Positions 1 to 55,394 of a stretch of DNA of 55,394 nucleotides are shown one piece after another; position 1 is the stretch's first letter, and every line of letters starts with the position of its first letter. Made by a program: the position numbers and the translations under genes. The DNA comes from Verrucomicrobiota bacterium (GTDB taxonomy: Bacteria; Verrucomicrobiota; Verrucomicrobiia; Opitutales; Opitutaceae): assembly GCA_016871755.1 (NCBI GenBank), contig VHCJ01000020.1:1-55394 (forward strand), given 5' to 3'. The notes beneath the pieces were generated by a model. It did no database searches. It saw only the letters and a program-made list of their open reading frames with translations, and was not told the origin of the DNA.

Positions 1-33
1 CCCGCTCCAACGTCCCTCCCGCTCCCGTCCGCC

Positions 34-1668
34 ATGCCCACACGCCGCCCGTCCCGGAAAGTCATTCAACTCGTCGCCAACGGCGACCTCCGAGCCTCCG
101 CCAACGAGAAGTGCTGGCCCGCGCAGGCCGAAATGGAGGCAAAGCTCACGGCAGCCGTCGCGGCGCTGGGCCATCGCCTCGAGCGCGCGCACCCCTACGA
201 TCCGGCGGCGCGCCACGGCTTCATCGGATCGCAGAAGCAGGGCATCGAGGTCTTCCGTCACGTCGATCCGGACGCCCCCCTCATCGTCGCCGAGTCGGTG
301 TGGCAGTACTCGCATCACCTGCTCCACGGCCTCCTCACGCACCGCGGACCGATCCTGACCGTCGCCAACTGGTCCGGCACCTGGCCGGGCCTCGTCGGCA
401 TGCTCAACCTCAACGGCTCCCTGACCAAGGCCGGTGTCACGTACTCGACCCTCTGGAGCGAGACCTTTGAGGACGCGTTCTTCCGCGACGGCCTCGCGAC
501 GTGGCTGCGCACCGGTCGCGTGCGGCACCGCACGGCGCACGTGCGACCCCTTGCCCGGACTGCAGTGCCCGCCCGCGCGCGCAGCGTGGCCCGGCGCCTC
601 GCGACGGAGCTCCGCACCCGCAAGTCGATCATGGGCATCTTCGACGAGGGCTGCATGGGAATGTACAACGCCATCATTCCCGACGAACTGCTCTTCCCGC
701 TCGGCATCTTCAAGGAGCGGCTGTCGCAGTCCGCGCTCTACTACGCCGCCACGCAGGTGACCGAGGCCGAGGCCCGCGAGGTCTTCGCGTGGTACCGGGC
801 GAAGGGCCTGCGCTTCCACTTCGGCACCGACGAAGCGACGGAACTGACCGAGGCCCAGGTCCTCTGGCAGTGCCGCACCTACGTCGCCGCGGTGCGCCTC
901 GCGGACGAGTTCGGCGCCGAGACGATCGGAATCCAGTACCAGCAGGGACTCAAGGACCTGCTGCCGGCGAGCGACTTGGTGGAGGGCACCCTGAACTCCA
1001 CCGAACGGCCACCCGTCCGGCGCGCCGACGGCAGCATCATCCGTGACGGCGAGCCGATCGTGCACTTCAACGAGGTCGACGAATGCGCGGGCGTGGACGG
1101 CCTGCTCACGGCCCGCGTCCATCGCGCGCTGGGCCAGCCGACTGCGAACACGCTGCACGACCTCCGCTGGGGTGACCTCGATCGCAGCGGCACGACGGAG
1201 GACTACGTCTGGGTGTTCCTCATCTCGGGCAGCGCCCCGGCGGATCACCACGTCGGCGGCTGGGCCGGCTCGGACTCCCTGCGGCAGCCGCCGATGTACT
1301 TCCGCCTCGGCGGAGGCACGCTCCGCGGCGTCGCCCGCCCGGGGGAAATCGTCTGGAGCCGCGTCTTCGTCGAAAAGGGCCGCCTCAAGATGGACCTCGG
1401 TCGCGCCAAGGTGCTGACGCTCCCGCCGGAGGAAACGGAGCGGCGGTGGCGCGAGACGACCGTGCAGTGGCCCATCATGCACGCCGTCACGTACGGGGTT
1501 TCGCGGGACCAGATGATGGCGCGCCACAAGGCCAACCACATCCACGTCGCCTACGCGAACAGCGCCCGCGAGGCCGACCTCGCGCTCTACACCAAGGCCG
1601 CCCTCGCCGCTGAACTCGGTCTTGAGGTGTCGCTGTGCGGCACCCGCGCCAACGGGCGCCCCTTCTAG
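34..1668 (+). CDS. L-fucose/arabinose isomerase-fold protein
   Basis: A 544-residue cytoplasmic protein resembling the L-fucose/L-arabinose isomerase superfamily, which interconverts aldoses and ketoses with a bound divalent metal. The N-terminal half has the alternating helix/strand pattern of these enzymes. A conserved acidic stretch, [16 protein letters not shown] (about residues 205-220), is followed by a central region and a C-terminal beta-rich part with HHVGGW near residue 410. Length fits the family. The ATG at 34 is the first usable start; upstream sequence is outside the window, so an operon partner to the left cannot be excluded. The exact sugar is unknown, and some family members are not proven isomerases. 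Confidence 0.75.
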
Positions 1669-1685
1669 CCGCCGCGCGCACGCGG

Positions 1686-1701
1686 CCGCCGCCGGCGGCG
1701 G
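1686..1701. terminator. Short GC hairpin after the isomerase gene
   Basis: A self-complementary CCGCCG-CCGG-CGGCGG element lies 18 bases past the stop codon of the preceding gene. No T-run follows, so this is only a weak terminator candidate. Confidence 0.3.
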
Positions 1702-1750
1702 ACCACTCCGGACTTGCGCCGGTCCGCGAAAGCGACCGGGCTGCAGGGCC

Positions 1751-1996
1751 ATGGACCAGCCCCTGCCGCCGCTGCCGGCCGAACCCCGCCCGGGTCGGTA
1801 CCGCCATTACAAGGGCAACGAGTACCGGGTGCTCGGGCTCGCCCGCCACAGCGAGACCCTAGAGCCCCTCGTAATCTATCAGGCCCTCTACGGCGACCCC
1901 TCCGCCCTCTGGGTCCGCCCCCAGCCCATGTTCATCGAAACCGTGCGCCTCGCCGGCGTCGACACGCCGCGGTTCGAGTGGATCAGCGAGGCCTGA
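1751..1996 (+). CDS. DUF1653 domain protein
   Basis: An 81-residue cytoplasmic protein. The stretch GRYRHYKGNEYRVLGLARHS (residues 14-33) and the later LVIYQALYGDPSALWVRP are the hallmark of the small DUF1653 family, whose members are about 65-80 residues and have no settled function. I chose the ATG at 1751 because the frame stays open upstream to 1622 only by chance in GC-rich sequence and nothing upstream resembles the family. It sits alone between the isomerase and the murein lipoprotein, 82 and 79 bases from each. Confidence 0.8.
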   Translation: MDQPLPPLPAEPRPGRYRHYKGNEYRVLGLARHSETLEPLVIYQALYGDPSALWVRPQPMFIETVRLAGVDTPRFEWISEA

Positions 1997-2075
1997 GGGT
2001 GCCCGGCAACGGTCCTCCGGAGTCGGACGTTTCCCGCTGGACCTGACCCCGGGGGAACTCACACTCCCCTCCCTG

Positions 2076-3473
2076 ATGTCGGCCCGCGTGCCTACGACCG
2101 ATCTCTTCCGGCGCCGGATTTGGGCGGCCTGCGGCATCGCTTTCCTGCTCGGGCTGGCCGGTTGTTCGTCTCCCGCCAGGACCCCGCCGACCGCACCCCG
2201 ACCGGCGGCGAGCAAGCCGACCCCGCCGGCGAGCGCGCCCTCCACCGCGCCCGAACCGCTGCGCACCCCGCCCTCCGCGGTCGGCTCGCCGCGCATCATG
2301 CTCGGCATCGACGTACTGGAGGCGCAGGGGTTCGCCTCCATCGCCGGAAAACGCGTCGGGCTCCTCACCCACCCGGCCGGCGTGAACCGTTACGGCGTAA
2401 GTACGATCGAGGTCCTGCGTCGTTCGCCGAAGGTTCGGTTGGTCGCCCTGTTCGGTCCCGAGCACGGCATCTACGGCAACGAGGCGGCGGAGATCCCGAT
2501 CGCGGACCGCATCGATCAGCGCACCGGCCTGCCGGTGTATTCCCTCTACGGCAAGTACCGCAAACCCACCAAGGCCATGCTCAAGGGCCTCGACGCCCTC
2601 GTCATCGACCTCCAGGACGTCGGCTCCCGCAGCTACACGTACGTCAGCTGCATGCGCTACGCGATGGAGGCCTGTTTCGAGGAGGGCGTGGACGTGGTGG
2701 TGCTCGACCGCCCGAACCCGCTCGGCGGCCTGAAGGTCGACGGTCCCATGCTGGACGCGGCGTGGATGAGCTACGTTGGCGCCTTTCGCGTGCCCTACGT
2801 GCACGGGCTGACCATCGGCGAACTTGCCCAGTTCAGCGCCCGGACGCCGGGAGCGCTCGCCATTCCCCGCGAGACGCAGGCCCGCGGCCGCCTCACCGTC
2901 GTCCCGATGCGGGGCTGGCGCCGCTCCATGCGCTGGCCGGAGACCGAGCTGCGTTGGGTGCCGACCTCGCCGATGATCCCGGACTTCTCCGCCGCCATGG
3001 GCTACGCCATGACCGGGCTCGGCACCTACATCGGCGGTTTCCGCCACGGGGTCGGCCAGCGCTACCCGTTCCGCGGCGTCCTGCACCTGCGCGTCCCGAG
3101 TGAGGTGGTGGAGAAGGAACTGAAAGCCCTCCGCATTCCCGGCATCGCCTTCCGTCGCGTCAGTTCCCCGAACCGCCGCGGCAAGCCCGCCATCGGCCTG
3201 TACGTGGAAGTCACCGACTGGGACGACTGGCGCCCGACCGAGCTGAGCTTCCACCTCATGCGCCTCGGGTGCAAACTGGAGGGACGCAATCCCTACGCCG
3301 AGGCAACGCGGGGCATCCAGCAGGGTTTCCTGCGTCACATGGGGGATAACGATTTCTTCGAGGATCTCGTCGCCACGGGCGCCCGGGTTGACATCAACCG
3401 TTGGCTGGCCCGCTGGGAGGCGGAAAACCGCACCTACATCGCCACGAAGAAGCGCTTCTGGCTCTACAACTGA
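2076..3473 (+). CDS. DUF1343 / NamZ-type exo-beta-N-acetylmuramidase lipoprotein
   Basis: A 465-residue lipoprotein with a signal peptide ending in LLGLAGC (Cys30), then a Pro/Ala/Ser-rich linker to about residue 70. The rest matches DUF1343, whose characterised member NamZ removes N-acetylmuramic acid from murein fragments. Recognisable family motifs are LLTHPAG, FGPEHGIYG, DLQDVGSRSYTY, DRPNPLGG and VPYVHGLTIGE. The full domain is present to the C-terminus. Its likely role is peptidoglycan recycling or digestion in the cell envelope. It converges with the oxidoreductase at 3609. Substrate activity is inferred from the family. Confidence 0.85.
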   Translation: MSARVPTTDLFRRRIWAACGIAFLLGLAGCSSPARTPPTAPRPAASKPTPPASAPSTAPEPLRTPPSAVGSPRIMLGIDVLEAQGFASIAGKRVGLLTHPAGVNRYGVSTIEVLRRSPKVRLVALFGPEHGIYGNEAAEIPIADRIDQRTGLPVYSLYGKYRKPTKAMLKGLDALVIDLQDVGSRSYTYVSCMRYAMEACFEEGVDVVVLDRPNPLGGLKVDGPMLDAAWMSYVGAFRVPYVHGLTIGELAQFSARTPGALAIPRETQARGRLTVVPMRGWRRSMRWPETELRWVPTSPMIPDFSAAMGYAMTGLGTYIGGFRHGVGQRYPFRGVLHLRVPSEVVEKELKALRIPGIAFRRVSSPNRRGKPAIGLYVEVTDWDDWRPTELSFHLMRLGCKLEGRNPYAEATRGIQQGFLRHMGDNDFFEDLVATGARVDINRWLARWEAENRTYIATKKRFWLYN

Positions 3474-3608
3474 CGGGTGCCACGCCCCGCGGAACAGCCG
3501 AGCGGGCCAGCGTGACCGGCTCGGTGTCGCTCGGACTCGACCGGAAGGGCCACGCGCTCCCTCGCGAGGCGCCGAACGTGCCGGCCACGCGGAGGCCGAG
3601 TTCGCGCT

Positions 3609-4628
3609 CTACCCCGGAAAGGTGCAACGCTCCGTTGCGACCGCCGGGTCGAAGGCCCGCCCGTCCCGCAGGTGATCCACCCACTGCTGCGCGAGCCACG
3701 GGCCGAGCAGCGCTCCTTTCGAGCCCAGCCCATTGCAGATGCCCTGCCCCGGACGTCCGGGCAGCCACCCCGCCACCGGTCGCAGGTCCGGAGCACTCGT
3801 CCGCCACCCCGCCAGCGCCGCCCGCACGCGCCACCCCGCGTCTCCGCCCAGACGGCGCGCGCTCGCGAGCAGCAACTCCCGCGATCCCGGCGAGGGCTCC
3901 AGGTCCAAGGCCGTGCGATCGTAGGTCGCCCCGACCGCCCACGCTCCGTCCGGCAGGGGAAGCAGCCAGTGTCCGTCATTCCGAATCTCGTCGCTCCCAC
4001 CCGCGCCGCGCGTCAACCCAGCGTCGCCGGCCATGGCCTCCAGGTGCAACAACTCCCCCTTCACCCGCTCCAGCACCACGCGCCGCCACGGAACCTCCGC
4101 AGCCCCGAGGCAGGCCACCGTCGGGAGGTCGCCGCCAGAGCACTCCGCCGCCGTCGCGCTGCGCTCACTCAACACGCCGCGCCGCCGCCAGCGTTGACGC
4201 GAGGCGTCGATCAACCGGGGCAGGTCGACATGGAACACGGGTTCGATCAGGAAGGCATCCTCCCGATCCGGGAGGGGGTGCAGGTACGGATCGAGTTCGC
4301 CGGTCCGTCGCTTCTGCGCAAAGATCTCCTGCTCCCGCACCGTGCGGAGTTCGCGCCGCACGCGCAGTTGCCGGAGCAGCGGCACCTCGAGCTCGCGTTC
4401 AATGAACCGGTACGCCGTCACGGCGGGGCCGAGCAAGGCATCGACCCGCCAGCTTTTCACCAGCCGCTGCCCGGTGACCGGATTGATGATGCCGGCGCCG
4501 ACCCGGGAGGCGGCCGCGGCGTGGCCCGGATCGATCAGGTGAAACCGCACCCCGGCCGCCTCGCAGGCCCAGGCCAGAAGGGTGCCCGCCAGGCCCTGAC
4601 CGACGATCCGGATCTCCGCCTGGCGCAT
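3609..4628 (-). CDS. FAD-dependent oxidoreductase (DAO family)
   Basis: A 339-residue protein with a dinucleotide-binding start, IRIVGQGLAGTLLAWACEAAG, near the N-terminus, then SRVGAGIINPVTGQRLVKSW and a C-terminal RPVAGWLPG/GLGSKGALLGPW segment. It therefore belongs to the D-amino-acid-oxidase-like FAD proteins, related to the oxidase half of MnmC. It lacks any methyltransferase domain. The ATG at 4628 is preferred over one 30 bases upstream because AGGAGG stands five bases before it and the longer form would overlap the FKBP gene. It probably forms an operon with that FKBP gene (20-base gap). The substrate is unknown. Confidence 0.75.
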   Translation of the reverse strand: MRQAEIRIVGQGLAGTLLAWACEAAGVRFHLIDPGHAAAASRVGAGIINPVTGQRLVKSWRVDALLGPAVTAYRFIERELEVPLLRQLRVRRELRTVREQEIFAQKRRTGELDPYLHPLPDREDAFLIEPVFHVDLPRLIDASRQRWRRRGVLSERSATAAECSGGDLPTVACLGAAEVPWRRVVLERVKGELLHLEAMAGDAGLTRGAGGSDEIRNDGHWLLPLPDGAWAVGATYDRTALDLEPSPGSRELLLASARRLGGDAGWRVRAALAGWRTSAPDLRPVAGWLPGRPGQGICNGLGSKGALLGPWLAQQWVDHLRDGRAFDPAVATERCTFPG

Positions 4629-4633
4629 GCCGG

Positions 4634-4639
4634 CCTCCT
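4634..4639 (-). promoter_or_regulatory. Canonical Shine-Dalgarno AGGAGG
   Basis: On the minus strand AGGAGG is followed by five bases and the ATG at 4628. It decides the start of the oxidoreductase gene. It stands out because most genes in this window have no recognisable Shine-Dalgarno sequence. Confidence 0.75.
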
Positions 4640-4648
4640 GCGCGGACG

Positions 4649-5125
4649 TCAGCCGCAACGCCCGTCCGGCCCGTGCGCATGCCCGTGGGCAAGTTCCTCC
4701 GCGGAGGCGGCCCGGATCGAGACCACCTCGACGTCAAAGGTCAACGCCACGCCGGCCAGCGGGTGGTTGCCGTCAAGGGTCACGGTTTCCCCCTTCACGG
4801 CGACGACGGTGACGATGGGCGCCGCCGCGTCGTCGCCCACCTGAAAACGATCGCCCGCCTTGAGCTCGCCGGCCACCGGCAGCAACTCGCGGAGCACGTC
4901 CTGCACCTGCCGGGGATCGTGCTCCCCGTACGCCTCCGCCGCTGGCACCTCCACACGCGCCTTCGTGCCGGCCGCCGCGTCGCGCAGCCGCCGGTCGAGG
5001 CCGTCGATGATCTGACCGGCACCTTCAAGGTAAAGGATCGGTGTCCCTCCCGCAGAGGTATCGATCACGCGACCCTCAGGGTCGCGCAGCGTGTAGTGAA
5101 ACGAAACCACGCGGCGGTTGCTCAT
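4649..5125 (-). CDS. SlyD-like FKBP-type peptidyl-prolyl isomerase
   Basis: A 158-residue cytoplasmic protein matching the SlyD group of FKBP prolyl isomerases and chaperones. Seen in order: VSFHYTLRDPEGRVIDTS at the N-terminus, PILYLEGAGQIIDGLDRRL, AAEAYGEHDP, the inserted-flap region (residues 70-120) and TLDGNHPLAGVALTFDVEV, which is diagnostic. The tail is short, HGHAHGPDGRCG, a reduced version of the metal-binding histidine/cysteine tail of SlyD. The downstream FAD oxidoreductase starts 20 bases after the stop, which suggests co-transcription. Confidence 0.88.
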   Translation of the reverse strand: MSNRRVVSFHYTLRDPEGRVIDTSAGGTPILYLEGAGQIIDGLDRRLRDAAAGTKARVEVPAAEAYGEHDPRQVQDVLRELLPVAGELKAGDRFQVGDDAAAPIVTVVAVKGETVTLDGNHPLAGVALTFDVEVVSIRAASAEELAHGHAHGPDGRCG

Positions 5126-5260
5126 GCCCTCATGGGGACACAGTCCGCCGGGAACGCCAGCCCGGATCGTCGCGGTCGGGGGGGACTCGCGCCGGCTCCC
5201 GAGTCGCCTGACCGCAGGGAGGACGGTCCCGGTCCAGCCCGCTCCCCGGCCACCCCCCGG

Positions 5261-7789
5261 TCAGGTCTCCTGCCGCAGGACCTCGAGCGGTGGGTGCGAC
5301 GCCACGCCGCGGTTGGCGAGCAGGCCGGTGAGGAGCGTCAGGCCGATGACCGCGGCGAACGCGCTCACGAGGGTAACCGGCGGCACCACGGGCGGCGCCT
5401 CGAAGACGAAGTGGGCGAGAAGTTGGCCGCCGACAATCGCCAGCCCGCATCCCACCGCGGCCGCCAGGGCGCCGAGGATGAAGTACTCGACGAGCTGGAT
5501 GCGCACCAACTGCCCGTGGCTCGCGCCGAGTGTCCGCAGCAGCACCGTCTCGCGGAGACGCTGGTAACGACCGCTGAGCACGGCTCCGGCGAGCACGATC
5601 ACCCCGGTGGCGACGGTGAACAGCGCCATGAACTGCACCACCCACTGGATCTTCGCCACGATCCCGTCGATCGTCTGCAGCACGAGCGTGAGATCGATCG
5701 CGGAGGCATTGGGGATGCGCGCCACCACCGCTTGCTGCAGCCGCGCGGACTCAGCGGGGTTGGCCGCGCGCGTCGCCGCCACGAAGAACTTGGGGGCTCC
5801 CTCCAGCACGCCTTCCGGGAAGACCAGGAAGAAGTTGGGCTCAAGGCGCCGCCACTCCACCTCGCGCAGGCTCGCCACCCGCGCCTCGACCGTCACGCCC
5901 TGCACGTTGAACTCAAGCGTGTCACCCAGTCCCAGCTGCAGGTCGCGGGCGATCCCGCGCTCCAGCGACACCGGCACGACCGCGGCGTCGGGCGCGACGC
6001 GCGGGACCCACTCGCCCGCGATCAGTCGCTCCGTATCGGCCAGCGCGGCCCGGTAGCTCGACCGGTACTCGCGCCGCAGCGTCCACGCCGGGATCGTCGA
6101 CTGCCCTTCGCGCAGGAGGTCCTCGACCGGCCGGCCCTTCAGGCGGCTCACGCGCATGGTGACAATCGGGGCGCGCGACTGCAGCGGCACCCCGGCCTCG
6201 CGCAGGGTGTCCTCAAGCGGACCGATCTGGTCATCCTGCACGTCAAAGAAGACGAGATTCGGCCGGTCGCCGCCGCCCGACCCCTCGATCTGCGCCAGCA
6301 GCGTCGCCCGCGTGAGGGCCAGGGTCACGATCAGGAACGTGCCCAGACCCAAGGCGAGCAGGAGCAGCACGGTGCGGTTGTTCGGCCGGTGCAGGTTCGC
6401 CACGCCCTGCCGCAGGACATACGGGGCGCCGCGCGGAACGACGCGGCGGGCCAGCCACGCCACGACCCGGGCGAGGCCGGCGAGCACGCCGAAGCCGACC
6501 AGGAGGGCGACGACGAAACCGACGGCGACAACCCAGCGCGGCGCCTGCAACCACGCGAAGCCGGCCACGGCCGCCACGATGGCGAGGTACACCGCCCAGC
6601 GCAGCGGGTCCGGCCGGTCCGGATCGTCGGCGAACGACGAGCGGATCGCCCGCAGCGGCGACACGCGGCGCACGGCGAGCAGCGGCAGCAGGGTGAAGAG
6701 CAGGCAGATGCCGAGACCCAGCGCGATCCCGCGGGTGACCGCCGGCCAGTCCACCGAGAATTCGACCGCGAACGGCAGCAGCTTGCCCACCAGTGCAGGC
6801 AGCGCCAATTGCACCGCCACCCCCAGCGCCGCGCCGAGCACCGCGCCAAAGAGCCCCAGGCCGAGTCCCTGCACAAGGTAGACCGCAAAACTGCGCCACG
6901 CACTCGCTCCAAGGCAGCGCAGCACCGCCACGGTCGCCAGCTTCTGGCGCACGTAGACATGAATCGAACTGGCCACCCCGATCGCACCGAGGAAGAGCGC
7001 GACAAACCCCACGAGGCTCAGGAACGCATCGACATTCCTGACGCCGTTGCCCAATTCGCGCCGCCGCTCCTCGACGGTATCGAACCCGAGGCGCAGTTCA
7101 CTGAAGCGGCCGCGCAACTCGGTCACGAGCGCCTCGACATTGACCTCCGGCGCGAAGCGAAAGTAGGTCCGGTAGCGCACCAAGCTCCCGGGCCCGAGAA
7201 GCCCGGTCTCAGCGAGACGCGAACGGGCAATGAAGACGCGGGGCGAAAGCAGCGCGACGGCGGCCGATTCGCCGGGGATGGAGCGCAGGGCGCCGACGAT
7301 GGTGAACGTGCCCTGGCCCAGACGGATCGGGTCACCCACCTTCACCCCGAACTGACTGAGGAGCGTCTCCTCGACCACCGCCACCGCTTCCCCGCGCGAC
7401 AGGCGCCCGGCGGCGTCCAGCGGCTCGGTGAGAAACTCCCCATAAAACGGATAGGCTCCCTCGAGCGCGCGGAGCGTCACGAGCCGGGTCTGGCCCCCCG
7501 CCGAGGGAAAGACCACCATCGAGGCAAAGACCACTTCCTCGGAGCGCTCGCCACCCAGGCCGTCGAGGAAAGCCCGGGCCTCGGGCGTGAGCGCGGACCG
7601 GGACTGGACCGCCAAATCCGCGCCGAGCAGCGCCTTGGCCTGCCCGTCGATCGCGCGGCGCAGGTTCGCGCCGAACGAGCCGATCGCCACCAAGGCGGCG
7701 ACCCCGAGCACGATCGAAAGGGAAAACAACAAGAGCCGCCGGCGCGAGGCCCGCGAGTCCCGCCACGCCATCCGCAGTACGAAGCTCAC
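5261..7789 (-). CDS. ybbP: ABC transporter permease, FtsX/MacB type (YbbP-like)
   Basis: An 842-residue inner-membrane protein with a first membrane segment around LLLFSLSIVLGVAALVAIGS, two large extracytoplasmic domains and about ten membrane segments in all. The repeated FtsX-like pattern is clear: ATVAVLRCLGAS in the first half and ETVLLRTLGASHGQLVRIQLVEY in the second. Length is close to E. coli YbbP. I use the GTG at 7789: it overlaps the ATPase stop as GTGA, and the frame upstream is low-complexity Gly/Arg/Pro sequence unlike a protein start. It works with the adjacent ATPase, probably extracting or exporting an envelope substrate; the cargo is not known. Confidence 0.88.
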   Translation of the reverse strand: MSFVLRMAWRDSRASRRRLLLFSLSIVLGVAALVAIGSFGANLRRAIDGQAKALLGADLAVQSRSALTPEARAFLDGLGGERSEEVVFASMVVFPSAGGQTRLVTLRALEGAYPFYGEFLTEPLDAAGRLSRGEAVAVVEETLLSQFGVKVGDPIRLGQGTFTIVGALRSIPGESAAVALLSPRVFIARSRLAETGLLGPGSLVRYRTYFRFAPEVNVEALVTELRGRFSELRLGFDTVEERRRELGNGVRNVDAFLSLVGFVALFLGAIGVASSIHVYVRQKLATVAVLRCLGASAWRSFAVYLVQGLGLGLFGAVLGAALGVAVQLALPALVGKLLPFAVEFSVDWPAVTRGIALGLGICLLFTLLPLLAVRRVSPLRAIRSSFADDPDRPDPLRWAVYLAIVAAVAGFAWLQAPRWVVAVGFVVALLVGFGVLAGLARVVAWLARRVVPRGAPYVLRQGVANLHRPNNRTVLLLLALGLGTFLIVTLALTRATLLAQIEGSGGGDRPNLVFFDVQDDQIGPLEDTLREAGVPLQSRAPIVTMRVSRLKGRPVEDLLREGQSTIPAWTLRREYRSSYRAALADTERLIAGEWVPRVAPDAAVVPVSLERGIARDLQLGLGDTLEFNVQGVTVEARVASLREVEWRRLEPNFFLVFPEGVLEGAPKFFVAATRAANPAESARLQQAVVARIPNASAIDLTLVLQTIDGIVAKIQWVVQFMALFTVATGVIVLAGAVLSGRYQRLRETVLLRTLGASHGQLVRIQLVEYFILGALAAAVGCGLAIVGGQLLAHFVFEAPPVVPPVTLVSAFAAVIGLTLLTGLLANRGVASHPPLEVLRQET

Positions 7790-8523
7790 GCCGACGCGCC
7801 TCCCGCCGCCCGCACGGCCTCCCCCGCACCCTCGCCCTCGTCCAACACCACCACGCCGCCCCGCAGGCGGAGGATGCGGCGGCACCGCCGCGCCAGCTCA
7901 AGATCATGCGTCACCAGCACCAACGTCGCGCCGCGCTCGCGGTTCACCTCGAAAATCAACTCCGTCATCGCCGCCGCCGTCTCGCCGTCAAGGTTGCCCG
8001 TCGGCTCGTCACAGAAGAGAATCTTCGGCGCGTTGATGAACGCCCGTGCCAGCGCCACGCGCTGCTGTTCCCCCCCGGAGAGTTGCACCGGGTAATGCCC
8101 GCCGCGGGCCCCGAGGCCCACCCGCTCGAGGAGCGCGACGGCCGCCTCCTCCGCGCCCCGCAGCGCTGAAGTCCCACCGCCCCGCGCGGCCCGCAATTCC
8201 AACGGCACGAGCACGTTCTCGAGCGCCGTGAGCGTCGGGATCAACTGGAAGTTCTGGAAGACGAAGCCGACATGGTCATTGCGCATCCGCGCCCGGTCAT
8301 CCTCGGTCATCGCCCCGATCTCCTCGCCCGCCAACTCCACCCGTCCGGAGGTCGGCCGGTCCAGCCCGGCGCAGAGCCCAAGGAGCGTGGTCTTGCCGCT
8401 CCCGCTCGGGCCGACGATCGCGAGACTGGCCCCGGGGGCGAGCGAGAAGCTCACGTCCCGCAGCACCGTCAAGGGCCCCCCGAGGGAACCATAGGTCTTC
8501 GTCAGTCGCTCGACTTTCAGCAT
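7786..8523 (-). CDS. ybbA: ABC transporter ATP-binding protein (YbbA/LolD type)
   Basis: A 245-residue ABC ATPase. Walker A is GPSGSGKTT, the Q-loop VFQNFQLIPTLTALENV, the signature LSGGEQQRVALARAF, Walker B ILFCDEPTGNLD and the H-loop LVLVTHDLELA. The wording is that of the LolD/MacB/YbbA group that serves FtsX-type permeases. The start at 8523 gives MLKVERLTKTYG; an ATG four codons upstream (8535) is equally possible, and neither has a good ribosome site. The stop overlaps the permease start by four bases, so the two are translationally coupled. It is divergent from the TesA-like esterase, as in many proteobacteria. Confidence 0.92.
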   Translation of the reverse strand: MLKVERLTKTYGSLGGPLTVLRDVSFSLAPGASLAIVGPSGSGKTTLLGLCAGLDRPTSGRVELAGEEIGAMTEDDRARMRNDHVGFVFQNFQLIPTLTALENVLVPLELRAARGGGTSALRGAEEAAVALLERVGLGARGGHYPVQLSGGEQQRVALARAFINAPKILFCDEPTGNLDGETAAAMTELIFEVNRERGATLVLVTHDLELARRCRRILRLRGGVVVLDEGEGAGEAVRAAGGASA

Positions 8524-8581
8524 GGAATGGACCATAATCGCGAACCGCGAAACAATCCGCCGGACCGTAAACCGCAACTCC

Positions 8582-9298
8582 ATGACCCGCCTTTTCGCCC
8601 TATTCCAACTCGGCCTCGCGCTCGTCCTCGGCGCATTTCCGGCGCCGTCGCACGCTGCGGCCACCGCCGAAGGCGACGCCCGCCGGACGATCCTGTTCTT
8701 CGGGGACAGCCTGACCGCCGGCTATGGGCTGGAGAACCACCTGGTCGATGCGTTCCCGGGGGTGCTGCAGGCCAAGATTGACCGCGAGGGACTGGCCTAC
8801 CGGGTGGTGAACGCGGGCCTGAGCGGCGACACCACGGCCGGCGGGCTGCGCCGGATCGACTGGGTGCTCCGCCAGCCGGTCGACATCTTCATCCTCGAAC
8901 TCGGCGGCAACGATGGGCTTCGCGGCCTGCCGCTGGCCACGGCCCACGCCAACCTCGAAGCCATCATGGAGCGCGTGCGCGCCCGCAACCCACAGGTCCG
9001 GATCGTGCTCGCCGGCATGCAACTGCCCACGAGCATGGGGCCGTACGCGGAGGCCTTCGCCCGGCTCTTTCCCGACTTGGCCGCCGCGGCCGGCGTCGAA
9101 TTGATCCCTTTTCTTCTCGAGGGCGTGGGCGGCGTGCCGGAACTCAACCTGCCGGACGGCATTCACCCGACCGTCGAAGGGCACCGCCGCATCGCCGAGG
9201 TAGTCTGGCCCCACCTCCGCCCGCTCCTCGTCGCCCGGACCGCCGACGCCAGTCCGCAGTTGCACCCCGGCACCGGGAACGCGAGCGTGGGGCGATGA
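8582..9298 (+). CDS. tesA: TesA-like SGNH arylesterase/lysophospholipase, exported
   Basis: A 238-residue periplasmic SGNH hydrolase. The signal peptide is MTRLFALFQLGLALVLGAFP, cleaving after PSHA. Block I is FFGDSLTAGYG with the nucleophile serine, block II GLSGDTTAGG, block III ELGGNDGLRG and block V DGIHPTVEGH with the catalytic Asp and His. I chose the ATG at 8582 because it begins the signal peptide; the upstream in-frame ATG at 8522 would put a charged tail in front of it. It is divergent from ybbA with about 50-60 bases between, a conserved arrangement. The family hydrolyses thioesters and lysophospholipids. Confidence 0.9.
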   Translation: MTRLFALFQLGLALVLGAFPAPSHAAATAEGDARRTILFFGDSLTAGYGLENHLVDAFPGVLQAKIDREGLAYRVVNAGLSGDTTAGGLRRIDWVLRQPVDIFILELGGNDGLRGLPLATAHANLEAIMERVRARNPQVRIVLAGMQLPTSMGPYAEAFARLFPDLAAAAGVELIPFLLEGVGGVPELNLPDGIHPTVEGHRRIAEVVWPHLRPLLVARTADASPQLHPGTGNASVGR

Positions 9299-9765
9299 AA
9301 GCCACCTTCACCGCGAAGGAATACGCCCGCCTCCTCGAGCTGCTGCACTACGCGCTCCATGTGGTGCATGCGTACCACGGCCCGGACAACCCCTCCAGCA
9401 CCCGCTACGACGCACTGGAGCAGAAGCTGCTGGCGCTGGCGACGCCGATGGGCTGCGGCGACTTGGTCGAGGGCCTGCCCGACGGCCGGCTGCGCATCGC
9501 GGAGAAGTTCATCCGCGAGGATCGCATCGAAAAGATGCTTTCCGAGCACACCAACGACACGTTCTGGCATGAGCTCGTGGCGCGGCTCGCGGACCGCGAC
9601 TGCTCCTCCGAACAGGCCCGGCGTCACCTCGCCTCCAGCACGCCCGGCGTCGAACCACCGCCGTCCATCGAGCAGCAGGTGGAAAAAATCGAGGACGCCT
9701 ACTGGGCGGAGTTCCAGAAGCACGACCTCAACAACGTGATCGTGCTCCGCGGCGGGCAGGGCTGA
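9295..9765 (+). CDS. Conserved-looking hypothetical protein coupled to tesA
   Basis: I do not recognise this 156-residue protein. It is soluble, with no signal or membrane segment. It is helix-rich, with YARLLELLHYALHVVHAYHG near the N-terminus, a middle RIAEKFIREDRIEKML and a C-terminal SIEQQVEKIEDAYWAEF helix. The ATG overlaps the esterase stop as ATGA, so it is probably translated with tesA. Codon composition and amino acid balance look like a real protein rather than a shadow frame. Confidence 0.7.
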   Translation: MKATFTAKEYARLLELLHYALHVVHAYHGPDNPSSTRYDALEQKLLALATPMGCGDLVEGLPDGRLRIAEKFIREDRIEKMLSEHTNDTFWHELVARLADRDCSSEQARRHLASSTPGVEPPPSIEQQVEKIEDAYWAEFQKHDLNNVIVLRGGQG

Positions 9766-9867
9766 GACGCCGGCCGACGCCGCCCGCGCTGGTCATCCTC
9801 CCGGCGACGATTTCGGGGTGCCGCGCCGGAACGCCGTCGTCCGCAGTACGCCGCGCCCGACAGACCC

Positions 9868-9921
9868 GGATCGCCCCGCATATCGCCATCCGAAGAGGCA
9901 AAGCGCGGTGCCGGGCGATCC
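9868..9921. other. Nine-base inverted repeat in a convergent gap
   Basis: GGATCGCCC at 9868-9876 pairs perfectly with GGGCGATCC at 9913-9921 across 36 bases, just inside the 164-base gap between the hypothetical gene and the converging membrane protein. There is no T-run. It may act as a bidirectional stop or be chance in GC-rich DNA. Confidence 0.3.
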
Positions 9922-9929
9922 AGCCCTCC

Positions 9930-11147
9930 TCAGGCCGGCAGGCGTCGGCCCGGAGCTCCAGCGAACAACTCGCGCAGCACGCTCCACGCCCGACGCAGAC
10001 CGGCGGGCTGGACCCCGCCTTCGATCTGGTAGAGCTCCACCAGCGCCTCCTCGTGCCCGCGGTAACGGGGCGGCAGGGTGAACGTGGTCTCATCGCCGTC
10101 ACGGACCGCGGAGAGGAAGAGTCCGCGACCGATCGACGGCTCCCGCGGTGCGATCAGGACCGAACGCTCCGGCAGCACCAGCCACGGCCGGAAGGAAAAA
10201 CGCCAGCCCCCGTTCTCCGGCTCGTTGAGCCAGCGGCCGTACGTCCGCACCGGCACGCCCTGCTCGCACAGGTGCGGACCTGAGAAGACGCGGTTGCGGG
10301 AACCCGCAGCCGGCCGGAACCGCAGCCGGCGGAAAGTGAGGAATTCCCACGAGAGCACGCTCCCGAAGATCGTGAGGCGAAACGACCAGCCGGCCACCAG
10401 CCAGGCAACGAGGATGACCACCAGCGACAGGAGCGCCCCCACCCACGGGTTCAGCCCGGCGGTCAGCACGACGAGGCCGAGCAGGGTGGTGCGCGCCGCC
10501 TTGAGCACCGAGTCGACCGCCCCCCAGGGGCTGAGCAGGATGAGCACGTTGATCGCGTGCGAGGCCATCCAGACGACGGCGAACACCGCGACCGCCAGCG
10601 GCAGCGTCGCCGCCGTGACGAGCCACGTGAAATCCATCGCCCCGAGCGGCAGCGCGGCAAAGCCGGTCGGCACCGCTCCCGGGCCGGGCCCCTGCGCGAC
10701 CAGCAGCTTGGACAACGAGTCCATCGTGAACGGCACGACCGCTCCGGCCGCGACCAGCCCGGAGACTTTGTTCTCGACCGTCTCGATGACATCGAGGGGC
10801 TTCTTGAACCCGGGTGGGAGCGCCGCCGCGAGGGAGTCCTTCGCCGCGCAGACCCCGACGACGAGAAGCGCGGGCAGCCAGAAGGTCATCTGCGCAAACC
10901 ACGGGAGCGCCGTCCGCTGCTCCGGGGTATCCGCGCCGAACCACAGGTAGGCCCCGTAGACGCCGGTGCCGAGCAGCGGCGAGATCGCCATGCCCGTGAC
11001 GCCGGCCAGCGCCGACGACACGGCCGCTCCCGGGGAGCGATCCTTGGCGGGCGGCGGAGCTCCCGCGGCGGCCCAGGCGGCCGACGGAGCGAGGAGGACG
11101 GTCAGGACAAGGACAAGCAGAAGGACGGAGCGGAGGCGGGGGTGCAT
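9930..11147 (-). CDS. Hypothetical multi-pass membrane protein with signal peptide
   Basis: A 405-residue protein I cannot assign. From the ATG at 11147 it has a cleavable signal peptide (RSVLLLVLVLTVLLAPSAAWA) and then about six to eight membrane segments, including FWLPALLVVGVCAAKDSL, FAVVWMASHAINVLILLSPW, TTLLGLVVLTAGLNPWVGALL and VVILVAWLVAGWSF. A roughly 130-residue soluble C-terminal region follows, with many Arg and Trp (FRRLRFRPAAG, RYRGHEEALVELYQIE). The middle FKKPLDVIETVENKVSGLVAAGAVVP is amphipathic. The frame upstream of 11147 is Pro/Arg-rich and was excluded. It follows the GT-C-like gene on the same strand with a 73-base gap. Confidence 0.7.
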   Translation of the reverse strand: MHPRLRSVLLLVLVLTVLLAPSAAWAAAGAPPPAKDRSPGAAVSSALAGVTGMAISPLLGTGVYGAYLWFGADTPEQRTALPWFAQMTFWLPALLVVGVCAAKDSLAAALPPGFKKPLDVIETVENKVSGLVAAGAVVPFTMDSLSKLLVAQGPGPGAVPTGFAALPLGAMDFTWLVTAATLPLAVAVFAVVWMASHAINVLILLSPWGAVDSVLKAARTTLLGLVVLTAGLNPWVGALLSLVVILVAWLVAGWSFRLTIFGSVLSWEFLTFRRLRFRPAAGSRNRVFSGPHLCEQGVPVRTYGRWLNEPENGGWRFSFRPWLVLPERSVLIAPREPSIGRGLFLSAVRDGDETTFTLPPRYRGHEEALVELYQIEGGVQPAGLRRAWSVLRELFAGAPGRRLPA

Positions 11148-11220
11148 GGCGGGGAACGGTGCGGAGACGGGAGGACGGGACGACGCGAGTGAGAGAGGGC
11201 GGGCAGGAAGACGATGACGT

Positions 11221-12900
11221 TCAGGGTGCGGGGGACGGCACCTCAATCACGCGCTGGGTCTCGTTGTAAAGCGCGCGTCGACTCCCGATCAAGACCACAC
11301 GCAGCGACTGCGGTCCAGCCGACAATTGCGAGAGTGGCACCGTGAAATAGAACCCGCTGCGCAGCGCGTCGGGGCGATCCGGATACGCCGCGGCCACGTC
11401 GAGCCGCCACTCCACCCGGCCGCGGAACAGCCGCAGGCGGTCGCCCTGCACCGTTTGCAGGTAAGGCTGCAGTTCGGTCGAAAGCATCTCCTTGGTCAGC
11501 ATCCAGCCCCGGAAATGAACGTGCCCCCGCGAAACCGACAGCTTGTCGATCGAAAAGACGATCGGGTGAGGTTTGATTCGGTCGGGCGCCAAGACCTCAT
11601 GGCTCGGCTCGACATCGAGGGTGTAGAGGTTCTCCCGCGCCGCCGTCGCGAGGATGCGGTCGCCGAGGGCCGTCTTTGGGAAGATGGGGCGCTTGAGCCC
11701 CGCCATCGAACCTGTCTCGTCGTAGACGTGGGCCGCATCGACCCGGCGCTGGGAAAACTCCCAGGCCTCGAAGGCGAAGTGCCGGTTGGCCAGGACGTTG
11801 ATCGCGCCCGCGCCGACCAGCGCAAGCCACGCGCCGGCCCGGCCCCAGCGCGGCGGCGGCAGCGCCCGCAGCACGAGCAGCACAACCGCCACCCAAGCCA
11901 CGCCGCTCTGCACCATGTAGCGCGACGAGAGCGCAGGCACGCCCGGCGCGGAGAACCTGCCGTAGGCGATGAAGGCCATCCCGAGTAGTGCCGTCAGCGC
12001 GAGACCGGTGAGAAAGGCGTCACGACGCCACGCGCCGAGACCGAGGACGACGCCGAGCACCGTTAGGAGGCCGAGACCGCTCCAGGCCGCCGCCACCGGC
12101 GAGCCCAGCGAGACGACGCCGCCCACCATCGTCAGCCAGTACCACAGCAGCCGCCCCACCGCCGCGAGCGACCACGCGACCGGGGCGGTGAGGGTCGCGG
12201 AACTGAAGACAAAGGCGAAGGCACCGAAGACCACCGCGCACGCCATGCACCACCGCACCACCGCATCCCGGCGGCCCGCGAGGGCAAGGAGGAGCCCGCC
12301 CACCACCATCACCGCGACGCCGTGAGTCAGCGTGAACACCGCCAGCCCCGCAAATCCCACCGCGGCCGGCAGCGCCCAGCGCTCCCGACGCTGCAGCAGG
12401 AGCAGGCAGACGGTCGTGTGGAAGACGACCTGGTAGTGATCGATCGAGGCGTACGACGAGAACAGGTTCTCGTGGTGCTGGAGGTGCACCAGCACCAGCG
12501 CGGACAGGCCCAGCCACATCCCGCGCCACCAAGGATCATCGATCCCCTGGCGAGCCACAAGGACCACGCCGGCGAGGAACCCGTTTCCGATCAGGGCCAG
12601 CGTGACGAAGTTCATCCCTCCGGTCAGCTGATCCAGCAGCCCGAACACGAGCCGGCTCGTCAGCACGCAGTGCTCGTTGGCCATGGCAAAGAAGGCGTGC
12701 ACCGAGGCCGCCACGGAATCCGCCGCCCGGAAGTCGAGCAGGAAGCGCAGGACGGTCTCAAACTCATCCCACATCGGGATGTTGTGCATCGTGTCCGTCG
12801 CCCGCCAGCCCACGAAGAGGACCGGAGCGAGAGCCACCGCGACGACGAACGCGCGGAACCAAGTCGGCGGAGCGGGGGTGCGGGTGGGGGGTTCCGCCAT
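11221..12900 (-). CDS. Polytopic membrane protein, GT-C-like glycosyltransferase candidate
   Basis: A 559-residue protein with about ten membrane segments over residues 15-420 and a soluble beta-rich C-terminal domain of about 130 residues (IVFSIDKLSVSRGHVHFRGW onward). The first extracytoplasmic loop contains MWDEFETV (residues 43-50) and then ANEHCVL (residues 74-80). A DE(W/F) followed by NEH in the first loop is a pattern I associate with uncharacterised GT-C-like membrane proteins that use lipid-linked sugars. The ATG at 12900 was chosen because upstream frame content is shadow sequence. Function is an inference; no donor or acceptor can be named. Confidence 0.65.
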   Translation of the reverse strand: MAEPPTRTPAPPTWFRAFVVAVALAPVLFVGWRATDTMHNIPMWDEFETVLRFLLDFRAADSVAASVHAFFAMANEHCVLTSRLVFGLLDQLTGGMNFVTLALIGNGFLAGVVLVARQGIDDPWWRGMWLGLSALVLVHLQHHENLFSSYASIDHYQVVFHTTVCLLLLQRRERWALPAAVGFAGLAVFTLTHGVAVMVVGGLLLALAGRRDAVVRWCMACAVVFGAFAFVFSSATLTAPVAWSLAAVGRLLWYWLTMVGGVVSLGSPVAAAWSGLGLLTVLGVVLGLGAWRRDAFLTGLALTALLGMAFIAYGRFSAPGVPALSSRYMVQSGVAWVAVVLLVLRALPPPRWGRAGAWLALVGAGAINVLANRHFAFEAWEFSQRRVDAAHVYDETGSMAGLKRPIFPKTALGDRILATAARENLYTLDVEPSHEVLAPDRIKPHPIVFSIDKLSVSRGHVHFRGWMLTKEMLSTELQPYLQTVQGDRLRLFRGRVEWRLDVAAAYPDRPDALRSGFYFTVPLSQLSAGPQSLRVVLIGSRRALYNETQRVIEVPSPAP

Positions 12901-13086
12901 GGCGGGGAAACGCGTGGGGTCGAAGCGCCCGGTCTCGAAGGAAGCAGTTCCCGCTGCCGCAACGCAAGCGCAAGTCCGGAGGTCAGGGGCACCTGACTGC
13001 CAGAACGCGAAGGCCGGCGCGGCAGCGGTGGGCGCACCCATCGTTTTGACTTTGCCCAAGCCGTCGACGGCTGGTCGGATGCCCCC

Positions 13087-15345
13087 ATGCCGCCGTTCGC
13101 CGTCGCCATCTTCCTCGGGGCCTTCCTGCTCTTTCAGGTCCAGCCCATGATCGGGAAATACATCCTGCCTTGGTTCGGCGGCAGTCCGGGGGTTTGGACC
13201 ACCTGCCTGCTGTTCTTCCAGGTGCTGCTGCTGGTCGGGTACGGCTATGTCCACGTGGTATCGACCCGCCTGCGGCCGCGAACCCAAGCCTGGCTCCAGG
13301 CCGGCCTCCTCGCCGCCGCCGCGGCGTTCCTGCCTGTCATCCCCGAGGATGCCCTGCGGCCCCAGGCGGAGGGGTCTCCGGTGCTGCAGATCCTCCTCGT
13401 GCTCAGCCTCACCGTGGGGTTGCCCTACCTCGTGCTGTCGACCACGGGACCTTTGATGCAGCGCTGGTTCAGCCTGCGGCATCCGGGACGCTCGCCGTAC
13501 CGACTCTACGCCCTGTCAAACGTGGGTTCCCTCCTCGCTCTCCTCAGTTATCCGTTGGTGGTCGAGCCGTTCCTCACCCGCCGTGAACAGGCGCTCGTCT
13601 GGTCGGTGGGCCTCGTGGCGTTCGCGCTGGTGGCGCTGCGGTGCGCCTGGGCGATCCGCGACGTGGCGCCGGCGCCGGCCCAAACCCCGGACGCCGAAGC
13701 AGAGCCGCGGGCCGCACTGCCGCCGCACGCGCCACTCCTGTGGGTCGCGCTGCCCGCAATCGCCTCCGTGCTGCTCGCGGCCACCACGAACCAGCTCAGT
13801 CAGGACATCGCCGTCATCCCGTTCCTGTGGGTTCTCCCGCTCGCCCTCTACCTGCTGAGTTTCATCCTCTGCTTCGATCACCCGCGCTGGTACCACCACG
13901 GCACGTTCGCCGGCCTGCTGGTCGTCGGCGCTGCGCTGGTGCTGCACCTTCTCCACAAGGAGACTGAGGCTCCGCTGGCGCTCCAAGTGGTGGGCTACGC
14001 GGGGACGCTGTTCGTGGCAGCGATGGTCTGCCACGGCGAATTGTACCGGCTCCGACCGGAACCCGCGCGCCTGACATCGTTCTACCTCCTGATGTCCGCC
14101 GGCGGCGCCCTCGGCGGCCTGTTCGTCGCCGTGATCGCGCCCGCGATCTTCGACCGCTACGCCGAGCTGCAAATGGGACTCTGGCTTCTGAGCTACCTGC
14201 TCGGCGTGATCGCCCTCCAAGCCCGCAGCCGGGCCCTGGTGACCGGGGCCGCGATCGGTCTGGTGATCGCCCTCGTGGGCGTGCCGGCACTGGAGGTCTC
14301 GTGGGGTGATGCCTGGCACGAGCAGGCGGCGGTCTATCAGTTCGCCGTGGAACGACTTTACCTCGAGTACTGGCCCGCCCTCGCCGCCGGGGGCGTCGCG
14401 GCCCTCCTCTGCCTGCTCCCGCTCCGCCGCGCGGAACGCGGCGCGTGGCGCCCGCGGCAGGGCGGGTTCCTCATGCTGCTCAGCCTCGCCTTCGGCGTCC
14501 TGCTCATCATCCAGATCCGCAAGGCCGATGAGGATGCGGTCGACCTGACCCGCAATTTCTACGGCACGCTGCAGGTGCGGAACATCCTCGCGGAGGACCC
14601 GAGCGGCCATCATTTCTCCCTCGTCCACGGGCGCATCACGCACGGCCTGCAATTCCGCTCCGCCGCCCAGACCGTCTGGCCAACGACGTACTACGGCGAA
14701 AGCAGCGGCATCGGTCTTGCGCTCAAGCACCTCGAGCAACCGGAGGGCCGGCGGCAGGTGGGACTCGTTGGACTGGGCACGGGCACGCTCGCCGCCTACG
14801 GCCGGGCCGGGGACCGCCTGCGGATCTACGAGATCAACCCCGAGGTCGAACGGATCGCGCGCAGTCACTTTTCCTACCTTGCGGAGACGCCGGGAGAGGT
14901 GGCCGTGGTGCTCGGAGACGCGCGCCTCACCCTCGAGCGGGAACTCGCTGCCGGGCAGCCCCAGGCCTTCGATCTCCTTGCACTCGATGCCTTCAGCAGT
15001 GATGCGATCCCCGTCCACCTGCTCACCCGGGAGGCGATGGACATCTACCTGCAGCATCTCGCCCCCCGCGGCATCATCGCCGTGCACACCTCCAACCGCT
15101 ACCTCGACCTTCAGCCGGTGGTCGAGGGCCTCGCCCGCCAGTTCGACCTGAAGGTTCTGACGATCACCGACGACGACTCGGAGTTCTGGTGGATCTACGG
15201 CACGACGTGGATGCTGCTCGCCCGCGAAAAGGACGTGCTGGAGAAGGATGCCTTCTACGATCACATGCGTGCGCCGAGCGAGCGGGTCGATGCCGTGCCG
15301 CTGTGGACGGACGAGCGGGCGTCACTCCTGCGGATCCTCCGCTAG
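13087..15345 (+). CDS. Fused membrane protein / spermidine synthase-like protein
   Basis: A 752-residue fusion. Residues 1 to about 480 form a polytopic membrane region beginning FAVAIFLGAFLLFQVQPMIGKYILPWFGG, with conserved TNQLSQDIAVIPFLWVLPLALYLLS. Residues about 530-752 carry a Rossmann methyltransferase-like domain: GLVGLGTGTLAAYG (nucleotide loop), RIYEINPEVERIA (acidic ribose ligand), GDARLTLERE and LLALDAFSSDAIPVHLLT. This is the common fused MFS/spermidine synthase class of bacteria. Whether it makes a polyamine is unproven, and no SAM decarboxylase or arginine decarboxylase is nearby. It is divergent from the GT-C-like gene. Confidence 0.85.
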   Translation: MPPFAVAIFLGAFLLFQVQPMIGKYILPWFGGSPGVWTTCLLFFQVLLLVGYGYVHVVSTRLRPRTQAWLQAGLLAAAAAFLPVIPEDALRPQAEGSPVLQILLVLSLTVGLPYLVLSTTGPLMQRWFSLRHPGRSPYRLYALSNVGSLLALLSYPLVVEPFLTRREQALVWSVGLVAFALVALRCAWAIRDVAPAPAQTPDAEAEPRAALPPHAPLLWVALPAIASVLLAATTNQLSQDIAVIPFLWVLPLALYLLSFILCFDHPRWYHHGTFAGLLVVGAALVLHLLHKETEAPLALQVVGYAGTLFVAAMVCHGELYRLRPEPARLTSFYLLMSAGGALGGLFVAVIAPAIFDRYAELQMGLWLLSYLLGVIALQARSRALVTGAAIGLVIALVGVPALEVSWGDAWHEQAAVYQFAVERLYLEYWPALAAGGVAALLCLLPLRRAERGAWRPRQGGFLMLLSLAFGVLLIIQIRKADEDAVDLTRNFYGTLQVRNILAEDPSGHHFSLVHGRITHGLQFRSAAQTVWPTTYYGESSGIGLALKHLEQPEGRRQVGLVGLGTGTLAAYGRAGDRLRIYEINPEVERIARSHFSYLAETPGEVAVVLGDARLTLERELAAGQPQAFDLLALDAFSSDAIPVHLLTREAMDIYLQHLAPRGIIAVHTSNRYLDLQPVVEGLARQFDLKVLTITDDDSEFWWIYGTTWMLLAREKDVLEKDAFYDHMRAPSERVDAVPLWTDERASLLRILR

Positions 15346-15402
15346 CGGGTCGCCACACTCGCCGCTTGCTCCGCCCGCAACCGCTCTGCCAAGGTCGCCC
15401 TC

Positions 15403-16380
15403 ATGCCGTCCCTGCTGGCCACGCTCACCGCCCTGCCCCCGCTTCCGCTCTGGGCGTGGCTGACCTTCTTCGCCTTCATCGCGGCCATGCTCGCCCTGGA
15501 TCTGGGCGTCTTCCACAGCGGTTCCAAGGTGGTGAGCACCCGCGAGGCGCTCATCTGGTGCGGGGTCTGGGCCTCACTCGCCCTCGGCTTTTGCGCCCTG
15601 CTCATCCCGTGGCGCGGTTCCGAGCACGCCCAGCAGTTCCTCGCCGGCTACCTCATCGAGCTCTGTCTGAGCGTCGACAACGTCTTTGTCTTCATCCTCG
15701 TCTTCGCCTATTTCCGCGTGCCGCCGGAGTGGCAGCACCGGGTGCTCTTCTGGGGCATCATCGGCGCCGTCGCGATGCGCGCCATCTTCATCCTCGTCGG
15801 CGTCAGCGTCCTCGCCCGCTTTCACTGGATCCTCTACGTCTTCGGCGCCTTCCTGGTCTATACCGGCGTGAAGATGGCCCTCGCCAAGGAGGGCGGCAAT
15901 GACGTGCATCCCGACAAGAACGTGGCCGTTCGCCTCTTCCGGCGGTTCTTCCCGGTCAGCCCGGCCATGGACGGCGGACGGTTCTTCACCCGCATCGACG
16001 GGCACCGCATGGCCACCCCGCTCTTCGTCGTCCTGATCGTGGTCGAAACCACCGACCTCGTCTTCGCGCTCGATTCCCTGCCCGCCGTGCTCGCGATCAC
16101 GCAGGACGGCTTCGTGGCGCTGACCTCGAACATCTTCGCCATCCTCGGCCTGCGCTCGCTCTACTTCGCGCTGAACGGAATCATGCAACTGTTCCGCTTC
16201 CTCAAGCTGGGCCTCGCCTTCATCCTCGTGTTCATCGGGGTGAAGATGCTGATCGGCTACTTCGATCTCCACGTCACCACCACCGTGTCCCTCGCCGTGA
16301 TCGGCTCGGTCCTCGCCCTCTCCGTTCTGGCCAGCGTGCTCTTCAAGCCCCGCGCGGACGGTTCCGGGACCGCCGCCTGA
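15403..16380 (+). CDS. TerC family integral membrane protein (Alx-like)
   Basis: A 325-residue membrane protein with about nine segments. Family marks are the acidic segment MLALDLGVFHSG near residue 30, YLIELCLSVDNVFVFILVFAYF (residues 83-104) and VVETTDLVFALDSLPAVLAIT (about residues 211-231), with the buried Asp residues typical of TerC/Alx proteins. Characterised relatives handle manganese efflux or are linked to tellurite and pH stress. A soluble loop (residues 165-200) contains PVSPAMDGGRFF. It starts 58 bases after the preceding gene and could be co-transcribed with it. Confidence 0.9.
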   Translation: MPSLLATLTALPPLPLWAWLTFFAFIAAMLALDLGVFHSGSKVVSTREALIWCGVWASLALGFCALLIPWRGSEHAQQFLAGYLIELCLSVDNVFVFILVFAYFRVPPEWQHRVLFWGIIGAVAMRAIFILVGVSVLARFHWILYVFGAFLVYTGVKMALAKEGGNDVHPDKNVAVRLFRRFFPVSPAMDGGRFFTRIDGHRMATPLFVVLIVVETTDLVFALDSLPAVLAITQDGFVALTSNIFAILGLRSLYFALNGIMQLFRFLKLGLAFILVFIGVKMLIGYFDLHVTTTVSLAVIGSVLALSVLASVLFKPRADGSGTAA

Positions 16381-16506
16381 ACACCGCCGGCGGAAAGCCG
16401 CCGCAGCGGCAACGCCACGTGTCATGTCGGAAACGCCACGCGATTCCGGCCAGCGGGCCGGGCCGCGATGATCCAGCCACGGACCCGCCGCACCTCACCC
16501 GGAGCC

Positions 16507-16615
16507 CTGCGGTCAAGCGGCGCCGGAGGCGCTTCGCGCGATCGCGGGTGGCGTGCGCCCGTTGTCGACCTTCATACTGCGGTCGGGCGGCACCGGAGGC
16601 GCTCCGCCGGATCGC
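16507..16615. repeat. 39-base imperfect direct repeat, two copies
   Basis: Copies at 16507-16545 and 16577-16615 each begin CTGCGGTC and share CCGGAGGCGCT and the end GATCGC; 33 of 39 positions agree by my alignment. The spacing start to start is 70 bases. Neither copy is inside a gene. Confidence 0.55.
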
Positions 16616-16662
16616 TCGGCAGTCCGGGCGCGGCCATCGCCGCCGCCCTGCGGACAGGGAAA

Positions 16663-16692
16663 GGGCGGGCCGCCCACACCGACAGCCCGCCC
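16663..16692 (-). terminator. Hairpin with short T-run after hsp20
   Basis: GGGCGGGC (16663-16670) and GCCCGCCC (16685-16692) form a perfect 8-bp stem with a 14-base loop. Read on the minus strand, TTTCCC follows, so it is placed to end the hsp20 transcript, although the T-run is short. Confidence 0.45.
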
Positions 16693-16716
16693 CCAACCCT
16701 CACGGGTTTCCCACCG

Positions 16717-16736
16717 GCGGGTCCACCCGGACCCGC
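16717..16736 (-). terminator. Perfect 8-bp hairpin directly after hsp20
   Basis: GCGGGTCC-ACCC-GGACCCGC, a perfect stem with a four-base loop, sits 18 bases past the hsp20 stop on the minus strand. No T-run follows; it may pause polymerase or protect the 3' end, with the second hairpin further on. Confidence 0.4.
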
Positions 16737-16753
16737 GACTTGAAAGGATGCGC

Positions 16754-17203
16754 CTAGGCGCCGTTCACCGCGATGCGGCGCGGCTTCGCCGTCTCGCTCT
16801 TTGGGAGCGTCAGGCGCAGCACGCCGTGCTCCAGCTGGGCGCGGATGGCGGTTTCATCGACCTGATCGGAGAGCGCGATCGAGCGGCTGAAGGCCACGGT
16901 CTCGCGAGCGTCTCCCTCACCGCGGACCCGCTCGGCCCGGAGGTTCAGTTGACCGTCGACGACCTCGATCTGGATGGCCTCGCGGGCGACACCCGGAAGC
17001 TCCACCCGCACGTAGGTATTGTCGGCGTCCTGATAGAGATCCACCGGCGGCGCACCGGCCGTCGAGAACACCGACGGACCGGGGAAGGCGCTGGCAAACC
17101 AGCGGTCGATTTCCTGATCCCAGTCCGTCCACGGGGAACGGGGGAAGAGGCCGGATGAGGCGAGGCTGCGGGACGCAGGCGTACGATAGTGAACGAGTCT
17201 CAT
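16754..17203 (-). CDS. Small heat shock protein, Hsp20 family
   Basis: A 149-residue ATP-independent chaperone that holds unfolding proteins. Residues 1-45 are a variable arm containing DWDQEIDRWFASAFPG. The alpha-crystallin domain (about residues 50-140) shows PPVDLYQDADNTYVRVELPGV, LNLRAERV, FSRSIALSDQVDETAIRAQL and the signature GVLRLTLPK. It ends with RRIAV, the C-terminal I-x-I/V anchor. The start at 17203 is preferred because the longer frame begins with unrelated sequence. The 256-base divergent gap to the C-S lyase must hold its promoter; I found no CIRCE operator there. Confidence 0.92.
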   Translation of the reverse strand: MRLVHYRTPASRSLASSGLFPRSPWTDWDQEIDRWFASAFPGPSVFSTAGAPPVDLYQDADNTYVRVELPGVAREAIQIEVVDGQLNLRAERVRGEGDARETVAFSRSIALSDQVDETAIRAQLEHGVLRLTLPKSETAKPRRIAVNGA

Positions 17204-17459
17204 GGTTGTAAGGGAGTCGAAGGATGAAGGGTCGTGGGTTGGAAACGATCTGCCGCCCCTTATGCACGTGGGATGCCGGGCGCGGCCGTTGGCCAACCCG
17301 TTGATTGCAGGGGACCTCGCCGCAATCGGCGCCGGCGGCGCGACGTTTTTTCCCGGCGACTCTTGTCGCACCCGGGTAATTCCGTCGCGCTTGGGCCGGG
17401 GGTCGCCCAGAAATCCCTGTTCCTGCAGCCGAAACCATGGTTGAACCACGGCTATTCTC

Positions 17460-18632
17460 ATGAGCTTTGACTTCGATCATCCGCCCGAGCGCCGGGGCAC
17501 TGACTCCCAGAAGTGGCAGAAGTACGCTGGCCGCGATGTGCTGCCGATGTGGGTGGCCGACATGGATTTCGCGGCGCCGCCGGCGGTGATCGAGGCGCTG
17601 CAGCAGCGGGTGGCCCACGGCATCTACGGCTATGCCCGGCCCGTGCCCTCCCAGGTGGCGGCCGTCGTCGAGAATCTTTCCTCCCTCCACGGTTGGACGA
17701 TCGACCCCGAGTGGATCGTCTGGCTGCCCGGCCTCGTCGTGGGGCTGAACGTGACGGCGTTGGCCGCGGCGGGTCCGGGGGAGGAGATCCTCTGCCTCAC
17801 GCCGGTCTATCCGCCGTTCATGAGCGCCCCCCGCAACGCGGGGCGGGTGCCGGTGATGGTGCCGCTCGCGTATGCGGCGGGGACGCGGAGCTGGGAAATC
17901 GACTGGGAGGCGCTGGAGCGGGCGGTGACGCCGCGGACGCGGGCGTTCTTCCTCTGCAATCCCCACAATCCCGTCGCCCGCGTGTTCCGTCGCGCGGAGC
18001 TCGAGCGTTTGGCGGAATTCTGCCTGCGCCATCGCCTCGTGCTCTGTTCCGACGAGATTCATTGCGACCTGATCCTCGAGCCCGGCTTGCGCCACATCCC
18101 GACCGGGACCCTTGGCAGTGAGATCGCGCGTCAGACGATCACGCTGCTCGCGCCGAGCAAGACCTACAACATCCCCGGCCTCGGCACGGCGTTGGCGATC
18201 ATTCCCGATCCCGAACTGCGTCGCCGCTTCGTGCACGCGACCCACGGCATCGTCGCCGAGGTGAACGTCTTCGGCTTCACCGCCTGCGAAGCCGCCTTCC
18301 GGCACAGCGAGCCCTGGCGGCAGGCGCTCCTCGGACGCCTCCGGCGCAACCGCGATCTCGTGCTGGAGGCCGTCGCCGCCGGCCCGGCGGGCGCGCGGAT
18401 CGAGGCCCCGATCGAGGCCACATACCTCGCCTGGATCAACGTGGCGGATCTCGGTCTTCAGGATCCCATCGCCCACTTCGAGTCCCACGGCATCGGCCTG
18501 AGCGAGGGCCGCCACTTTGCCGCCCGGCCACGCGCCTACGTGCGGCTCAACTTCGGCTGTCCCGAAGCGACGCTCCGGGAGGGCCTTCGCCGCCTGCACG
18601 CCGGACTCGCCGCCGCCGCGACCGCCTCATGA
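17460..18632 (+). CDS. MalY/PatB-type cystathionine beta-lyase (C-S lyase)
   Basis: A 390-residue fold-type I PLP enzyme that cleaves the C-S bond of cystathionine or cysteine conjugates. Family marks are LPMWVADMDFAAPPAV near the N-terminus, GIYGYARP, FFLCNPHNPVARVF (Asn170 contacts PLP), CSDEIHCDL (Asp198) and LLAPSKTYNIPGL with the Schiff-base lysine at Lys234. Length is normal. In the usual CNPHNPVGRVW motif the glycine after PV is alanine here. The tRNA enzyme downstream follows closely: an ATGA overlap exists with a longer start for that gene. A role in methionine synthesis or sulfur release is inferred. Confidence 0.9.
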   Translation: MSFDFDHPPERRGTDSQKWQKYAGRDVLPMWVADMDFAAPPAVIEALQQRVAHGIYGYARPVPSQVAAVVENLSSLHGWTIDPEWIVWLPGLVVGLNVTALAAAGPGEEILCLTPVYPPFMSAPRNAGRVPVMVPLAYAAGTRSWEIDWEALERAVTPRTRAFFLCNPHNPVARVFRRAELERLAEFCLRHRLVLCSDEIHCDLILEPGLRHIPTGTLGSEIARQTITLLAPSKTYNIPGLGTALAIIPDPELRRRFVHATHGIVAEVNVFGFTACEAAFRHSEPWRQALLGRLRRNRDLVLEAVAAGPAGARIEAPIEATYLAWINVADLGLQDPIAHFESHGIGLSEGRHFAARPRAYVRLNFGCPEATLREGLRRLHAGLAAAATAS

Positions 18633-18691
18633 GCGGCGGCCGGGCGGGCCATTTGACCTCTCCCCACCGCCCGACACACTTGGCCGGATCG

Positions 18692-19807
18692 ATGCGCCTC
18701 GGGCCTTACACGCTCTCGTCCAACCTGTTCCTGTCGCCGCTGGCCGGCTACACGAACCTGCCCATGCGCCTGACTGTGCGCTCCCTCGGCGGCCTCGGCT
18801 GGGCGACCACCGATCTCGTCAACGCGCGCTCCCTGCTCGAGCGCAACCGCGTCGCCCTGCAACTCGTCGCCACCGCTCCGGGCGACCAACCGCTCGCGAT
18901 CCAGCTGTTCGGCGCCGTGCCCGAGGAAATGCGCGAAGCCGCCGCCCTCTGCGAATCGCTCGGCGCCCAGTCGGTTGACATCAACATGGGCTGCCCCGTG
19001 AAAAAGGTCGTCCAGATCGGCGGTGGCTCGGCCATGATGACCGAATTGCGCAGGACCGCCGCCCTCGTTCGCGGGATGGTCGAGGCCGTCAAGATTCCCG
19101 TCACCGCGAAGATGCGTCTGGGTTGGGACGAGGAGCACCTGACGGCTCCGGAGCTGGCGCGGGTGTTGGAGGACACCGGCGTGGCGGCGGTCTTCGTGCA
19201 CGGGCGCACCCGCGCGCAGGGATTTTCGGGCGCGGTGAAGCTCGCGGGCATCCGCGCCGTGGTGCAGGCGGTGCAGCGCATCCCGGTCATCGGCAACGGG
19301 GACGTCACCCACCCCGAGGCCGCCAAGCACATGCTGGACGAGACCGGCTGCGCCGGCGTCAGCGTCGGGCGCGGGGCCTTCTACGACCCTTGGATTTTCC
19401 GGCGAACGGACCATTATCTCCGCACGGGCGAACTGCTGCCCGAACCGACGTTCGCGGAACGCGTGCGGGTGATGCGCACGCACTTCGACCGCTACTGCGA
19501 ATTCTATGGCGAGGAGCAGGGGCCGCGGCTGTTCCGCCGGGTGGCGCCGTGGTACGCCAAGCGCTTCGGGCCCGCGAAAGTCTTCAAGCGGCGGGTCACG
19601 GCGATGTCCTCGCGGACGGATTTCGACGCCGCGCTGGAGGAGTACCGCCGCTGGCGGGCGCCCTTCTGCGATGACCACGGGGAACTGCTCCCGAAGTACC
19701 AACCCGGCCCGCTGGCCTCGTCCTTCATGGACGCTGACGGCGACGACGTCGGCGTGCACGCGCGGCAGGCCATCCCGGTGCCCTCGGGCCCGGTGGATGT
19801 CTGGTGA
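18692..19807 (+). CDS. dusB: tRNA-dihydrouridine synthase, DusB-like
   Basis: A 371-residue FMN enzyme reducing uridine to dihydrouridine in tRNA. The TIM barrel begins LSPLAGYTNLPMRL, followed by IQLFGAVPEEM, VDINMGCPVKKV with the catalytic Cys101, PVTAKMRLGW (Lys140), VFVHGRTRAQGFSG (phosphate/FMN site), PVIGNGDVTHPE and GVSVGRGAFYDPWIF. The helical tRNA-binding domain follows from about residue 250. I prefer the ATG at 18692, which fits family N-termini; the ATG at 18629, overlapping the previous stop as ATGA, would add 21 residues without homologous content but would couple translation. Confidence 0.9.
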   Translation: MRLGPYTLSSNLFLSPLAGYTNLPMRLTVRSLGGLGWATTDLVNARSLLERNRVALQLVATAPGDQPLAIQLFGAVPEEMREAAALCESLGAQSVDINMGCPVKKVVQIGGGSAMMTELRRTAALVRGMVEAVKIPVTAKMRLGWDEEHLTAPELARVLEDTGVAAVFVHGRTRAQGFSGAVKLAGIRAVVQAVQRIPVIGNGDVTHPEAAKHMLDETGCAGVSVGRGAFYDPWIFRRTDHYLRTGELLPEPTFAERVRVMRTHFDRYCEFYGEEQGPRLFRRVAPWYAKRFGPAKVFKRRVTAMSSRTDFDAALEEYRRWRAPFCDDHGELLPKYQPGPLASSFMDADGDDVGVHARQAIPVPSGPVDVW

Positions 19808-19849
19808 CCCCGGCGTCGTTGTCCTGACCGCTCCCGCCTTCCCTGTCCC

Positions 19850-20527
19850 ATGCAACCCGTCTCGCACTTCTGGGAGCTGATCCTCGGCACCGTCATCGCC
19901 CTGCTACCGATCATCAACCCGTTCGCTTCGACTCCGGTGTTCCTCGCCATCACGGAGGGCGACACGGAACGCCAGCGGGAGCGTCAGGCCCGGCGCGGCT
20001 GCCTGTACATGGTGGCGATCCTCGTGCTCTCGCTGATCGGCGGGACCTTCATCATGAATTTCTTCGGGATCTCCATCCCGGGACTGCGCATCGCCGGCGG
20101 ACTGCTCGTCTCCGGAATCGGACTCAGCATGCTCTCCGCCCGCAGTCTCGCGCAGGAAGAGCGGGAGCGGGACGCCGCGCGGGCGAAGCGGGACATTTCC
20201 TTCACGCCCCTCGCGATGCCGATGCTCAGCGGACCCGGTTCGATCGCGGTCACGATCGGCTTCACCTCGCTCGCGCAAACCCCGCTCGACTACGCCGCGA
20301 TCATTCTCGGCATCGTGGTCGTGGCGTTGATCAGTTACCTTGTGCTCCGCATCTCCAGCCGCATTGTCCTGGTCGTGGGCATCAACGGCATGAGCGCCCT
20401 GACCAAGATCATGGGCTTCCTGCTGCTCTGCATCGGCGTGCAGTTCATCGTCAACGGCATCCTCGGCATCGCCACGGACCCGAACCTTCTCCGCAGCCTG
20501 AAGGGCGCGATGGGAACCCCGGTCTGA
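19850..20527 (+). CDS. MarC family membrane protein
   Basis: A 225-residue protein with six membrane segments matching MarC (UPF0056), a family of inner-membrane proteins without a proven substrate. Visible marks are LLPIINPFASTPVFLAIT in the first segment, GIRIAGGLLVSGIG-like sequence (LRIAGGLLVSGIGLSML), the loop FTPLAMPMLSGPGSIAVTIG and the last segment ITKIMGFLLLCIGVQFIVNG-like sequence. Length and topology are normal. It follows the tRNA enzyme by 42 bases on the same strand and may share its transcript. Confidence 0.9.
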   Translation: MQPVSHFWELILGTVIALLPIINPFASTPVFLAITEGDTERQRERQARRGCLYMVAILVLSLIGGTFIMNFFGISIPGLRIAGGLLVSGIGLSMLSARSLAQEERERDAARAKRDISFTPLAMPMLSGPGSIAVTIGFTSLAQTPLDYAAIILGIVVVALISYLVLRISSRIVLVVGINGMSALTKIMGFLLLCIGVQFIVNGILGIATDPNLLRSLKGAMGTPV

Positions 20528-20551
20528 GCGGTACGCCGGAGAGAGTCCCGC

Positions 20552-21718
20552 TCAATACTCCAGCCGGACGACATCGCCGGCGGAGCTGCGGAAAACGAGG
20601 ACCCGCCGCTCGGCGTCGAGCCCGAGGAAGACGATGCCATGCGTCGGATCGACAAGCGCGCCACCGCGCACCAGTCGCCCGTTGATCAGGGCGCGGGGCG
20701 GGTTGCCGACCGTCACGCCGGCGACGCGGGCCTCCTCGACCCAGCGGATCACATCGGGATGGGCACCCGCCTCAGGGATCACCCGGAAACGCCGGGGCGA
20801 AGTCAGATCTGCCTCCGGATCCGGAAACTTCGATGCGGACCCCAGTGCCAACAGATCAACCACGGGCGCGTCACCGGACGCTGCGGGTCGGGGAGCCGCG
20901 GTCGGCGCGGGCGTGACCGCAGGATCCTGCGCCGCCGGTGCTGAGGGAGCGGCGGACGGGCCCGCCGCCGCGACGCGCTTGACTGCGGCCTTCTTCGCGG
21001 CGACTTCCTCGGGTGACGGACGCATCAGCAACCAAATCACCGCAATGCCGACGCCGAAGACGAGAAGGGCGGCAAAGACAATGGAAGCGACCGTCGTCCG
21101 TCGGGAGTCAGACCCTTCCCGGAACAGCGGGATGACCACTCCCCCGGCGGGAGACGCGGGAACCGGCTTCACCTCCGGCGCTGCGGAGCCCGCGGCGGGT
21201 GAACCATCGGGAGCGGAATAGGGGGCGGGAGCGGCGGCCGGCGTTGCCGCCACGGATGTCGGCGCCGCCGAGGCGGACGTCGTGGGCGCCTCCCCGGCAA
21301 CGGGAGCGGCGGCGGCCGGTGAGACCGCGGGAACGCCCGCAGGAGACGCTCCTGCGCCTCCCCGCAACGTCAGCCCGGGGCGAGGCTTGGCCTGACCACC
21401 GGCCGACGGGGTGCCACCCTCGGCGGGCGGCACAGCCGGGCCGGACTGGGGAGAGGACGTGGACGTGGGTGCCGCCGGGGCCGGCGTGACCGATGGTCCG
21501 CTCGGTGCGGCCGCGCCCGCGCTACCCCGCAATGCCATCCACGGACGGGTTCTACCCTGTCCGCCGACGGGCGACGCGGCTCCCGGGGCATTCGACGAAC
21601 CTGCCACCGGCTCGGACGAGGATGCAACCGGCGCCGGCGCATCGGACGGTTTCACCGCCGGAAACTCCTTGGAAAGATCGCCAGAGACGGGTGGGGTGGA
21701 GGGCGTCTCCTCAAGCAC
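20552..21718 (-). CDS. Pro/Ala-rich single-pass membrane protein with duplicated motif
   Basis: A 388-residue protein I do not recognise as a named family. Residues 1-205 are low-complexity Pro/Ala/Ser/Gly sequence, cytoplasmic by topology. One membrane segment lies at about 210-231 (ASIVFAALLVFGVGIAVIWLL). A second Pro/Ala linker runs to about 285, and a compact domain follows (FRVIPEAGAHPDVIRWVEEA, ALINGRLVRGG, the end SSAGDVVRLEY). The N-terminal part holds two copies of GGQ-x3-RP-x3-LRG-x-AGA, at about residues 52-69 and 108-124. The C-terminal domain recalls GspB-like secretion proteins, but only by pattern. It is divergent from the small exported protein. Confidence 0.65.
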   Translation of the reverse strand: MLEETPSTPPVSGDLSKEFPAVKPSDAPAPVASSSEPVAGSSNAPGAASPVGGQGRTRPWMALRGSAGAAAPSGPSVTPAPAAPTSTSSPQSGPAVPPAEGGTPSAGGQAKPRPGLTLRGGAGASPAGVPAVSPAAAAPVAGEAPTTSASAAPTSVAATPAAAPAPYSAPDGSPAAGSAAPEVKPVPASPAGGVVIPLFREGSDSRRTTVASIVFAALLVFGVGIAVIWLLMRPSPEEVAAKKAAVKRVAAAGPSAAPSAPAAQDPAVTPAPTAAPRPAASGDAPVVDLLALGSASKFPDPEADLTSPRRFRVIPEAGAHPDVIRWVEEARVAGVTVGNPPRALINGRLVRGGALVDPTHGIVFLGLDAERRVLVFRSSAGDVVRLEY

Positions 21719-21807
21719 GTAGATGAGAGCTTGAGCAATTCTGGAAAAAATCGAAGCTCAAAACGTTCGAAGTTTCCGTCCCCCTCCCCGGCGACCCCAC
21801 AATCACC

Positions 21808-22065
21808 ATGAAGCGTACCTCCGCCGCGCTGCTCCTGGGCCTGCTGCCGTGGCTGCTTCTCGCCCCAGCCTGCACGAGCGAGCGCAAGCCCAAACCGGCG
21901 ATTGCCGCCGAGACCGAGAGCGAGTTCCGACTCCGCTGGATCGCCCGCCGGATGGGCGAATTGCAGGCGGGTCCGGAGGCCGTTGAACCGAGAAGGGCCC
22001 GGGAAATCGCCGCCCGCGAGTTTGCCGAGAAGTTCGGCCTCGGGCCGACGGCCCCACGACGCTGA
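21808..22065 (+). CDS. Small exported protein, possible lipoprotein
   Basis: An 85-residue protein with signal peptide MKRTSAALLLGLLPWLLL followed by APAC at Cys22. The lipobox is weak because proline stands at -2, so ordinary cleavage is also possible. The mature part is short and charged, with a helix ESEFRLRWIARRMGELQAG and ARREFAEKF-like sequence. No family is recognised. The 89-base AT-richer gap upstream, shared with the divergent membrane protein, contains TTGAGC and GCTCAA as an inverted pair (21731-21736 and 21756-21761). Confidence 0.55.
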   Translation: MKRTSAALLLGLLPWLLLAPACTSERKPKPAIAAETESEFRLRWIARRMGELQAGPEAVEPRRAREIAAREFAEKFGLGPTAPRR

Positions 22066-22155
22066 CGACGGGGCGGGACCGGACTGCGACCGGGCGCGAG
22101 CGAGACGAAGGCGCGACGATTTGACCTGCTCCGCGCCGCCCGCGAGGATGCGCGC

Positions 22156-23088
22156 TTGCCCTCGCCGTCTCCGCATCCGCCCGCGCATTTCTCCCTTCCG
22201 CTGCCCGCGACCGGCGTGCTGGCGGCGGTCGGCTGCTACTTTGTCTGGGGCATCGTCCCGCTCCTCTGGCGCCGACTGAGCTCGGTTGACGCAGTCGAAC
22301 TCATCGCCCATCGCCACGTTTGGTCGCTCGCCCTGCTGCTCCCGCTCCTGATCGAACGGGGGGGATGGGCCGATCTCCGGGCGGCGCTGCGATCGCCGCG
22401 GGACTGGTGGATCAACCTGGTGAGCGCCGTGCTGTTGACGGCGAACTGGCTGATCTACGTGTGGGGAGTCCACGCCGGCCAAGTCATCGAATGCAGCCTT
22501 GGCTACTTCCTCGTTCCCATTCTCAGCATTGTCCTCGGTCGACTCGTGCTGGGCGAGACGCTGCGTCCGCTGCAACGCGCCGCCGTGGCCATCGCCGCCG
22601 TGGGCGTGTGCCTGCTCGTGTGGCGGCTCGGGCACTTTCCCTGGATCGCGCTCGGACTCGCCGCGAGTTTTGGTTTCTACGGCCTGCTCCGCAAGCAGTC
22701 GCCGCTGGGCCCGATGCTGGGGCTCACGGTCGAGGCCTCCCTCCTCGCCCCGGTCGCAGCGGGCTGGCTGCTGTGGAAGGCGGTCCACCACGAGGGTGCG
22801 CTCGGACACAGCGACCTGCGGACCACGCTCCTGGTCTTCAGCACCGGCGTCGTCACGGCCGTGCCGCTCCTGCTCTTCGGGATCGCCGCGCGGCGCCTCC
22901 GCATGACGACCCTGGGGCTCCTGCAGTACCTCGCCCCCACCTGCCAGTTCCTCATCGGATGGCGATGGTTCGGCGAACCCTTTACGGCGGAGCGGGCAGC
23001 GGCGTTCGCGCTGATCTGGACCGGACTGGCGCTCTACAGCGCGGATACTCTGCTCGCCCAGCGGCGCCGTCCCGGGCAGTCCGGGTGA
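22156..23088 (+). CDS. rarD: RarD-type EamA permease
   Basis: A 310-residue inner-membrane transporter of the drug/metabolite superfamily, RarD branch. Ten membrane segments are visible. Signature parts are GCYFVWGIVPLLWRRLSSVD in segment 1, IAHRHVWSL, NWLIYVWGVHAGQVIECSLGYF, GLAASFGFYGLLRKQSPLGP, and TLGLLQYLAPTCQFLIGW with FTAERAAAFALIWTGLALY at the end. The frame opens at a TTG at 22156; no ATG in frame lies between it and the first segment, so TTG is likely used. Substrate unknown. It converges with the exported FKBP gene. Confidence 0.9.
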   Translation: MPSPSPHPPAHFSLPLPATGVLAAVGCYFVWGIVPLLWRRLSSVDAVELIAHRHVWSLALLLPLLIERGGWADLRAALRSPRDWWINLVSAVLLTANWLIYVWGVHAGQVIECSLGYFLVPILSIVLGRLVLGETLRPLQRAAVAIAAVGVCLLVWRLGHFPWIALGLAASFGFYGLLRKQSPLGPMLGLTVEASLLAPVAAGWLLWKAVHHEGALGHSDLRTTLLVFSTGVVTAVPLLLFGIAARRLRMTTLGLLQYLAPTCQFLIGWRWFGEPFTAERAAAFALIWTGLALYSADTLLAQRRRPGQSG

Positions 23089-23101
23089 TTGACCGGACGC
23101 C

Positions 23102-23117
23102 CCCGGCGGTCGCCGGG
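23102..23117 (+). terminator. Short hairpin after rarD
   Basis: CCCGGC-GGTC-GCCGGG followed by AAA lies 13 bases past the rarD stop. A 6-bp stem without a T-run is a weak candidate. Confidence 0.3.
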
Positions 23118-23190
23118 AAACGGCCGCACCGTCGGGCGGGCGATCAAGACCCGCCGGGACGGAATCGCTCTGCAGCCCGCCGACGGATCG

Positions 23191-23718
23191 TCAGGGCTTG
23201 GCGGCACCGGGAGCCGCCGCGCCAGCAACGGGCTGGGCGGGCTCAAAGGACAGCAGCTCGACCTCGAAGAGGAGCGTGGCGCGCCGGGGGATCTTCGGCG
23301 GGCTGCCACGGGTGCCGTATCCCAACTCGTGCGGAACAATGAGCAGGCGCCGCTCGCCCACGGAAAGCAACTGGAGCCCCTCTTCCCAGCCCTCGATGAC
23401 ATGACCCCGACCGATCCGCACCGTGAACGGTTTGGCCGGATCGGTCGCCTGATCAAACACCGTGCCATCGAGCAACATGCCCTTGTAGAGCACGCGCACC
23501 ACATCTCCCTTCTTCGGGCGCACGCCATCGCCCGGCTTGAGCACGACGCTACGCAACCCGGTCGAGGTCCGCTTCGCGTCGGGCCAGCGTTTCTCGACGA
23601 CTTCCAGGTCTTCCGGCGGCAGCTTCTCCCGCTGCGCCAGCAGCGGGAAGGCTGTCCACGAGAGCGAGAGCATCAGCACCAACCAACCTCGAAACACGCG
23701 CATGATGGAAGGGGTCAT
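23191..23718 (-). CDS. Exported FKBP-type peptidyl-prolyl isomerase
   Basis: A 175-residue protein with a signal peptide (FRGWLVLMLSLSWTAFPLLA, cleaved near LLAQ) and a single FKBP domain: VRVLYKGMLLDGTVFDQ, PFTVRIGRGHVIEGWEEGLQLLSVGERRLLIVP, ELGYGTRG, IPRRATLLFEVELLSF. Key pocket residues Tyr, Phe-Asp, Val-Ile and Trp are present. It should act on periplasmic or outer-membrane proteins. The start at 23718 is chosen; an ATG five codons later is also possible. An Ala/Pro tail follows the domain. It lies after the RNA-binding gene on the same strand but behind a strong terminator, so it needs its own promoter. Confidence 0.88.
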   Translation of the reverse strand: MTPSIMRVFRGWLVLMLSLSWTAFPLLAQREKLPPEDLEVVEKRWPDAKRTSTGLRSVVLKPGDGVRPKKGDVVRVLYKGMLLDGTVFDQATDPAKPFTVRIGRGHVIEGWEEGLQLLSVGERRLLIVPHELGYGTRGSPPKIPRRATLLFEVELLSFEPAQPVAGAAAPGAAKP

Positions 23719-23784
23719 AAGCAACCGGGTCCGGGAATTCAACCTCTCCCGACAGCCACGCCGGAAAGGGGATCCCTTGGGCAC

Positions 23785-23813
23785 AAAAAAAGCGGGGAGC
23801 CGAGGCTCCCCGC
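23785..23813 (-). terminator. Rho-independent terminator of the RRM gene
   Basis: On the minus strand GCGGGGAGC-CTCG-GCTCCCCGC, a perfect 9-bp stem with a four-base loop, is followed at once by TTTTTTT. It lies about 40 bases past the RNA-binding protein stop. This is the clearest intrinsic terminator in the window and separates that gene from the FKBP gene. Confidence 0.9.
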
Positions 23814-23854
23814 GAAAAGGACACAGAAGGTGTCAGGATCCGCTGGTGAGCGGA

Positions 23855-24229
23855 TTAGTAGCGGCGCTCGCGACGATCGCCGTAGCCACCACGGCCACCG
23901 CCACCGCCACCACCGCCGCCGCCGAAGCCACGGCCGCCGCCGCCACCACCACCGCCGAAGCCACGGCCACCGGAATCTTCCTTCGGGCGGGCTTCATTGA
24001 CGGTCAGGGGGCGACCACCGAGGTCGACGCCATTGCTCTTGTCAGCGGCGAGCTTCGCCTCTTCGGGCGTGCCCATCGTGACGAAGGCAAAGCCGCGCGG
24101 GCGGCCGGTCATCTTGTCCATGGCGACATAGACGTCCGTGACCGAACCGAACTGGCCGAAATGCTGGCGCAGCTCGTCTTCGGTGGTCTTGAACGACATG
24201 TTACCGACGTACAGTTTGGAGTTACTCAT
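23855..24229 (-). CDS. Glycine-rich RRM RNA-binding protein
   Basis: A 124-residue protein with one RNA recognition motif (residues 4-80) and a Gly-rich tail (about 87-117) ending GYGDRRERRY. RNP2 is LYVGNM (6-11) and RNP1 RGFAFVTM (45-52), both with the aromatic residues that stack on RNA. Such proteins in bacteria are often cold-induced and thought to act as RNA chaperones. The ATG at 24229 follows from the conserved MSNSKLYVGN start. The upstream region to 24360 is AT-richer than its surroundings and has three CGTTAG hexamers. The strong terminator downstream suggests a well-expressed single gene. Confidence 0.92.
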   Translation of the reverse strand: MSNSKLYVGNMSFKTTEDELRQHFGQFGSVTDVYVAMDKMTGRPRGFAFVTMGTPEEAKLAADKSNGVDLGGRPLTVNEARPKEDSGGRGFGGGGGGGGRGFGGGGGGGGGGRGGYGDRRERRY

Positions 24230-24315
24230 GTTTGATGTTTCGTAGATCACCCGTCCGCTGCCAGTCCGTTCCCGAACGCCGGGTTTCGAAATCATCCTCC
24301 AAGCTGCTTGCTCGG

Positions 24316-24359
24316 CTAACGACTCACCAGATACTGTCACCTAACGCTGTTCTCTAACG
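24316..24359. repeat. Three CTAACG hexamers upstream of the RRM gene
   Basis: CTAACG occurs at 24316-24321, 24341-24346 and 24354-24359 (CGTTAG read toward the RRM gene), 25 and 13 bases apart, in the divergent gap. They could be a regulator site or chance. Confidence 0.35.
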
Positions 24360-24381
24360 ACTGCGGCACTCAACCGGTACT

Positions 24382-24448
24382 CCTCCCGAAACGCAAGCTT
24401 CCTTTTCTTGAGGGTCGGCCAGCCGACGTTTCGGGAGGCTCGCTTGCG
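24382..24448. promoter_or_regulatory. Long inverted repeat with an alternative pairing, peroxiredoxin leader
   Basis: CCTCCCGAAACG (24382-24393) pairs perfectly with CGTTTCGGGAGG (24427-24438). CGCAAGC (24392-24398) pairs instead with GCTTGCG (24442-24448), so the two foldings share bases 24392-24393 and compete. Inside the first loop lies GTCGG-CCAG-CCGAC. The structure ends 12 bases before the first possible peroxiredoxin ATG (24461) and 30 before the chosen one. Confidence 0.5.
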
Positions 24449-24478
24449 CCGACGCAGGTAATGCATTCCCTTCAAAAC

Positions 24479-25003
24479 ATGAGCCGCCTCCGCCTCGTCC
24501 TTTCCACCCTGCTCGGTCTCGCCATGCTTCCCTTCCTCGCCTTCGCCGATCCTCTCCCGGTCGGCTCCGCCGCCCCAGTCGTGTCCGCTCCAACGGACGC
24601 AGGAACCACCCTCGATCTGGGCTCGGTCTACCGCTCCCATCGCTACACGTTGGTCTACTTCTACCCGAAGGCCGACACGCCGGGCTGCACCAAGCAGGGA
24701 TGCTCCCTGCGCGATGCCTACGCCGACCTCACGTCCCAGGGCGTTGCGATCATCGGGGTGAGCTCTGACTCCGTGGAAGCCCAGAAGGCCTTCAAGGAGA
24801 AGTACCAGCTCCCCTTCACACTCTTGGCGGATACCGATCTTGCGGTCATCAAGGCTTTCGGTGCCCGCGGGGCCTTGCGTTCCATGGCCAGCCGTCAGGC
24901 GTACCTCATCAAGGACGGCAAGATCGTCTACGCCGACCACAAGGGTTCCACGACGAAGCAGGCCGAGGACATCCTCGCGTTTCTCAAGCAGTCCGGCAGC
25001 TGA
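24479..25003 (+). CDS. Exported peroxiredoxin, BCP/PrxQ type
   Basis: A 174-residue thiol peroxidase that reduces hydrogen peroxide and organic hydroperoxides. A signal peptide (LRLVLSTLLGLAMLPFLAFA) precedes the domain, so it should act in the periplasm, unlike most BCP proteins. The catalytic stretch is YFYPKADTPGCTKQGC with peroxidatic Cys70 and resolving Cys75, the CX4C spacing of PrxQ/BCP. GVSSDSVEAQKAFKEKYQLPF and LLADTD follow, as in the family. An upstream in-frame ATG at 24461 would add six residues to the signal. The leader contains the competing hairpins described separately. Confidence 0.9.
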   Translation: MSRLRLVLSTLLGLAMLPFLAFADPLPVGSAAPVVSAPTDAGTTLDLGSVYRSHRYTLVYFYPKADTPGCTKQGCSLRDAYADLTSQGVAIIGVSSDSVEAQKAFKEKYQLPFTLLADTDLAVIKAFGARGALRSMASRQAYLIKDGKIVYADHKGSTTKQAEDILAFLKQSGS

Positions 25004-25005
25004 GT

Positions 25006-25037
25006 GGTGCCGCGGGGCACCGCCGCACTCCGGCGGT
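25006..25037. terminator. Overlapping hairpins in the convergent gap after the peroxiredoxin gene
   Basis: GGTGCC-GCGG-GGCACC (25006-25021) overlaps ACCGCCG-CACTC-CGGCGGT (25019-25037). Only one can form at a time. No T-run is present. They separate the peroxiredoxin from the converging kinase-like gene. Confidence 0.4.
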
Positions 25038-25054
25038 TACGTCGTCCGCCCGCC

Positions 25055-25990
25055 TCACAATTCATCGTCGGGCACGGATTCCAACAACCCGGCCCGGGGA
25101 TCCTGCGCCACGCGGCCAAGCCAGCTGCGGAGCAGGGGTTCGTCCGCGAACCGGCGCTCCGGCATGGGGGCGGCGAGAAGGTCAATGACCCGGAGGGCAC
25201 CGTCCGCGGCGCGCACGAGGTTCTTCGCATGCAGGTCCGCGATGAGCCACGGGGTTCCGCGCTGGAACCAGAGCCGGGGATGATCTCGTTGCGCCCGCAG
25301 GAAACGCGAGGGAATCGGGATCAGCCCGGTCGGCAGGAGCGAGGAGGTATCCTGATTCTCCGGGAGTCGCTCCCCGGCGGTTTGCTTCACGACCAGCACT
25401 CCCTCCGGGGTCAGGCCGACGATCTCGGTCGGCATCCCTCCCAAAGCGAGGATGAGGTGCAGCTTCTCCAACAGTGACTGATAACTGCCAAGGCTCGCCT
25501 CGGCCCGGAAGGCCACCTCGTCACCGTCGCGCACGAAGGTGAAGCTGCCCCCGATGCGCCCACCTTCGCGCGGCAGGAAGAACTTGTAGATTGACCCGTC
25601 CTCCGCCTGGAAGGCCGACGCCTCGACCCCGCTGCCGATCCGGCGCAGCCGGGAGCTGCCTTCACCGAACGGATCCTCGGCATCCTCCGGAAAGCCAAAC
25701 TGCCCCAACGACACGAGCGGCACCCAGGCCCGAAAGGCCGCCAGCGCAGCGTCCAATTCGGCCCACAGCGCGTCCGCCCCCGCGAGGAGGCTCAATCCGT
25801 CTTCGGCCGAGAGGACGAGATCGTCGTCCGGATCCGTTCCGAAGCCGACGCCCTGCGCTGCCGCGCGGAGGCGAGCGAACGTTTCCAATCCTCGCTCGTG
25901 ATCGTGCTGAAGAGCGGCTTGTTCGTCGGCTCCGGGGAGGCGGTAGCCCCGGACCCGCGTGGGTCGGCCGGTGAAGGGGTCGGCTTGCAT
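25055..25990 (-). CDS. Kinase-fold protein of unknown role (polyvalent-kinase-like)
   Basis: A 311-residue soluble protein. From residue 115 it has a reduced protein-kinase-like layout: RIGSGVEASAFQAEDGSIYKFF, with a glycine-rich turn (119-122) and Lys136; a hinge-like LTPEGVLVVKQTAGE (193-207); LIADLHAKNLVRAADG, in which Asp252 and Asn257 match the catalytic-loop pattern DxHxxN; and VID with Asp270 in the place of the DFG aspartate. The first 110 residues contain FTGRPTRVRGY and a helical part. The closest class I can recall is the phage-type polyvalent protein kinase group. No partner gene is adjacent: it converges with the peroxiredoxin and diverges from the symporter. Activity is inferred. 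Confidence 0.55.
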   Translation of the reverse strand: MQADPFTGRPTRVRGYRLPGADEQAALQHDHERGLETFARLRAAAQGVGFGTDPDDDLVLSAEDGLSLLAGADALWAELDAALAAFRAWVPLVSLGQFGFPEDAEDPFGEGSSRLRRIGSGVEASAFQAEDGSIYKFFLPREGGRIGGSFTFVRDGDEVAFRAEASLGSYQSLLEKLHLILALGGMPTEIVGLTPEGVLVVKQTAGERLPENQDTSSLLPTGLIPIPSRFLRAQRDHPRLWFQRGTPWLIADLHAKNLVRAADGALRVIDLLAAPMPERRFADEPLLRSWLGRVAQDPRAGLLESVPDDEL

Positions 25991-26286
25991 GGGTCGCTCA
26001 TCGTCGCTTCCGCACGTTCGACCCGACAGCGGGGCTTGGCAATGGGAACTTATTCACCGCCCCTCCCTCCGCGCCACCGGGGCGCCACGCGGCGCACGCG
26101 GCGGCCCGCCGGTTGCATCGCATCGCATCGCGGCCGCCGGGCCCGCATCCGTCTCGGTGCCACCCGGACGGCCTCCGCGTCCCGCCGGGGCGTTCCGTCG
26201 GACCGCCAGCCCGCTCCCGCCCCGGCCGCGTCGCCACTTCGCGTTCGACTCCCCCCGCCCGGCCCGCTTGCGTGCCTGCCACGTCC

Positions 26287-27627
26287 ATGGCCGCAACCCC
26301 CCAAAAGCTCGCCAACCGCATCCTCCTCGGCCTTGTCGTCGGCATCGTCGCGGCCGCGATCTCCCTCGCCATCGGCCACGTCGCACCGGGCTTCCTCGCC
26401 GCCGCCCGCACCTTCTCGAGCCAAGTCCTTGATCCGATCGGCCAAGTCTTCCTCCGGATCCTCTTCTTCGTCGTCATCCCGCTCGTCTTCGCGTCCCTCG
26501 CCTCCGGCGTCGTCCAGTTGGGCCGACTCGATCGTCTCGGGCCGCTCGCCGGCCGGACGTTCACGCTGTTCTTCCTGAACATGGCCCTCGGCGTCGCCCT
26601 CGGGCTGCTGATGATGAATCTCCTGCAGCCGGGCAACCATCTCGACCCGGCCGCCAAGGCCCGCCTGCTCGAGGAGTTCGGCGGCGCAGCCGAAAAGCAC
26701 GTCGCCACCAGCGCCACCCAACCCGGGATGAGCCTCGCCACCGTGGTCGAGATGTTCATGCCCAAGAATCTCTTCGGCGCCGTGGTCGGCCAGCAGCGCA
26801 CCCTCATCGGCGACGTGCTGCCGCTCATCCTGTTCGCACTGCTCGTCGGCGCCGCCGGCACCCAGCTGTCCGAGGAGAAACGCGTCAAACTGCAGCGCGG
26901 CCTCGATCTTGTCACCGAGCTCATGACCGGCATCGTGCACTTCGCCCTGCGGCTCGCGCCCTACGCGGTGCCGGCCATGATCTACAGCGTCATCATCAAG
27001 ATCGGGGTCGACATCGTCATCGCCCTCGGAGTCTTCGTGCTGGGCTGCGCCGCCGTCCTGCTCTTCCACTTGTTTGGCTCGATGAGCGTGTTCCTGAAGC
27101 TCTGGACGCGGTGGTCACCGCTCGCTTTCTTCCGCGAAATCAAGGCACTGCTCATCACCGCCTTTTCCACAAGCTCGAGCAACGCCTCCCTGCCCACCGC
27201 CCTTGCCGTCGTCAAGGAGCGGCTCGGCGTGTCGCCGTCCACCGCGGGTTTTGTGCTTCCGCTCGGCGCCACCGTCAACATGAGCGGCACCGCCCTTTAC
27301 GAAGGGTGCGTGGTGCTGTTCGTCGCGCAGGTCTTCGGGGTCGACCTGTCGTTTGGCCAGCAGATCACCCTGCTCGTGCTCAGCGTGCTCAGCGCCGTCG
27401 CCGTCGCCGGCATCCCCGGGGGCTCGCTGCCGTTGATCGCCGGCTTGCTCGCCACGTTCGGGATTCCGCCCGCCGGCATCGGCATCGTGCTCGGAGCGGA
27501 TCGTTTCCTCGACATGCTCCGCACCATGACGAACGTCGGCTGCGACGCCGTCACCGCCGTGATCGTCGACGAACAGGTCAAGCGCACCGACGTCAAAGCC
27601 GGCGCCGTTCCTCCCGCCGCAGCGTAG
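26287..27627 (+). CDS. Dicarboxylate/amino acid:cation symporter (GltP/DctA family)
   Basis: A 446-residue inner-membrane symporter coupling uptake of C4-dicarboxylates or glutamate/aspartate to Na+ or H+. The eight-helix, two-hairpin fold is recognisable: FLRILFFVVIPLVFASLASG, the serine-rich hairpin ITAFSTSSSNASLPTAL, PLGATVNMSGTALYEG (the NMDGT-type motif with Ser for Asp) and GIPGGSLPLIAGLLATFGIP with VLGADRFLDMLRTMTNVGCDAV. The NMSGT change removes an acidic residue seen in many relatives. The ATG at 26287 starts the first helix; the open frame upstream is Arg/Pro shadow. Its stop directly abuts that of the convergent dehydrogenase. Confidence 0.9.
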   Translation: MAATPQKLANRILLGLVVGIVAAAISLAIGHVAPGFLAAARTFSSQVLDPIGQVFLRILFFVVIPLVFASLASGVVQLGRLDRLGPLAGRTFTLFFLNMALGVALGLLMMNLLQPGNHLDPAAKARLLEEFGGAAEKHVATSATQPGMSLATVVEMFMPKNLFGAVVGQQRTLIGDVLPLILFALLVGAAGTQLSEEKRVKLQRGLDLVTELMTGIVHFALRLAPYAVPAMIYSVIIKIGVDIVIALGVFVLGCAAVLLFHLFGSMSVFLKLWTRWSPLAFFREIKALLITAFSTSSSNASLPTALAVVKERLGVSPSTAGFVLPLGATVNMSGTALYEGCVVLFVAQVFGVDLSFGQQITLLVLSVLSAVAVAGIPGGSLPLIAGLLATFGIPPAGIGIVLGADRFLDMLRTMTNVGCDAVTAVIVDEQVKRTDVKAGAVPPAAA

Positions 27628-28671
27628 TCAGGGCGCGCACACGGCCCCGGATCGCTCCGGGGCGCCGCGCCGCGCCGCCGCGAGCTGCGCCGTGCCTTCC
27701 GCCATCGCGATCCGGGGCGCATAGCCAAGGTCCCGGCGCGCCGCCGCGATCGAGAACCAGTGATCCTTCGCCAGTTCATCCGCGATGAAGCGGGTCATCG
27801 GCGGCTCCCCGCCCAGCCGCAGGCCACGCCACACCGCCTCCGCGACCGCCCCCGCGCCGCGGGCCAGCCGGTGTGAAATCCGCCGCCGCACCGGGGGCTC
27901 CCCCAGCGCCACCAGAAGGTCGTTGATCCAGTCCCAGAGGACCACGGGCTCGCCATTCGTGATGAAATAGGCGCGGCCCGCCGCCGGGGAATCCGGGCGG
28001 AGCAACGCACGCTCCGCCGCAAGGTGGGCGTCGACCGCGTTCTCGACGTGGACCAGGTCCACTCGGTTGGTGCCATCCCCGACGATCCAGAGCCGCCCCG
28101 CCCGCGCGCGATCAAGGAGCCGGGGCACCAGGTGAGGGTCGCCCGGACCCCAGATCAGGTGCGGACGCAGCGCCACGGTCCGAAGCTCCGCACCGTTCGC
28201 CGCCAGCACCTCGCGCTCCGCCTGCGCCTTCGTCAGCGGATAAGCACTGGGGCAATCCGTGGTCAGCGGCACCGACTCGTCAACTCCAGCCAGGGCGCGG
28301 CCGTTGTAGACGACGCTCGGGCTGCTGGTGTGGACAAGCCGTCCCACGCCAGCCGCACGACAGCCCGCGATCACGGCGCGGGTGCCCAGGACGTTCGCCC
28401 GGAAGAAGTCCTCCCAGGGGCCCCACACGCCGACCCGGGCGGCGACATGGAACACGGTGCCGCAGCCGGCGCACGCCGCCGCCACGGCCGCCGTATCCTC
28501 CAGAGCCGCCCCGATCCAGCGCACGCCCTGTGCCTCAAGATCCGCCGGCCGGGTGCGGCTCAGGACCGTCACGGACCGGCCTTGCGCGAGCAGACGCTCC
28601 ACGAGGCGCCGGCCGAGGAAGCCGGTGCCTCCGGTCACCAACACAGGCAGCTCGAAACCCGGATCCCGCAT
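27628..28671 (-). CDS. NAD(P)-dependent 3-beta-HSD/OleD-like dehydrogenase
   Basis: A 347-residue extended short-chain dehydrogenase. The Rossmann motif is VLVTGGTGFLGRRLVE (TGxxGxxG), followed by VFHVAARVGVWGPWEDFF, HTSSPSVVYNGR, DESVPL and the catalytic YPLTK. FHVAA-x-x-GVWG and the TSSPSVV wording are close to OleD, which reduces 2-alkyl-3-oxoalkanoates in olefin synthesis, and to NSDHL sterol enzymes. No OleA, OleB or OleC gene is in the window, so a broader role is possible. It shares a zero-base convergent boundary with the symporter gene and is divergent from the phosphoesterase. Confidence 0.82.
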   Translation of the reverse strand: MRDPGFELPVLVTGGTGFLGRRLVERLLAQGRSVTVLSRTRPADLEAQGVRWIGAALEDTAAVAAACAGCGTVFHVAARVGVWGPWEDFFRANVLGTRAVIAGCRAAGVGRLVHTSSPSVVYNGRALAGVDESVPLTTDCPSAYPLTKAQAEREVLAANGAELRTVALRPHLIWGPGDPHLVPRLLDRARAGRLWIVGDGTNRVDLVHVENAVDAHLAAERALLRPDSPAAGRAYFITNGEPVVLWDWINDLLVALGEPPVRRRISHRLARGAGAVAEAVWRGLRLGGEPPMTRFIADELAKDHWFSIAAARRDLGYAPRIAMAEGTAQLAAARRGAPERSGAVCAP

Positions 28672-28775
28672 GACCCGATCACACCCCAGTCCCCGCCCGC
28701 CGCAAGGCTCTTTCCCCGCGCACTCCGCTCCGGTTTTGGTTCGCCTCCACCCCTCCCGACCGGCAAGCGTGGTCC

Positions 28776-29213
28776 ATGCGCATCGCCGTGGTCTCCGACA
28801 CCCACGACCGCTACCCGGAGGATCTTCCCGGGCGGCTGCGCGGCGCCGACGAGATCTGGCACTTGGGCGACGTGTGCGAACCGGAGGTCCTCGCAGAATT
28901 CGAGTCGCTCGGCGCTCCGCTCATCGTGGTGCGGGGCAACAATGATTCCAACCCGCAGTGGCCGGTGGAACTCACCCTGACGCGCGAGGGCCTCACCTTC
29001 CACCTCGTCCACATCCCACCGCGCCACGCCCCCGCCGACGCGCGGGTGCTGCTGCACGGGCACACTCACGTGCCGCGCGACGACCTCGATGTGCGGGGCG
29101 TGCGCTGGCTGAATCCGGGCTGCATCTCGTTCCCGCGCGCCGGGATCCGGAGCTTCGCGTGGCTCACGCTCGCCCCCGGACGCCTCCAGCGGTGGGAAAC
29201 CGTCGCTCTCTAG
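28776..29213 (+). CDS. YfcE/MJ0936-type metallophosphoesterase
   Basis: A 145-residue calcineurin-like phosphoesterase. Metal-binding motifs are in order: VVSDTHDRYP (D-x-H), WHLGDVCEP (GD), VRGNNDSNPQW (GNxD), a reduced LVHIPPRH in place of the usual LxHG, and LLHGHTHVPR (GHTH). WLNPGCISFPR matches the NPGS(V)xxPR end of the YfcE group, with Cys where Ser is usual. Length is slightly short for the family. It would hydrolyse phosphodiesters with two metals; substrate unknown. The metalloprotease gene starts seven bases after its stop, so they are likely one operon. Confidence 0.88.
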   Translation: MRIAVVSDTHDRYPEDLPGRLRGADEIWHLGDVCEPEVLAEFESLGAPLIVVRGNNDSNPQWPVELTLTREGLTFHLVHIPPRHAPADARVLLHGHTHVPRDDLDVRGVRWLNPGCISFPRAGIRSFAWLTLAPGRLQRWETVAL

Positions 29214-29220
29214 GCCGCAC

Positions 29221-30018
29221 ATGCGCGAGCAGCAGCAGGATTTGTTTGGTCTGACCGAGCCCGCCGCAGGCCCGGCGGCTCCCTCCGGCGTGCTGCCGCG
29301 GGCGGCGACCGCACTCTCCCCGTCGTGGTCGGCGCCCGCCGCCGGAGGTTCCGGCAGCGACTGCGTCATGGTCCGAAGCGCCCGCGCGGAAAACTACCGC
29401 CTCACGCTCCGCCGGGACGGTGTGGCGGTGCTCACAATCCCAGCGCGGGGGAGCGAGCGCGAAGGACGCCGCTTCCTCGAGGCGCAGCGGGACTGGCTGG
29501 AGCGCGCCCGCGAGCGACAGCAGCGCCGCCCCAAGACCGCGGAGGTCTGGGTGCCCGGCACCCACGTGCTCTGGCGCGGTGAATTGACCGAGATCCGCAT
29601 CGCCCTCGCCGGGGAGCGCCCCGCCGTCTGCCTCGCGGCCGATGTCTTCCGCGTGCCGCGCCTCGACCGCGATGTGCGCCCCACCCTCGAGGCGCACTTC
29701 CTCCGTCGCGCCAAGGTCGAGTTGCCCGCACGCACCTGGGAACTCGCCGCCGTCACCGGCGTCGCCGTCCGCCAAGTCTCCGTCCGCAACCAGCGCTCCC
29801 GCTGGGGCTCCTGCTCGGCCGGCGGAGTCATTTCCCTGAACTGGCGACTCATCCAAACGCCCGACTCGGTCCGCGACTACATCATCCACCACGAGCTGAT
29901 GCACCTGCGGGAGATGAACCACTCGGACCGTTTCTGGGCCCGGGTGGAGGAGGTCTGCCCAGGGTGGCGCGAAGCCGAACGCTGGATCAAGCGCAACGGT
30001 TCGCTCGTCGGGCTCTGA
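29221..30018 (+). CDS. YgjP-type M48-like metallopeptidase (DUF45)
   Basis: A 265-residue protein of the YgjP/DUF45 zinc metallopeptidase family. The zinc site is YIIHHELMHLREMNHSDRFW: HELMH at residues 224-228 supplies two histidines and the glutamate, and His234 is a third ligand candidate. VRNQRSRWGSCSAGGVISLNW just before it is highly characteristic. The first 50 residues are a Pro/Ala-rich extension without a signal. A conserved AEVWVPGTHVLWRGE region lies near residue 107. Physiological substrate unknown. It is the second gene of a probable two-gene unit with the phosphoesterase. Confidence 0.88.
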   Translation: MREQQQDLFGLTEPAAGPAAPSGVLPRAATALSPSWSAPAAGGSGSDCVMVRSARAENYRLTLRRDGVAVLTIPARGSEREGRRFLEAQRDWLERARERQQRRPKTAEVWVPGTHVLWRGELTEIRIALAGERPAVCLAADVFRVPRLDRDVRPTLEAHFLRRAKVELPARTWELAAVTGVAVRQVSVRNQRSRWGSCSAGGVISLNWRLIQTPDSVRDYIIHHELMHLREMNHSDRFWARVEEVCPGWREAERWIKRNGSLVGL

Positions 30019-30043
30019 CCACCGGGCCGGCACGCGCGCCGCC

Positions 30044-31552
30044 TCAGCGCGCGTCGCTGCGGAACGGCACCGCCGGCAGGCCGGCCCCGTTGAACAGATT
30101 CGCGTCCGGGGAATTGCTCCACGCGTAGCGCACCGACACCGGGGACGGAACAGCCTCCGCGCGCACCAGCACCGTGTCGCCATCGATGTCCGCCATCGCC
30201 GGCCGATAAACACCGTCCGCCCCGGCCACCTCGAAGGACGAGAGCGGCTTGTCAAGCGCGATCAGACCGGTCACCGCGTGGGCGAATACGACGCGCAGGC
30301 GACCTTTCTCGGGATCGGCGCGGACGAAGACCGGACCCGAGTGGTCCGCCGTCTGCCCGTACGTCTGGGTCAGCGCGATCAGCGCCAGCCGACGTCCCAC
30401 CTCCTGCTTGTTGCGCGGATGGATGTCATCGGGATCGCCAATGTCGATCGTCACCGCCTGCCCCGTCGCCGGCAGCGCGAGAGTCTGGGTCTGCGCCTCG
30501 CGCAACCGCGGCCACGCTCCGCTGTCCGGCTGGTCCGTCTTGAAGTTCGCCAACTGCACCCAATAGAAGGGGAAATCAACCTGCCCGAACGCCTCGCGCC
30601 ACTGGGTGATCATCGCGGAAAACAAGGCGCGGTACTCGGAGGCCCGCCCGGCGTTGGACTCTCCCTGATACCACAGCGCCCCGCGCAGGGCATAGGGCAG
30701 CACAGGATGAATCATGGCGTGATACAGGCCCGAGGGGGTGTCGGGGTGTCCGGGACCCTGCGGCGGCCGCGGCGCGCGGCGGTCAAAGGGCTTCCCCGCC
30801 GCCTTCGCGGCGTCGCGCTCGGTCGTCCACCGCGCCATCGCCTCCCGGTGCGCCGCGGCGCGTTCGGGGTGCTTGGCCAGCGCCTCAGACCACCGCTGGG
30901 CGACCACCGCAAAGGCGGGATCGGAGGCCAGCGCCCCGGGGCTCATCCACGCCTCCACCGGCGTGCCGCCGTACGAGCTGTTCACGAGACCGATCGGAAC
31001 CCCGAGCTTGCGGTGCACTTCCCGCGCAAAGAAATACCCCACCGCCGTGAAGTTCCCCACCGTCTCCGGCGAGGTCACCTGCCACTCCCCCTTCATCCGC
31101 TCCTCCGCCGCATCCGCCACGCGAAGCGGCACCTTGTAATGCCGGATCAGGGGAAAACGGGCCGCCGCCTTCTCCTCCTGCGGACGATCGGACGCCGCCA
31201 CGCTCCACGCCATGTTCGACTGTCCGGAACAGAGCCAGACCTCGCCCACCACCACGTCGCGGACCACCACCCGGTTCCGACCGACTGCCACGAGTTCCGC
31301 GGGTTCCGCGCTCGCGGCCAGCGGCGCCAGCACCGCCCGCCAGCGGCCCGCCGCGTCCGCGACCGTCTTCACTTCCTGCCCCGCGAACGAGATCGTCACC
31401 GCTTCGCCCGACTCCGCCCAGCCCCAGACCGGGACGGGCTTGTCGCGCTGCAGGACGGCGTGGTCCTGGAACAGCGGCGAAAGGGACACGTCGGCCCTGA
31501 GCCAGCCGCCGCACGCGAGCAACACCAACAGCAGGGGTAAGCGCATGGGCAT
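30044..31552 (-). CDS. Exported sialate O-acetylesterase (SGNH family)
   Basis: A 502-residue exported esterase that removes O-acetyl groups from sialic acids or plant glycans. After the signal peptide (MRLPLLLVLLACGGWLRA) comes a beta-sandwich start, LSPLFQDHAVLQRDKPVPVWGWA. The catalytic block is VWLCSGQSNMAW with the nucleophile Ser, then GYFFAREVHRKLGVPIGLVNSSYGGTPVEAWMS, RGALWYQGESNA and DIHPRNKQEVGRRLAL with the Asp-His pair. A C-terminal beta domain ends near APSPVSVRYAWSN-like sequence. Start at 31552 or two codons later. The cysteine in LLAC leaves open a lipoprotein form. Only 25 bases separate it from the converging metalloprotease. Confidence 0.88.
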   Translation of the reverse strand: MPMRLPLLLVLLACGGWLRADVSLSPLFQDHAVLQRDKPVPVWGWAESGEAVTISFAGQEVKTVADAAGRWRAVLAPLAASAEPAELVAVGRNRVVVRDVVVGEVWLCSGQSNMAWSVAASDRPQEEKAAARFPLIRHYKVPLRVADAAEERMKGEWQVTSPETVGNFTAVGYFFAREVHRKLGVPIGLVNSSYGGTPVEAWMSPGALASDPAFAVVAQRWSEALAKHPERAAAHREAMARWTTERDAAKAAGKPFDRRAPRPPQGPGHPDTPSGLYHAMIHPVLPYALRGALWYQGESNAGRASEYRALFSAMITQWREAFGQVDFPFYWVQLANFKTDQPDSGAWPRLREAQTQTLALPATGQAVTIDIGDPDDIHPRNKQEVGRRLALIALTQTYGQTADHSGPVFVRADPEKGRLRVVFAHAVTGLIALDKPLSSFEVAGADGVYRPAMADIDGDTVLVRAEAVPSPVSVRYAWSNSPDANLFNGAGLPAVPFRSDAR

Positions 31553-31662
31553 GGGAGTGGCACGATCCCTGGGCGCGCTCAACCTCATTTCCCCGGAACG
31601 GGAGGGATCGGGGCACCGGGATTCCGCTCGCCGCGTTCCGTCCCCGCTGGCTGACTGCCGCC

Positions 31663-32514
31663 ATGCCGCCGCTGTCGGAACAGGTCATCCTCATCACCGG
31701 TGCATCCTCGGGGATCGGCGAGGCCATCGCGCGCCGACTCGCCCCGAGCGGAGCCCGCTTGATCCTCACCGCCCGCCGCGCCGAGCGGCTCCAGGCCCTC
31801 GCCGCCGAACTCGATCCCACGGGCGCGCGCGTCGCCGCCTTCCCCGCCGATCTCACCCGCGCCGAACACCGGGAGGCGCTCGTGACCGGCACCGTCGCGC
31901 GGTTCGGCCGGATCGACACCCTCATCAACAACGCCGGCTACGGTCAGCGCGGTCCGGTCGAGCGCGTCCCGCTGGAGGCGATCCGCCACAACTTCGAGGT
32001 CAACGTCTTCGCCGTCGTTGCACTCTGCCAGCTGGTCGCCCCGATACTCCGCGATCAGGGCCGGGGTCGAATCGTCAACATCACTTCCGTTGCCGGGCGC
32101 ATCGCCCGGCCTCTGACGTCCGTCTACGACTCCACCAAGCACGCCCTGGAGGCGCTCTCCGACGGCCTGCGGGGCGAACTCAAGCCGTTCGGCGTGCAGG
32201 TGGTCGTGATCCGGCCGGGATTCATCGCCACGGACTTCGTCACCGCGGCCTCCGCGGCCTCCGCGGGCACGCTGGCGGACCTCGGCCCGTACACGCCGTA
32301 CATGAGCCGGCTGCGCGACGGCTTCGCCGACCTGCGCCGGCTCGCCGCCGGGCCGGACGTGATTGCCCGCTGCGTCGAGCACGCGCTCCGCGCCCGGCGA
32401 CCCCGGGCGCACTACGCGGCGCCGATCCACGCGAAGCTCTTCCTCGCGGCGCGCTGGTTTTTCCCGTCGCGCGTCGTCGACTGGTTCATCCGCCTGCGGC
32501 CGCGTCCGGACTGA
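31663..32514 (+). CDS. Short-chain dehydrogenase/reductase
   Basis: A 283-residue classical SDR. The coenzyme loop is ITGASSGIGEA, the structural motif INNAGYGQRGPVE, the catalytic serine VNITSVAGR and the active-site YDSTKHALEALSDGLR, followed by VIRPGFIATDF. An Arg after the first strand (TARRAERL) suggests NADP preference. The C-terminal 60 residues (YAAPIHAKLFLAARWFFPSRVVDWFIRL) resemble the membrane-associating tail of DltE-type and retinol-type SDRs. Substrate unknown. Its 3' end overlaps the uvrC 3' end by 29 bases within a GCC/GGC palindrome. Confidence 0.88.
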   Translation: MPPLSEQVILITGASSGIGEAIARRLAPSGARLILTARRAERLQALAAELDPTGARVAAFPADLTRAEHREALVTGTVARFGRIDTLINNAGYGQRGPVERVPLEAIRHNFEVNVFAVVALCQLVAPILRDQGRGRIVNITSVAGRIARPLTSVYDSTKHALEALSDGLRGELKPFGVQVVVIRPGFIATDFVTAASAASAGTLADLGPYTPYMSRLRDGFADLRRLAAGPDVIARCVEHALRARRPRAHYAAPIHAKLFLAARWFFPSRVVDWFIRLRPRPD

Positions 32515-34021
32515 CCGCCGCCGCCGGCGGCGGCGCGCCGCGGCGCAGGAATTCGAAGAGTTCGACGGCGAGCTTGGGACCGAAGCCTTCGACGTCGCGG
32601 ATCTCCGCCGCCGAGGCGGCCTTGAGGCGGTCCATGGAGCCGAAGTGCTCCAGCAACGCCGCACGCCGCACCGCGCCCAGGCCCGCAAAGTCGTCGAGGA
32701 TGCTTTCGCGCAGCTTCTGCGACCGCAGGTCCGCATTGTAGGTGTTCGCGAACCGGTGCGCTTCGTCGCGCAGGCGCTGCAACAGGTTCAAGGCGGGGGA
32801 GTTCAGGGGCAGGTTCAGCGGCGCCCGGGCATCGGGAAAAATGATCGTCTCATGCTTCTTCGCCAGACCGATGAGCGGCGGCGGCGTGAGTTCCAGCGCG
32901 ACGAACGCCTTCAACGCCGCGCCGATCTGGCCGCGCCCGCCGTCGATCACGACAAGGTCGGGCAAAGCCTGACCCTCCTCGCGCAGGCGGGCGTAGCGGC
33001 GGCCGACCACCTCCTCCATCGCGCGGAAATCGTCGTTGCCCACGAAGCTCCGGATCTGGAAACGGCGGTACTGCGCCTTTTCGGGCCGGCCATCGCGGAA
33101 GCGCACCATCGACGCGACCACGAACGTTCCCGAGATGTGCGAGATGTCGAAGCACTCCATCGTCCGCGGGGGCGCCGGGAGCGCGAGCACGCGCCCGAGT
33201 TCCTCGAGCGCCGTCTCGCCGGCCGCGGGCAGCGGATGGTTGCGCTCATACTTGCGGGTCTTCGCGAGCGTCTTCTCCAGCGCGAGCACGAGATCCCGCA
33301 ACTCGGCCGCCCGCTCAAAGGCCTTCTCCTGCGCGGCCGCCTTCATCTCGTCGCGCAGCGTCTCGAGCCACTCCCGCGACTTGCCCTCAAGGAATGCACA
33401 TGCCTCGTCGACGCGCCGCCGGTAGTCGGCGGCGGTCGTCACGTTCTCGAAGCCGTAAAGCTCCTGCCGCACGTCGTCGTACAGGCGCCACGAGCCGTCG
33501 GGCTGCCGCTGCGGATGGGCGTCACCCAGGAGGATGCCGAACTGCCGGCGCATCTGCGCCAGCGTCTTGCGCAGCAGCCCGGAGTGCGCGAACGGGCCGA
33601 AGTACCGCGAGCGCTCGTCCACCTTCACGCGCGTCAGCCGGAAGCGCGGCAGGTCCTCCGTGGGATCCACCCGCACGAGCAGGAAGCGCTTGTCGTCCGT
33701 GAAATCCGTGTTGTACCGCGGGCGCCACTGCTTGATCAGCCGACCCTCCAGCAGGAGCGCCTCCGGTTCGGAACGCACCTCGATGGTCTCGAGGTCCGCG
33801 ATCAGGTCGATCAACGCCCGGATCTTTGGGTGCCACGTCATCGCCCGCGAGGGCGTGAAGTAGGAGGACACCCGGCGGCGGAGGCTCTTGGCCTTGCCGA
33901 CATAGATGATCCGCCCGAGGCGGTCCTTCATCAGGTAGACGCCGGGTTTGTCGGGCAGCCGCCGGACCTTTTCCTTGAGCGACGAGGGCTCGGCGGGCTG
34001 ATCCGGTGCGGTGGCTGGCAT
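32486..34021 (-). CDS. uvrC: UvrABC excinuclease subunit C, cysteine-poor form
   Basis: A 511-residue nucleotide excision repair nuclease. In order: the GIY-YIG domain making the 3' cut (PGVYLMKDRLGRIIYVGKAK, residues about 26-45, and EALLLEGRLIKQWRPRYN), the UVR helix pair that binds UvrB (EKAFERAAELRDLVLALEKT), the RNase H-like domain making the 5' cut (TMECFDISHISGTF, LVVIDGGRGQIGAALKAF) and C-terminal helix-hairpin-helix repeats (GLGAVRRAALLEHFG, VEGFGPKLAVEL). It is about 100 residues shorter than E. coli UvrC. The region after SGLLRKTLAQMRRQFG, normally with several cysteines, has none here. Divergent from cinA. Confidence 0.93.
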   Translation of the reverse strand: MPATAPDQPAEPSSLKEKVRRLPDKPGVYLMKDRLGRIIYVGKAKSLRRRVSSYFTPSRAMTWHPKIRALIDLIADLETIEVRSEPEALLLEGRLIKQWRPRYNTDFTDDKRFLLVRVDPTEDLPRFRLTRVKVDERSRYFGPFAHSGLLRKTLAQMRRQFGILLGDAHPQRQPDGSWRLYDDVRQELYGFENVTTAADYRRRVDEACAFLEGKSREWLETLRDEMKAAAQEKAFERAAELRDLVLALEKTLAKTRKYERNHPLPAAGETALEELGRVLALPAPPRTMECFDISHISGTFVVASMVRFRDGRPEKAQYRRFQIRSFVGNDDFRAMEEVVGRRYARLREEGQALPDLVVIDGGRGQIGAALKAFVALELTPPPLIGLAKKHETIIFPDARAPLNLPLNSPALNLLQRLRDEAHRFANTYNADLRSQKLRESILDDFAGLGAVRRAALLEHFGSMDRLKAASAAEIRDVEGFGPKLAVELFEFLRRGAPPPAAAVSPDAAAGG

Positions 34022-34060
34022 TTTTCCGAGTTTAACCTAATCTTCACGAGCGCAAGTATT
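34022..34060. promoter_or_regulatory. 39-base shared promoter gap between uvrC and cinA
   Basis: The two start codons are only 39 bases apart in an unusually AT-rich stretch. Toward uvrC, TAAACT stands seven bases before the ATG, which would give a leaderless or nearly leaderless message. Toward cinA, TAATCT at 34038-34043 is a -10 candidate with a poor -35, CTGGCA, lying inside uvrC. These are eye-picked matches. Confidence 0.4.
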
Positions 34061-35395
34061 ATGGTTACGTCGTCCCCCCCGGTTTCGCCCGCCACGCCCG
34101 CCTCCGCCTCCAAGCGCTTCGAACTGCTCACCTTGGGCGACGAACTGCTCCTCGGGCTCACCGCCAACGGACATCTCACCTTCATCGGTGCGGAACTCGG
34201 GCGCCGCGGGGTGATGCTGGACCGAAACGTCACGATCACGGACGAGGCGGAGGCGATCCGCCGGCAGTTCCGCGAGAGCTGGGCCCGGGCGGACGTGATC
34301 ATCACGACCGGTGGACTCGGTCCGACGTGCGACGACCGCACGCGTGAGGCGATCGCCGAGGTGCTGGGTCAGGAGTTGGTCTTCGACGAGGGCATCAAGC
34401 AGACGATCGCGGAGCGTTTCGCCCGGATGGGCCGGCGGATGACGCCCAACAACCTCAAGCAGGCCTACCGGTTCTCCCGGGGCGAGGTGCTGCCCAACGC
34501 CAACGGCACGGCCCCGGGCCTCTGGGCCGAGCAGGATGGCCGGGTGCTTTGCATGCTGCCGGGGCCCCCGAACGAGCTACAGCCGATGTTCCGCGAACAG
34601 GTGCTGCCGAGGCTCGCCGCCCTCGGGCTCGTGCGGGCAAGGGAGGCTTACATCCAGATCCGCACCGCCGGCATCGGCGAGAGCGCCCTGGAGGCAAAGC
34701 TGCAGCCGTCCTTCGACCGCCACGGCGCGGCGCTGAGCGCGGCGTTCTGCGCCCACCAAGGGCAGGTCGACTGCCGCCTGAGTTCGCCCAGCGGCGAACT
34801 CAACGACGAGGCGCTGCAGGCGATCGCCGCCGAGTGCGCCCGGGACCTGGGCGAGGACTTTCTCTGCTTCGGGCACGATTCCCTCGCCCAGGTCTGCGCC
34901 GACCTGCTGCGCGCCGGTGAACACACGCTCGCGGTCGCCGAGACCGCCACCGGCGGGCTGCTCGCCAACGCGTTCACCAACATCTGCGGAGCCTCCAAGT
35001 TCTTCGCCGGGGGCTGCGTCTGCTACTCCAACGAGTCGAAAATGCAGCTTCTGGAGGTCCCAGAGGACCTGCTCTCGCAGCACGGAGCCGTCTCCGCCGA
35101 GGCCGCCGTGGCGATGGCGACCGGGGCGGCCGAGCGGCTCGGCGCCGACTACGCGATCGCCCTGACCGGTTTCGCCGGGCCCACCGGCGGAAACGAGGCC
35201 AACCCGGTGGGGACGATCCACCTCGCCCTCTACTCCCATCGCGGAGTCTGGTCGCGGCGTCTCTCCTACCCCGGACCCCGCCCCACCGTGAAGGTCCGGG
35301 CGGTGAATGCCGCCCTCGACTGGCTTCGCCGGGAACTGGTCAAGGAACGCGCCACCGCCGGAGGCAACCCAAGCGCCCGGCAGGGCTCCGGGTAG
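34061..35395 (+). CDS. cinA: CinA family protein (MoCF domain plus PncC-like domain)
   Basis: A 444-residue protein of the competence/damage-inducible CinA family, which pairs an ADP-ribose pyrophosphatase-type domain with a nicotinamide mononucleotide deamidase domain. The N-terminal MoaB/MogA-like part has LLTLGDELLLG, ITTGGLGPTCDDRTREAIA and MLPGPPNELQPMF. The C-terminal domain (from about 275) has FAGGCVCYSNESKMQLLEVPEDLL, HGAVSAEAAVAMA, ALTGFAGPTGG and NPVGTIHLAL. The usual AESCTGG signature reads AETATGG (293-299), replacing the serine that family knowledge puts in the deamidase site. The ATG at 34061 begins the gene; the frame is open far upstream only as antisense to uvrC. Confidence 0.9.
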   Translation: MVTSSPPVSPATPASASKRFELLTLGDELLLGLTANGHLTFIGAELGRRGVMLDRNVTITDEAEAIRRQFRESWARADVIITTGGLGPTCDDRTREAIAEVLGQELVFDEGIKQTIAERFARMGRRMTPNNLKQAYRFSRGEVLPNANGTAPGLWAEQDGRVLCMLPGPPNELQPMFREQVLPRLAALGLVRAREAYIQIRTAGIGESALEAKLQPSFDRHGAALSAAFCAHQGQVDCRLSSPSGELNDEALQAIAAECARDLGEDFLCFGHDSLAQVCADLLRAGEHTLAVAETATGGLLANAFTNICGASKFFAGGCVCYSNESKMQLLEVPEDLLSQHGAVSAEAAVAMATGAAERLGADYAIALTGFAGPTGGNEANPVGTIHLALYSHRGVWSRRLSYPGPRPTVKVRAVNAALDWLRRELVKERATAGGNPSARQGSG

Positions 35396-35478
35396 GAATC
35401 AGGCGTCAAAGCCCGGTAAATCCGGTTGGAATCGTCCGCCGGACGTGACGATGGGCGCGAGCGCGCTAGCCTCTCACC

Positions 35479-36339
35479 ATGCCCGTTGGCCAATCCTTGG
35501 ACGCTCAGCTGTCCGCTATTGCCAGTCGCCTCTCCCCGGCGCCGCGGGTTTTCCGTCGCTTGAGCGCGGCCATGCGCGAGCCGCAGGTGCGACTCGACGA
35601 GATTGTCGGCGGCGTCCAGATCGACCCCACCCTCGCGGCTCGGATCATCCGGCTCGCGTGCTCGGCCGGCGTGGGCATCGCCGAGCCACCGTCCAGCCTC
35701 GCCGAGGCCGTTGAGCGCGTCGGCTTGTACGAGGTCTACCGGTTGGTCGGTGCCGCGACCGCCTCCGATCTCTATGAGCGCCGCGCCCTGCCGATCTACG
35801 GGCTCACCGGCGAGGACATCTGGCGCAACTCCGTCACCACCGCCGCCGCCTTGGAGAGCCTCTGCCGGCGCGCCGGGGAGGACTCCGGCGCCGGGTACAC
35901 GCTCGGGCTGCTGCGCCCGGTCGGCCGCCTGCTCCTGCAGGGTCTGGCCGATGAACAGGAAATCCGCGACTGCGGCGGCCGCCAGCCCACCGCCGCGCTG
36001 GTCGCCGCCTGGGAGTTCAACACCTTCGGCACGTCCAGCACCGAGGCGGTCGACCGGGTCTTCCAGCTCTGGGGATTCCCGGCGTCCCCCAGCGAACCAG
36101 TCCGTCATCACTTCGCCCCAAGCGGAGACCCGTCGCACCTGCGCACCACCGCCCTCCTGCACCTCGCCTCCTGGATCGCCGAGGAACTCGGTCACGGCCT
36201 CGCCATCGAGAGACACGCGTGGGCGCCGTCACCATCCGTGCTGGCCCAGGCCGGGCTGACCTTGGAGGACGCCATCCGCGGGGTCTCCCGCACCCGGTCC
36301 GTGGCCGACCGGATCGCCGAGTTGCTGCGTCGCGTCTGA
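35479..36339 (+). CDS. HDOD domain protein
   Basis: A 286-residue soluble protein whose main part is an HDOD domain, a catalytically dead relative of HD phosphohydrolases found in signalling proteins. Marks: SPAPRVFRRLSAAMREPQVRLDEIVGGVQIDPTLAARIIRLACSA-type sequence over residues 20-63, SLAEAVERVGLYEVYRLV (the conserved SIxxAIxxLG helix), a W-x-x-S motif (IWRNSVTTAAALESL) and AGYTLGLLRPVGRLLL, where active HD enzymes would have an HDxGK site. No second domain is attached. Targets are unknown. It converges with the histidine kinase gene across a hairpin. Confidence 0.85.
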   Translation: MPVGQSLDAQLSAIASRLSPAPRVFRRLSAAMREPQVRLDEIVGGVQIDPTLAARIIRLACSAGVGIAEPPSSLAEAVERVGLYEVYRLVGAATASDLYERRALPIYGLTGEDIWRNSVTTAAALESLCRRAGEDSGAGYTLGLLRPVGRLLLQGLADEQEIRDCGGRQPTAALVAAWEFNTFGTSSTEAVDRVFQLWGFPASPSEPVRHHFAPSGDPSHLRTTALLHLASWIAEELGHGLAIERHAWAPSPSVLAQAGLTLEDAIRGVSRTRSVADRIAELLRRV

Positions 36340-36341
36340 CC

Positions 36342-36360
36342 CGCGTCCGTCCCGGACGCG
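36342..36360. terminator. Perfect 8-bp hairpin between HDOD and kinase genes
   Basis: CGCGTCCG-TCC-CGGACGCG fills the 22-base gap between two convergent stop codons, with a three-base loop. No T-run on either side. Its position suggests a shared stop signal. Confidence 0.5.
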
Positions 36361-36361
36361 C

Positions 36362-37777
36362 TCAGGCCCCCGCCTTCGCGGGCAGCCGGACTTCGAACCG
36401 CGCTCCCCCGCCCGGCGCATCGTCCACCCGCACCGCGCCGGCGTGCGCCTCCACGATCGCCTTCACGAGACTCAGTCCAAGCCCCAACCCACGCTGCGAG
36501 CGGCTGGCGTCGCGGCGATACAAGCGGCGGAACACCGCCTCGCGTTCCGCCACGGGAATCCCCGGACCGGTGTCGGAAACCGTGAGAATCGCGTCAGCAC
36601 CGTCGCGCCCAACGCCGAGCGTCACCCGCCCCCCGGACGGCGTGTACTTCAACGCGTTGTCGAGCAGGTTGTTCAGCACTTGCCCGATCCGCACCGGATC
36701 AACGGACACCGCAAACGGGGCGGGCGGGGGCAGGAGTTGGACCGCGATCTTCCGCTCCTCCGCGACCTCCTGATAAAGGTCACGCGCCCGCTCGACGAGC
36801 CCCCCGAGGTCCGTGGGCTCGCGGTGCAGCGCCAGCGCGCCCGCTTCCGCGGCCGAGACGTCGAGCAGGGTCTCAAGCAGGTGCCGGACGCGATCGGCCT
36901 CGTTGATGCACTCCACGAGGGCGTCCCGCGCCTGCGCCGGGTCGCCGGAATCCTGCAGCGCGAGTTCCGCGGTGCCGCGGAGCCGGGTGAGCGGCGTCCG
37001 CAGATCATGGGCGAGGTTGTCGAGGGTCTCCCGCAAGACCCGGACATGCGTGGCGTTCCGCTCCAGGAGGGTGTTGAGTTGCTGGACGAGGACAGCCAGT
37101 TCCCCGCGGCGGCCGCCGCCGGGGACGCGGGCCGCGAGATCACCCGTCTCGACGATGCGCCGGGCGGTCTCCGACACCGCCCGCAGGGGACGGGTCGCCC
37201 GCCAGGCGAGGAGCGTTCCCGCCGCCAGCGACAGGACGAGGGCAACCGTGCCGATCCCGGCAAACACGCGGCGCACCGGAGCGAGGAGCACCGCCCGGCT
37301 ATCCGTGCTGCGCCCCACCTGCAGCAGACCACCGTCGGGCAGCGCGCGCGATGCGATCGCGTAGTCGCGCGCCGCGCTCTGCGGCACGCGCACCGTGCGG
37401 ATTTCCCGGACGACTTCGCCGCGACCCCATCCCTCGGGCAAGGGCAGGCGCTGGACCTGGGTCTCGATCCAGTCGGCCGGCACCGAGGCGAAAAGCGTCT
37501 CGCCGTCGGCACCGAGGAGGCGGACAAACACGGAGCGCACCTCGGGCGATGTCTCCCGGGAAAGCTCGGCCCGCAGGGCCGCCACGCCGCCCAGTTCGTA
37601 CGCCCGGCCGAGCATTTCCGCCCGGGCCTCGACCGCACCCTGCTCGCGCTGCTCCAACGCCTCGGCGAGGCTCCAATACAGCGCGCCGAAGAGCAGCCCG
37701 GCCCCGCAGGCGAAGACCAAGGCATACTGGGCCGCAAGCCGCAGGGCAAGGGACTGGCGGAGGCGCTCAGGCAGCAT
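36362..37777 (-). CDS. Sensor histidine kinase, EnvZ/CpxA-like layout
   Basis: A 471-residue membrane kinase. Membrane segment 1 is at about 18-37, a periplasmic sensor of about 130 residues follows, and segment 2 is at about 173-192 (GIGTVALVLSLAAGTLLAW). HAMP covers about 193-245. HisKA has LDNLAHDLRTPLTRLRG with phospho-acceptor His257. The ATPase domain has N-box LNNLLDNALKYTPSGG, G1 VSDTGPGIP (Asp402), F-box VFRRLYRRD and G2 GLGLGLSLVKAIVEAHAG. The start overlaps the end of the response regulator gene by 11 bases, so the pair is co-translated. The signal is unknown; the neighbouring degP suggests envelope stress. Confidence 0.92.
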   Translation of the reverse strand: MLPERLRQSLALRLAAQYALVFACGAGLLFGALYWSLAEALEQREQGAVEARAEMLGRAYELGGVAALRAELSRETSPEVRSVFVRLLGADGETLFASVPADWIETQVQRLPLPEGWGRGEVVREIRTVRVPQSAARDYAIASRALPDGGLLQVGRSTDSRAVLLAPVRRVFAGIGTVALVLSLAAGTLLAWRATRPLRAVSETARRIVETGDLAARVPGGGRRGELAVLVQQLNTLLERNATHVRVLRETLDNLAHDLRTPLTRLRGTAELALQDSGDPAQARDALVECINEADRVRHLLETLLDVSAAEAGALALHREPTDLGGLVERARDLYQEVAEERKIAVQLLPPPAPFAVSVDPVRIGQVLNNLLDNALKYTPSGGRVTLGVGRDGADAILTVSDTGPGIPVAEREAVFRRLYRRDASRSQRGLGLGLSLVKAIVEAHAGAVRVDDAPGGGARFEVRLPAKAGA

Positions 37778-38441
37778 GGGGCCGGAAGACGTAACCGACG
37801 TTGCGCACCGTCTCGATGCGGCGGTGCTCGGGGTCGATCTTCGCGCGCAGGCGGTGCATCACCACATCCACCACGTTCGTCTGCGGGTCGAAGCTGTAGT
37901 CCCAGACGTGCTCCAAAATCATCGTCTTGCTCACCGGCCGTCCCGCGTGGCGCAGCAGGAAGGCGAGGAGCGAGAATTCCCGCGGCTGCAGGTCCACCGG
38001 CTGGCCGGCGCAGATCACCTCCCGCGTCACGAGGTCCAGGCTCACATCCCCCTCCACCAGCCGCGTCGCCTCCGGGGCCTGCGTCGCCCGCCGGATCAGC
38101 GCCTGCACGCGCGCCAGCAACTCCGAGAACGCGAAGGGCTTCGTGAGGTAATCATCCCCGCCGGCCTGCAGCCCGCGCACCCGGTCGTCCACCGCCCCCT
38201 TCGCGCTCAGGAACACCACCGGCAGGGCACTGCGCGCCGCCCGCAGCCGCCGGACAAGGCTGAGGCCGTCCAGCCGCGGCAGCATCACGTCGACGATCGC
38301 CGCGTCATACGCGGTCGACTGCGCCAGCGCCAACGCCGTCTCGCCATCCTCGGCATGGTCGACGGCATAGCCCGCCTGCTTCAGGCCACGGACCACGAAG
38401 GAGGCGATCTTGGCATCGTCTTCGACCACCAGCACGCGCAT
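37767..38441 (-). CDS. OmpR/PhoB-type response regulator
   Basis: A 224-residue DNA-binding regulator. The receiver domain has the acidic pair EDD (7-9), the phospho-acceptor Asp51 in IVDVMLPRLDGL, Ser79 in FLSAKG and Lys101 in YLTKPFAFSELLARV. The winged-helix domain (about 125-222) shows QPREFSLLAFLLRHAGRPVSKTMILEHVWDYSFDPQTNVVDVVMHRLRAKID, read here in pieces, which is standard for the family. It is first in the operon with the kinase. Upstream lies a cluster of direct repeats that may be its own binding sites. Confidence 0.94.
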   Translation of the reverse strand: MRVLVVEDDAKIASFVVRGLKQAGYAVDHAEDGETALALAQSTAYDAAIVDVMLPRLDGLSLVRRLRAARSALPVVFLSAKGAVDDRVRGLQAGGDDYLTKPFAFSELLARVQALIRRATQAPEATRLVEGDVSLDLVTREVICAGQPVDLQPREFSLLAFLLRHAGRPVSKTMILEHVWDYSFDPQTNVVDVVMHRLRAKIDPEHRRIETVRNVGYVFRPHAA

Positions 38442-38480
38442 GGGACAAGGATGGCTCGGGGCGGACGGTTTGGAAAGGGC

Positions 38481-38522
38481 GGAAAGAAAACCGGCACCAG
38501 CCCCCGAGGGAGCCGGTGCCGG
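38481..38522 (-). terminator. Rho-independent terminator of degP
   Basis: On the minus strand CCGGCACC and GGTGCCGG form the outer stem, extended inward with a few wobble pairs around GGCTCCC/GGGGGCT, and TTTTCTTTCC follows. It lies 75 bases past the degP stop and 40 bases before the response regulator start, so it separates the two transcripts. Confidence 0.8.
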
Positions 38523-38571
38523 GTCACACCGGGGTCACACCTAACCCCGTTTAACCAAACACACCTAACCC
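38523..38571 (-). promoter_or_regulatory. Direct-repeat cluster between degP and the response regulator
   Basis: CACACCTAACCC occurs at 38536-38547 and 38560-38571, 24 bases apart. TCACACC occurs at 38524-38530 and 38535-38541, 11 bases apart. GTTTAACCAAAC lies between. Half-sites 10-11 bases apart in direct orientation are typical for OmpR-family regulators, but the degP terminator lies between this cluster and the regulator gene. Confidence 0.4.
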
Positions 38572-38596
38572 TGACAAAGTTGCAGCGACCTCCAGA

Positions 38597-40135
38597 TTAG
38601 TTGGCCGGCGCCTCGTCGGTCTCGTCGACCACCACGAACACCGTGCTGCCGCGCGACCAGAGCTTGAGCAGCGTCTTGCGACCTTCGGCCTCGCGGCTGA
38701 GTCGCACCACCTCCTCCGCATCCGCCACCGGCCGGCGATTGATCTCGAGGATCACATCCCCCGACCGCAGCCCGGCCCGGGCGGCCGCGGACTCGGGATC
38801 GACCTCCGTGACCATCGCACCGTTCAGCCGCGGGGGAAGGTTCATCGCCCGACGTGCATCGCGGTCGATGTCGCCGACCGCCACCCCGGTGAGAACGCCT
38901 TCGTCGCCTCCCGGCATCGTCTGGTCGGACGGATCCTCCTCGAAGCGGCCGGCCCGGGCGGACCGCGGGCGTTCCGCCGTCGTGGCCTTGAGGGTGCTCT
39001 CCTTGCCGTCGCGCAGGATGCGGAGTTCGACTTCCGTGCCCGGGGCAATCGCGCCGACCGCGAAGGTCAGGCGGTTGGCGTCCTCGACCTTCTGCCCGTC
39101 GACGGCGACGATGATGTCGCCGCTGGCCAGGCCGGCCTTCTCGGCCGGGCTGCCAGGCTGCACATCCGCCACCAGCGCGCCCGCCTTGGCCGGCACGCGG
39201 AGACTCTCCGCCAGACCGGGCGTGATGTCCTGCGCCGTCACGCCAAGGAAGCCGCGCACGACCTTGCCGCGCTTCACGAGGCTGTCGGCCACGTTGGCGA
39301 CGAGGTTCGACGGCACCGCGAGGCCGACGCCCTGGAAGCCGCCGCTGCGGCTGAGGATCGCCGTGTTGATGCCGATGAGGCGGCCATCGAGGTCGATAAG
39401 CGCCCCGCCGGAGTTGCCCGGGTTGATCGCGGCGTCGGTCTGGATGAAGTCTTCGTAGGCCAGCCCCAGTCCGGGCCGCCGTCCCTTGGCGCTGATGATG
39501 CCGGTGGTGACCGTCTCGCCGATGCCAAAGGGATTGCCGATCGCGATCGCGCGGTCGCCCACCTCGGTCTTGCCGCTGTCCGCGAAGGTGATCGCCGGGA
39601 GCCCGGTCGCTTCCACCTTGATCACCGCGATGTCGGTCTGCGGGTCGCGGCCGACGACCTTGGCGGAGAGTTCACGACCGTCGTCGAGCGCGACCGTCAC
39701 GCGGTCGGCTCCCTGGACGACATGGTTATTCGTGGCGATGTAGCCGTCGGCGCTGATGATCACGCCCGAACCCAGCCCGCCCTGCGGCGTCCGGGGCATC
39801 TCGGGCATGCGCCCGCCGAAGAATTCCCGGAACATCGGGTTGTCAAAACCGGGGAATTCCTGGCCGGGACCCGTCCGCGCCACCCGGCTCGCGCGGGTCT
39901 CGGTCGTGATCTTGACGACGCTCGGAGCGACGCGCTTGACCACCGGGGCGTAGCTCGAGGGCTCCGCCTTGCTGCGGTCAACCGCCGCGGCGTCGCGCTT
40001 GATTTCAATCTTGCTGGCCGAGGCCGGGGTCGCCGCGTAGGCGAGCCCAGCCCCGCCGAGGAGGAGGGCGAGCGCGGCGAGACGGAGCCGCCGCGCGGCG
40101 GGAGAGGAACGGGAGGGTTGGGAGACAGAGTTCAT
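38597..40135 (-). CDS. degP: DegP/HtrA periplasmic serine protease-chaperone (Do family)
   Basis: A 512-residue envelope protease. The signal peptide (RRLRLAALALLLGGAGLAYA) is cleaved near residue 34. The trypsin-like domain has GYIATNNHVVQGAD (His138), DPQTDIAVIKVE (Asp168) and INPGNSGGALIDLDG (Ser242). Two PDZ domains follow: GFLGVTAQDITPGLAESL onward, with GSPAEKAGLASGDIIVAVDG, and the second with SAAARAGLRSGDVILEINRRPV. Length and layout are those of DegP. The ATG at 40135 is chosen over one ten codons upstream because it starts the signal peptide. A GGAGTC/GACTCC hairpin stands just before the start. It sits beside a two-component operon. Confidence 0.94.
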   Translation of the reverse strand: MNSVSQPSRSSPAARRLRLAALALLLGGAGLAYAATPASASKIEIKRDAAAVDRSKAEPSSYAPVVKRVAPSVVKITTETRASRVARTGPGQEFPGFDNPMFREFFGGRMPEMPRTPQGGLGSGVIISADGYIATNNHVVQGADRVTVALDDGRELSAKVVGRDPQTDIAVIKVEATGLPAITFADSGKTEVGDRAIAIGNPFGIGETVTTGIISAKGRRPGLGLAYEDFIQTDAAINPGNSGGALIDLDGRLIGINTAILSRSGGFQGVGLAVPSNLVANVADSLVKRGKVVRGFLGVTAQDITPGLAESLRVPAKAGALVADVQPGSPAEKAGLASGDIIVAVDGQKVEDANRLTFAVGAIAPGTEVELRILRDGKESTLKATTAERPRSARAGRFEEDPSDQTMPGGDEGVLTGVAVGDIDRDARRAMNLPPRLNGAMVTEVDPESAAARAGLRSGDVILEINRRPVADAEEVVRLSREAEGRKTLLKLWSRGSTVFVVVDETDEAPAN

Positions 40136-40236
40136 GGAGTCTTGCTGGACTCCACTCTCGCACACCGACCTGACGGGCGGCTTTCCGGAAAATGACAGAA
40201 GTGTAATTCGCCGCCGACCCTTCCGGTAGGCGTTGT

Positions 40237-41394
40237 CTACGCCGCGAGCCGGAGGATCTGCTCGACCTTCGCCGGGGTGATGTCCCCGCGCTCGCCGAGG
40301 CGGACCATTCCGCGGGTGGCGAGGCGGCGGGCTACCTCGGTGGCGGTCTCGACCGAGACGCCGTAGTCCGAGAGGCGGGTCTGGATCCCGATGGACTCAT
40401 AGAACGCGCGGGTGCGGGCGATCGCGGCATCGATGCGGGCCTCTTCGCTGCCTTCCGTCAGGCCCCAGACGCGGGCGGCGTACTGCAGCAGCTTGCCGCG
40501 CTTCGCGTCGCGCTGCACGTGCAGCAGGCTCGGGAGCACGATCGCCAGGGTGCGCGCGTGATCGATGTCGTGAAGGGCGGTGAGCTCATGCCCGATCATG
40601 TGCGTGGCCCAGTCCTGGGGCACGCCGACGCCGATCCAGCCGTTCAGGGCGCAGGTGGCGGCCCAGACGAGGTTCGCGCGCGCCGCGGCATCAGTCGGAT
40701 GCGCCAGCGTGCGCGGACCGACTTCGATCAGGGTCTGCAACACGCCTTCGGCGAAGCGGTCCTGCACCGCCGCATCCGCCGGGAAGGTCAGGTACTGCTC
40801 GATCACGTGCGCGAAGGCATCGCCGATGCCGTTGGCGATCTGCCGCGGCGGGAGCGAGTAGGTGGTCTCGGAATCCAGGATCGAAAAGCGCGGGTAAACG
40901 TCGGGGCTGATGAACGCCAGCTTCTGCTTCGTCTCGCGGCGGGAGATCACGGCGGCGCCGTTGGCCTCGGATCCGGTTGCGGGAAGGGTCAGGACCGCGC
41001 CGATCGGAAGCGCGTGCGGCAGCGCGCTGAGGCGCTTCGCGAGGATTTCCCAGGGCTCACCGGCGAAGTGCACCGCTGCGGCGACGAACTTCGCGCCATC
41101 CAACACCGATCCGCCGCCGACGGGCAGCACCCACTCGACGCGCTCGCGGCGGCAGAGTTCCACCGCGACCATCAGGGTGCGGTAGTCCGGATTGGCCTCC
41201 ACGCCGAAATGCTCAAACACCGTACGCCCCGCCAGCGCGGCACGGACTTGGTCGTAGACGCCGTTGCGCTTGATGCTGCCGCCGCCCGCCAGCAGCAGCA
41301 CCCGCGCGTTCGCCGGCACCTCCTGCGCAAGCTTGGCGATCTGGCCGCGGCCGAAATGCAGGCGGGTCGGGTTGTGAAACGTGAAATTTTCCAT
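40237..41394 (-). CDS. Iron-dependent alcohol dehydrogenase, YqhD-like
   Basis: A 385-residue group III alcohol dehydrogenase. The N-terminus MENFTFHNPTRLHFGRGQ is close to YqhD/BdhA. Cofactor motifs are LLLAGGGSIKRNGVYDQV and PVGGGSVLDGAKF; LPATGSEANGAAVISR follows. Metal ligands are expected in IANGIGDAFAHVIEQY (Asp, His) and MIGHELTALHDIDHARTLAIVLP (two His). YqhD enzymes use NADPH to reduce toxic short aldehydes. The start follows a GGAGGG that is almost flush with the ATG, too close for a normal ribosome site. It is upstream of degP on the same strand with a 101-base gap. Confidence 0.9.
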   Translation of the reverse strand: MENFTFHNPTRLHFGRGQIAKLAQEVPANARVLLLAGGGSIKRNGVYDQVRAALAGRTVFEHFGVEANPDYRTLMVAVELCRRERVEWVLPVGGGSVLDGAKFVAAAVHFAGEPWEILAKRLSALPHALPIGAVLTLPATGSEANGAAVISRRETKQKLAFISPDVYPRFSILDSETTYSLPPRQIANGIGDAFAHVIEQYLTFPADAAVQDRFAEGVLQTLIEVGPRTLAHPTDAAARANLVWAATCALNGWIGVGVPQDWATHMIGHELTALHDIDHARTLAIVLPSLLHVQRDAKRGKLLQYAARVWGLTEGSEEARIDAAIARTRAFYESIGIQTRLSDYGVSVETATEVARRLATRGMVRLGERGDITPAKVEQILRLAA

Positions 41395-41580
41395 CCCTCC
41401 ACCCTAGGCACAGCAGTCGGTCTGGCAACCTTCCGCCTGACGCGGAGTCCGACGGGTGTCCGACCCACGCGTCGGGCCCGCGCCATCCACGCCCATCCGC
41501 CCCGAAATCCCCTCGCCAGCGCCGCGGACGAAACGCCACAGTAACCGCCGTCCGGCCCCTCGCGTCCACGCGTTGAAGTC

Positions 41581-43788
41581 ATGTCCTCCTCCTCCCGCTC
41601 CGCTCTCCACGCCACCGTCGAGCCCAGCCAGGGCCGCGCGGTCCTGCTGCTCAACGGACAGCCCACCGCTCCGGTCATCTACGCCCTGACCGACTGCCCC
41701 GGCGGTCGCTTCTCGTGGGAGGAGGTCCCCCAACGCAATCTCCGGCTCTTCGCCGACCACGGTTGCCGGCTCTTCCAAGCGGACCTGTGGCTCGAGTGGC
41801 TGCTCGGTCCGGACGACTCCCTCGACCTCACCCTCGCCCGGCGTCAGGTCCGCGGGATCCTCGACGCCTGCCCGGACGCCGCCGTCATGCTGCGCGTCCA
41901 CCTCAACCCGCCACCCGCCTGGTGCGCTGCGCATCCCGACGAATGCGTCCACTACGCCGATGGCCCGGCGGAACCGGAGGAACGCTGGGGATTGGAACGG
42001 TGGATCGGTCGCGACAACGACGCCCCGGTCCGCGCGAGTTTCTCATCCACGCTCTGGCAGGCATGGGCGCAGCGTCAGCTCGCGCGCTTCTGCGAGGCCT
42101 TCGGCGCCACGCCGGAGGGGGGCGCAGTCTTCGCCCTGCAGGTCGCCTACGGGGTCTACGGCGAATGGCACCAATTCGGTTTCTTCGCCCACGATCCGGA
42201 TGTCAGCCCCGCCGCCACCGCCGGCTTCCAGCGCTGGACCCAGCGGCAGTACGGCACCGAGGCCGCCCTCGCCGCCGCGTGGAACCAACCGGGGATCACG
42301 TGGGGCGCAATTCGCCCGCCCGACTCCCCGGCACGCGAGCGCGCCGCCCTCGCCATCCTCCGCGATCCGGCCACGCAACGCGATGTCATCGACTACTTCC
42401 TTTTCCAGCACGAGGAACTCGCCGACGCCGTCCTCGGGATGGCGCGCACCGTGAAGCGGTCCTGGCCCCGCCCCGTGCTGACCGCGACGTTCTTCGGGTA
42501 CTTCTACTGCGCCTTCGGACGCGAAGCCGCCGGCGGGCATCTCAGCCTCGATCGCCTGCTCGCCTCGCCCGACCTCGACTGCGTCTGCGCCACGCCCGCC
42601 TACACCCCCACCGCCCTGCCGCTCGGCGGCAGCGGCAATTCCCGCGGGCTCGTCGATGCCGTCCGCCGCGCCAGCAAGCTCTGGCTCGACGAAATGGACC
42701 GCGCCACCTCCGTCGCGCCCTGCCCTTGGGACAAGGCCTTCGCGAGTTCGCTCGCCGATGATGTCGCCGTGCTGCGCCGCAATCTCCTTCAGCCCATCAC
42801 GCGCGGCGGCGGCCTGTGGGGCTTCGACTTCGGCCCGATCGCCGGCACCCCGGCCTTCGCCCGGCTCGGCAACATCGGGTGGTGGGACCACCCCGTCCTG
42901 CAGCGCGAGTGGCAGGCGATCCGCACGCTCGCGCAGTCCCGGCTCGCCGCGCCCTATGAGCGCGCCAGCGATGTGCTCCTCCTGCACGATCCGTGGTCGT
43001 TCGCCCACCTCGCCTCCGCCCGCCACGATCCCACCCGGCTCGTCTTCGGCGTCATGCCGGTGTCCACCGTCGATCCGGTCTCCCGACTCCTCACCGACGG
43101 CGTCGTCGAATCGCTCTACCAGTCCGGCCTCATCCACACCGAGGGCCTCCTGTCGGAACTGCCCAACCTCGACGCGGCGCCATTCCGTCTGGTCGTGATC
43201 GCGACGTGCACGGTGCTCGACACCGCCCAGCGCCGCGCGATCCGCGAGCGCGTGGCGCGGCAGGGGCGGCACGTCGTGTTCCTCGGCTACGCGGCGTGGA
43301 GCGATGGGCAGCGCATCGGCGCCGACCGCGCCGCCGAACTCACGGACTTCCCGACCCGCCTCGTGCATCAGGACAACGCGGTCCAAACGATCGCCCTCGA
43401 CGACGCCCGTGAGACGCTCGCACTCGGCCGAGGCTTCGATCTTCCGGCAATCGAGGCCCCGGACGCTCAGGTCGTCGGCCGCTGGGCCGACGGCACGCCG
43501 AGCGCGGCGTGGCGCAAGGAGTCGGAGGCGACGTGGTGGACGTTCGCGCTCCCGCCGAATCACCCCTCGACGTGGCGCGCCCTCGGCCGCCGCGCGGGCT
43601 GCCTCGTGGTCAACGACGCCGACGAGACCACGCTCCTCGGCAACGGACTCGTCGTCGTGCACACCGTCGCCGGCGGCGCGCGTCACCTTCGCCTTCCCGG
43701 CGGCGGCACCGTCGCCGCGACCCTGCCGCCGCGCAGCACGACCGTCTTCGACTCGCGTACTGGCGAGGTGCTGCTCGCGGCGGAGTGA
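41581..43788 (+). CDS. GH42-like beta-galactosidase family protein
   Basis: A 735-residue cytoplasmic protein with the outline of clan GH-A glycosidases near GH42: a TIM barrel (residues 40-380), an alpha/beta trimerisation-like domain (about 400-640, VLLLHDPWSFAHLA, FLGYAAWSDGQRIG) and a beta domain at the end. The acid/base candidate is Glu195 in AYGVYGEWHQFG and the nucleophile candidate Glu371 in KLWLDEMDRA. The usual GH42 AWQxEN wording is changed to LQVAYGVYGEWH. The lack of a signal peptide and the symporter 68 bases downstream suggest hydrolysis of an imported glycoside. The sugar is unknown. Confidence 0.75.
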   Translation: MSSSSRSALHATVEPSQGRAVLLLNGQPTAPVIYALTDCPGGRFSWEEVPQRNLRLFADHGCRLFQADLWLEWLLGPDDSLDLTLARRQVRGILDACPDAAVMLRVHLNPPPAWCAAHPDECVHYADGPAEPEERWGLERWIGRDNDAPVRASFSSTLWQAWAQRQLARFCEAFGATPEGGAVFALQVAYGVYGEWHQFGFFAHDPDVSPAATAGFQRWTQRQYGTEAALAAAWNQPGITWGAIRPPDSPARERAALAILRDPATQRDVIDYFLFQHEELADAVLGMARTVKRSWPRPVLTATFFGYFYCAFGREAAGGHLSLDRLLASPDLDCVCATPAYTPTALPLGGSGNSRGLVDAVRRASKLWLDEMDRATSVAPCPWDKAFASSLADDVAVLRRNLLQPITRGGGLWGFDFGPIAGTPAFARLGNIGWWDHPVLQREWQAIRTLAQSRLAAPYERASDVLLLHDPWSFAHLASARHDPTRLVFGVMPVSTVDPVSRLLTDGVVESLYQSGLIHTEGLLSELPNLDAAPFRLVVIATCTVLDTAQRRAIRERVARQGRHVVFLGYAAWSDGQRIGADRAAELTDFPTRLVHQDNAVQTIALDDARETLALGRGFDLPAIEAPDAQVVGRWADGTPSAAWRKESEATWWTFALPPNHPSTWRALGRRAGCLVVNDADETTLLGNGLVVVHTVAGGARHLRLPGGGTVAATLPPRSTTVFDSRTGEVLLAAE

Positions 43789-43856
43789 TCCCGCGGACCG
43801 GTTCACCGACTCACGCCGAGGCTCTCCCGCCCCCGGCTCCCTCCTCCATCATCCCC

Positions 43857-45401
43857 ATGCCCCACGCCTTCAACCTTGCAGACTGGATCGTGATCGTCGG
43901 CTACCTCGGCGGCATCGTGGCGCTCGGCGTCTGGTTCGGACGCGACCAGCACACGACGCGCGACTACTTCCTCGGGAGCCGGAACATCCCGTGGTGGGGG
44001 ATTGGCATGTCGATCATTGCGGCGGAGACGAGCGCGCTGACGATCATCGGCGTCCCGGCGATCGCCTACGGCGGAAACTTTTTCTTCCTGCAGATGATCA
44101 TGGGGTACGTGATCGCGCGGGTGATCCTCGCAATCGTGATGGTGCCGCACTACCTGCGCGGCGAGATCTACTCGCCCTATCAACTGCTTGAGCAGCACCT
44201 CGGACCCGGGGCGCGGCGCCTGGCGGCCGCCTTCTTTCTGTTTCTCGAAACCATGGCGGCGGGCGTGCGCGTGTTCGTCGCGTGCATCCCGATCCGCCTC
44301 ATGCTCGGCGAGTCGATCTGCAGCCTCGGCGGTCTGGTGGATCCGATTCTCGGAGCGATCATCCTCTTCGTCGGCGTTTCGCTCGTGTACACCTACATCG
44401 GCGGCGTGAAGGCGGTGGTGTGGACGGACGCGGTGCAGTTCGGGCTCTTCCTCGCGGGGGGTGTTTTCACCATCCTCTACGTCCCGACGCTGATCGACGG
44501 TGGCTGGACCGCGGCCCTGCAGCAGGCGACGGCGGCCGGAAAGCTGGCGTGGCTGAACCTCGAATTCGGGCTCTCCGCCCCCTTCAATCTTTGGATGGGC
44601 CTGATCGGCGGCACCGTGATGGTCCTGTCGACTCACGGCGCGGAGCAGCTGATCGTGCAACGTGTGCTGGCCTGCGGCAGCGTGTCCGAGGGGCGGAAGG
44701 CCCTCGTGTTCAGTGCGGTTTTGATCTTCCCGCTCTTCCTCGTCTTCCTGCTCGTCGGGGCGCTCCTCTGGGTCTTCTACCAGGGGCATCCCTTCCAGAT
44801 TCCGCTGCCGGAAGGACGGCCCGGGATCAAGTCGGTGGATTTCGTCTTCCCGACCTTCATCCTCACCGAAACGCCGCACATCCTGAAGGGATTCCTCATC
44901 GTCGCGATCCTCTCGGCCGCGATGTCATCGATCAGCTCCGCACTCACCTCGCTGTCGTCGGTCTCGACGATGGATTTCGTGAAGCCGCTCCTGCCGAACC
45001 GCTCGGAGCGGTCCTTCCTCACCTTCAGCAAGCTCTCGACGATCGGCTGGGCCGCAGCCTTGGTGGGCGTGGCGTGGCTCACGCGGGAGGTGCAGTTCGT
45101 GCTCAACGCCGCGTTCTCGCTGCGCGGCCTCACCAGCGGAGCCCTCCTCGGCGGGATCATCCTCGCGCTCTTCGCCCGCGGCGTCGGCGCCCGGGCGGCG
45201 ATGATCGGCATGAGCGCCTCGGTGCTGGTCATGAATCTCCTCTACTGGCCGCCGAACCTCACCGCGTGGCCAGGGGTGCGCGCGTGGTGGCTCGCCACGT
45301 TCGGCGGGGAAGTCTTCTGGCCGTGGTTCACCCTCATCGGAACGCTCATCACGCTCGGCGTGGCGTGGGCCACGCGGAGTCGCGGGACGAAGGCGACCTA
45401 G
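43857..45401 (+). CDS. Sodium:solute symporter (SSS family)
   Basis: A 514-residue inner-membrane Na+-coupled transporter with about 13-14 membrane segments. Typical parts are LADWIVIVGYLGGIVALGVW, TTRDYFLGSRNIPWWGIGMSIIAAETSALT, TYIGGVKAVVWTDAVQFGLFLAGG (the SSS signature), SFNLWMGLIGGTVMVLSTHGAEQLIVQRVLA-type sequence, and AILSAAMSSISSALTSLSSVSTMD with the Ser residues of the Na2 site. The start at 43857 begins the first segment; the longer frame overlaps the glycosidase. It is likely co-transcribed with the glycosidase and could bring in a sugar or glycoside. Confidence 0.9.
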   Translation: MPHAFNLADWIVIVGYLGGIVALGVWFGRDQHTTRDYFLGSRNIPWWGIGMSIIAAETSALTIIGVPAIAYGGNFFFLQMIMGYVIARVILAIVMVPHYLRGEIYSPYQLLEQHLGPGARRLAAAFFLFLETMAAGVRVFVACIPIRLMLGESICSLGGLVDPILGAIILFVGVSLVYTYIGGVKAVVWTDAVQFGLFLAGGVFTILYVPTLIDGGWTAALQQATAAGKLAWLNLEFGLSAPFNLWMGLIGGTVMVLSTHGAEQLIVQRVLACGSVSEGRKALVFSAVLIFPLFLVFLLVGALLWVFYQGHPFQIPLPEGRPGIKSVDFVFPTFILTETPHILKGFLIVAILSAAMSSISSALTSLSSVSTMDFVKPLLPNRSERSFLTFSKLSTIGWAAALVGVAWLTREVQFVLNAAFSLRGLTSGALLGGIILALFARGVGARAAMIGMSASVLVMNLLYWPPNLTAWPGVRAWWLATFGGEVFWPWFTLIGTLITLGVAWATRSRGTKAT

Positions 45402-45462
45402 GGCGCGCGCGCCCCGCCCGCAGCGGCGGATGGTAGCTGCGGCCTGCCGCCACCGCGCCGGG

Positions 45463-46608
45463 CTACGCCAGCACGCGGCGCAGGGCGGCGATCGCGCGGG
45501 TGTTTTCGTCGGGGAGGCCGACGGTGATGCGGACCCAGTCGAGGAGCGGCGGAAACGCCCGCGCCACCGCCACACCCTCCGCCTGCATCCGCGCGGCGAT
45601 CTCCGCCTGCGGACGGCCGGCGTGGAAGAAGACGAAGTTGCCCTGCGGCTCGGCGTAGGTGCGCCCCAGTTCGCGGAGCACGGCCGTGACGCGCGCCCGC
45701 TCCGCCATGATCCGCGCCCGGGTCGCCTTCACGAACGCCTCGTCCGCCAGACTCGCGGCGGCGGCCGCCACCGCCGGCGCACTCACTCCGCCGACCGAAT
45801 AACGGCGCAACTCGGCCGCGAGCGGAGCCGGTGTCACGAAATACCCGATCCGCAGACCCGCGAGGCCATGAATCTTGGAAAACGTCCGCGCCACGATCAG
45901 GCGACGGTCGTCGCGCACCAAATCGACCACGCTGCGCCGCGCCGCGTCGTCCACGATCTCGAGGTACGCCTCGTCGACGAGCAGCGTCGTGCGGCCCGCG
46001 ACGTCCGCAACGAATGCCCGCAGCGCCGCGGGATCGACCACCGTGCCGGTGGGGTTGTGCGGATTGGCCACGTAGACGACGGAGGTACCAGCGCCAACCT
46101 GCGCCGCCATCGCCGGCAAGTCGTGCTCGAGGCGCGCGTTGAGGGGCACCGCCCGTGCCCGCCCACCCATGGCCTCAAACGCCCGAGGCAACTGCAGGTA
46201 GCCGGGCGCGGCGTAAAGCGCCTCGCCGCCCTTGAGCCCGCAGTGAACGCCCAGGGTCTCAAGCAGTTCGCCCGAGCCCACGCCGAGCACGATCTGCGCC
46301 GGCGCCACGCCCTCGTACTGAGCAACCTGCTGCACGAACGCATGCACCTCGGCATAGGGATAACGCGCGCCTCGATCCGAGGCCACCAGGCGGTGCATCG
46401 CCTCGCGCGCGGACGCTCAGGGGCCGTAGGGATTCTCGTTCAACGAGAGGCGAATCAAGCCCGGCGCCACCGCCGCCAAGCGCTCGGCGCTCATCGTCTG
46501 CGCGCGCATCTCCTCGTTGAGGAAACGCCCGCCCAGTCCCAGCCCCGCAAGCGTCACGCCCGCTCTCGCCAACCATCGACGCCGCGAAACCAGAAGGGAA
46601 GCGTTCAT
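45463..46608 (-). pseudogene. Tat-exported HisC-like aminotransferase interrupted by an in-frame TGA
   Basis: Read as one frame, this is a 381-codon class I/II aminotransferase like histidinol-phosphate aminotransferase, with a twin-arginine signal (SRRRWLARAGVTLAGLGLGG). The first part ends RLSLNENPYGP and then TGA at 46417-46419. Without any frame change it continues ASAREAMHRLVASDRGARYPYAE, then VANPHNPTGTVV, LLVDEAYLEI and the PLP lysine in TFSKIHGLAGLRIGY. Relatives usually have Ser after NPYGP, and TCA to TGA is a single change. The rest of the gene is intact, so the break is recent or is a sequence error. Restart at ATG 46398 would give 311 residues without signal or N-terminal arm. 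Confidence 0.82.
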
Positions 46609-46982
46609 GCGCGCAAGGGGGATACGAGAATGAGCTCTGACAGCGCCGCCCCCCGGAGCGCAAGCCCGCGTCCGTCCTGACGTAGCCGCGCCGCGCGCGA
46701 CTGCGCCCGAACCGTCTGGCGGACCGAGCCCGCAGCGGAGCGCTCACGCGGGCACGGGAGATCCGGTTGCCCACGCGTTGGCCGGCGACCCGGACGCGGC
46801 CCACGACGGATCCTCCGAAAACGCCTCGCCTCGCCACGCCCGCCCACCCACCCACCGATCATGCCCCGTCCGGTCACGGGCCACCCAGCGCCGTCTCCCG
46901 GAATCGCCTTGCCGCACCGATGGGGCCGGCCTGAGCTTGCAGCCCTCACCGCGCGATCCGGCGCGGTCGCCCCTTCCACCCC
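46609..46982. other. Non-coding divergent gap
   Basis: 374 bases between the broken aminotransferase and the DUF1080 gene. No coding frame is convincing. It holds a bulged hairpin at 46728-46753 (GCCCGC-AGCG-GAG-CGCT-CAC-GCGGGC) and C-rich tracts near 46840. Promoters for both genes should lie here but I cannot place them. Confidence 0.6.
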
Positions 46983-47645
46983 ATGCGCACCCGGTCCTCC
47001 TTCCTCCTGCTCGTTCTGACGGCCTTGGCCTCGCCCCTCCTTTCCGCTGGGGAACCCACCCGCCTCTTCAACGGCCAGTCGCTCGCCGGCTGGGAGGGCG
47101 ACCCGCGCTGGTGGCGCGTCGAGCAGGGTGCGCTCTTCGGCGGGTCCCGCTCCGAGAAGATTCCGAAGAACGTCTTCCTCGCGACCACCCGCTCGTACCG
47201 CGATTTCGATCTCCGTCTCTCCCTGCGGCTGCGCGGCACGCCCAACACCGGGATGATCAACAGCGGCATCCAAATCCGCAGCCAACGGGTGCCCGACTCC
47301 ACCGAGATGCGCGGCTACCAGGTCGACGCCGGCGACGGCTGGTGGGGCAAGCTCTACGACGAATCGCGCCGCAACAAGGTCATCGCCACCGCCGCCGACC
47401 TCGCCGCCGTCAACGCCGCCGTGCGTCCCAACGACTGGAACGACTACCGCATCCTCGCCGAGGGGCCGCGGATCCGGACTTGGATCAACGGCGTGCCCGC
47501 CATCGACTTCACGGAGACCGATGCCTCCATCCCGCTCGACGGCCTGATCGGCATCCAGATCCACAGCGGCGGCGTCGCCACCATCGAGGTCCGCGAGGTC
47601 ATCCTCACCGAACTCGAGTCCAGCACGTCACGCGCGAGCAAGTAG
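46983..47645 (+). CDS. Exported DUF1080 protein (3-keto-disaccharide hydrolase fold)
   Basis: A 220-residue exported protein with signal peptide FLLLVLTALASPLLSA. The rest is one DUF1080 concanavalin-like domain: TRLFNGQSLAGWEG at the start (the LFNGxxLxGW mark), WWRVEQGALFGGS, DFDLRLSLRL, GMINSGIQIRSQRV, EMRGYQVDAGDGWWGKLYDE, WNDYRILAEGPRIRTWING and a C-terminal strand GLIGIQIHSGGVATIEVREV. Characterised relatives hydrolyse 3-keto-glycosides. These are abundant in Verrucomicrobiota and Planctomycetota. No glucoside 3-dehydrogenase partner is adjacent. Confidence 0.9.
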   Translation: MRTRSSFLLLVLTALASPLLSAGEPTRLFNGQSLAGWEGDPRWWRVEQGALFGGSRSEKIPKNVFLATTRSYRDFDLRLSLRLRGTPNTGMINSGIQIRSQRVPDSTEMRGYQVDAGDGWWGKLYDESRRNKVIATAADLAAVNAAVRPNDWNDYRILAEGPRIRTWINGVPAIDFTETDASIPLDGLIGIQIHSGGVATIEVREVILTELESSTSRASK

Positions 47646-47705
47646 TCCGGCCACGAAGCCAAGGTACACCGCAGGCTCGTCCTCACGAACCACCGGCGAG
47701 CGCGG

Positions 47706-47731
47706 GCGCGAGGTGGGCCTTCACCTCGCGC
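47706..47731. terminator. Perfect 10-bp hairpin between convergent genes
   Basis: GCGCGAGGTG-GGCCTT-CACCTCGCGC lies between the DUF1080 stop (47645) and the toxin stop (47748). The stem is perfect and AAA follows on the plus strand. It can serve both transcripts. Confidence 0.6.
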
Positions 47732-47747
47732 AAACCCGTCGGATCGG

Positions 47748-48089
47748 TTAACCCCAAGGCGGCAGGAGCTCTGCGGCCTCCGCCTTCGTCATCGAGGCTT
47801 TCGCACCATGCCGCACATGCAGAACATGCACGCGACTGTCGTGGATCGTGAAAATGAATCGATAACGCCCGCGCCTCCGGCCAAAGACCAACTGCCGGAG
47901 CACATACCTGGCGCTCAAGCTCTCCCTGGCCCGCGGACATCGCTGGGGAAAGTCAGCCAGCGACTGGATCGCGGACTGCATCGCTTCGAACCAATGCTCG
48001 GCCGCCTCCGCCGCGTGCACCGCAATCCAACCTGCGGCCTCGTCAATGTCCCGCTCCGCGCGGGGCTCGATGACGACCTGCACCTTCAC
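47748..48089 (-). CDS. RelE/ParE family toxin-like protein without a visible antitoxin
   Basis: A 113-residue protein of the RelE/ParE fold. VVIEPRAERDIDEAAGWIAVHA begins the family (the usual DIxxAxxWI), then FEAMQSAIQSLADFPQRCPRARE and the core strand YVLRQLVFGRRRGRYRFIFTIHDSRVHVLHVRHG, read here in parts. Basic residues near the C-terminal strands fit an mRNA- or gyrase-directed toxin. A Lys/Ala-rich tail follows. The start is GTG at 48089; a GTGA arrangement with a short upstream frame exists, but that frame does not resemble any antitoxin. Activity is not proven. Confidence 0.78.
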   Translation of the reverse strand: MKVQVVIEPRAERDIDEAAGWIAVHAAEAAEHWFEAMQSAIQSLADFPQRCPRARESLSARYVLRQLVFGRRRGRYRFIFTIHDSRVHVLHVRHGAKASMTKAEAAELLPPWG

Positions 48090-48373
48090 TTCGCAGAACG
48101 AACGCGGTGCTTCTGCCGAAGTCGGCGCGAGCCGCGCTGCGGCATCCGCAGCTTTTCTATCCGCAAATCCCTGCAGGGCAAAGCTTTGGCTGCGCGTTGA
48201 AAATTCACCGCATTGCGACGCGCTTATCCGCTACTCCGCGACACGGGGTTGACACAATCCGAGCAGACCAAACGCTCTCGCGGACTACCCTGCGCTCACG
48301 CTCGCCCGACGTCTCACGCCGTCGGACCCGATGAGCTTTTCCTCGTTCCGTCCGTCAACCCAGCAAGCACCTC

Positions 48374-51300
48374 ATGTCCTCCCGAACGTTCCCCGCCCTC
48401 CCGAAATCCGGGCGTGCGCTCGTGCTCGGCCTCCTTGGCCTGATCACGACCGCCGCGCACGGCCAGACCGTCCCCGCACCGGCGCCCGCCGCGCCGGCTC
48501 CGGCCCGCAACTCGGTGCCGGTCGTCAGCACCAGCGCCAACGCCACGTCCTCCCCTGAGGAGGACATCGTGGAGCTGACGCCCTTCGTGGTGGCGGCGGA
48601 TGCGGATCGCGGCTACCAGACCACCTCGACGCTCGCCGGCACGCGCCTGCGCACCGAGTTGCGGGATGTCGGTGCCGCCATTTCGGTGGTGAACGCGCAG
48701 TTCATGGCGGACACCGCCTCCACCAACGCAAAGGACATCCTTGTCTACACCACCGGTACCGAAGCGGCCGGCATGGGCGGCAACATCTCCGGCGTCTCCA
48801 CCGGCAACGGCTTCTCGAACCCGGAGGAGGGTCTCCTCAGCCCCAATCAGCAGACCCGTGTCCGCGGCCTGAGCGGCGCGGACCTCACGCGCGACTTCTT
48901 CGCGACCGACATCGGCATGGACTCCTACAACACCGAGCGCGTCGACATTTCGCGCGGTGCCAACGCGATCCTGTTTGGTCTCGGCAGCCCCGCTGGCATC
49001 ATCAACAACCAGTTGAAGATGGCGAACCTGCGCAGGAACGGCGTGACCTTCAGCCAGAACGTCAGCCGCTACGGCTCGCACCGCGAGATCCTCGACGTGA
49101 ACCAGGTGGTCCTGAAGAACCAGCTCGCCGTCCGCGTGATCGGCCTGAACGACGAGGAGGAATTCCGCCAGAAGCCGGCCTTCGAGAACGACCGCCGTCT
49201 CTACGCCGCGATGCGCTGGGAGCCGAAGCTCGTCCGCAATGGTCTGACGCAGCTGCAGGTCAGCTACGAGGACGGTTCCATCCGCGCCAACCGCCCGCGC
49301 GTCACTCCGCCCGCTGACGGCCTCTCAGTCTGGTTCAATGTGCTGAACAAAGTGCAGCTTGACCCCACCAACCCGAGTGCGGTCACGAACAATCCGTTCC
49401 TCGCCGCCCACCTTGGCTCCGCCGGCCGGTGGTTCGGCCAGGTCGGCGCCGTGTTCACCGATCCCGCCTCCAACGCCCAGGGCGGCAACGGCGTCCCGCC
49501 GTACATGATGAGCCGCGGCGGCGCGCCCTTCACGCAGTGGTTCGGCGTGGGTAACTACACCTCGCTCGGCAATAACGCCGCCTTCTTCCTCAACCAGCAG
49601 TTCGCCCCGGCGGGTCAGGCCTACGCCGGCCTCTGGCGCTATCAGGAGATCCGCGATCCGTCGGTCTTCAACTTCTACGACACCCTCCTCGACGGCCCGA
49701 ACAAGAGCGAGGGCTCCGACTTCAACGCCCTCAACGCCGTGCTGCGCCAGACGTTCCTCAACGACGCGATCGGCTTCGAGGTCGCCTACGACAAGCAGGA
49801 CCACGCCCGCCGCAATCGCAGTCTCATCGGCTTCGACGCCGCGACGATCCACGTCGACATGCAGACCAAGCTGGTCGACGGAAAGCCGAACCCGAACTTC
49901 GGCCGCCCGTACTTCGCATCGGACTCCATCGGCAATTACTCGATCGACACGGACCGCGAGGCGTTTCGCGCGACCGCCTACACCACGGTGGACTTCACCC
50001 GCCGCAACGGCCTGTCGCGCTTCCTCGGCCGTCACATCTTCACCGGCGTCTACAGCGACCAGGAAAGCACGCGCCTCTCGCGCACGCATCAGGGCTACGT
50101 TTACACGCTCGACCAGAACGTGTATGCCGACAACCCGAGCGCCCAAAGCTACCCCGGCTACGCCGCGATCCACTACCTCGGACCCTCGATCGCGAACCTT
50201 TCCTCGCCTGCCGGCGCCAACGTCCAAGGCCTGACCGCCCTGCACTCCCCCGCTCCCACCGGAACCGCCCTCCTCTTCGACAACCGCACGGATGTCTGGA
50301 CCTACGCGCCGGTCTCCGTGCTCGATGCGGAAGGCAGTCTCGACAAGCTCTACACGAACGCTTCCCGAGCGCTCAACGAAACCAAGAGCCAGTCGCTCAT
50401 CTGGCAGAGTTTCCTCCTCAACCGGAAGCTCGTCGGCCTCGTCGGCTGGCGCCGCGATGAATTCTCCCTCTTCGACGCCGGTGTCCCGAAGCGCGTGCCG
50501 GTCACCGATCAGGTCAATCCGTTCGATCCGACTTGGACGTACCCGTCCACGCCCACGATCGATGCCAAGGACGAGACGGTCAGTTGGAGCATCGTCGGCC
50601 ACGCCCCCGAAGTCATCAAGCGCCGCTTCCCGCGCGGCACCGATGTCAGCCTCTCGTACAACCGCTCGGAGAACTTCCGCCCGTCATCCACCGTGGCCGA
50701 CGTCTACGGCCGTCCGTTCGCACCGCCCTCCGGGTCCACCGAGGACGCCGGCATTACGCTCTCGCTCGCGGACAACAAATTCGTCCTCCGCGTCATCCGC
50801 TACGAGACGACGCAGACCAACAACGCCAGCACGTTCTACAACACGTTCTGGCCCGGCAACGACATCGTCCGGGCAATGAACGGTCTCCGTGGCTCGCAGA
50901 CCTCCGAGGTGCTGATCAACCGCTGGTTCGGCTTCGCCCCCGGCGACTCTCGCTACCTGCCGCTGCGGGCGAGCCTGACCAACCCGGCGCAGGCCAACGT
51001 CGCCAATCCGACGCTGACCAGCGCCGAGACCGCGGCCCGCAACGCCTGGTTCGCCGCCCGCACCCGCGAGGAGTGGCTCAAGCGCGTCGATCCGCTGCTC
51101 GTCTCGAACTGGAACATCACCCAGAACAGCAGCGGGACCTGGTCCGCCACGCGGCCGCCGAATGTCGGCAACATCGCCGACACCCTGTCGCGCGGCTGGG
51201 AGTTCGAAGCCACCTATAACCCGCGCCCGAACTGGCGCATGACGTTCAACGCCGCCCGGCAGGAGGCCTTCCGCGCCAACTACGGCAAGGACTTCGAGGA

Positions 51301-51877
51301 CTTCATCACCCGCAATCTGCCACTGTGGACGGATGGCGACGGCGTCATCGCCTCGAGCATCCGCGCCCAGAACGGTCTCGAGGACATCCCGTACTTCAAC
51401 AGCGTGACCGGCTCGCGCTTCGGCGTGCTCGCGATCAACAACATGTACATCCCGTACCTGAACGCGCTCGCGGCCAACAACGCGTCCGTGCAGGAACTGC
51501 GCAAGTGGCGCTTCAATGCCGTCACGAATTACGACTTCCAGCATCCGCGTCTCAAGGGCTTCAGCCTCGGCGGCGCGGCCCGTTGGCAGGACCGCGTGGC
51601 CGTCGGCTACGGGGTGAAGAAGAACGAGCTCGGGGTCTGGGTTTCCGACGTCAATCAGCCGTTCTTCGGCAGCGACGAGCTGGATGTCGATGTCTGGCTG
51701 CGCTACACCCGGAAGTTCCGCCGCGACAAGGTTCGCTGGACCGCGCAGCTCAACGTCCGCGATCTGTTCGGCAGCGATGATCTCATTGCCGTGACGGCGC
51801 AGCCGAACGGCACGATCGCGTCGGCCCGAATCCCGCAGCCGACACTCTGGTCGTTGACGAATACGTTCTCGTTCTAG
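48374..51877 (+). CDS. Large TonB-dependent receptor, Opitutaceae style
   Basis: A 1167-residue outer-membrane active transporter. The signal peptide (LVLGLLGLITTAAHG) is cleaved near residue 30 and followed by an Ala/Pro linker. EEDIVELTPFVVAADADRGY (about 56-75) is the TonB-box region typical of the group. The plug continues TLAGTRLRTELRDVGAAISV and RGLSGADLTRDFF, then TERVDISRGANAILFGLGSPAG, the plug/barrel junction. The 22-strand barrel fills the rest and ends in phenylalanine (LTNTFSF). It has no SusD partner, so it is not a standard SusCD pair. Substrate unknown; neighbours suggest glycans. A 284-base gap precedes it. Confidence 0.92.
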   Translation: MSSRTFPALPKSGRALVLGLLGLITTAAHGQTVPAPAPAAPAPARNSVPVVSTSANATSSPEEDIVELTPFVVAADADRGYQTTSTLAGTRLRTELRDVGAAISVVNAQFMADTASTNAKDILVYTTGTEAAGMGGNISGVSTGNGFSNPEEGLLSPNQQTRVRGLSGADLTRDFFATDIGMDSYNTERVDISRGANAILFGLGSPAGIINNQLKMANLRRNGVTFSQNVSRYGSHREILDVNQVVLKNQLAVRVIGLNDEEEFRQKPAFENDRRLYAAMRWEPKLVRNGLTQLQVSYEDGSIRANRPRVTPPADGLSVWFNVLNKVQLDPTNPSAVTNNPFLAAHLGSAGRWFGQVGAVFTDPASNAQGGNGVPPYMMSRGGAPFTQWFGVGNYTSLGNNAAFFLNQQFAPAGQAYAGLWRYQEIRDPSVFNFYDTLLDGPNKSEGSDFNALNAVLRQTFLNDAIGFEVAYDKQDHARRNRSLIGFDAATIHVDMQTKLVDGKPNPNFGRPYFASDSIGNYSIDTDREAFRATAYTTVDFTRRNGLSRFLGRHIFTGVYSDQESTRLSRTHQGYVYTLDQNVYADNPSAQSYPGYAAIHYLGPSIANLSSPAGANVQGLTALHSPAPTGTALLFDNRTDVWTYAPVSVLDAEGSLDKLYTNASRALNETKSQSLIWQSFLLNRKLVGLVGWRRDEFSLFDAGVPKRVPVTDQVNPFDPTWTYPSTPTIDAKDETVSWSIVGHAPEVIKRRFPRGTDVSLSYNRSENFRPSSTVADVYGRPFAPPSGSTEDAGITLSLADNKFVLRVIRYETTQTNNASTFYNTFWPGNDIVRAMNGLRGSQTSEVLINRWFGFAPGDSRYLPLRASLTNPAQANVANPTLTSAETAARNAWFAARTREEWLKRVDPLLVSNWNITQNSSGTWSATRPPNVGNIADTLSRGWEFEATYNPRPNWRMTFNAARQEAFRANYGKDFEDFITRNLPLWTDGDGVIASSIRAQNGLEDIPYFNSVTGSRFGVLAINNMYIPYLNALAANNASVQELRKWRFNAVTNYDFQHPRLKGFSLGGAARWQDRVAVGYGVKKNELGVWVSDVNQPFFGSDELDVDVWLRYTRKFRRDKVRWTAQLNVRDLFGSDDLIAVTAQPNGTIASARIPQPTLWSLTNTFSF

Positions 51878-51911
51878 CCGCCGACGGCGCGGCTCCTCGG
51901 CCGCCCCCGGC

Positions 51912-51942
51912 GGGCGGCCCCGGACACCCTCCGGGGCCGCCC
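51912..51942. terminator. Perfect 13-bp hairpin after the TonB receptor gene
   Basis: GGGCGGCCCCGGA-CACCC-TCCGGGGCCGCCC, 35 bases past the stop. A perfect and very GC-rich stem with a five-base loop; no T-run follows. Probably the 3' end of the receptor message. Confidence 0.6.
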
Positions 51943-52047
51943 ACCGAGCGGGAGCCGCGGGTTGAGGGGAGCGTCCCTGAGCCCAATCGCCGGGCGGGAG
52001 CCGCCGTCGGCCGACCGTCGGAGCGAGCCTCCTGAGGGTGACCGCGC

Positions 52048-52077
52048 GCACGATCCCGCTCTGCAGCGGGATCGTGC
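52048..52077. terminator. Second perfect 13-bp hairpin in the same convergent gap
   Basis: GCACGATCCCGCT-CTGC-AGCGGGATCGTGC lies 17 bases beyond the stop of the converging dehydrogenase gene. No T-run. It may end the dehydrogenase message, with the first hairpin ending the receptor message. Confidence 0.6.
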
Positions 52078-52093
52078 TCGGTCGGACGTCAGA

Positions 52094-54241
52094 TCAGGAT
52101 CCCTCCGGCAGCGAGAACGCCACGAAGGCGTCACCGCTGGGCGTTCCGCTCTTGCCGCCGCCGCAGGTGATGACCACGAAGGGGCGCCCGCCGATCGAGT
52201 AGACGGCGGGCGTCGCATAGCCGGCGGCCGGCAAGCGCGCCCGCCACAATTCGCGGCCGTCCCGGCGGTCGAAGGCGCGGATGTGTTCGTCCCGGCTCGC
52301 CGCGATGATCACGAGGCCACCCGCCGTCACGACCGGACCGCCATAATTCTCGGTGCCGGTCGGGGGAATGCCCTGCGCCACCAACTCGGGGTATTCGCCC
52401 AGCGGCACGCGCCAGCGGTACTCGCCCGTGTTGAGGTCGATGGCGTTGAGCGTCCCCCACGGTGGCTTCACCGCCGGGTAGCCGTCGGGGTCGAGGAAGC
52501 GGTTGTATCCGGTGTGCGTATACGGCGGCCCCGCTTCGCGCCGCTCCGCCGCCGGCGCGCCCGGCAGCGCCAGCGACACGAGGGTGCCGTCCTTCTCCGC
52601 TTCGCCGCGGAGGAAGTCCACGACCGCGCCCCGCTCCTTCGCCGAGAGGAATCCCCAAGCCGGCATGACGCCGCGACCCCGCAGGATCACGTCCGCGATC
52701 TGGTCGCGGGAAAGGCGCGAACCGATGTCCACGAGGGAGGGAATGTTCGCCGCCGCGTTGCCCCGCTGGTCCGGGCCGTGGCAGCCCGCGCAGTTCTGCA
52801 GGTAAACGTGACGTCCAAGGCTGCCGCCGCCGTCGCGCACGTCGATCATCGTCAGGATCCACGGCATCTCGTTTGAATTGACATAAAGAACCCCCTCCGG
52901 ATCCGCCGCCGCCCCGCCCCACTCCGCCGCTCCGTCGAAGCCGGGGAAGATTACCGTCCCTTCCTTGCTCGGCGGCACCCACGGGGCGTGCGGGCGCAGG
53001 CGGATGAAGCGTTCCAAGACCGCCCGGTGCGCCTCCGGCGTACGCCGCGTAATCTCGTCCGCCGTGAACACTTGGCGCGCGAAGGGCTCCGGGAGCAACG
53101 GCCGCGGCTGCGTGGGCGACGTGACCTCGCCCACCAGGTCCGAACTGGGCGCGATGTCCTCGACGATCGGAAAAAGCGGCTCGCCGGTCTCGCGGTGGAA
53201 GACGAAGACATGACCCGACTTCGTCGGCTGGGCGACCGCCGGGATCTCCCGGCCATCCCGCTTCACAGTCACCAGCGTCGGCGGCGCCGGAAGGTCGCGG
53301 TCCCAGAGGTCGTGCCGCACAAACTGGTAATGCCAGATGCGCCGGCCCGTCGCCGCATCAAGCGCCAGCAGGCAGTTCGCGTACAGGTTGTTCCCCACCC
53401 GATCCCCTCCCCAGAAGTCAAAGGATGCCGAACCGGTCGGGCAAAAGACCATCCCCCGCTCCGCATCCACCGTCATCCCAGCCCACACGTTCGCCCCGCC
53501 CGCTCGCTGCCAGGCATCCGGCGGCCAGGTCTCGTACCCCGGTTCCCCGGGGTGCGGGATGGTCCGAAAGGTCCAGACCAACCGACCCGAGCGAACGTCG
53601 TAAGCGCGGATGTGCCCGGGCGCGGCCGGAGCCGGGCCTTCGCCCACCCGCATGCCCATGATGATGAGGTCGCGGAACACCACGCCGGGCGTGTTCACGA
53701 AGAGGTTCAGCCCCCGCGCGTCACGCCCCAGGTTGTCCGAAAGGTCGATCCGTCCGCCGTCGCCAAAATCCTCCGCCAGCCGACCCGTCGCTGCATCAAT
53801 CGCATGGAGGAAACGTCCGGCGCCAAAGTACAGGCGCCTCTGTTTGCCGTCCGTCCACGTTGCCAAGCCGCGGCTCAACCCGGCGGTCTGCCCCGACTCG
53901 AACCGCCAGCGCTGCCGCCCGGTCGCCGCATCCAGCGCCGCGACCGCGAGCCCGGGAGTCGTGACATAAATCGCGCCGTCCACCATCAGCGGATTGCACT
54001 GGTTCTGGGTCTTGTTGCCCCGCGTGTCGCCCGAATTCCAGGTCCACACCGGGCGCAACTGCGCCACGTTTCCGGGGGTCAGCTCATGCACCGCCGAATA
54101 GTGCGTCGCCCCGGCATCGCCGAGGTACGCCGGCCACTCCGCCGCCGCCAGCACCGGCAGGCCCACGGAGACGGCGAGGAACAGGCGGGAACGACGGACC
54201 AAGCGGTCCGTCGAGGGGCGACACAGGGGAGGGAATCGCAT
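52094..54241 (-). CDS. PQQ-dependent dehydrogenase with internal cytochrome c domain
   Basis: A 715-residue periplasmic quinoprotein. After a signal peptide (SRLFLAVSVGLPVLAAA) the eight-bladed propeller starts EWPAYLGDAGATHYSAVHEL, with tryptophan-docking repeats such as ALDAATGRQRWRF, AYDVRSGRLVWTF and LALDAATGRRIWHYQFVRHDLWDRDLP. A cytochrome c module interrupts the propeller: YLQNCAGCHGPDQRGN with CxxCH at 484-488 and likely axial Met526 in RGRGVMPAWG. The last blades return after it (NAIDLNTGEYRWRVPLGEY, IRAFDRRDGRELWRARLPAAGYATP). It should oxidise an alcohol or sugar and pass electrons to its own heme. No PQQ synthesis genes are in the window. Confidence 0.9.
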   Translation of the reverse strand: MRFPPLCRPSTDRLVRRSRLFLAVSVGLPVLAAAEWPAYLGDAGATHYSAVHELTPGNVAQLRPVWTWNSGDTRGNKTQNQCNPLMVDGAIYVTTPGLAVAALDAATGRQRWRFESGQTAGLSRGLATWTDGKQRRLYFGAGRFLHAIDAATGRLAEDFGDGGRIDLSDNLGRDARGLNLFVNTPGVVFRDLIIMGMRVGEGPAPAAPGHIRAYDVRSGRLVWTFRTIPHPGEPGYETWPPDAWQRAGGANVWAGMTVDAERGMVFCPTGSASFDFWGGDRVGNNLYANCLLALDAATGRRIWHYQFVRHDLWDRDLPAPPTLVTVKRDGREIPAVAQPTKSGHVFVFHRETGEPLFPIVEDIAPSSDLVGEVTSPTQPRPLLPEPFARQVFTADEITRRTPEAHRAVLERFIRLRPHAPWVPPSKEGTVIFPGFDGAAEWGGAAADPEGVLYVNSNEMPWILTMIDVRDGGGSLGRHVYLQNCAGCHGPDQRGNAAANIPSLVDIGSRLSRDQIADVILRGRGVMPAWGFLSAKERGAVVDFLRGEAEKDGTLVSLALPGAPAAERREAGPPYTHTGYNRFLDPDGYPAVKPPWGTLNAIDLNTGEYRWRVPLGEYPELVAQGIPPTGTENYGGPVVTAGGLVIIAASRDEHIRAFDRRDGRELWRARLPAAGYATPAVYSIGGRPFVVITCGGGKSGTPSGDAFVAFSLPEGS

Positions 54242-54503
54242 GGGGTTACCTACTCCTTCCGAGTCCCGCCGGAGCCGTCAACCCCCGATCCCAGAACGAG
54301 TCCGCCATGGGTAGCTTCTCCGGCGCACCGTTCGTCCTCGGTCGGACCTACCCCCTCTCGCTCAAGCTCGTCTGGAAGGCGATCCCACCGACCCAGGGCC
54401 CCCACCGCTGTGGGATCCGGACCAAGGGCAATGCGGAACGCGTGCCGTCCGGTCCAACCATGACCGAGATGAAAACGGTCGGATCCCGCCGGCCGGGCGA
54501 ACC

Positions 54504-54521
54504 AGCCGCGGCATCGCGGCT
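54504..54521 (-). terminator. Hairpin at the pseudopilin stop codon
   Basis: AGCCGCG-ATGC-CGCGGCT on the minus strand begins with the last base of the stop codon. A perfect 7-bp stem; a TTTT occurs only some 20 bases later. Weak terminator candidate. Confidence 0.35.
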
Positions 54522-55006
54522 CAGAGGTCCAGTGCGAGCCGGAGGCTCGATCCGTCGAACGTCAGGGAACCCGCGCTGATGTCGCCGTCGTCGATCATTT
54601 CGTCCACCTTGACGTACACCGAACGAGTCATCAGGCCGCCAGAGAGCACGATCGTGGCGGTGCCGGCGTCGGAATCCGACTCCCACTGCCAGTATCCGCC
54701 AATCGGAGACTCCTCCCCCCAGTTGGCCGGCAGGGCCGTGCGCATGCCTTCCGGAACCTCGCCGGCGCCGCCGGAGGGCGGCCATCCCGCATTTTCCAAG
54801 GAATAGGTCGTGAAGGCCGTCCGGAACGCGCGAAGATCCCCGGCGATCCGCGCCGCCTGCGATTTCTCCCGCATCACCCGGAACGCCGGGATGGCCATCG
54901 CGGCCAGGAACCCGATGACGGTCACGGCGACGATGATCTCGAGGAGGGTGAAGCCGGCGACTTGGCGGGCGCGGGAAGGCACGGAGCAACGGAGCTTTCC
55001 AGACAT
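54521..55006 (-). CDS. Type IV pilin-like pseudopilin (GspG/GspH-like)
   Basis: A 161-residue prepilin. The leader is short and basic and ends at Gly18; after the peptidase site comes FTLLEIIVAVTVIGFLAAMAIPAF with the conserved Glu at position +5 (Glu23). A helix continues REKSQAARIAGDLRAFRTAFTTYSLENAGWPPSG, resembling GspG and the verrucomicrobial DUF1559-like pseudopilins, then a beta-rich head (YWQWESDSDAGTATIVLSGG). The ATG at 55006 gives a normal leader; the longer frame adds 68 unrelated residues. No other secretion gene is adjacent, as is common for scattered pseudopilins in this phylum. Confidence 0.88.
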   Translation of the reverse strand: MSGKLRCSVPSRARQVAGFTLLEIIVAVTVIGFLAAMAIPAFRVMREKSQAARIAGDLRAFRTAFTTYSLENAGWPPSGGAGEVPEGMRTALPANWGEESPIGGYWQWESDSDAGTATIVLSGGLMTRSVYVKVDEMIDDGDISAGSLTFDGSSLRLALDL

Positions 55007-55097
55007 CGCGATGACAAGAGTGGATAGAATACCCCAGACTGCTTTTACAGCCTCGTGACAACCGGGGCCGGAGGCGTCCGGTTGCAAAGCGGCTGTC

Positions 55098-55394
55098 CTA
55101 GGGATTTTGGCGGAAGACGAACACGCCCTTCTTGTTGACGATCGCGAGATCGAGTCGGCCATCGCCGTCGAGATCACCCACCGGGAACTGGCAGCCCACC
55201 CCGGAATCATCGTCCACCCGCACCGGGGTGAAGCTTGCTCCGGAGGTGCCGCGGACGAGTCGGAACACGTACAGCACCGCCGGCGCGTTCGGCTCCGGAT
55301 CGCCCTTGTCCCCGTGCGCCCAGTGCCGCTTGCCCGTGATCAGATCCTTCAGGCCGTCTCCGTCCATGTCCTCCAGCATGACCGCGTGCGGCTG
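55098..55394 (-). CDS. FG-GAP/VCBS repeat protein, 5' end outside the window
   Basis: The last 98 residues of a larger protein that enters from the right edge in the same frame (PHAVMLEDMDGDGLKDLITG). Two FG-GAP repeats with the calcium-binding pattern are visible: DMDGDGLKDLITGKRHW and GDLDGDGRLDLAIVNKKG. Such repeats build extracytoplasmic beta-propellers, and the WAHG-type sequence between them recurs in exported Planctomycetota and Verrucomicrobiota proteins. The in-window ATG at 55379 is internal. It precedes the pseudopilin gene on the same strand. Confidence 0.82.
   Translation of the reverse strand, partial: QPHAVMLEDMDGDGLKDLITGKRHWAHGDKGDPEPNAPAVLYVFRLVRGTSGASFTPVRVDDDSGVGCQFPVGDLDGDGRLDLAIVNKKGVFVFRQNP

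Follow-up and report, generated by a model that had tools for sequence, protein, structure and literature searches.

The window, by which we mean the whole 55,394-nucleotide stretch of DNA analysed here, is a single contig from a draft genome of 3.67 Mb (144 contigs, 97.4% complete). Between positions 45463 and 46608 of its minus strand, translation gave one frame of 381 codons, including an internal TGA, closed by a TAG at 45465-45463. The sole in-frame TGA of this gene was codon 64 (46419-46417, minus strand), and no change of frame was found across it. The first part, 63 codons at 46420 to 46608, carried a twin-arginine signal (SRRRWL) and the motif NENPYGP, and on its own it gave no match in Pfam or NCBIfam. 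The second part, at 45463 to 46416, contained the aminotransferase domain and ran to the TAG. For the analysis of the protein, a read-through translation with the stop given as X was used (P0002), which begins at codon 2, so that a residue number is the codon number minus 1. Residues 6-379 of P0002, spanning both parts, were 63% and 62% identical to single-chain proteins of two congeners; the presence of the two halves in one frame is thus not due to chance. The original prediction had described both halves as lying in the same frame, in the order NENPYGP, TGA, ASAREA, and translation of the minus strand bore this out, the strand having been left unstated. Its description of a HisC-like aminotransferase with a Tat-type signal and one in-frame TGA was likewise upheld.

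To determine the family of the protein, P0002 was searched against Pfam and NCBIfam. Residues 50-372 matched PF00155 (Aminotran_1_2, aminotransferase class I/II) with 182 bits against a gathering cut-off of 19.7, and the second part alone scored 171.1 bits. K245 in TFSK was conserved together with D212, Y215 and R253, which we take to be the catalytic lysine and PLP-site residues. The best NCBIfam model was NF006580 (PRK09105 pyridoxal phosphate-dependent aminotransferase), which covered residues 5-379, Tat region included, but the score of 240.3 bits was under its curated cut-off of 444. The scores were also under the curated cut-offs for HisC (TIGR01141; 227.1 vs 276.55 bits) and for PtaA (NF051461; 204.6 vs 500 bits, E 1.7e-60). 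HisC belongs to the same domain family and has the same motifs, and the host genome encodes a HisC homologue separately and uninterrupted on contig C5 with 35% identity to the window protein; unlike HisC, the window protein bears a Tat signal. PtaA, the periplasmic transaminase A of Pseudomonas fluorescens that takes part in pyoverdine tailoring, is a PLP transaminase for which export in the folded state through Tat has been published (PMC6206403). The window aminotransferase resembles PtaA in general layout only, as its score was far below the cut-off of that model and its gene carries a stop. Much closer were the Tat-type aminotransferases of Opitutaceae (locus L011 of genome G009, L012 of G001 and L109 of CAIJZY010000052.1), which appeared orthologue-like; the 11 best other matches had 56-63% identity and the twin-arginine motif, and they differed from the window gene in having no stop and, where compared, in their genomic neighbours. 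The nearest named records were MAGs labelled Opitutae, Opitutaceae or Verrucomicrobia. Solved structures of relatives were also found by sequence search.

The N-terminus of the window protein contained SRRRWLA followed by a hydrophobic stretch (AGVTLAGLGLGG), and three matches to TatC over the cut-off were obtained in the host genome. A motif, a hydrophobic stretch and a translocase were thus all present, as expected of a Tat substrate, and export itself is predicted from these sequence features; inspection by eye did not reveal a clear cleavage site. In the 38 nearest aligned relatives the twin-arginine motif was present without exception, and R9, R10, W12, NEN and the G of NENPxG were invariant. 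When the 14 lower-scoring relatives were inspected by eye, the twin-arginine pair was seen in 10 and was absent in 4 (one each in L015, L016, L017 and L018). A Tat-exported aminotransferase had been considered unusual in itself; this view did not hold, given the motif in 38/38 relatives and the Tat export reported for PtaA and PvdN of Pseudomonas (PMC6206403).

Two further observations were made on these genes. Related aminotransferase genes lay side by side as pairs in G002, G016, G027, G038 and G056 and also in loci of G258 and G259 (L014-L018, L059 and L064); in the pairs of L015-L018, as read by eye, one member had a twin-arginine start and the other lacked it, resembling an ordinary Sec signal. 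Among the TatC matches of the host genome, two were of nearly equal score (C49, 1436-2086, and C107, 1411-2061) and both lay in 361-aa frames, possibly because the region is duplicated in the genome or was duplicated during assembly; the third was on C10.

To compare the stop site with that of relatives, the family was searched at E up to 1e-75, and the gene was found in 40 of 252 genomes, the window's included (39 of 251 others). Among the 44 matches listed, the window's was the only one with an internal stop (0/43 others). We aligned 52 coding sequences, and the 14 with a tblastn score under 275 were left out to give the 38-row analyses. At the position of the TGA, Ser was found in 28 of these 38 relatives and Ala in 10. 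The site was also checked in 10 Opitutae/Verrucomicrobia loci (L109-L118) out of 30 named-record loci, some of which repeat genomes already included under G numbers; Ser was present in 4 and Ala in 6, and all 10 had the twin-arginine motif. The relatives examined encode one chain, so that the separate encoding of the two parts, which had been named as the observation that would speak against a broken gene, was not seen. The lost codon had been given as TCA. This proved to be a guess, as TCA occurs at the site in 10/38 relatives but the nearest two have another Ser codon; TCA is also rare in the window, where it makes up 22 of the 740 Ser codons counted over 31 long ORFs and 0/13 of those in the aminotransferase gene. 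TCA is therefore not established as the ancestral codon. A second homologue bearing a TGA (in G035) was considered and rejected, since in that gene an ordinary HisC-like start follows the TGA.

The state of the rest of the gene was then assessed. GC3 was 0.86, as compared with 0.86 and 0.83 in the two nearest relatives. Out of 50 columns invariant across the 38 relatives, 49 were kept, and the sole change was V to L at residue 209; from residue 70 onwards, that is in the second part, 41 of 42 invariant columns were kept. In a neutral simulation, the gene stayed free of further stops with no more than one invariant residue changed in 10% of cases at 0.03 substitutions per site and in 2% at 0.05. 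Taken together, the open remaining frame, the GC3, the kept invariant residues and the simulation indicate that the break is young, or else an error. In relative-rate tests against G009 and G001, the window copy had more private amino-acid changes, with p<0.05 in 10/12 comparisons; with L048 as the outgroup, p was 0.08 and 0.74. The control with HisC gave p<0.05 in 1/10 comparisons and the same lean in 9/10. In the gene tree the branch of the window copy was 0.46, versus 0.08 and 0.12 (plus a shared 0.11) for G009 and G001, to which it was joined at support 89/87. The faster protein change fits relaxed constraint and would also fit descent from an unsampled donor, for which the different position of the gene in G009 and G001 and the 89/87 support of the joining branch leave room; because lateral gain explains the acceleration too, we take it as weak support for decay and not as proof.

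In order to place the gene among its congeners, the corresponding loci were compared. The closest genomes were G005 and G003, with HisC identities to the window genome of 89% and 87%, followed by G009 (79%) and G001 (75%); the closeness of G003 and G005 rests on this one gene, and the G002 row of that tree is no HisC. At E up to 1e-60 neither G003 nor G005 gave a match to the aminotransferase gene, and the one match that each gave near 1e-45 was HisC. Their locus was collinear with the window at 81-89% DNA identity in the order HtrA-like protease, iron alcohol dehydrogenase, a weak DUF4350 match, sodium:solute symporter, 3-keto-disaccharide hydrolase, TonB receptor and PQQ dehydrogenase, some of the outermost genes being cut by the ends of the stretches compared. 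The alignment ended at 45391 and restarted at 46895 (G003) or 46898 (G005), and in place of the intervening bases G003 had 122 and G005 had 103, in which short chance-level matches to the aminotransferase gene were the only ones found. The collinear locus of the two sister species thus lacks a stretch of some 1.5 kb (45392 to 46894) in which the gene lies; the left neighbour of the gene, a sodium:solute symporter family gene (43710 to 45401, plus strand, start approximate), and its right neighbour, a 3-keto-disaccharide hydrolase family gene (46983 to 47645, plus strand), are in place in both.

Altogether 3/9 congeners had the gene at E up to 1e-60, two with 62-63% identity and one with 47% that falls elsewhere in the tree. 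In G009 and G001 the aminotransferase gene was at another place, on a contig other than that of the symporter; their symporter orthologue (81%) was on an 8-kb contig with no match to the aminotransferase gene. The window aminotransferase is thus an accessory orphan gene. It appears expendable because a separate HisC homologue exists, its presence is patchy (3/9 congeners, 39/251 family genomes) and it is absent in the two nearest sisters. The gene may either have been gained at this locus by the window lineage or have disappeared in the ancestor shared by G003 and G005, and the trees do not decide between the two.

A conserved operon was also looked for and rejected; in a comparison with 15 related loci, no window gene between 38597 and 54241 other than the aminotransferase itself had a match there at E up to 1e-15. 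Farther away, a sensor-kinase-like gene and a regulator did match, with 31-36% identity. With no conserved neighbours, the neighbourhood gives no clue to the substrate. An origin of the 1.5-kb segment as a mobile element was not supported, as no long repeats were found at its ends. A 13-base imperfect inverted pair lay near them (45449-45461 and 46958-46970) and was one of 12 short pairs in this GC-rich stretch; the GC of the segment was 0.70-0.75, compared with 0.63-0.73 around it.

Other features of the locus were noted in passing. A second small segment absent from both sisters (47617-48283) contained a ParE-like toxin gene (47748-48089, minus strand; Pfam ParE_toxin, 46.7 bits), and no antitoxin gene was seen beside it when the upstream stretch was read by eye. 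The symporter matches of the sisters (L189 at about 4000-5750 and L190 at about 8000-9700) each had one in-frame stop, TGA in G003 and TAA in G005. The G005 match split near its N-terminal end, so that the stop is probably located ahead of the true start, the query having extended beyond the conserved part on its upstream side.

Whether the TGA still permits a product was considered next. Read-through had been put forward as an option, and recoding or suppression of the TGA, by selenocysteine, a suppressor tRNA or simple read-through, would yield the full-length enzyme; in its favour, the stop is TGA, rather than TAA or TAG, and the frame goes on. However, the tRNAs, SelB and the general use of TGA lent this option no support. 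The sole match over the cut-off in the search for tRNA-Sec was identified by ARAGORN as a tRNA-Ser with anticodon tga, and the seven SelB matches were all under the cut-off, the best spanning positions 1-271 of 581, so that neither of the components expected in a genome encoding selenoproteins was recovered. Anticodon tca was found in 0/45 tRNA matches (ARAGORN; at 97.4% completeness one could be missing), and TGA terminated 29 of 44 mechanically chosen window ORFs. Nor did any of the ABC_tran and other Aminotran_1_2 matches of the genome, counted below, contain a stop. Leaky stop contexts usually have C after the stop, whereas the base after the in-frame TGA is G. We therefore regard recoding as extremely improbable. 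Alternatively, the gene might work as two pieces, with translation ending at codon 64 and restarting at an ATG 18 bases on, to give an export peptide and a cytoplasmic enzyme of 311 residues. The first ATG past the stop is indeed close and in frame (46398; ORF 45463 to 46398, minus strand), but it is the conserved internal Met of an 'EAM' stretch, and the only bases resembling a ribosome site (GAGG, part of the E-A codons) are 2 bases away from it. Of the 50 invariant positions, 8 would be missing from the restart product, NEN and G of the NENPxG motif among them, and of the Pfam domain it would be without at least the first 20 positions. The 43 other matches of the family search have no internal stop. 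A restart is possible on paper and, on this evidence, very unlikely. A functional split or a read-through product is accordingly unlikely in either form. Hardly any credence can be given to a combination of these ideas, in which a laterally gained Tat aminotransferase is kept as a conditional gene. Its stop, placed directly behind the export signal and the substrate motif, would be overcome by bypass or restart when required, and the cell could thereby alternate between making no enzyme, a cytoplasmic one or an exported one.

The alternative that deserves most attention is that the organism has an intact gene for an exported aminotransferase and that the TGA stems from faulty sequencing or assembly, or from a consensus base contributed by a minority strain. 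Apart from the TGA the gene has no lesion and looks like intact coding sequence, and the genome is a draft in 144 contigs; that nothing else in the gene has decayed, which counts against a nonsense mutation, is also what an error would give. On the other side, a survey of the assembly for broken frames in two families found no internal stop in 64 ABC_tran matches (61 over the cut-off) or in 11 other Aminotran_1_2 matches, which speaks weakly against error. The Ser codon of the nearest relatives is two bases away from TGA and the Ser codon one base away is the rare one, leaving few likely sources for a single wrong base; this too is a weak argument. An error thus seems rather unlikely, though it carries appreciable weight.

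The best explanation, in our view, is that a nonsense mutation arose recently in a Tat-type aminotransferase gene that the organism can dispense with; we give this a probability of roughly 0.75. The gene has a premature stop that its relatives lack, as is characteristic of a pseudogene, and the remainder is conserved, so that a young pseudogene, one of the readings offered in the original prediction, is the most likely. We infer that the organism itself carries the stop, that function has been abolished by it and that the enzyme was formerly exported. By analogy with PtaA and PvdN, the intact enzyme would have bound PLP and folded in the cytoplasm before passing through Tat to the periplasm. 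The nonsense mutation at codon 64 would end translation after the signal peptide and NENPYGP, and with the stop in place only a signal-bearing peptide of 63 residues would be made and no working exported enzyme.

It is ordinary for an accessory gene to be lost through a nonsense mutation, and the broken gene in itself matters little. The one useful addition made here is the series of presence and absence at the locus; within one genus, the gene is uninterrupted elsewhere in the genome (G009 and G001), interrupted in the window and absent at the collinear locus (G003 and G005). The role of orphan Tat-type aminotransferases in Opitutaceae is thereby open to comparison between species with and without the gene.
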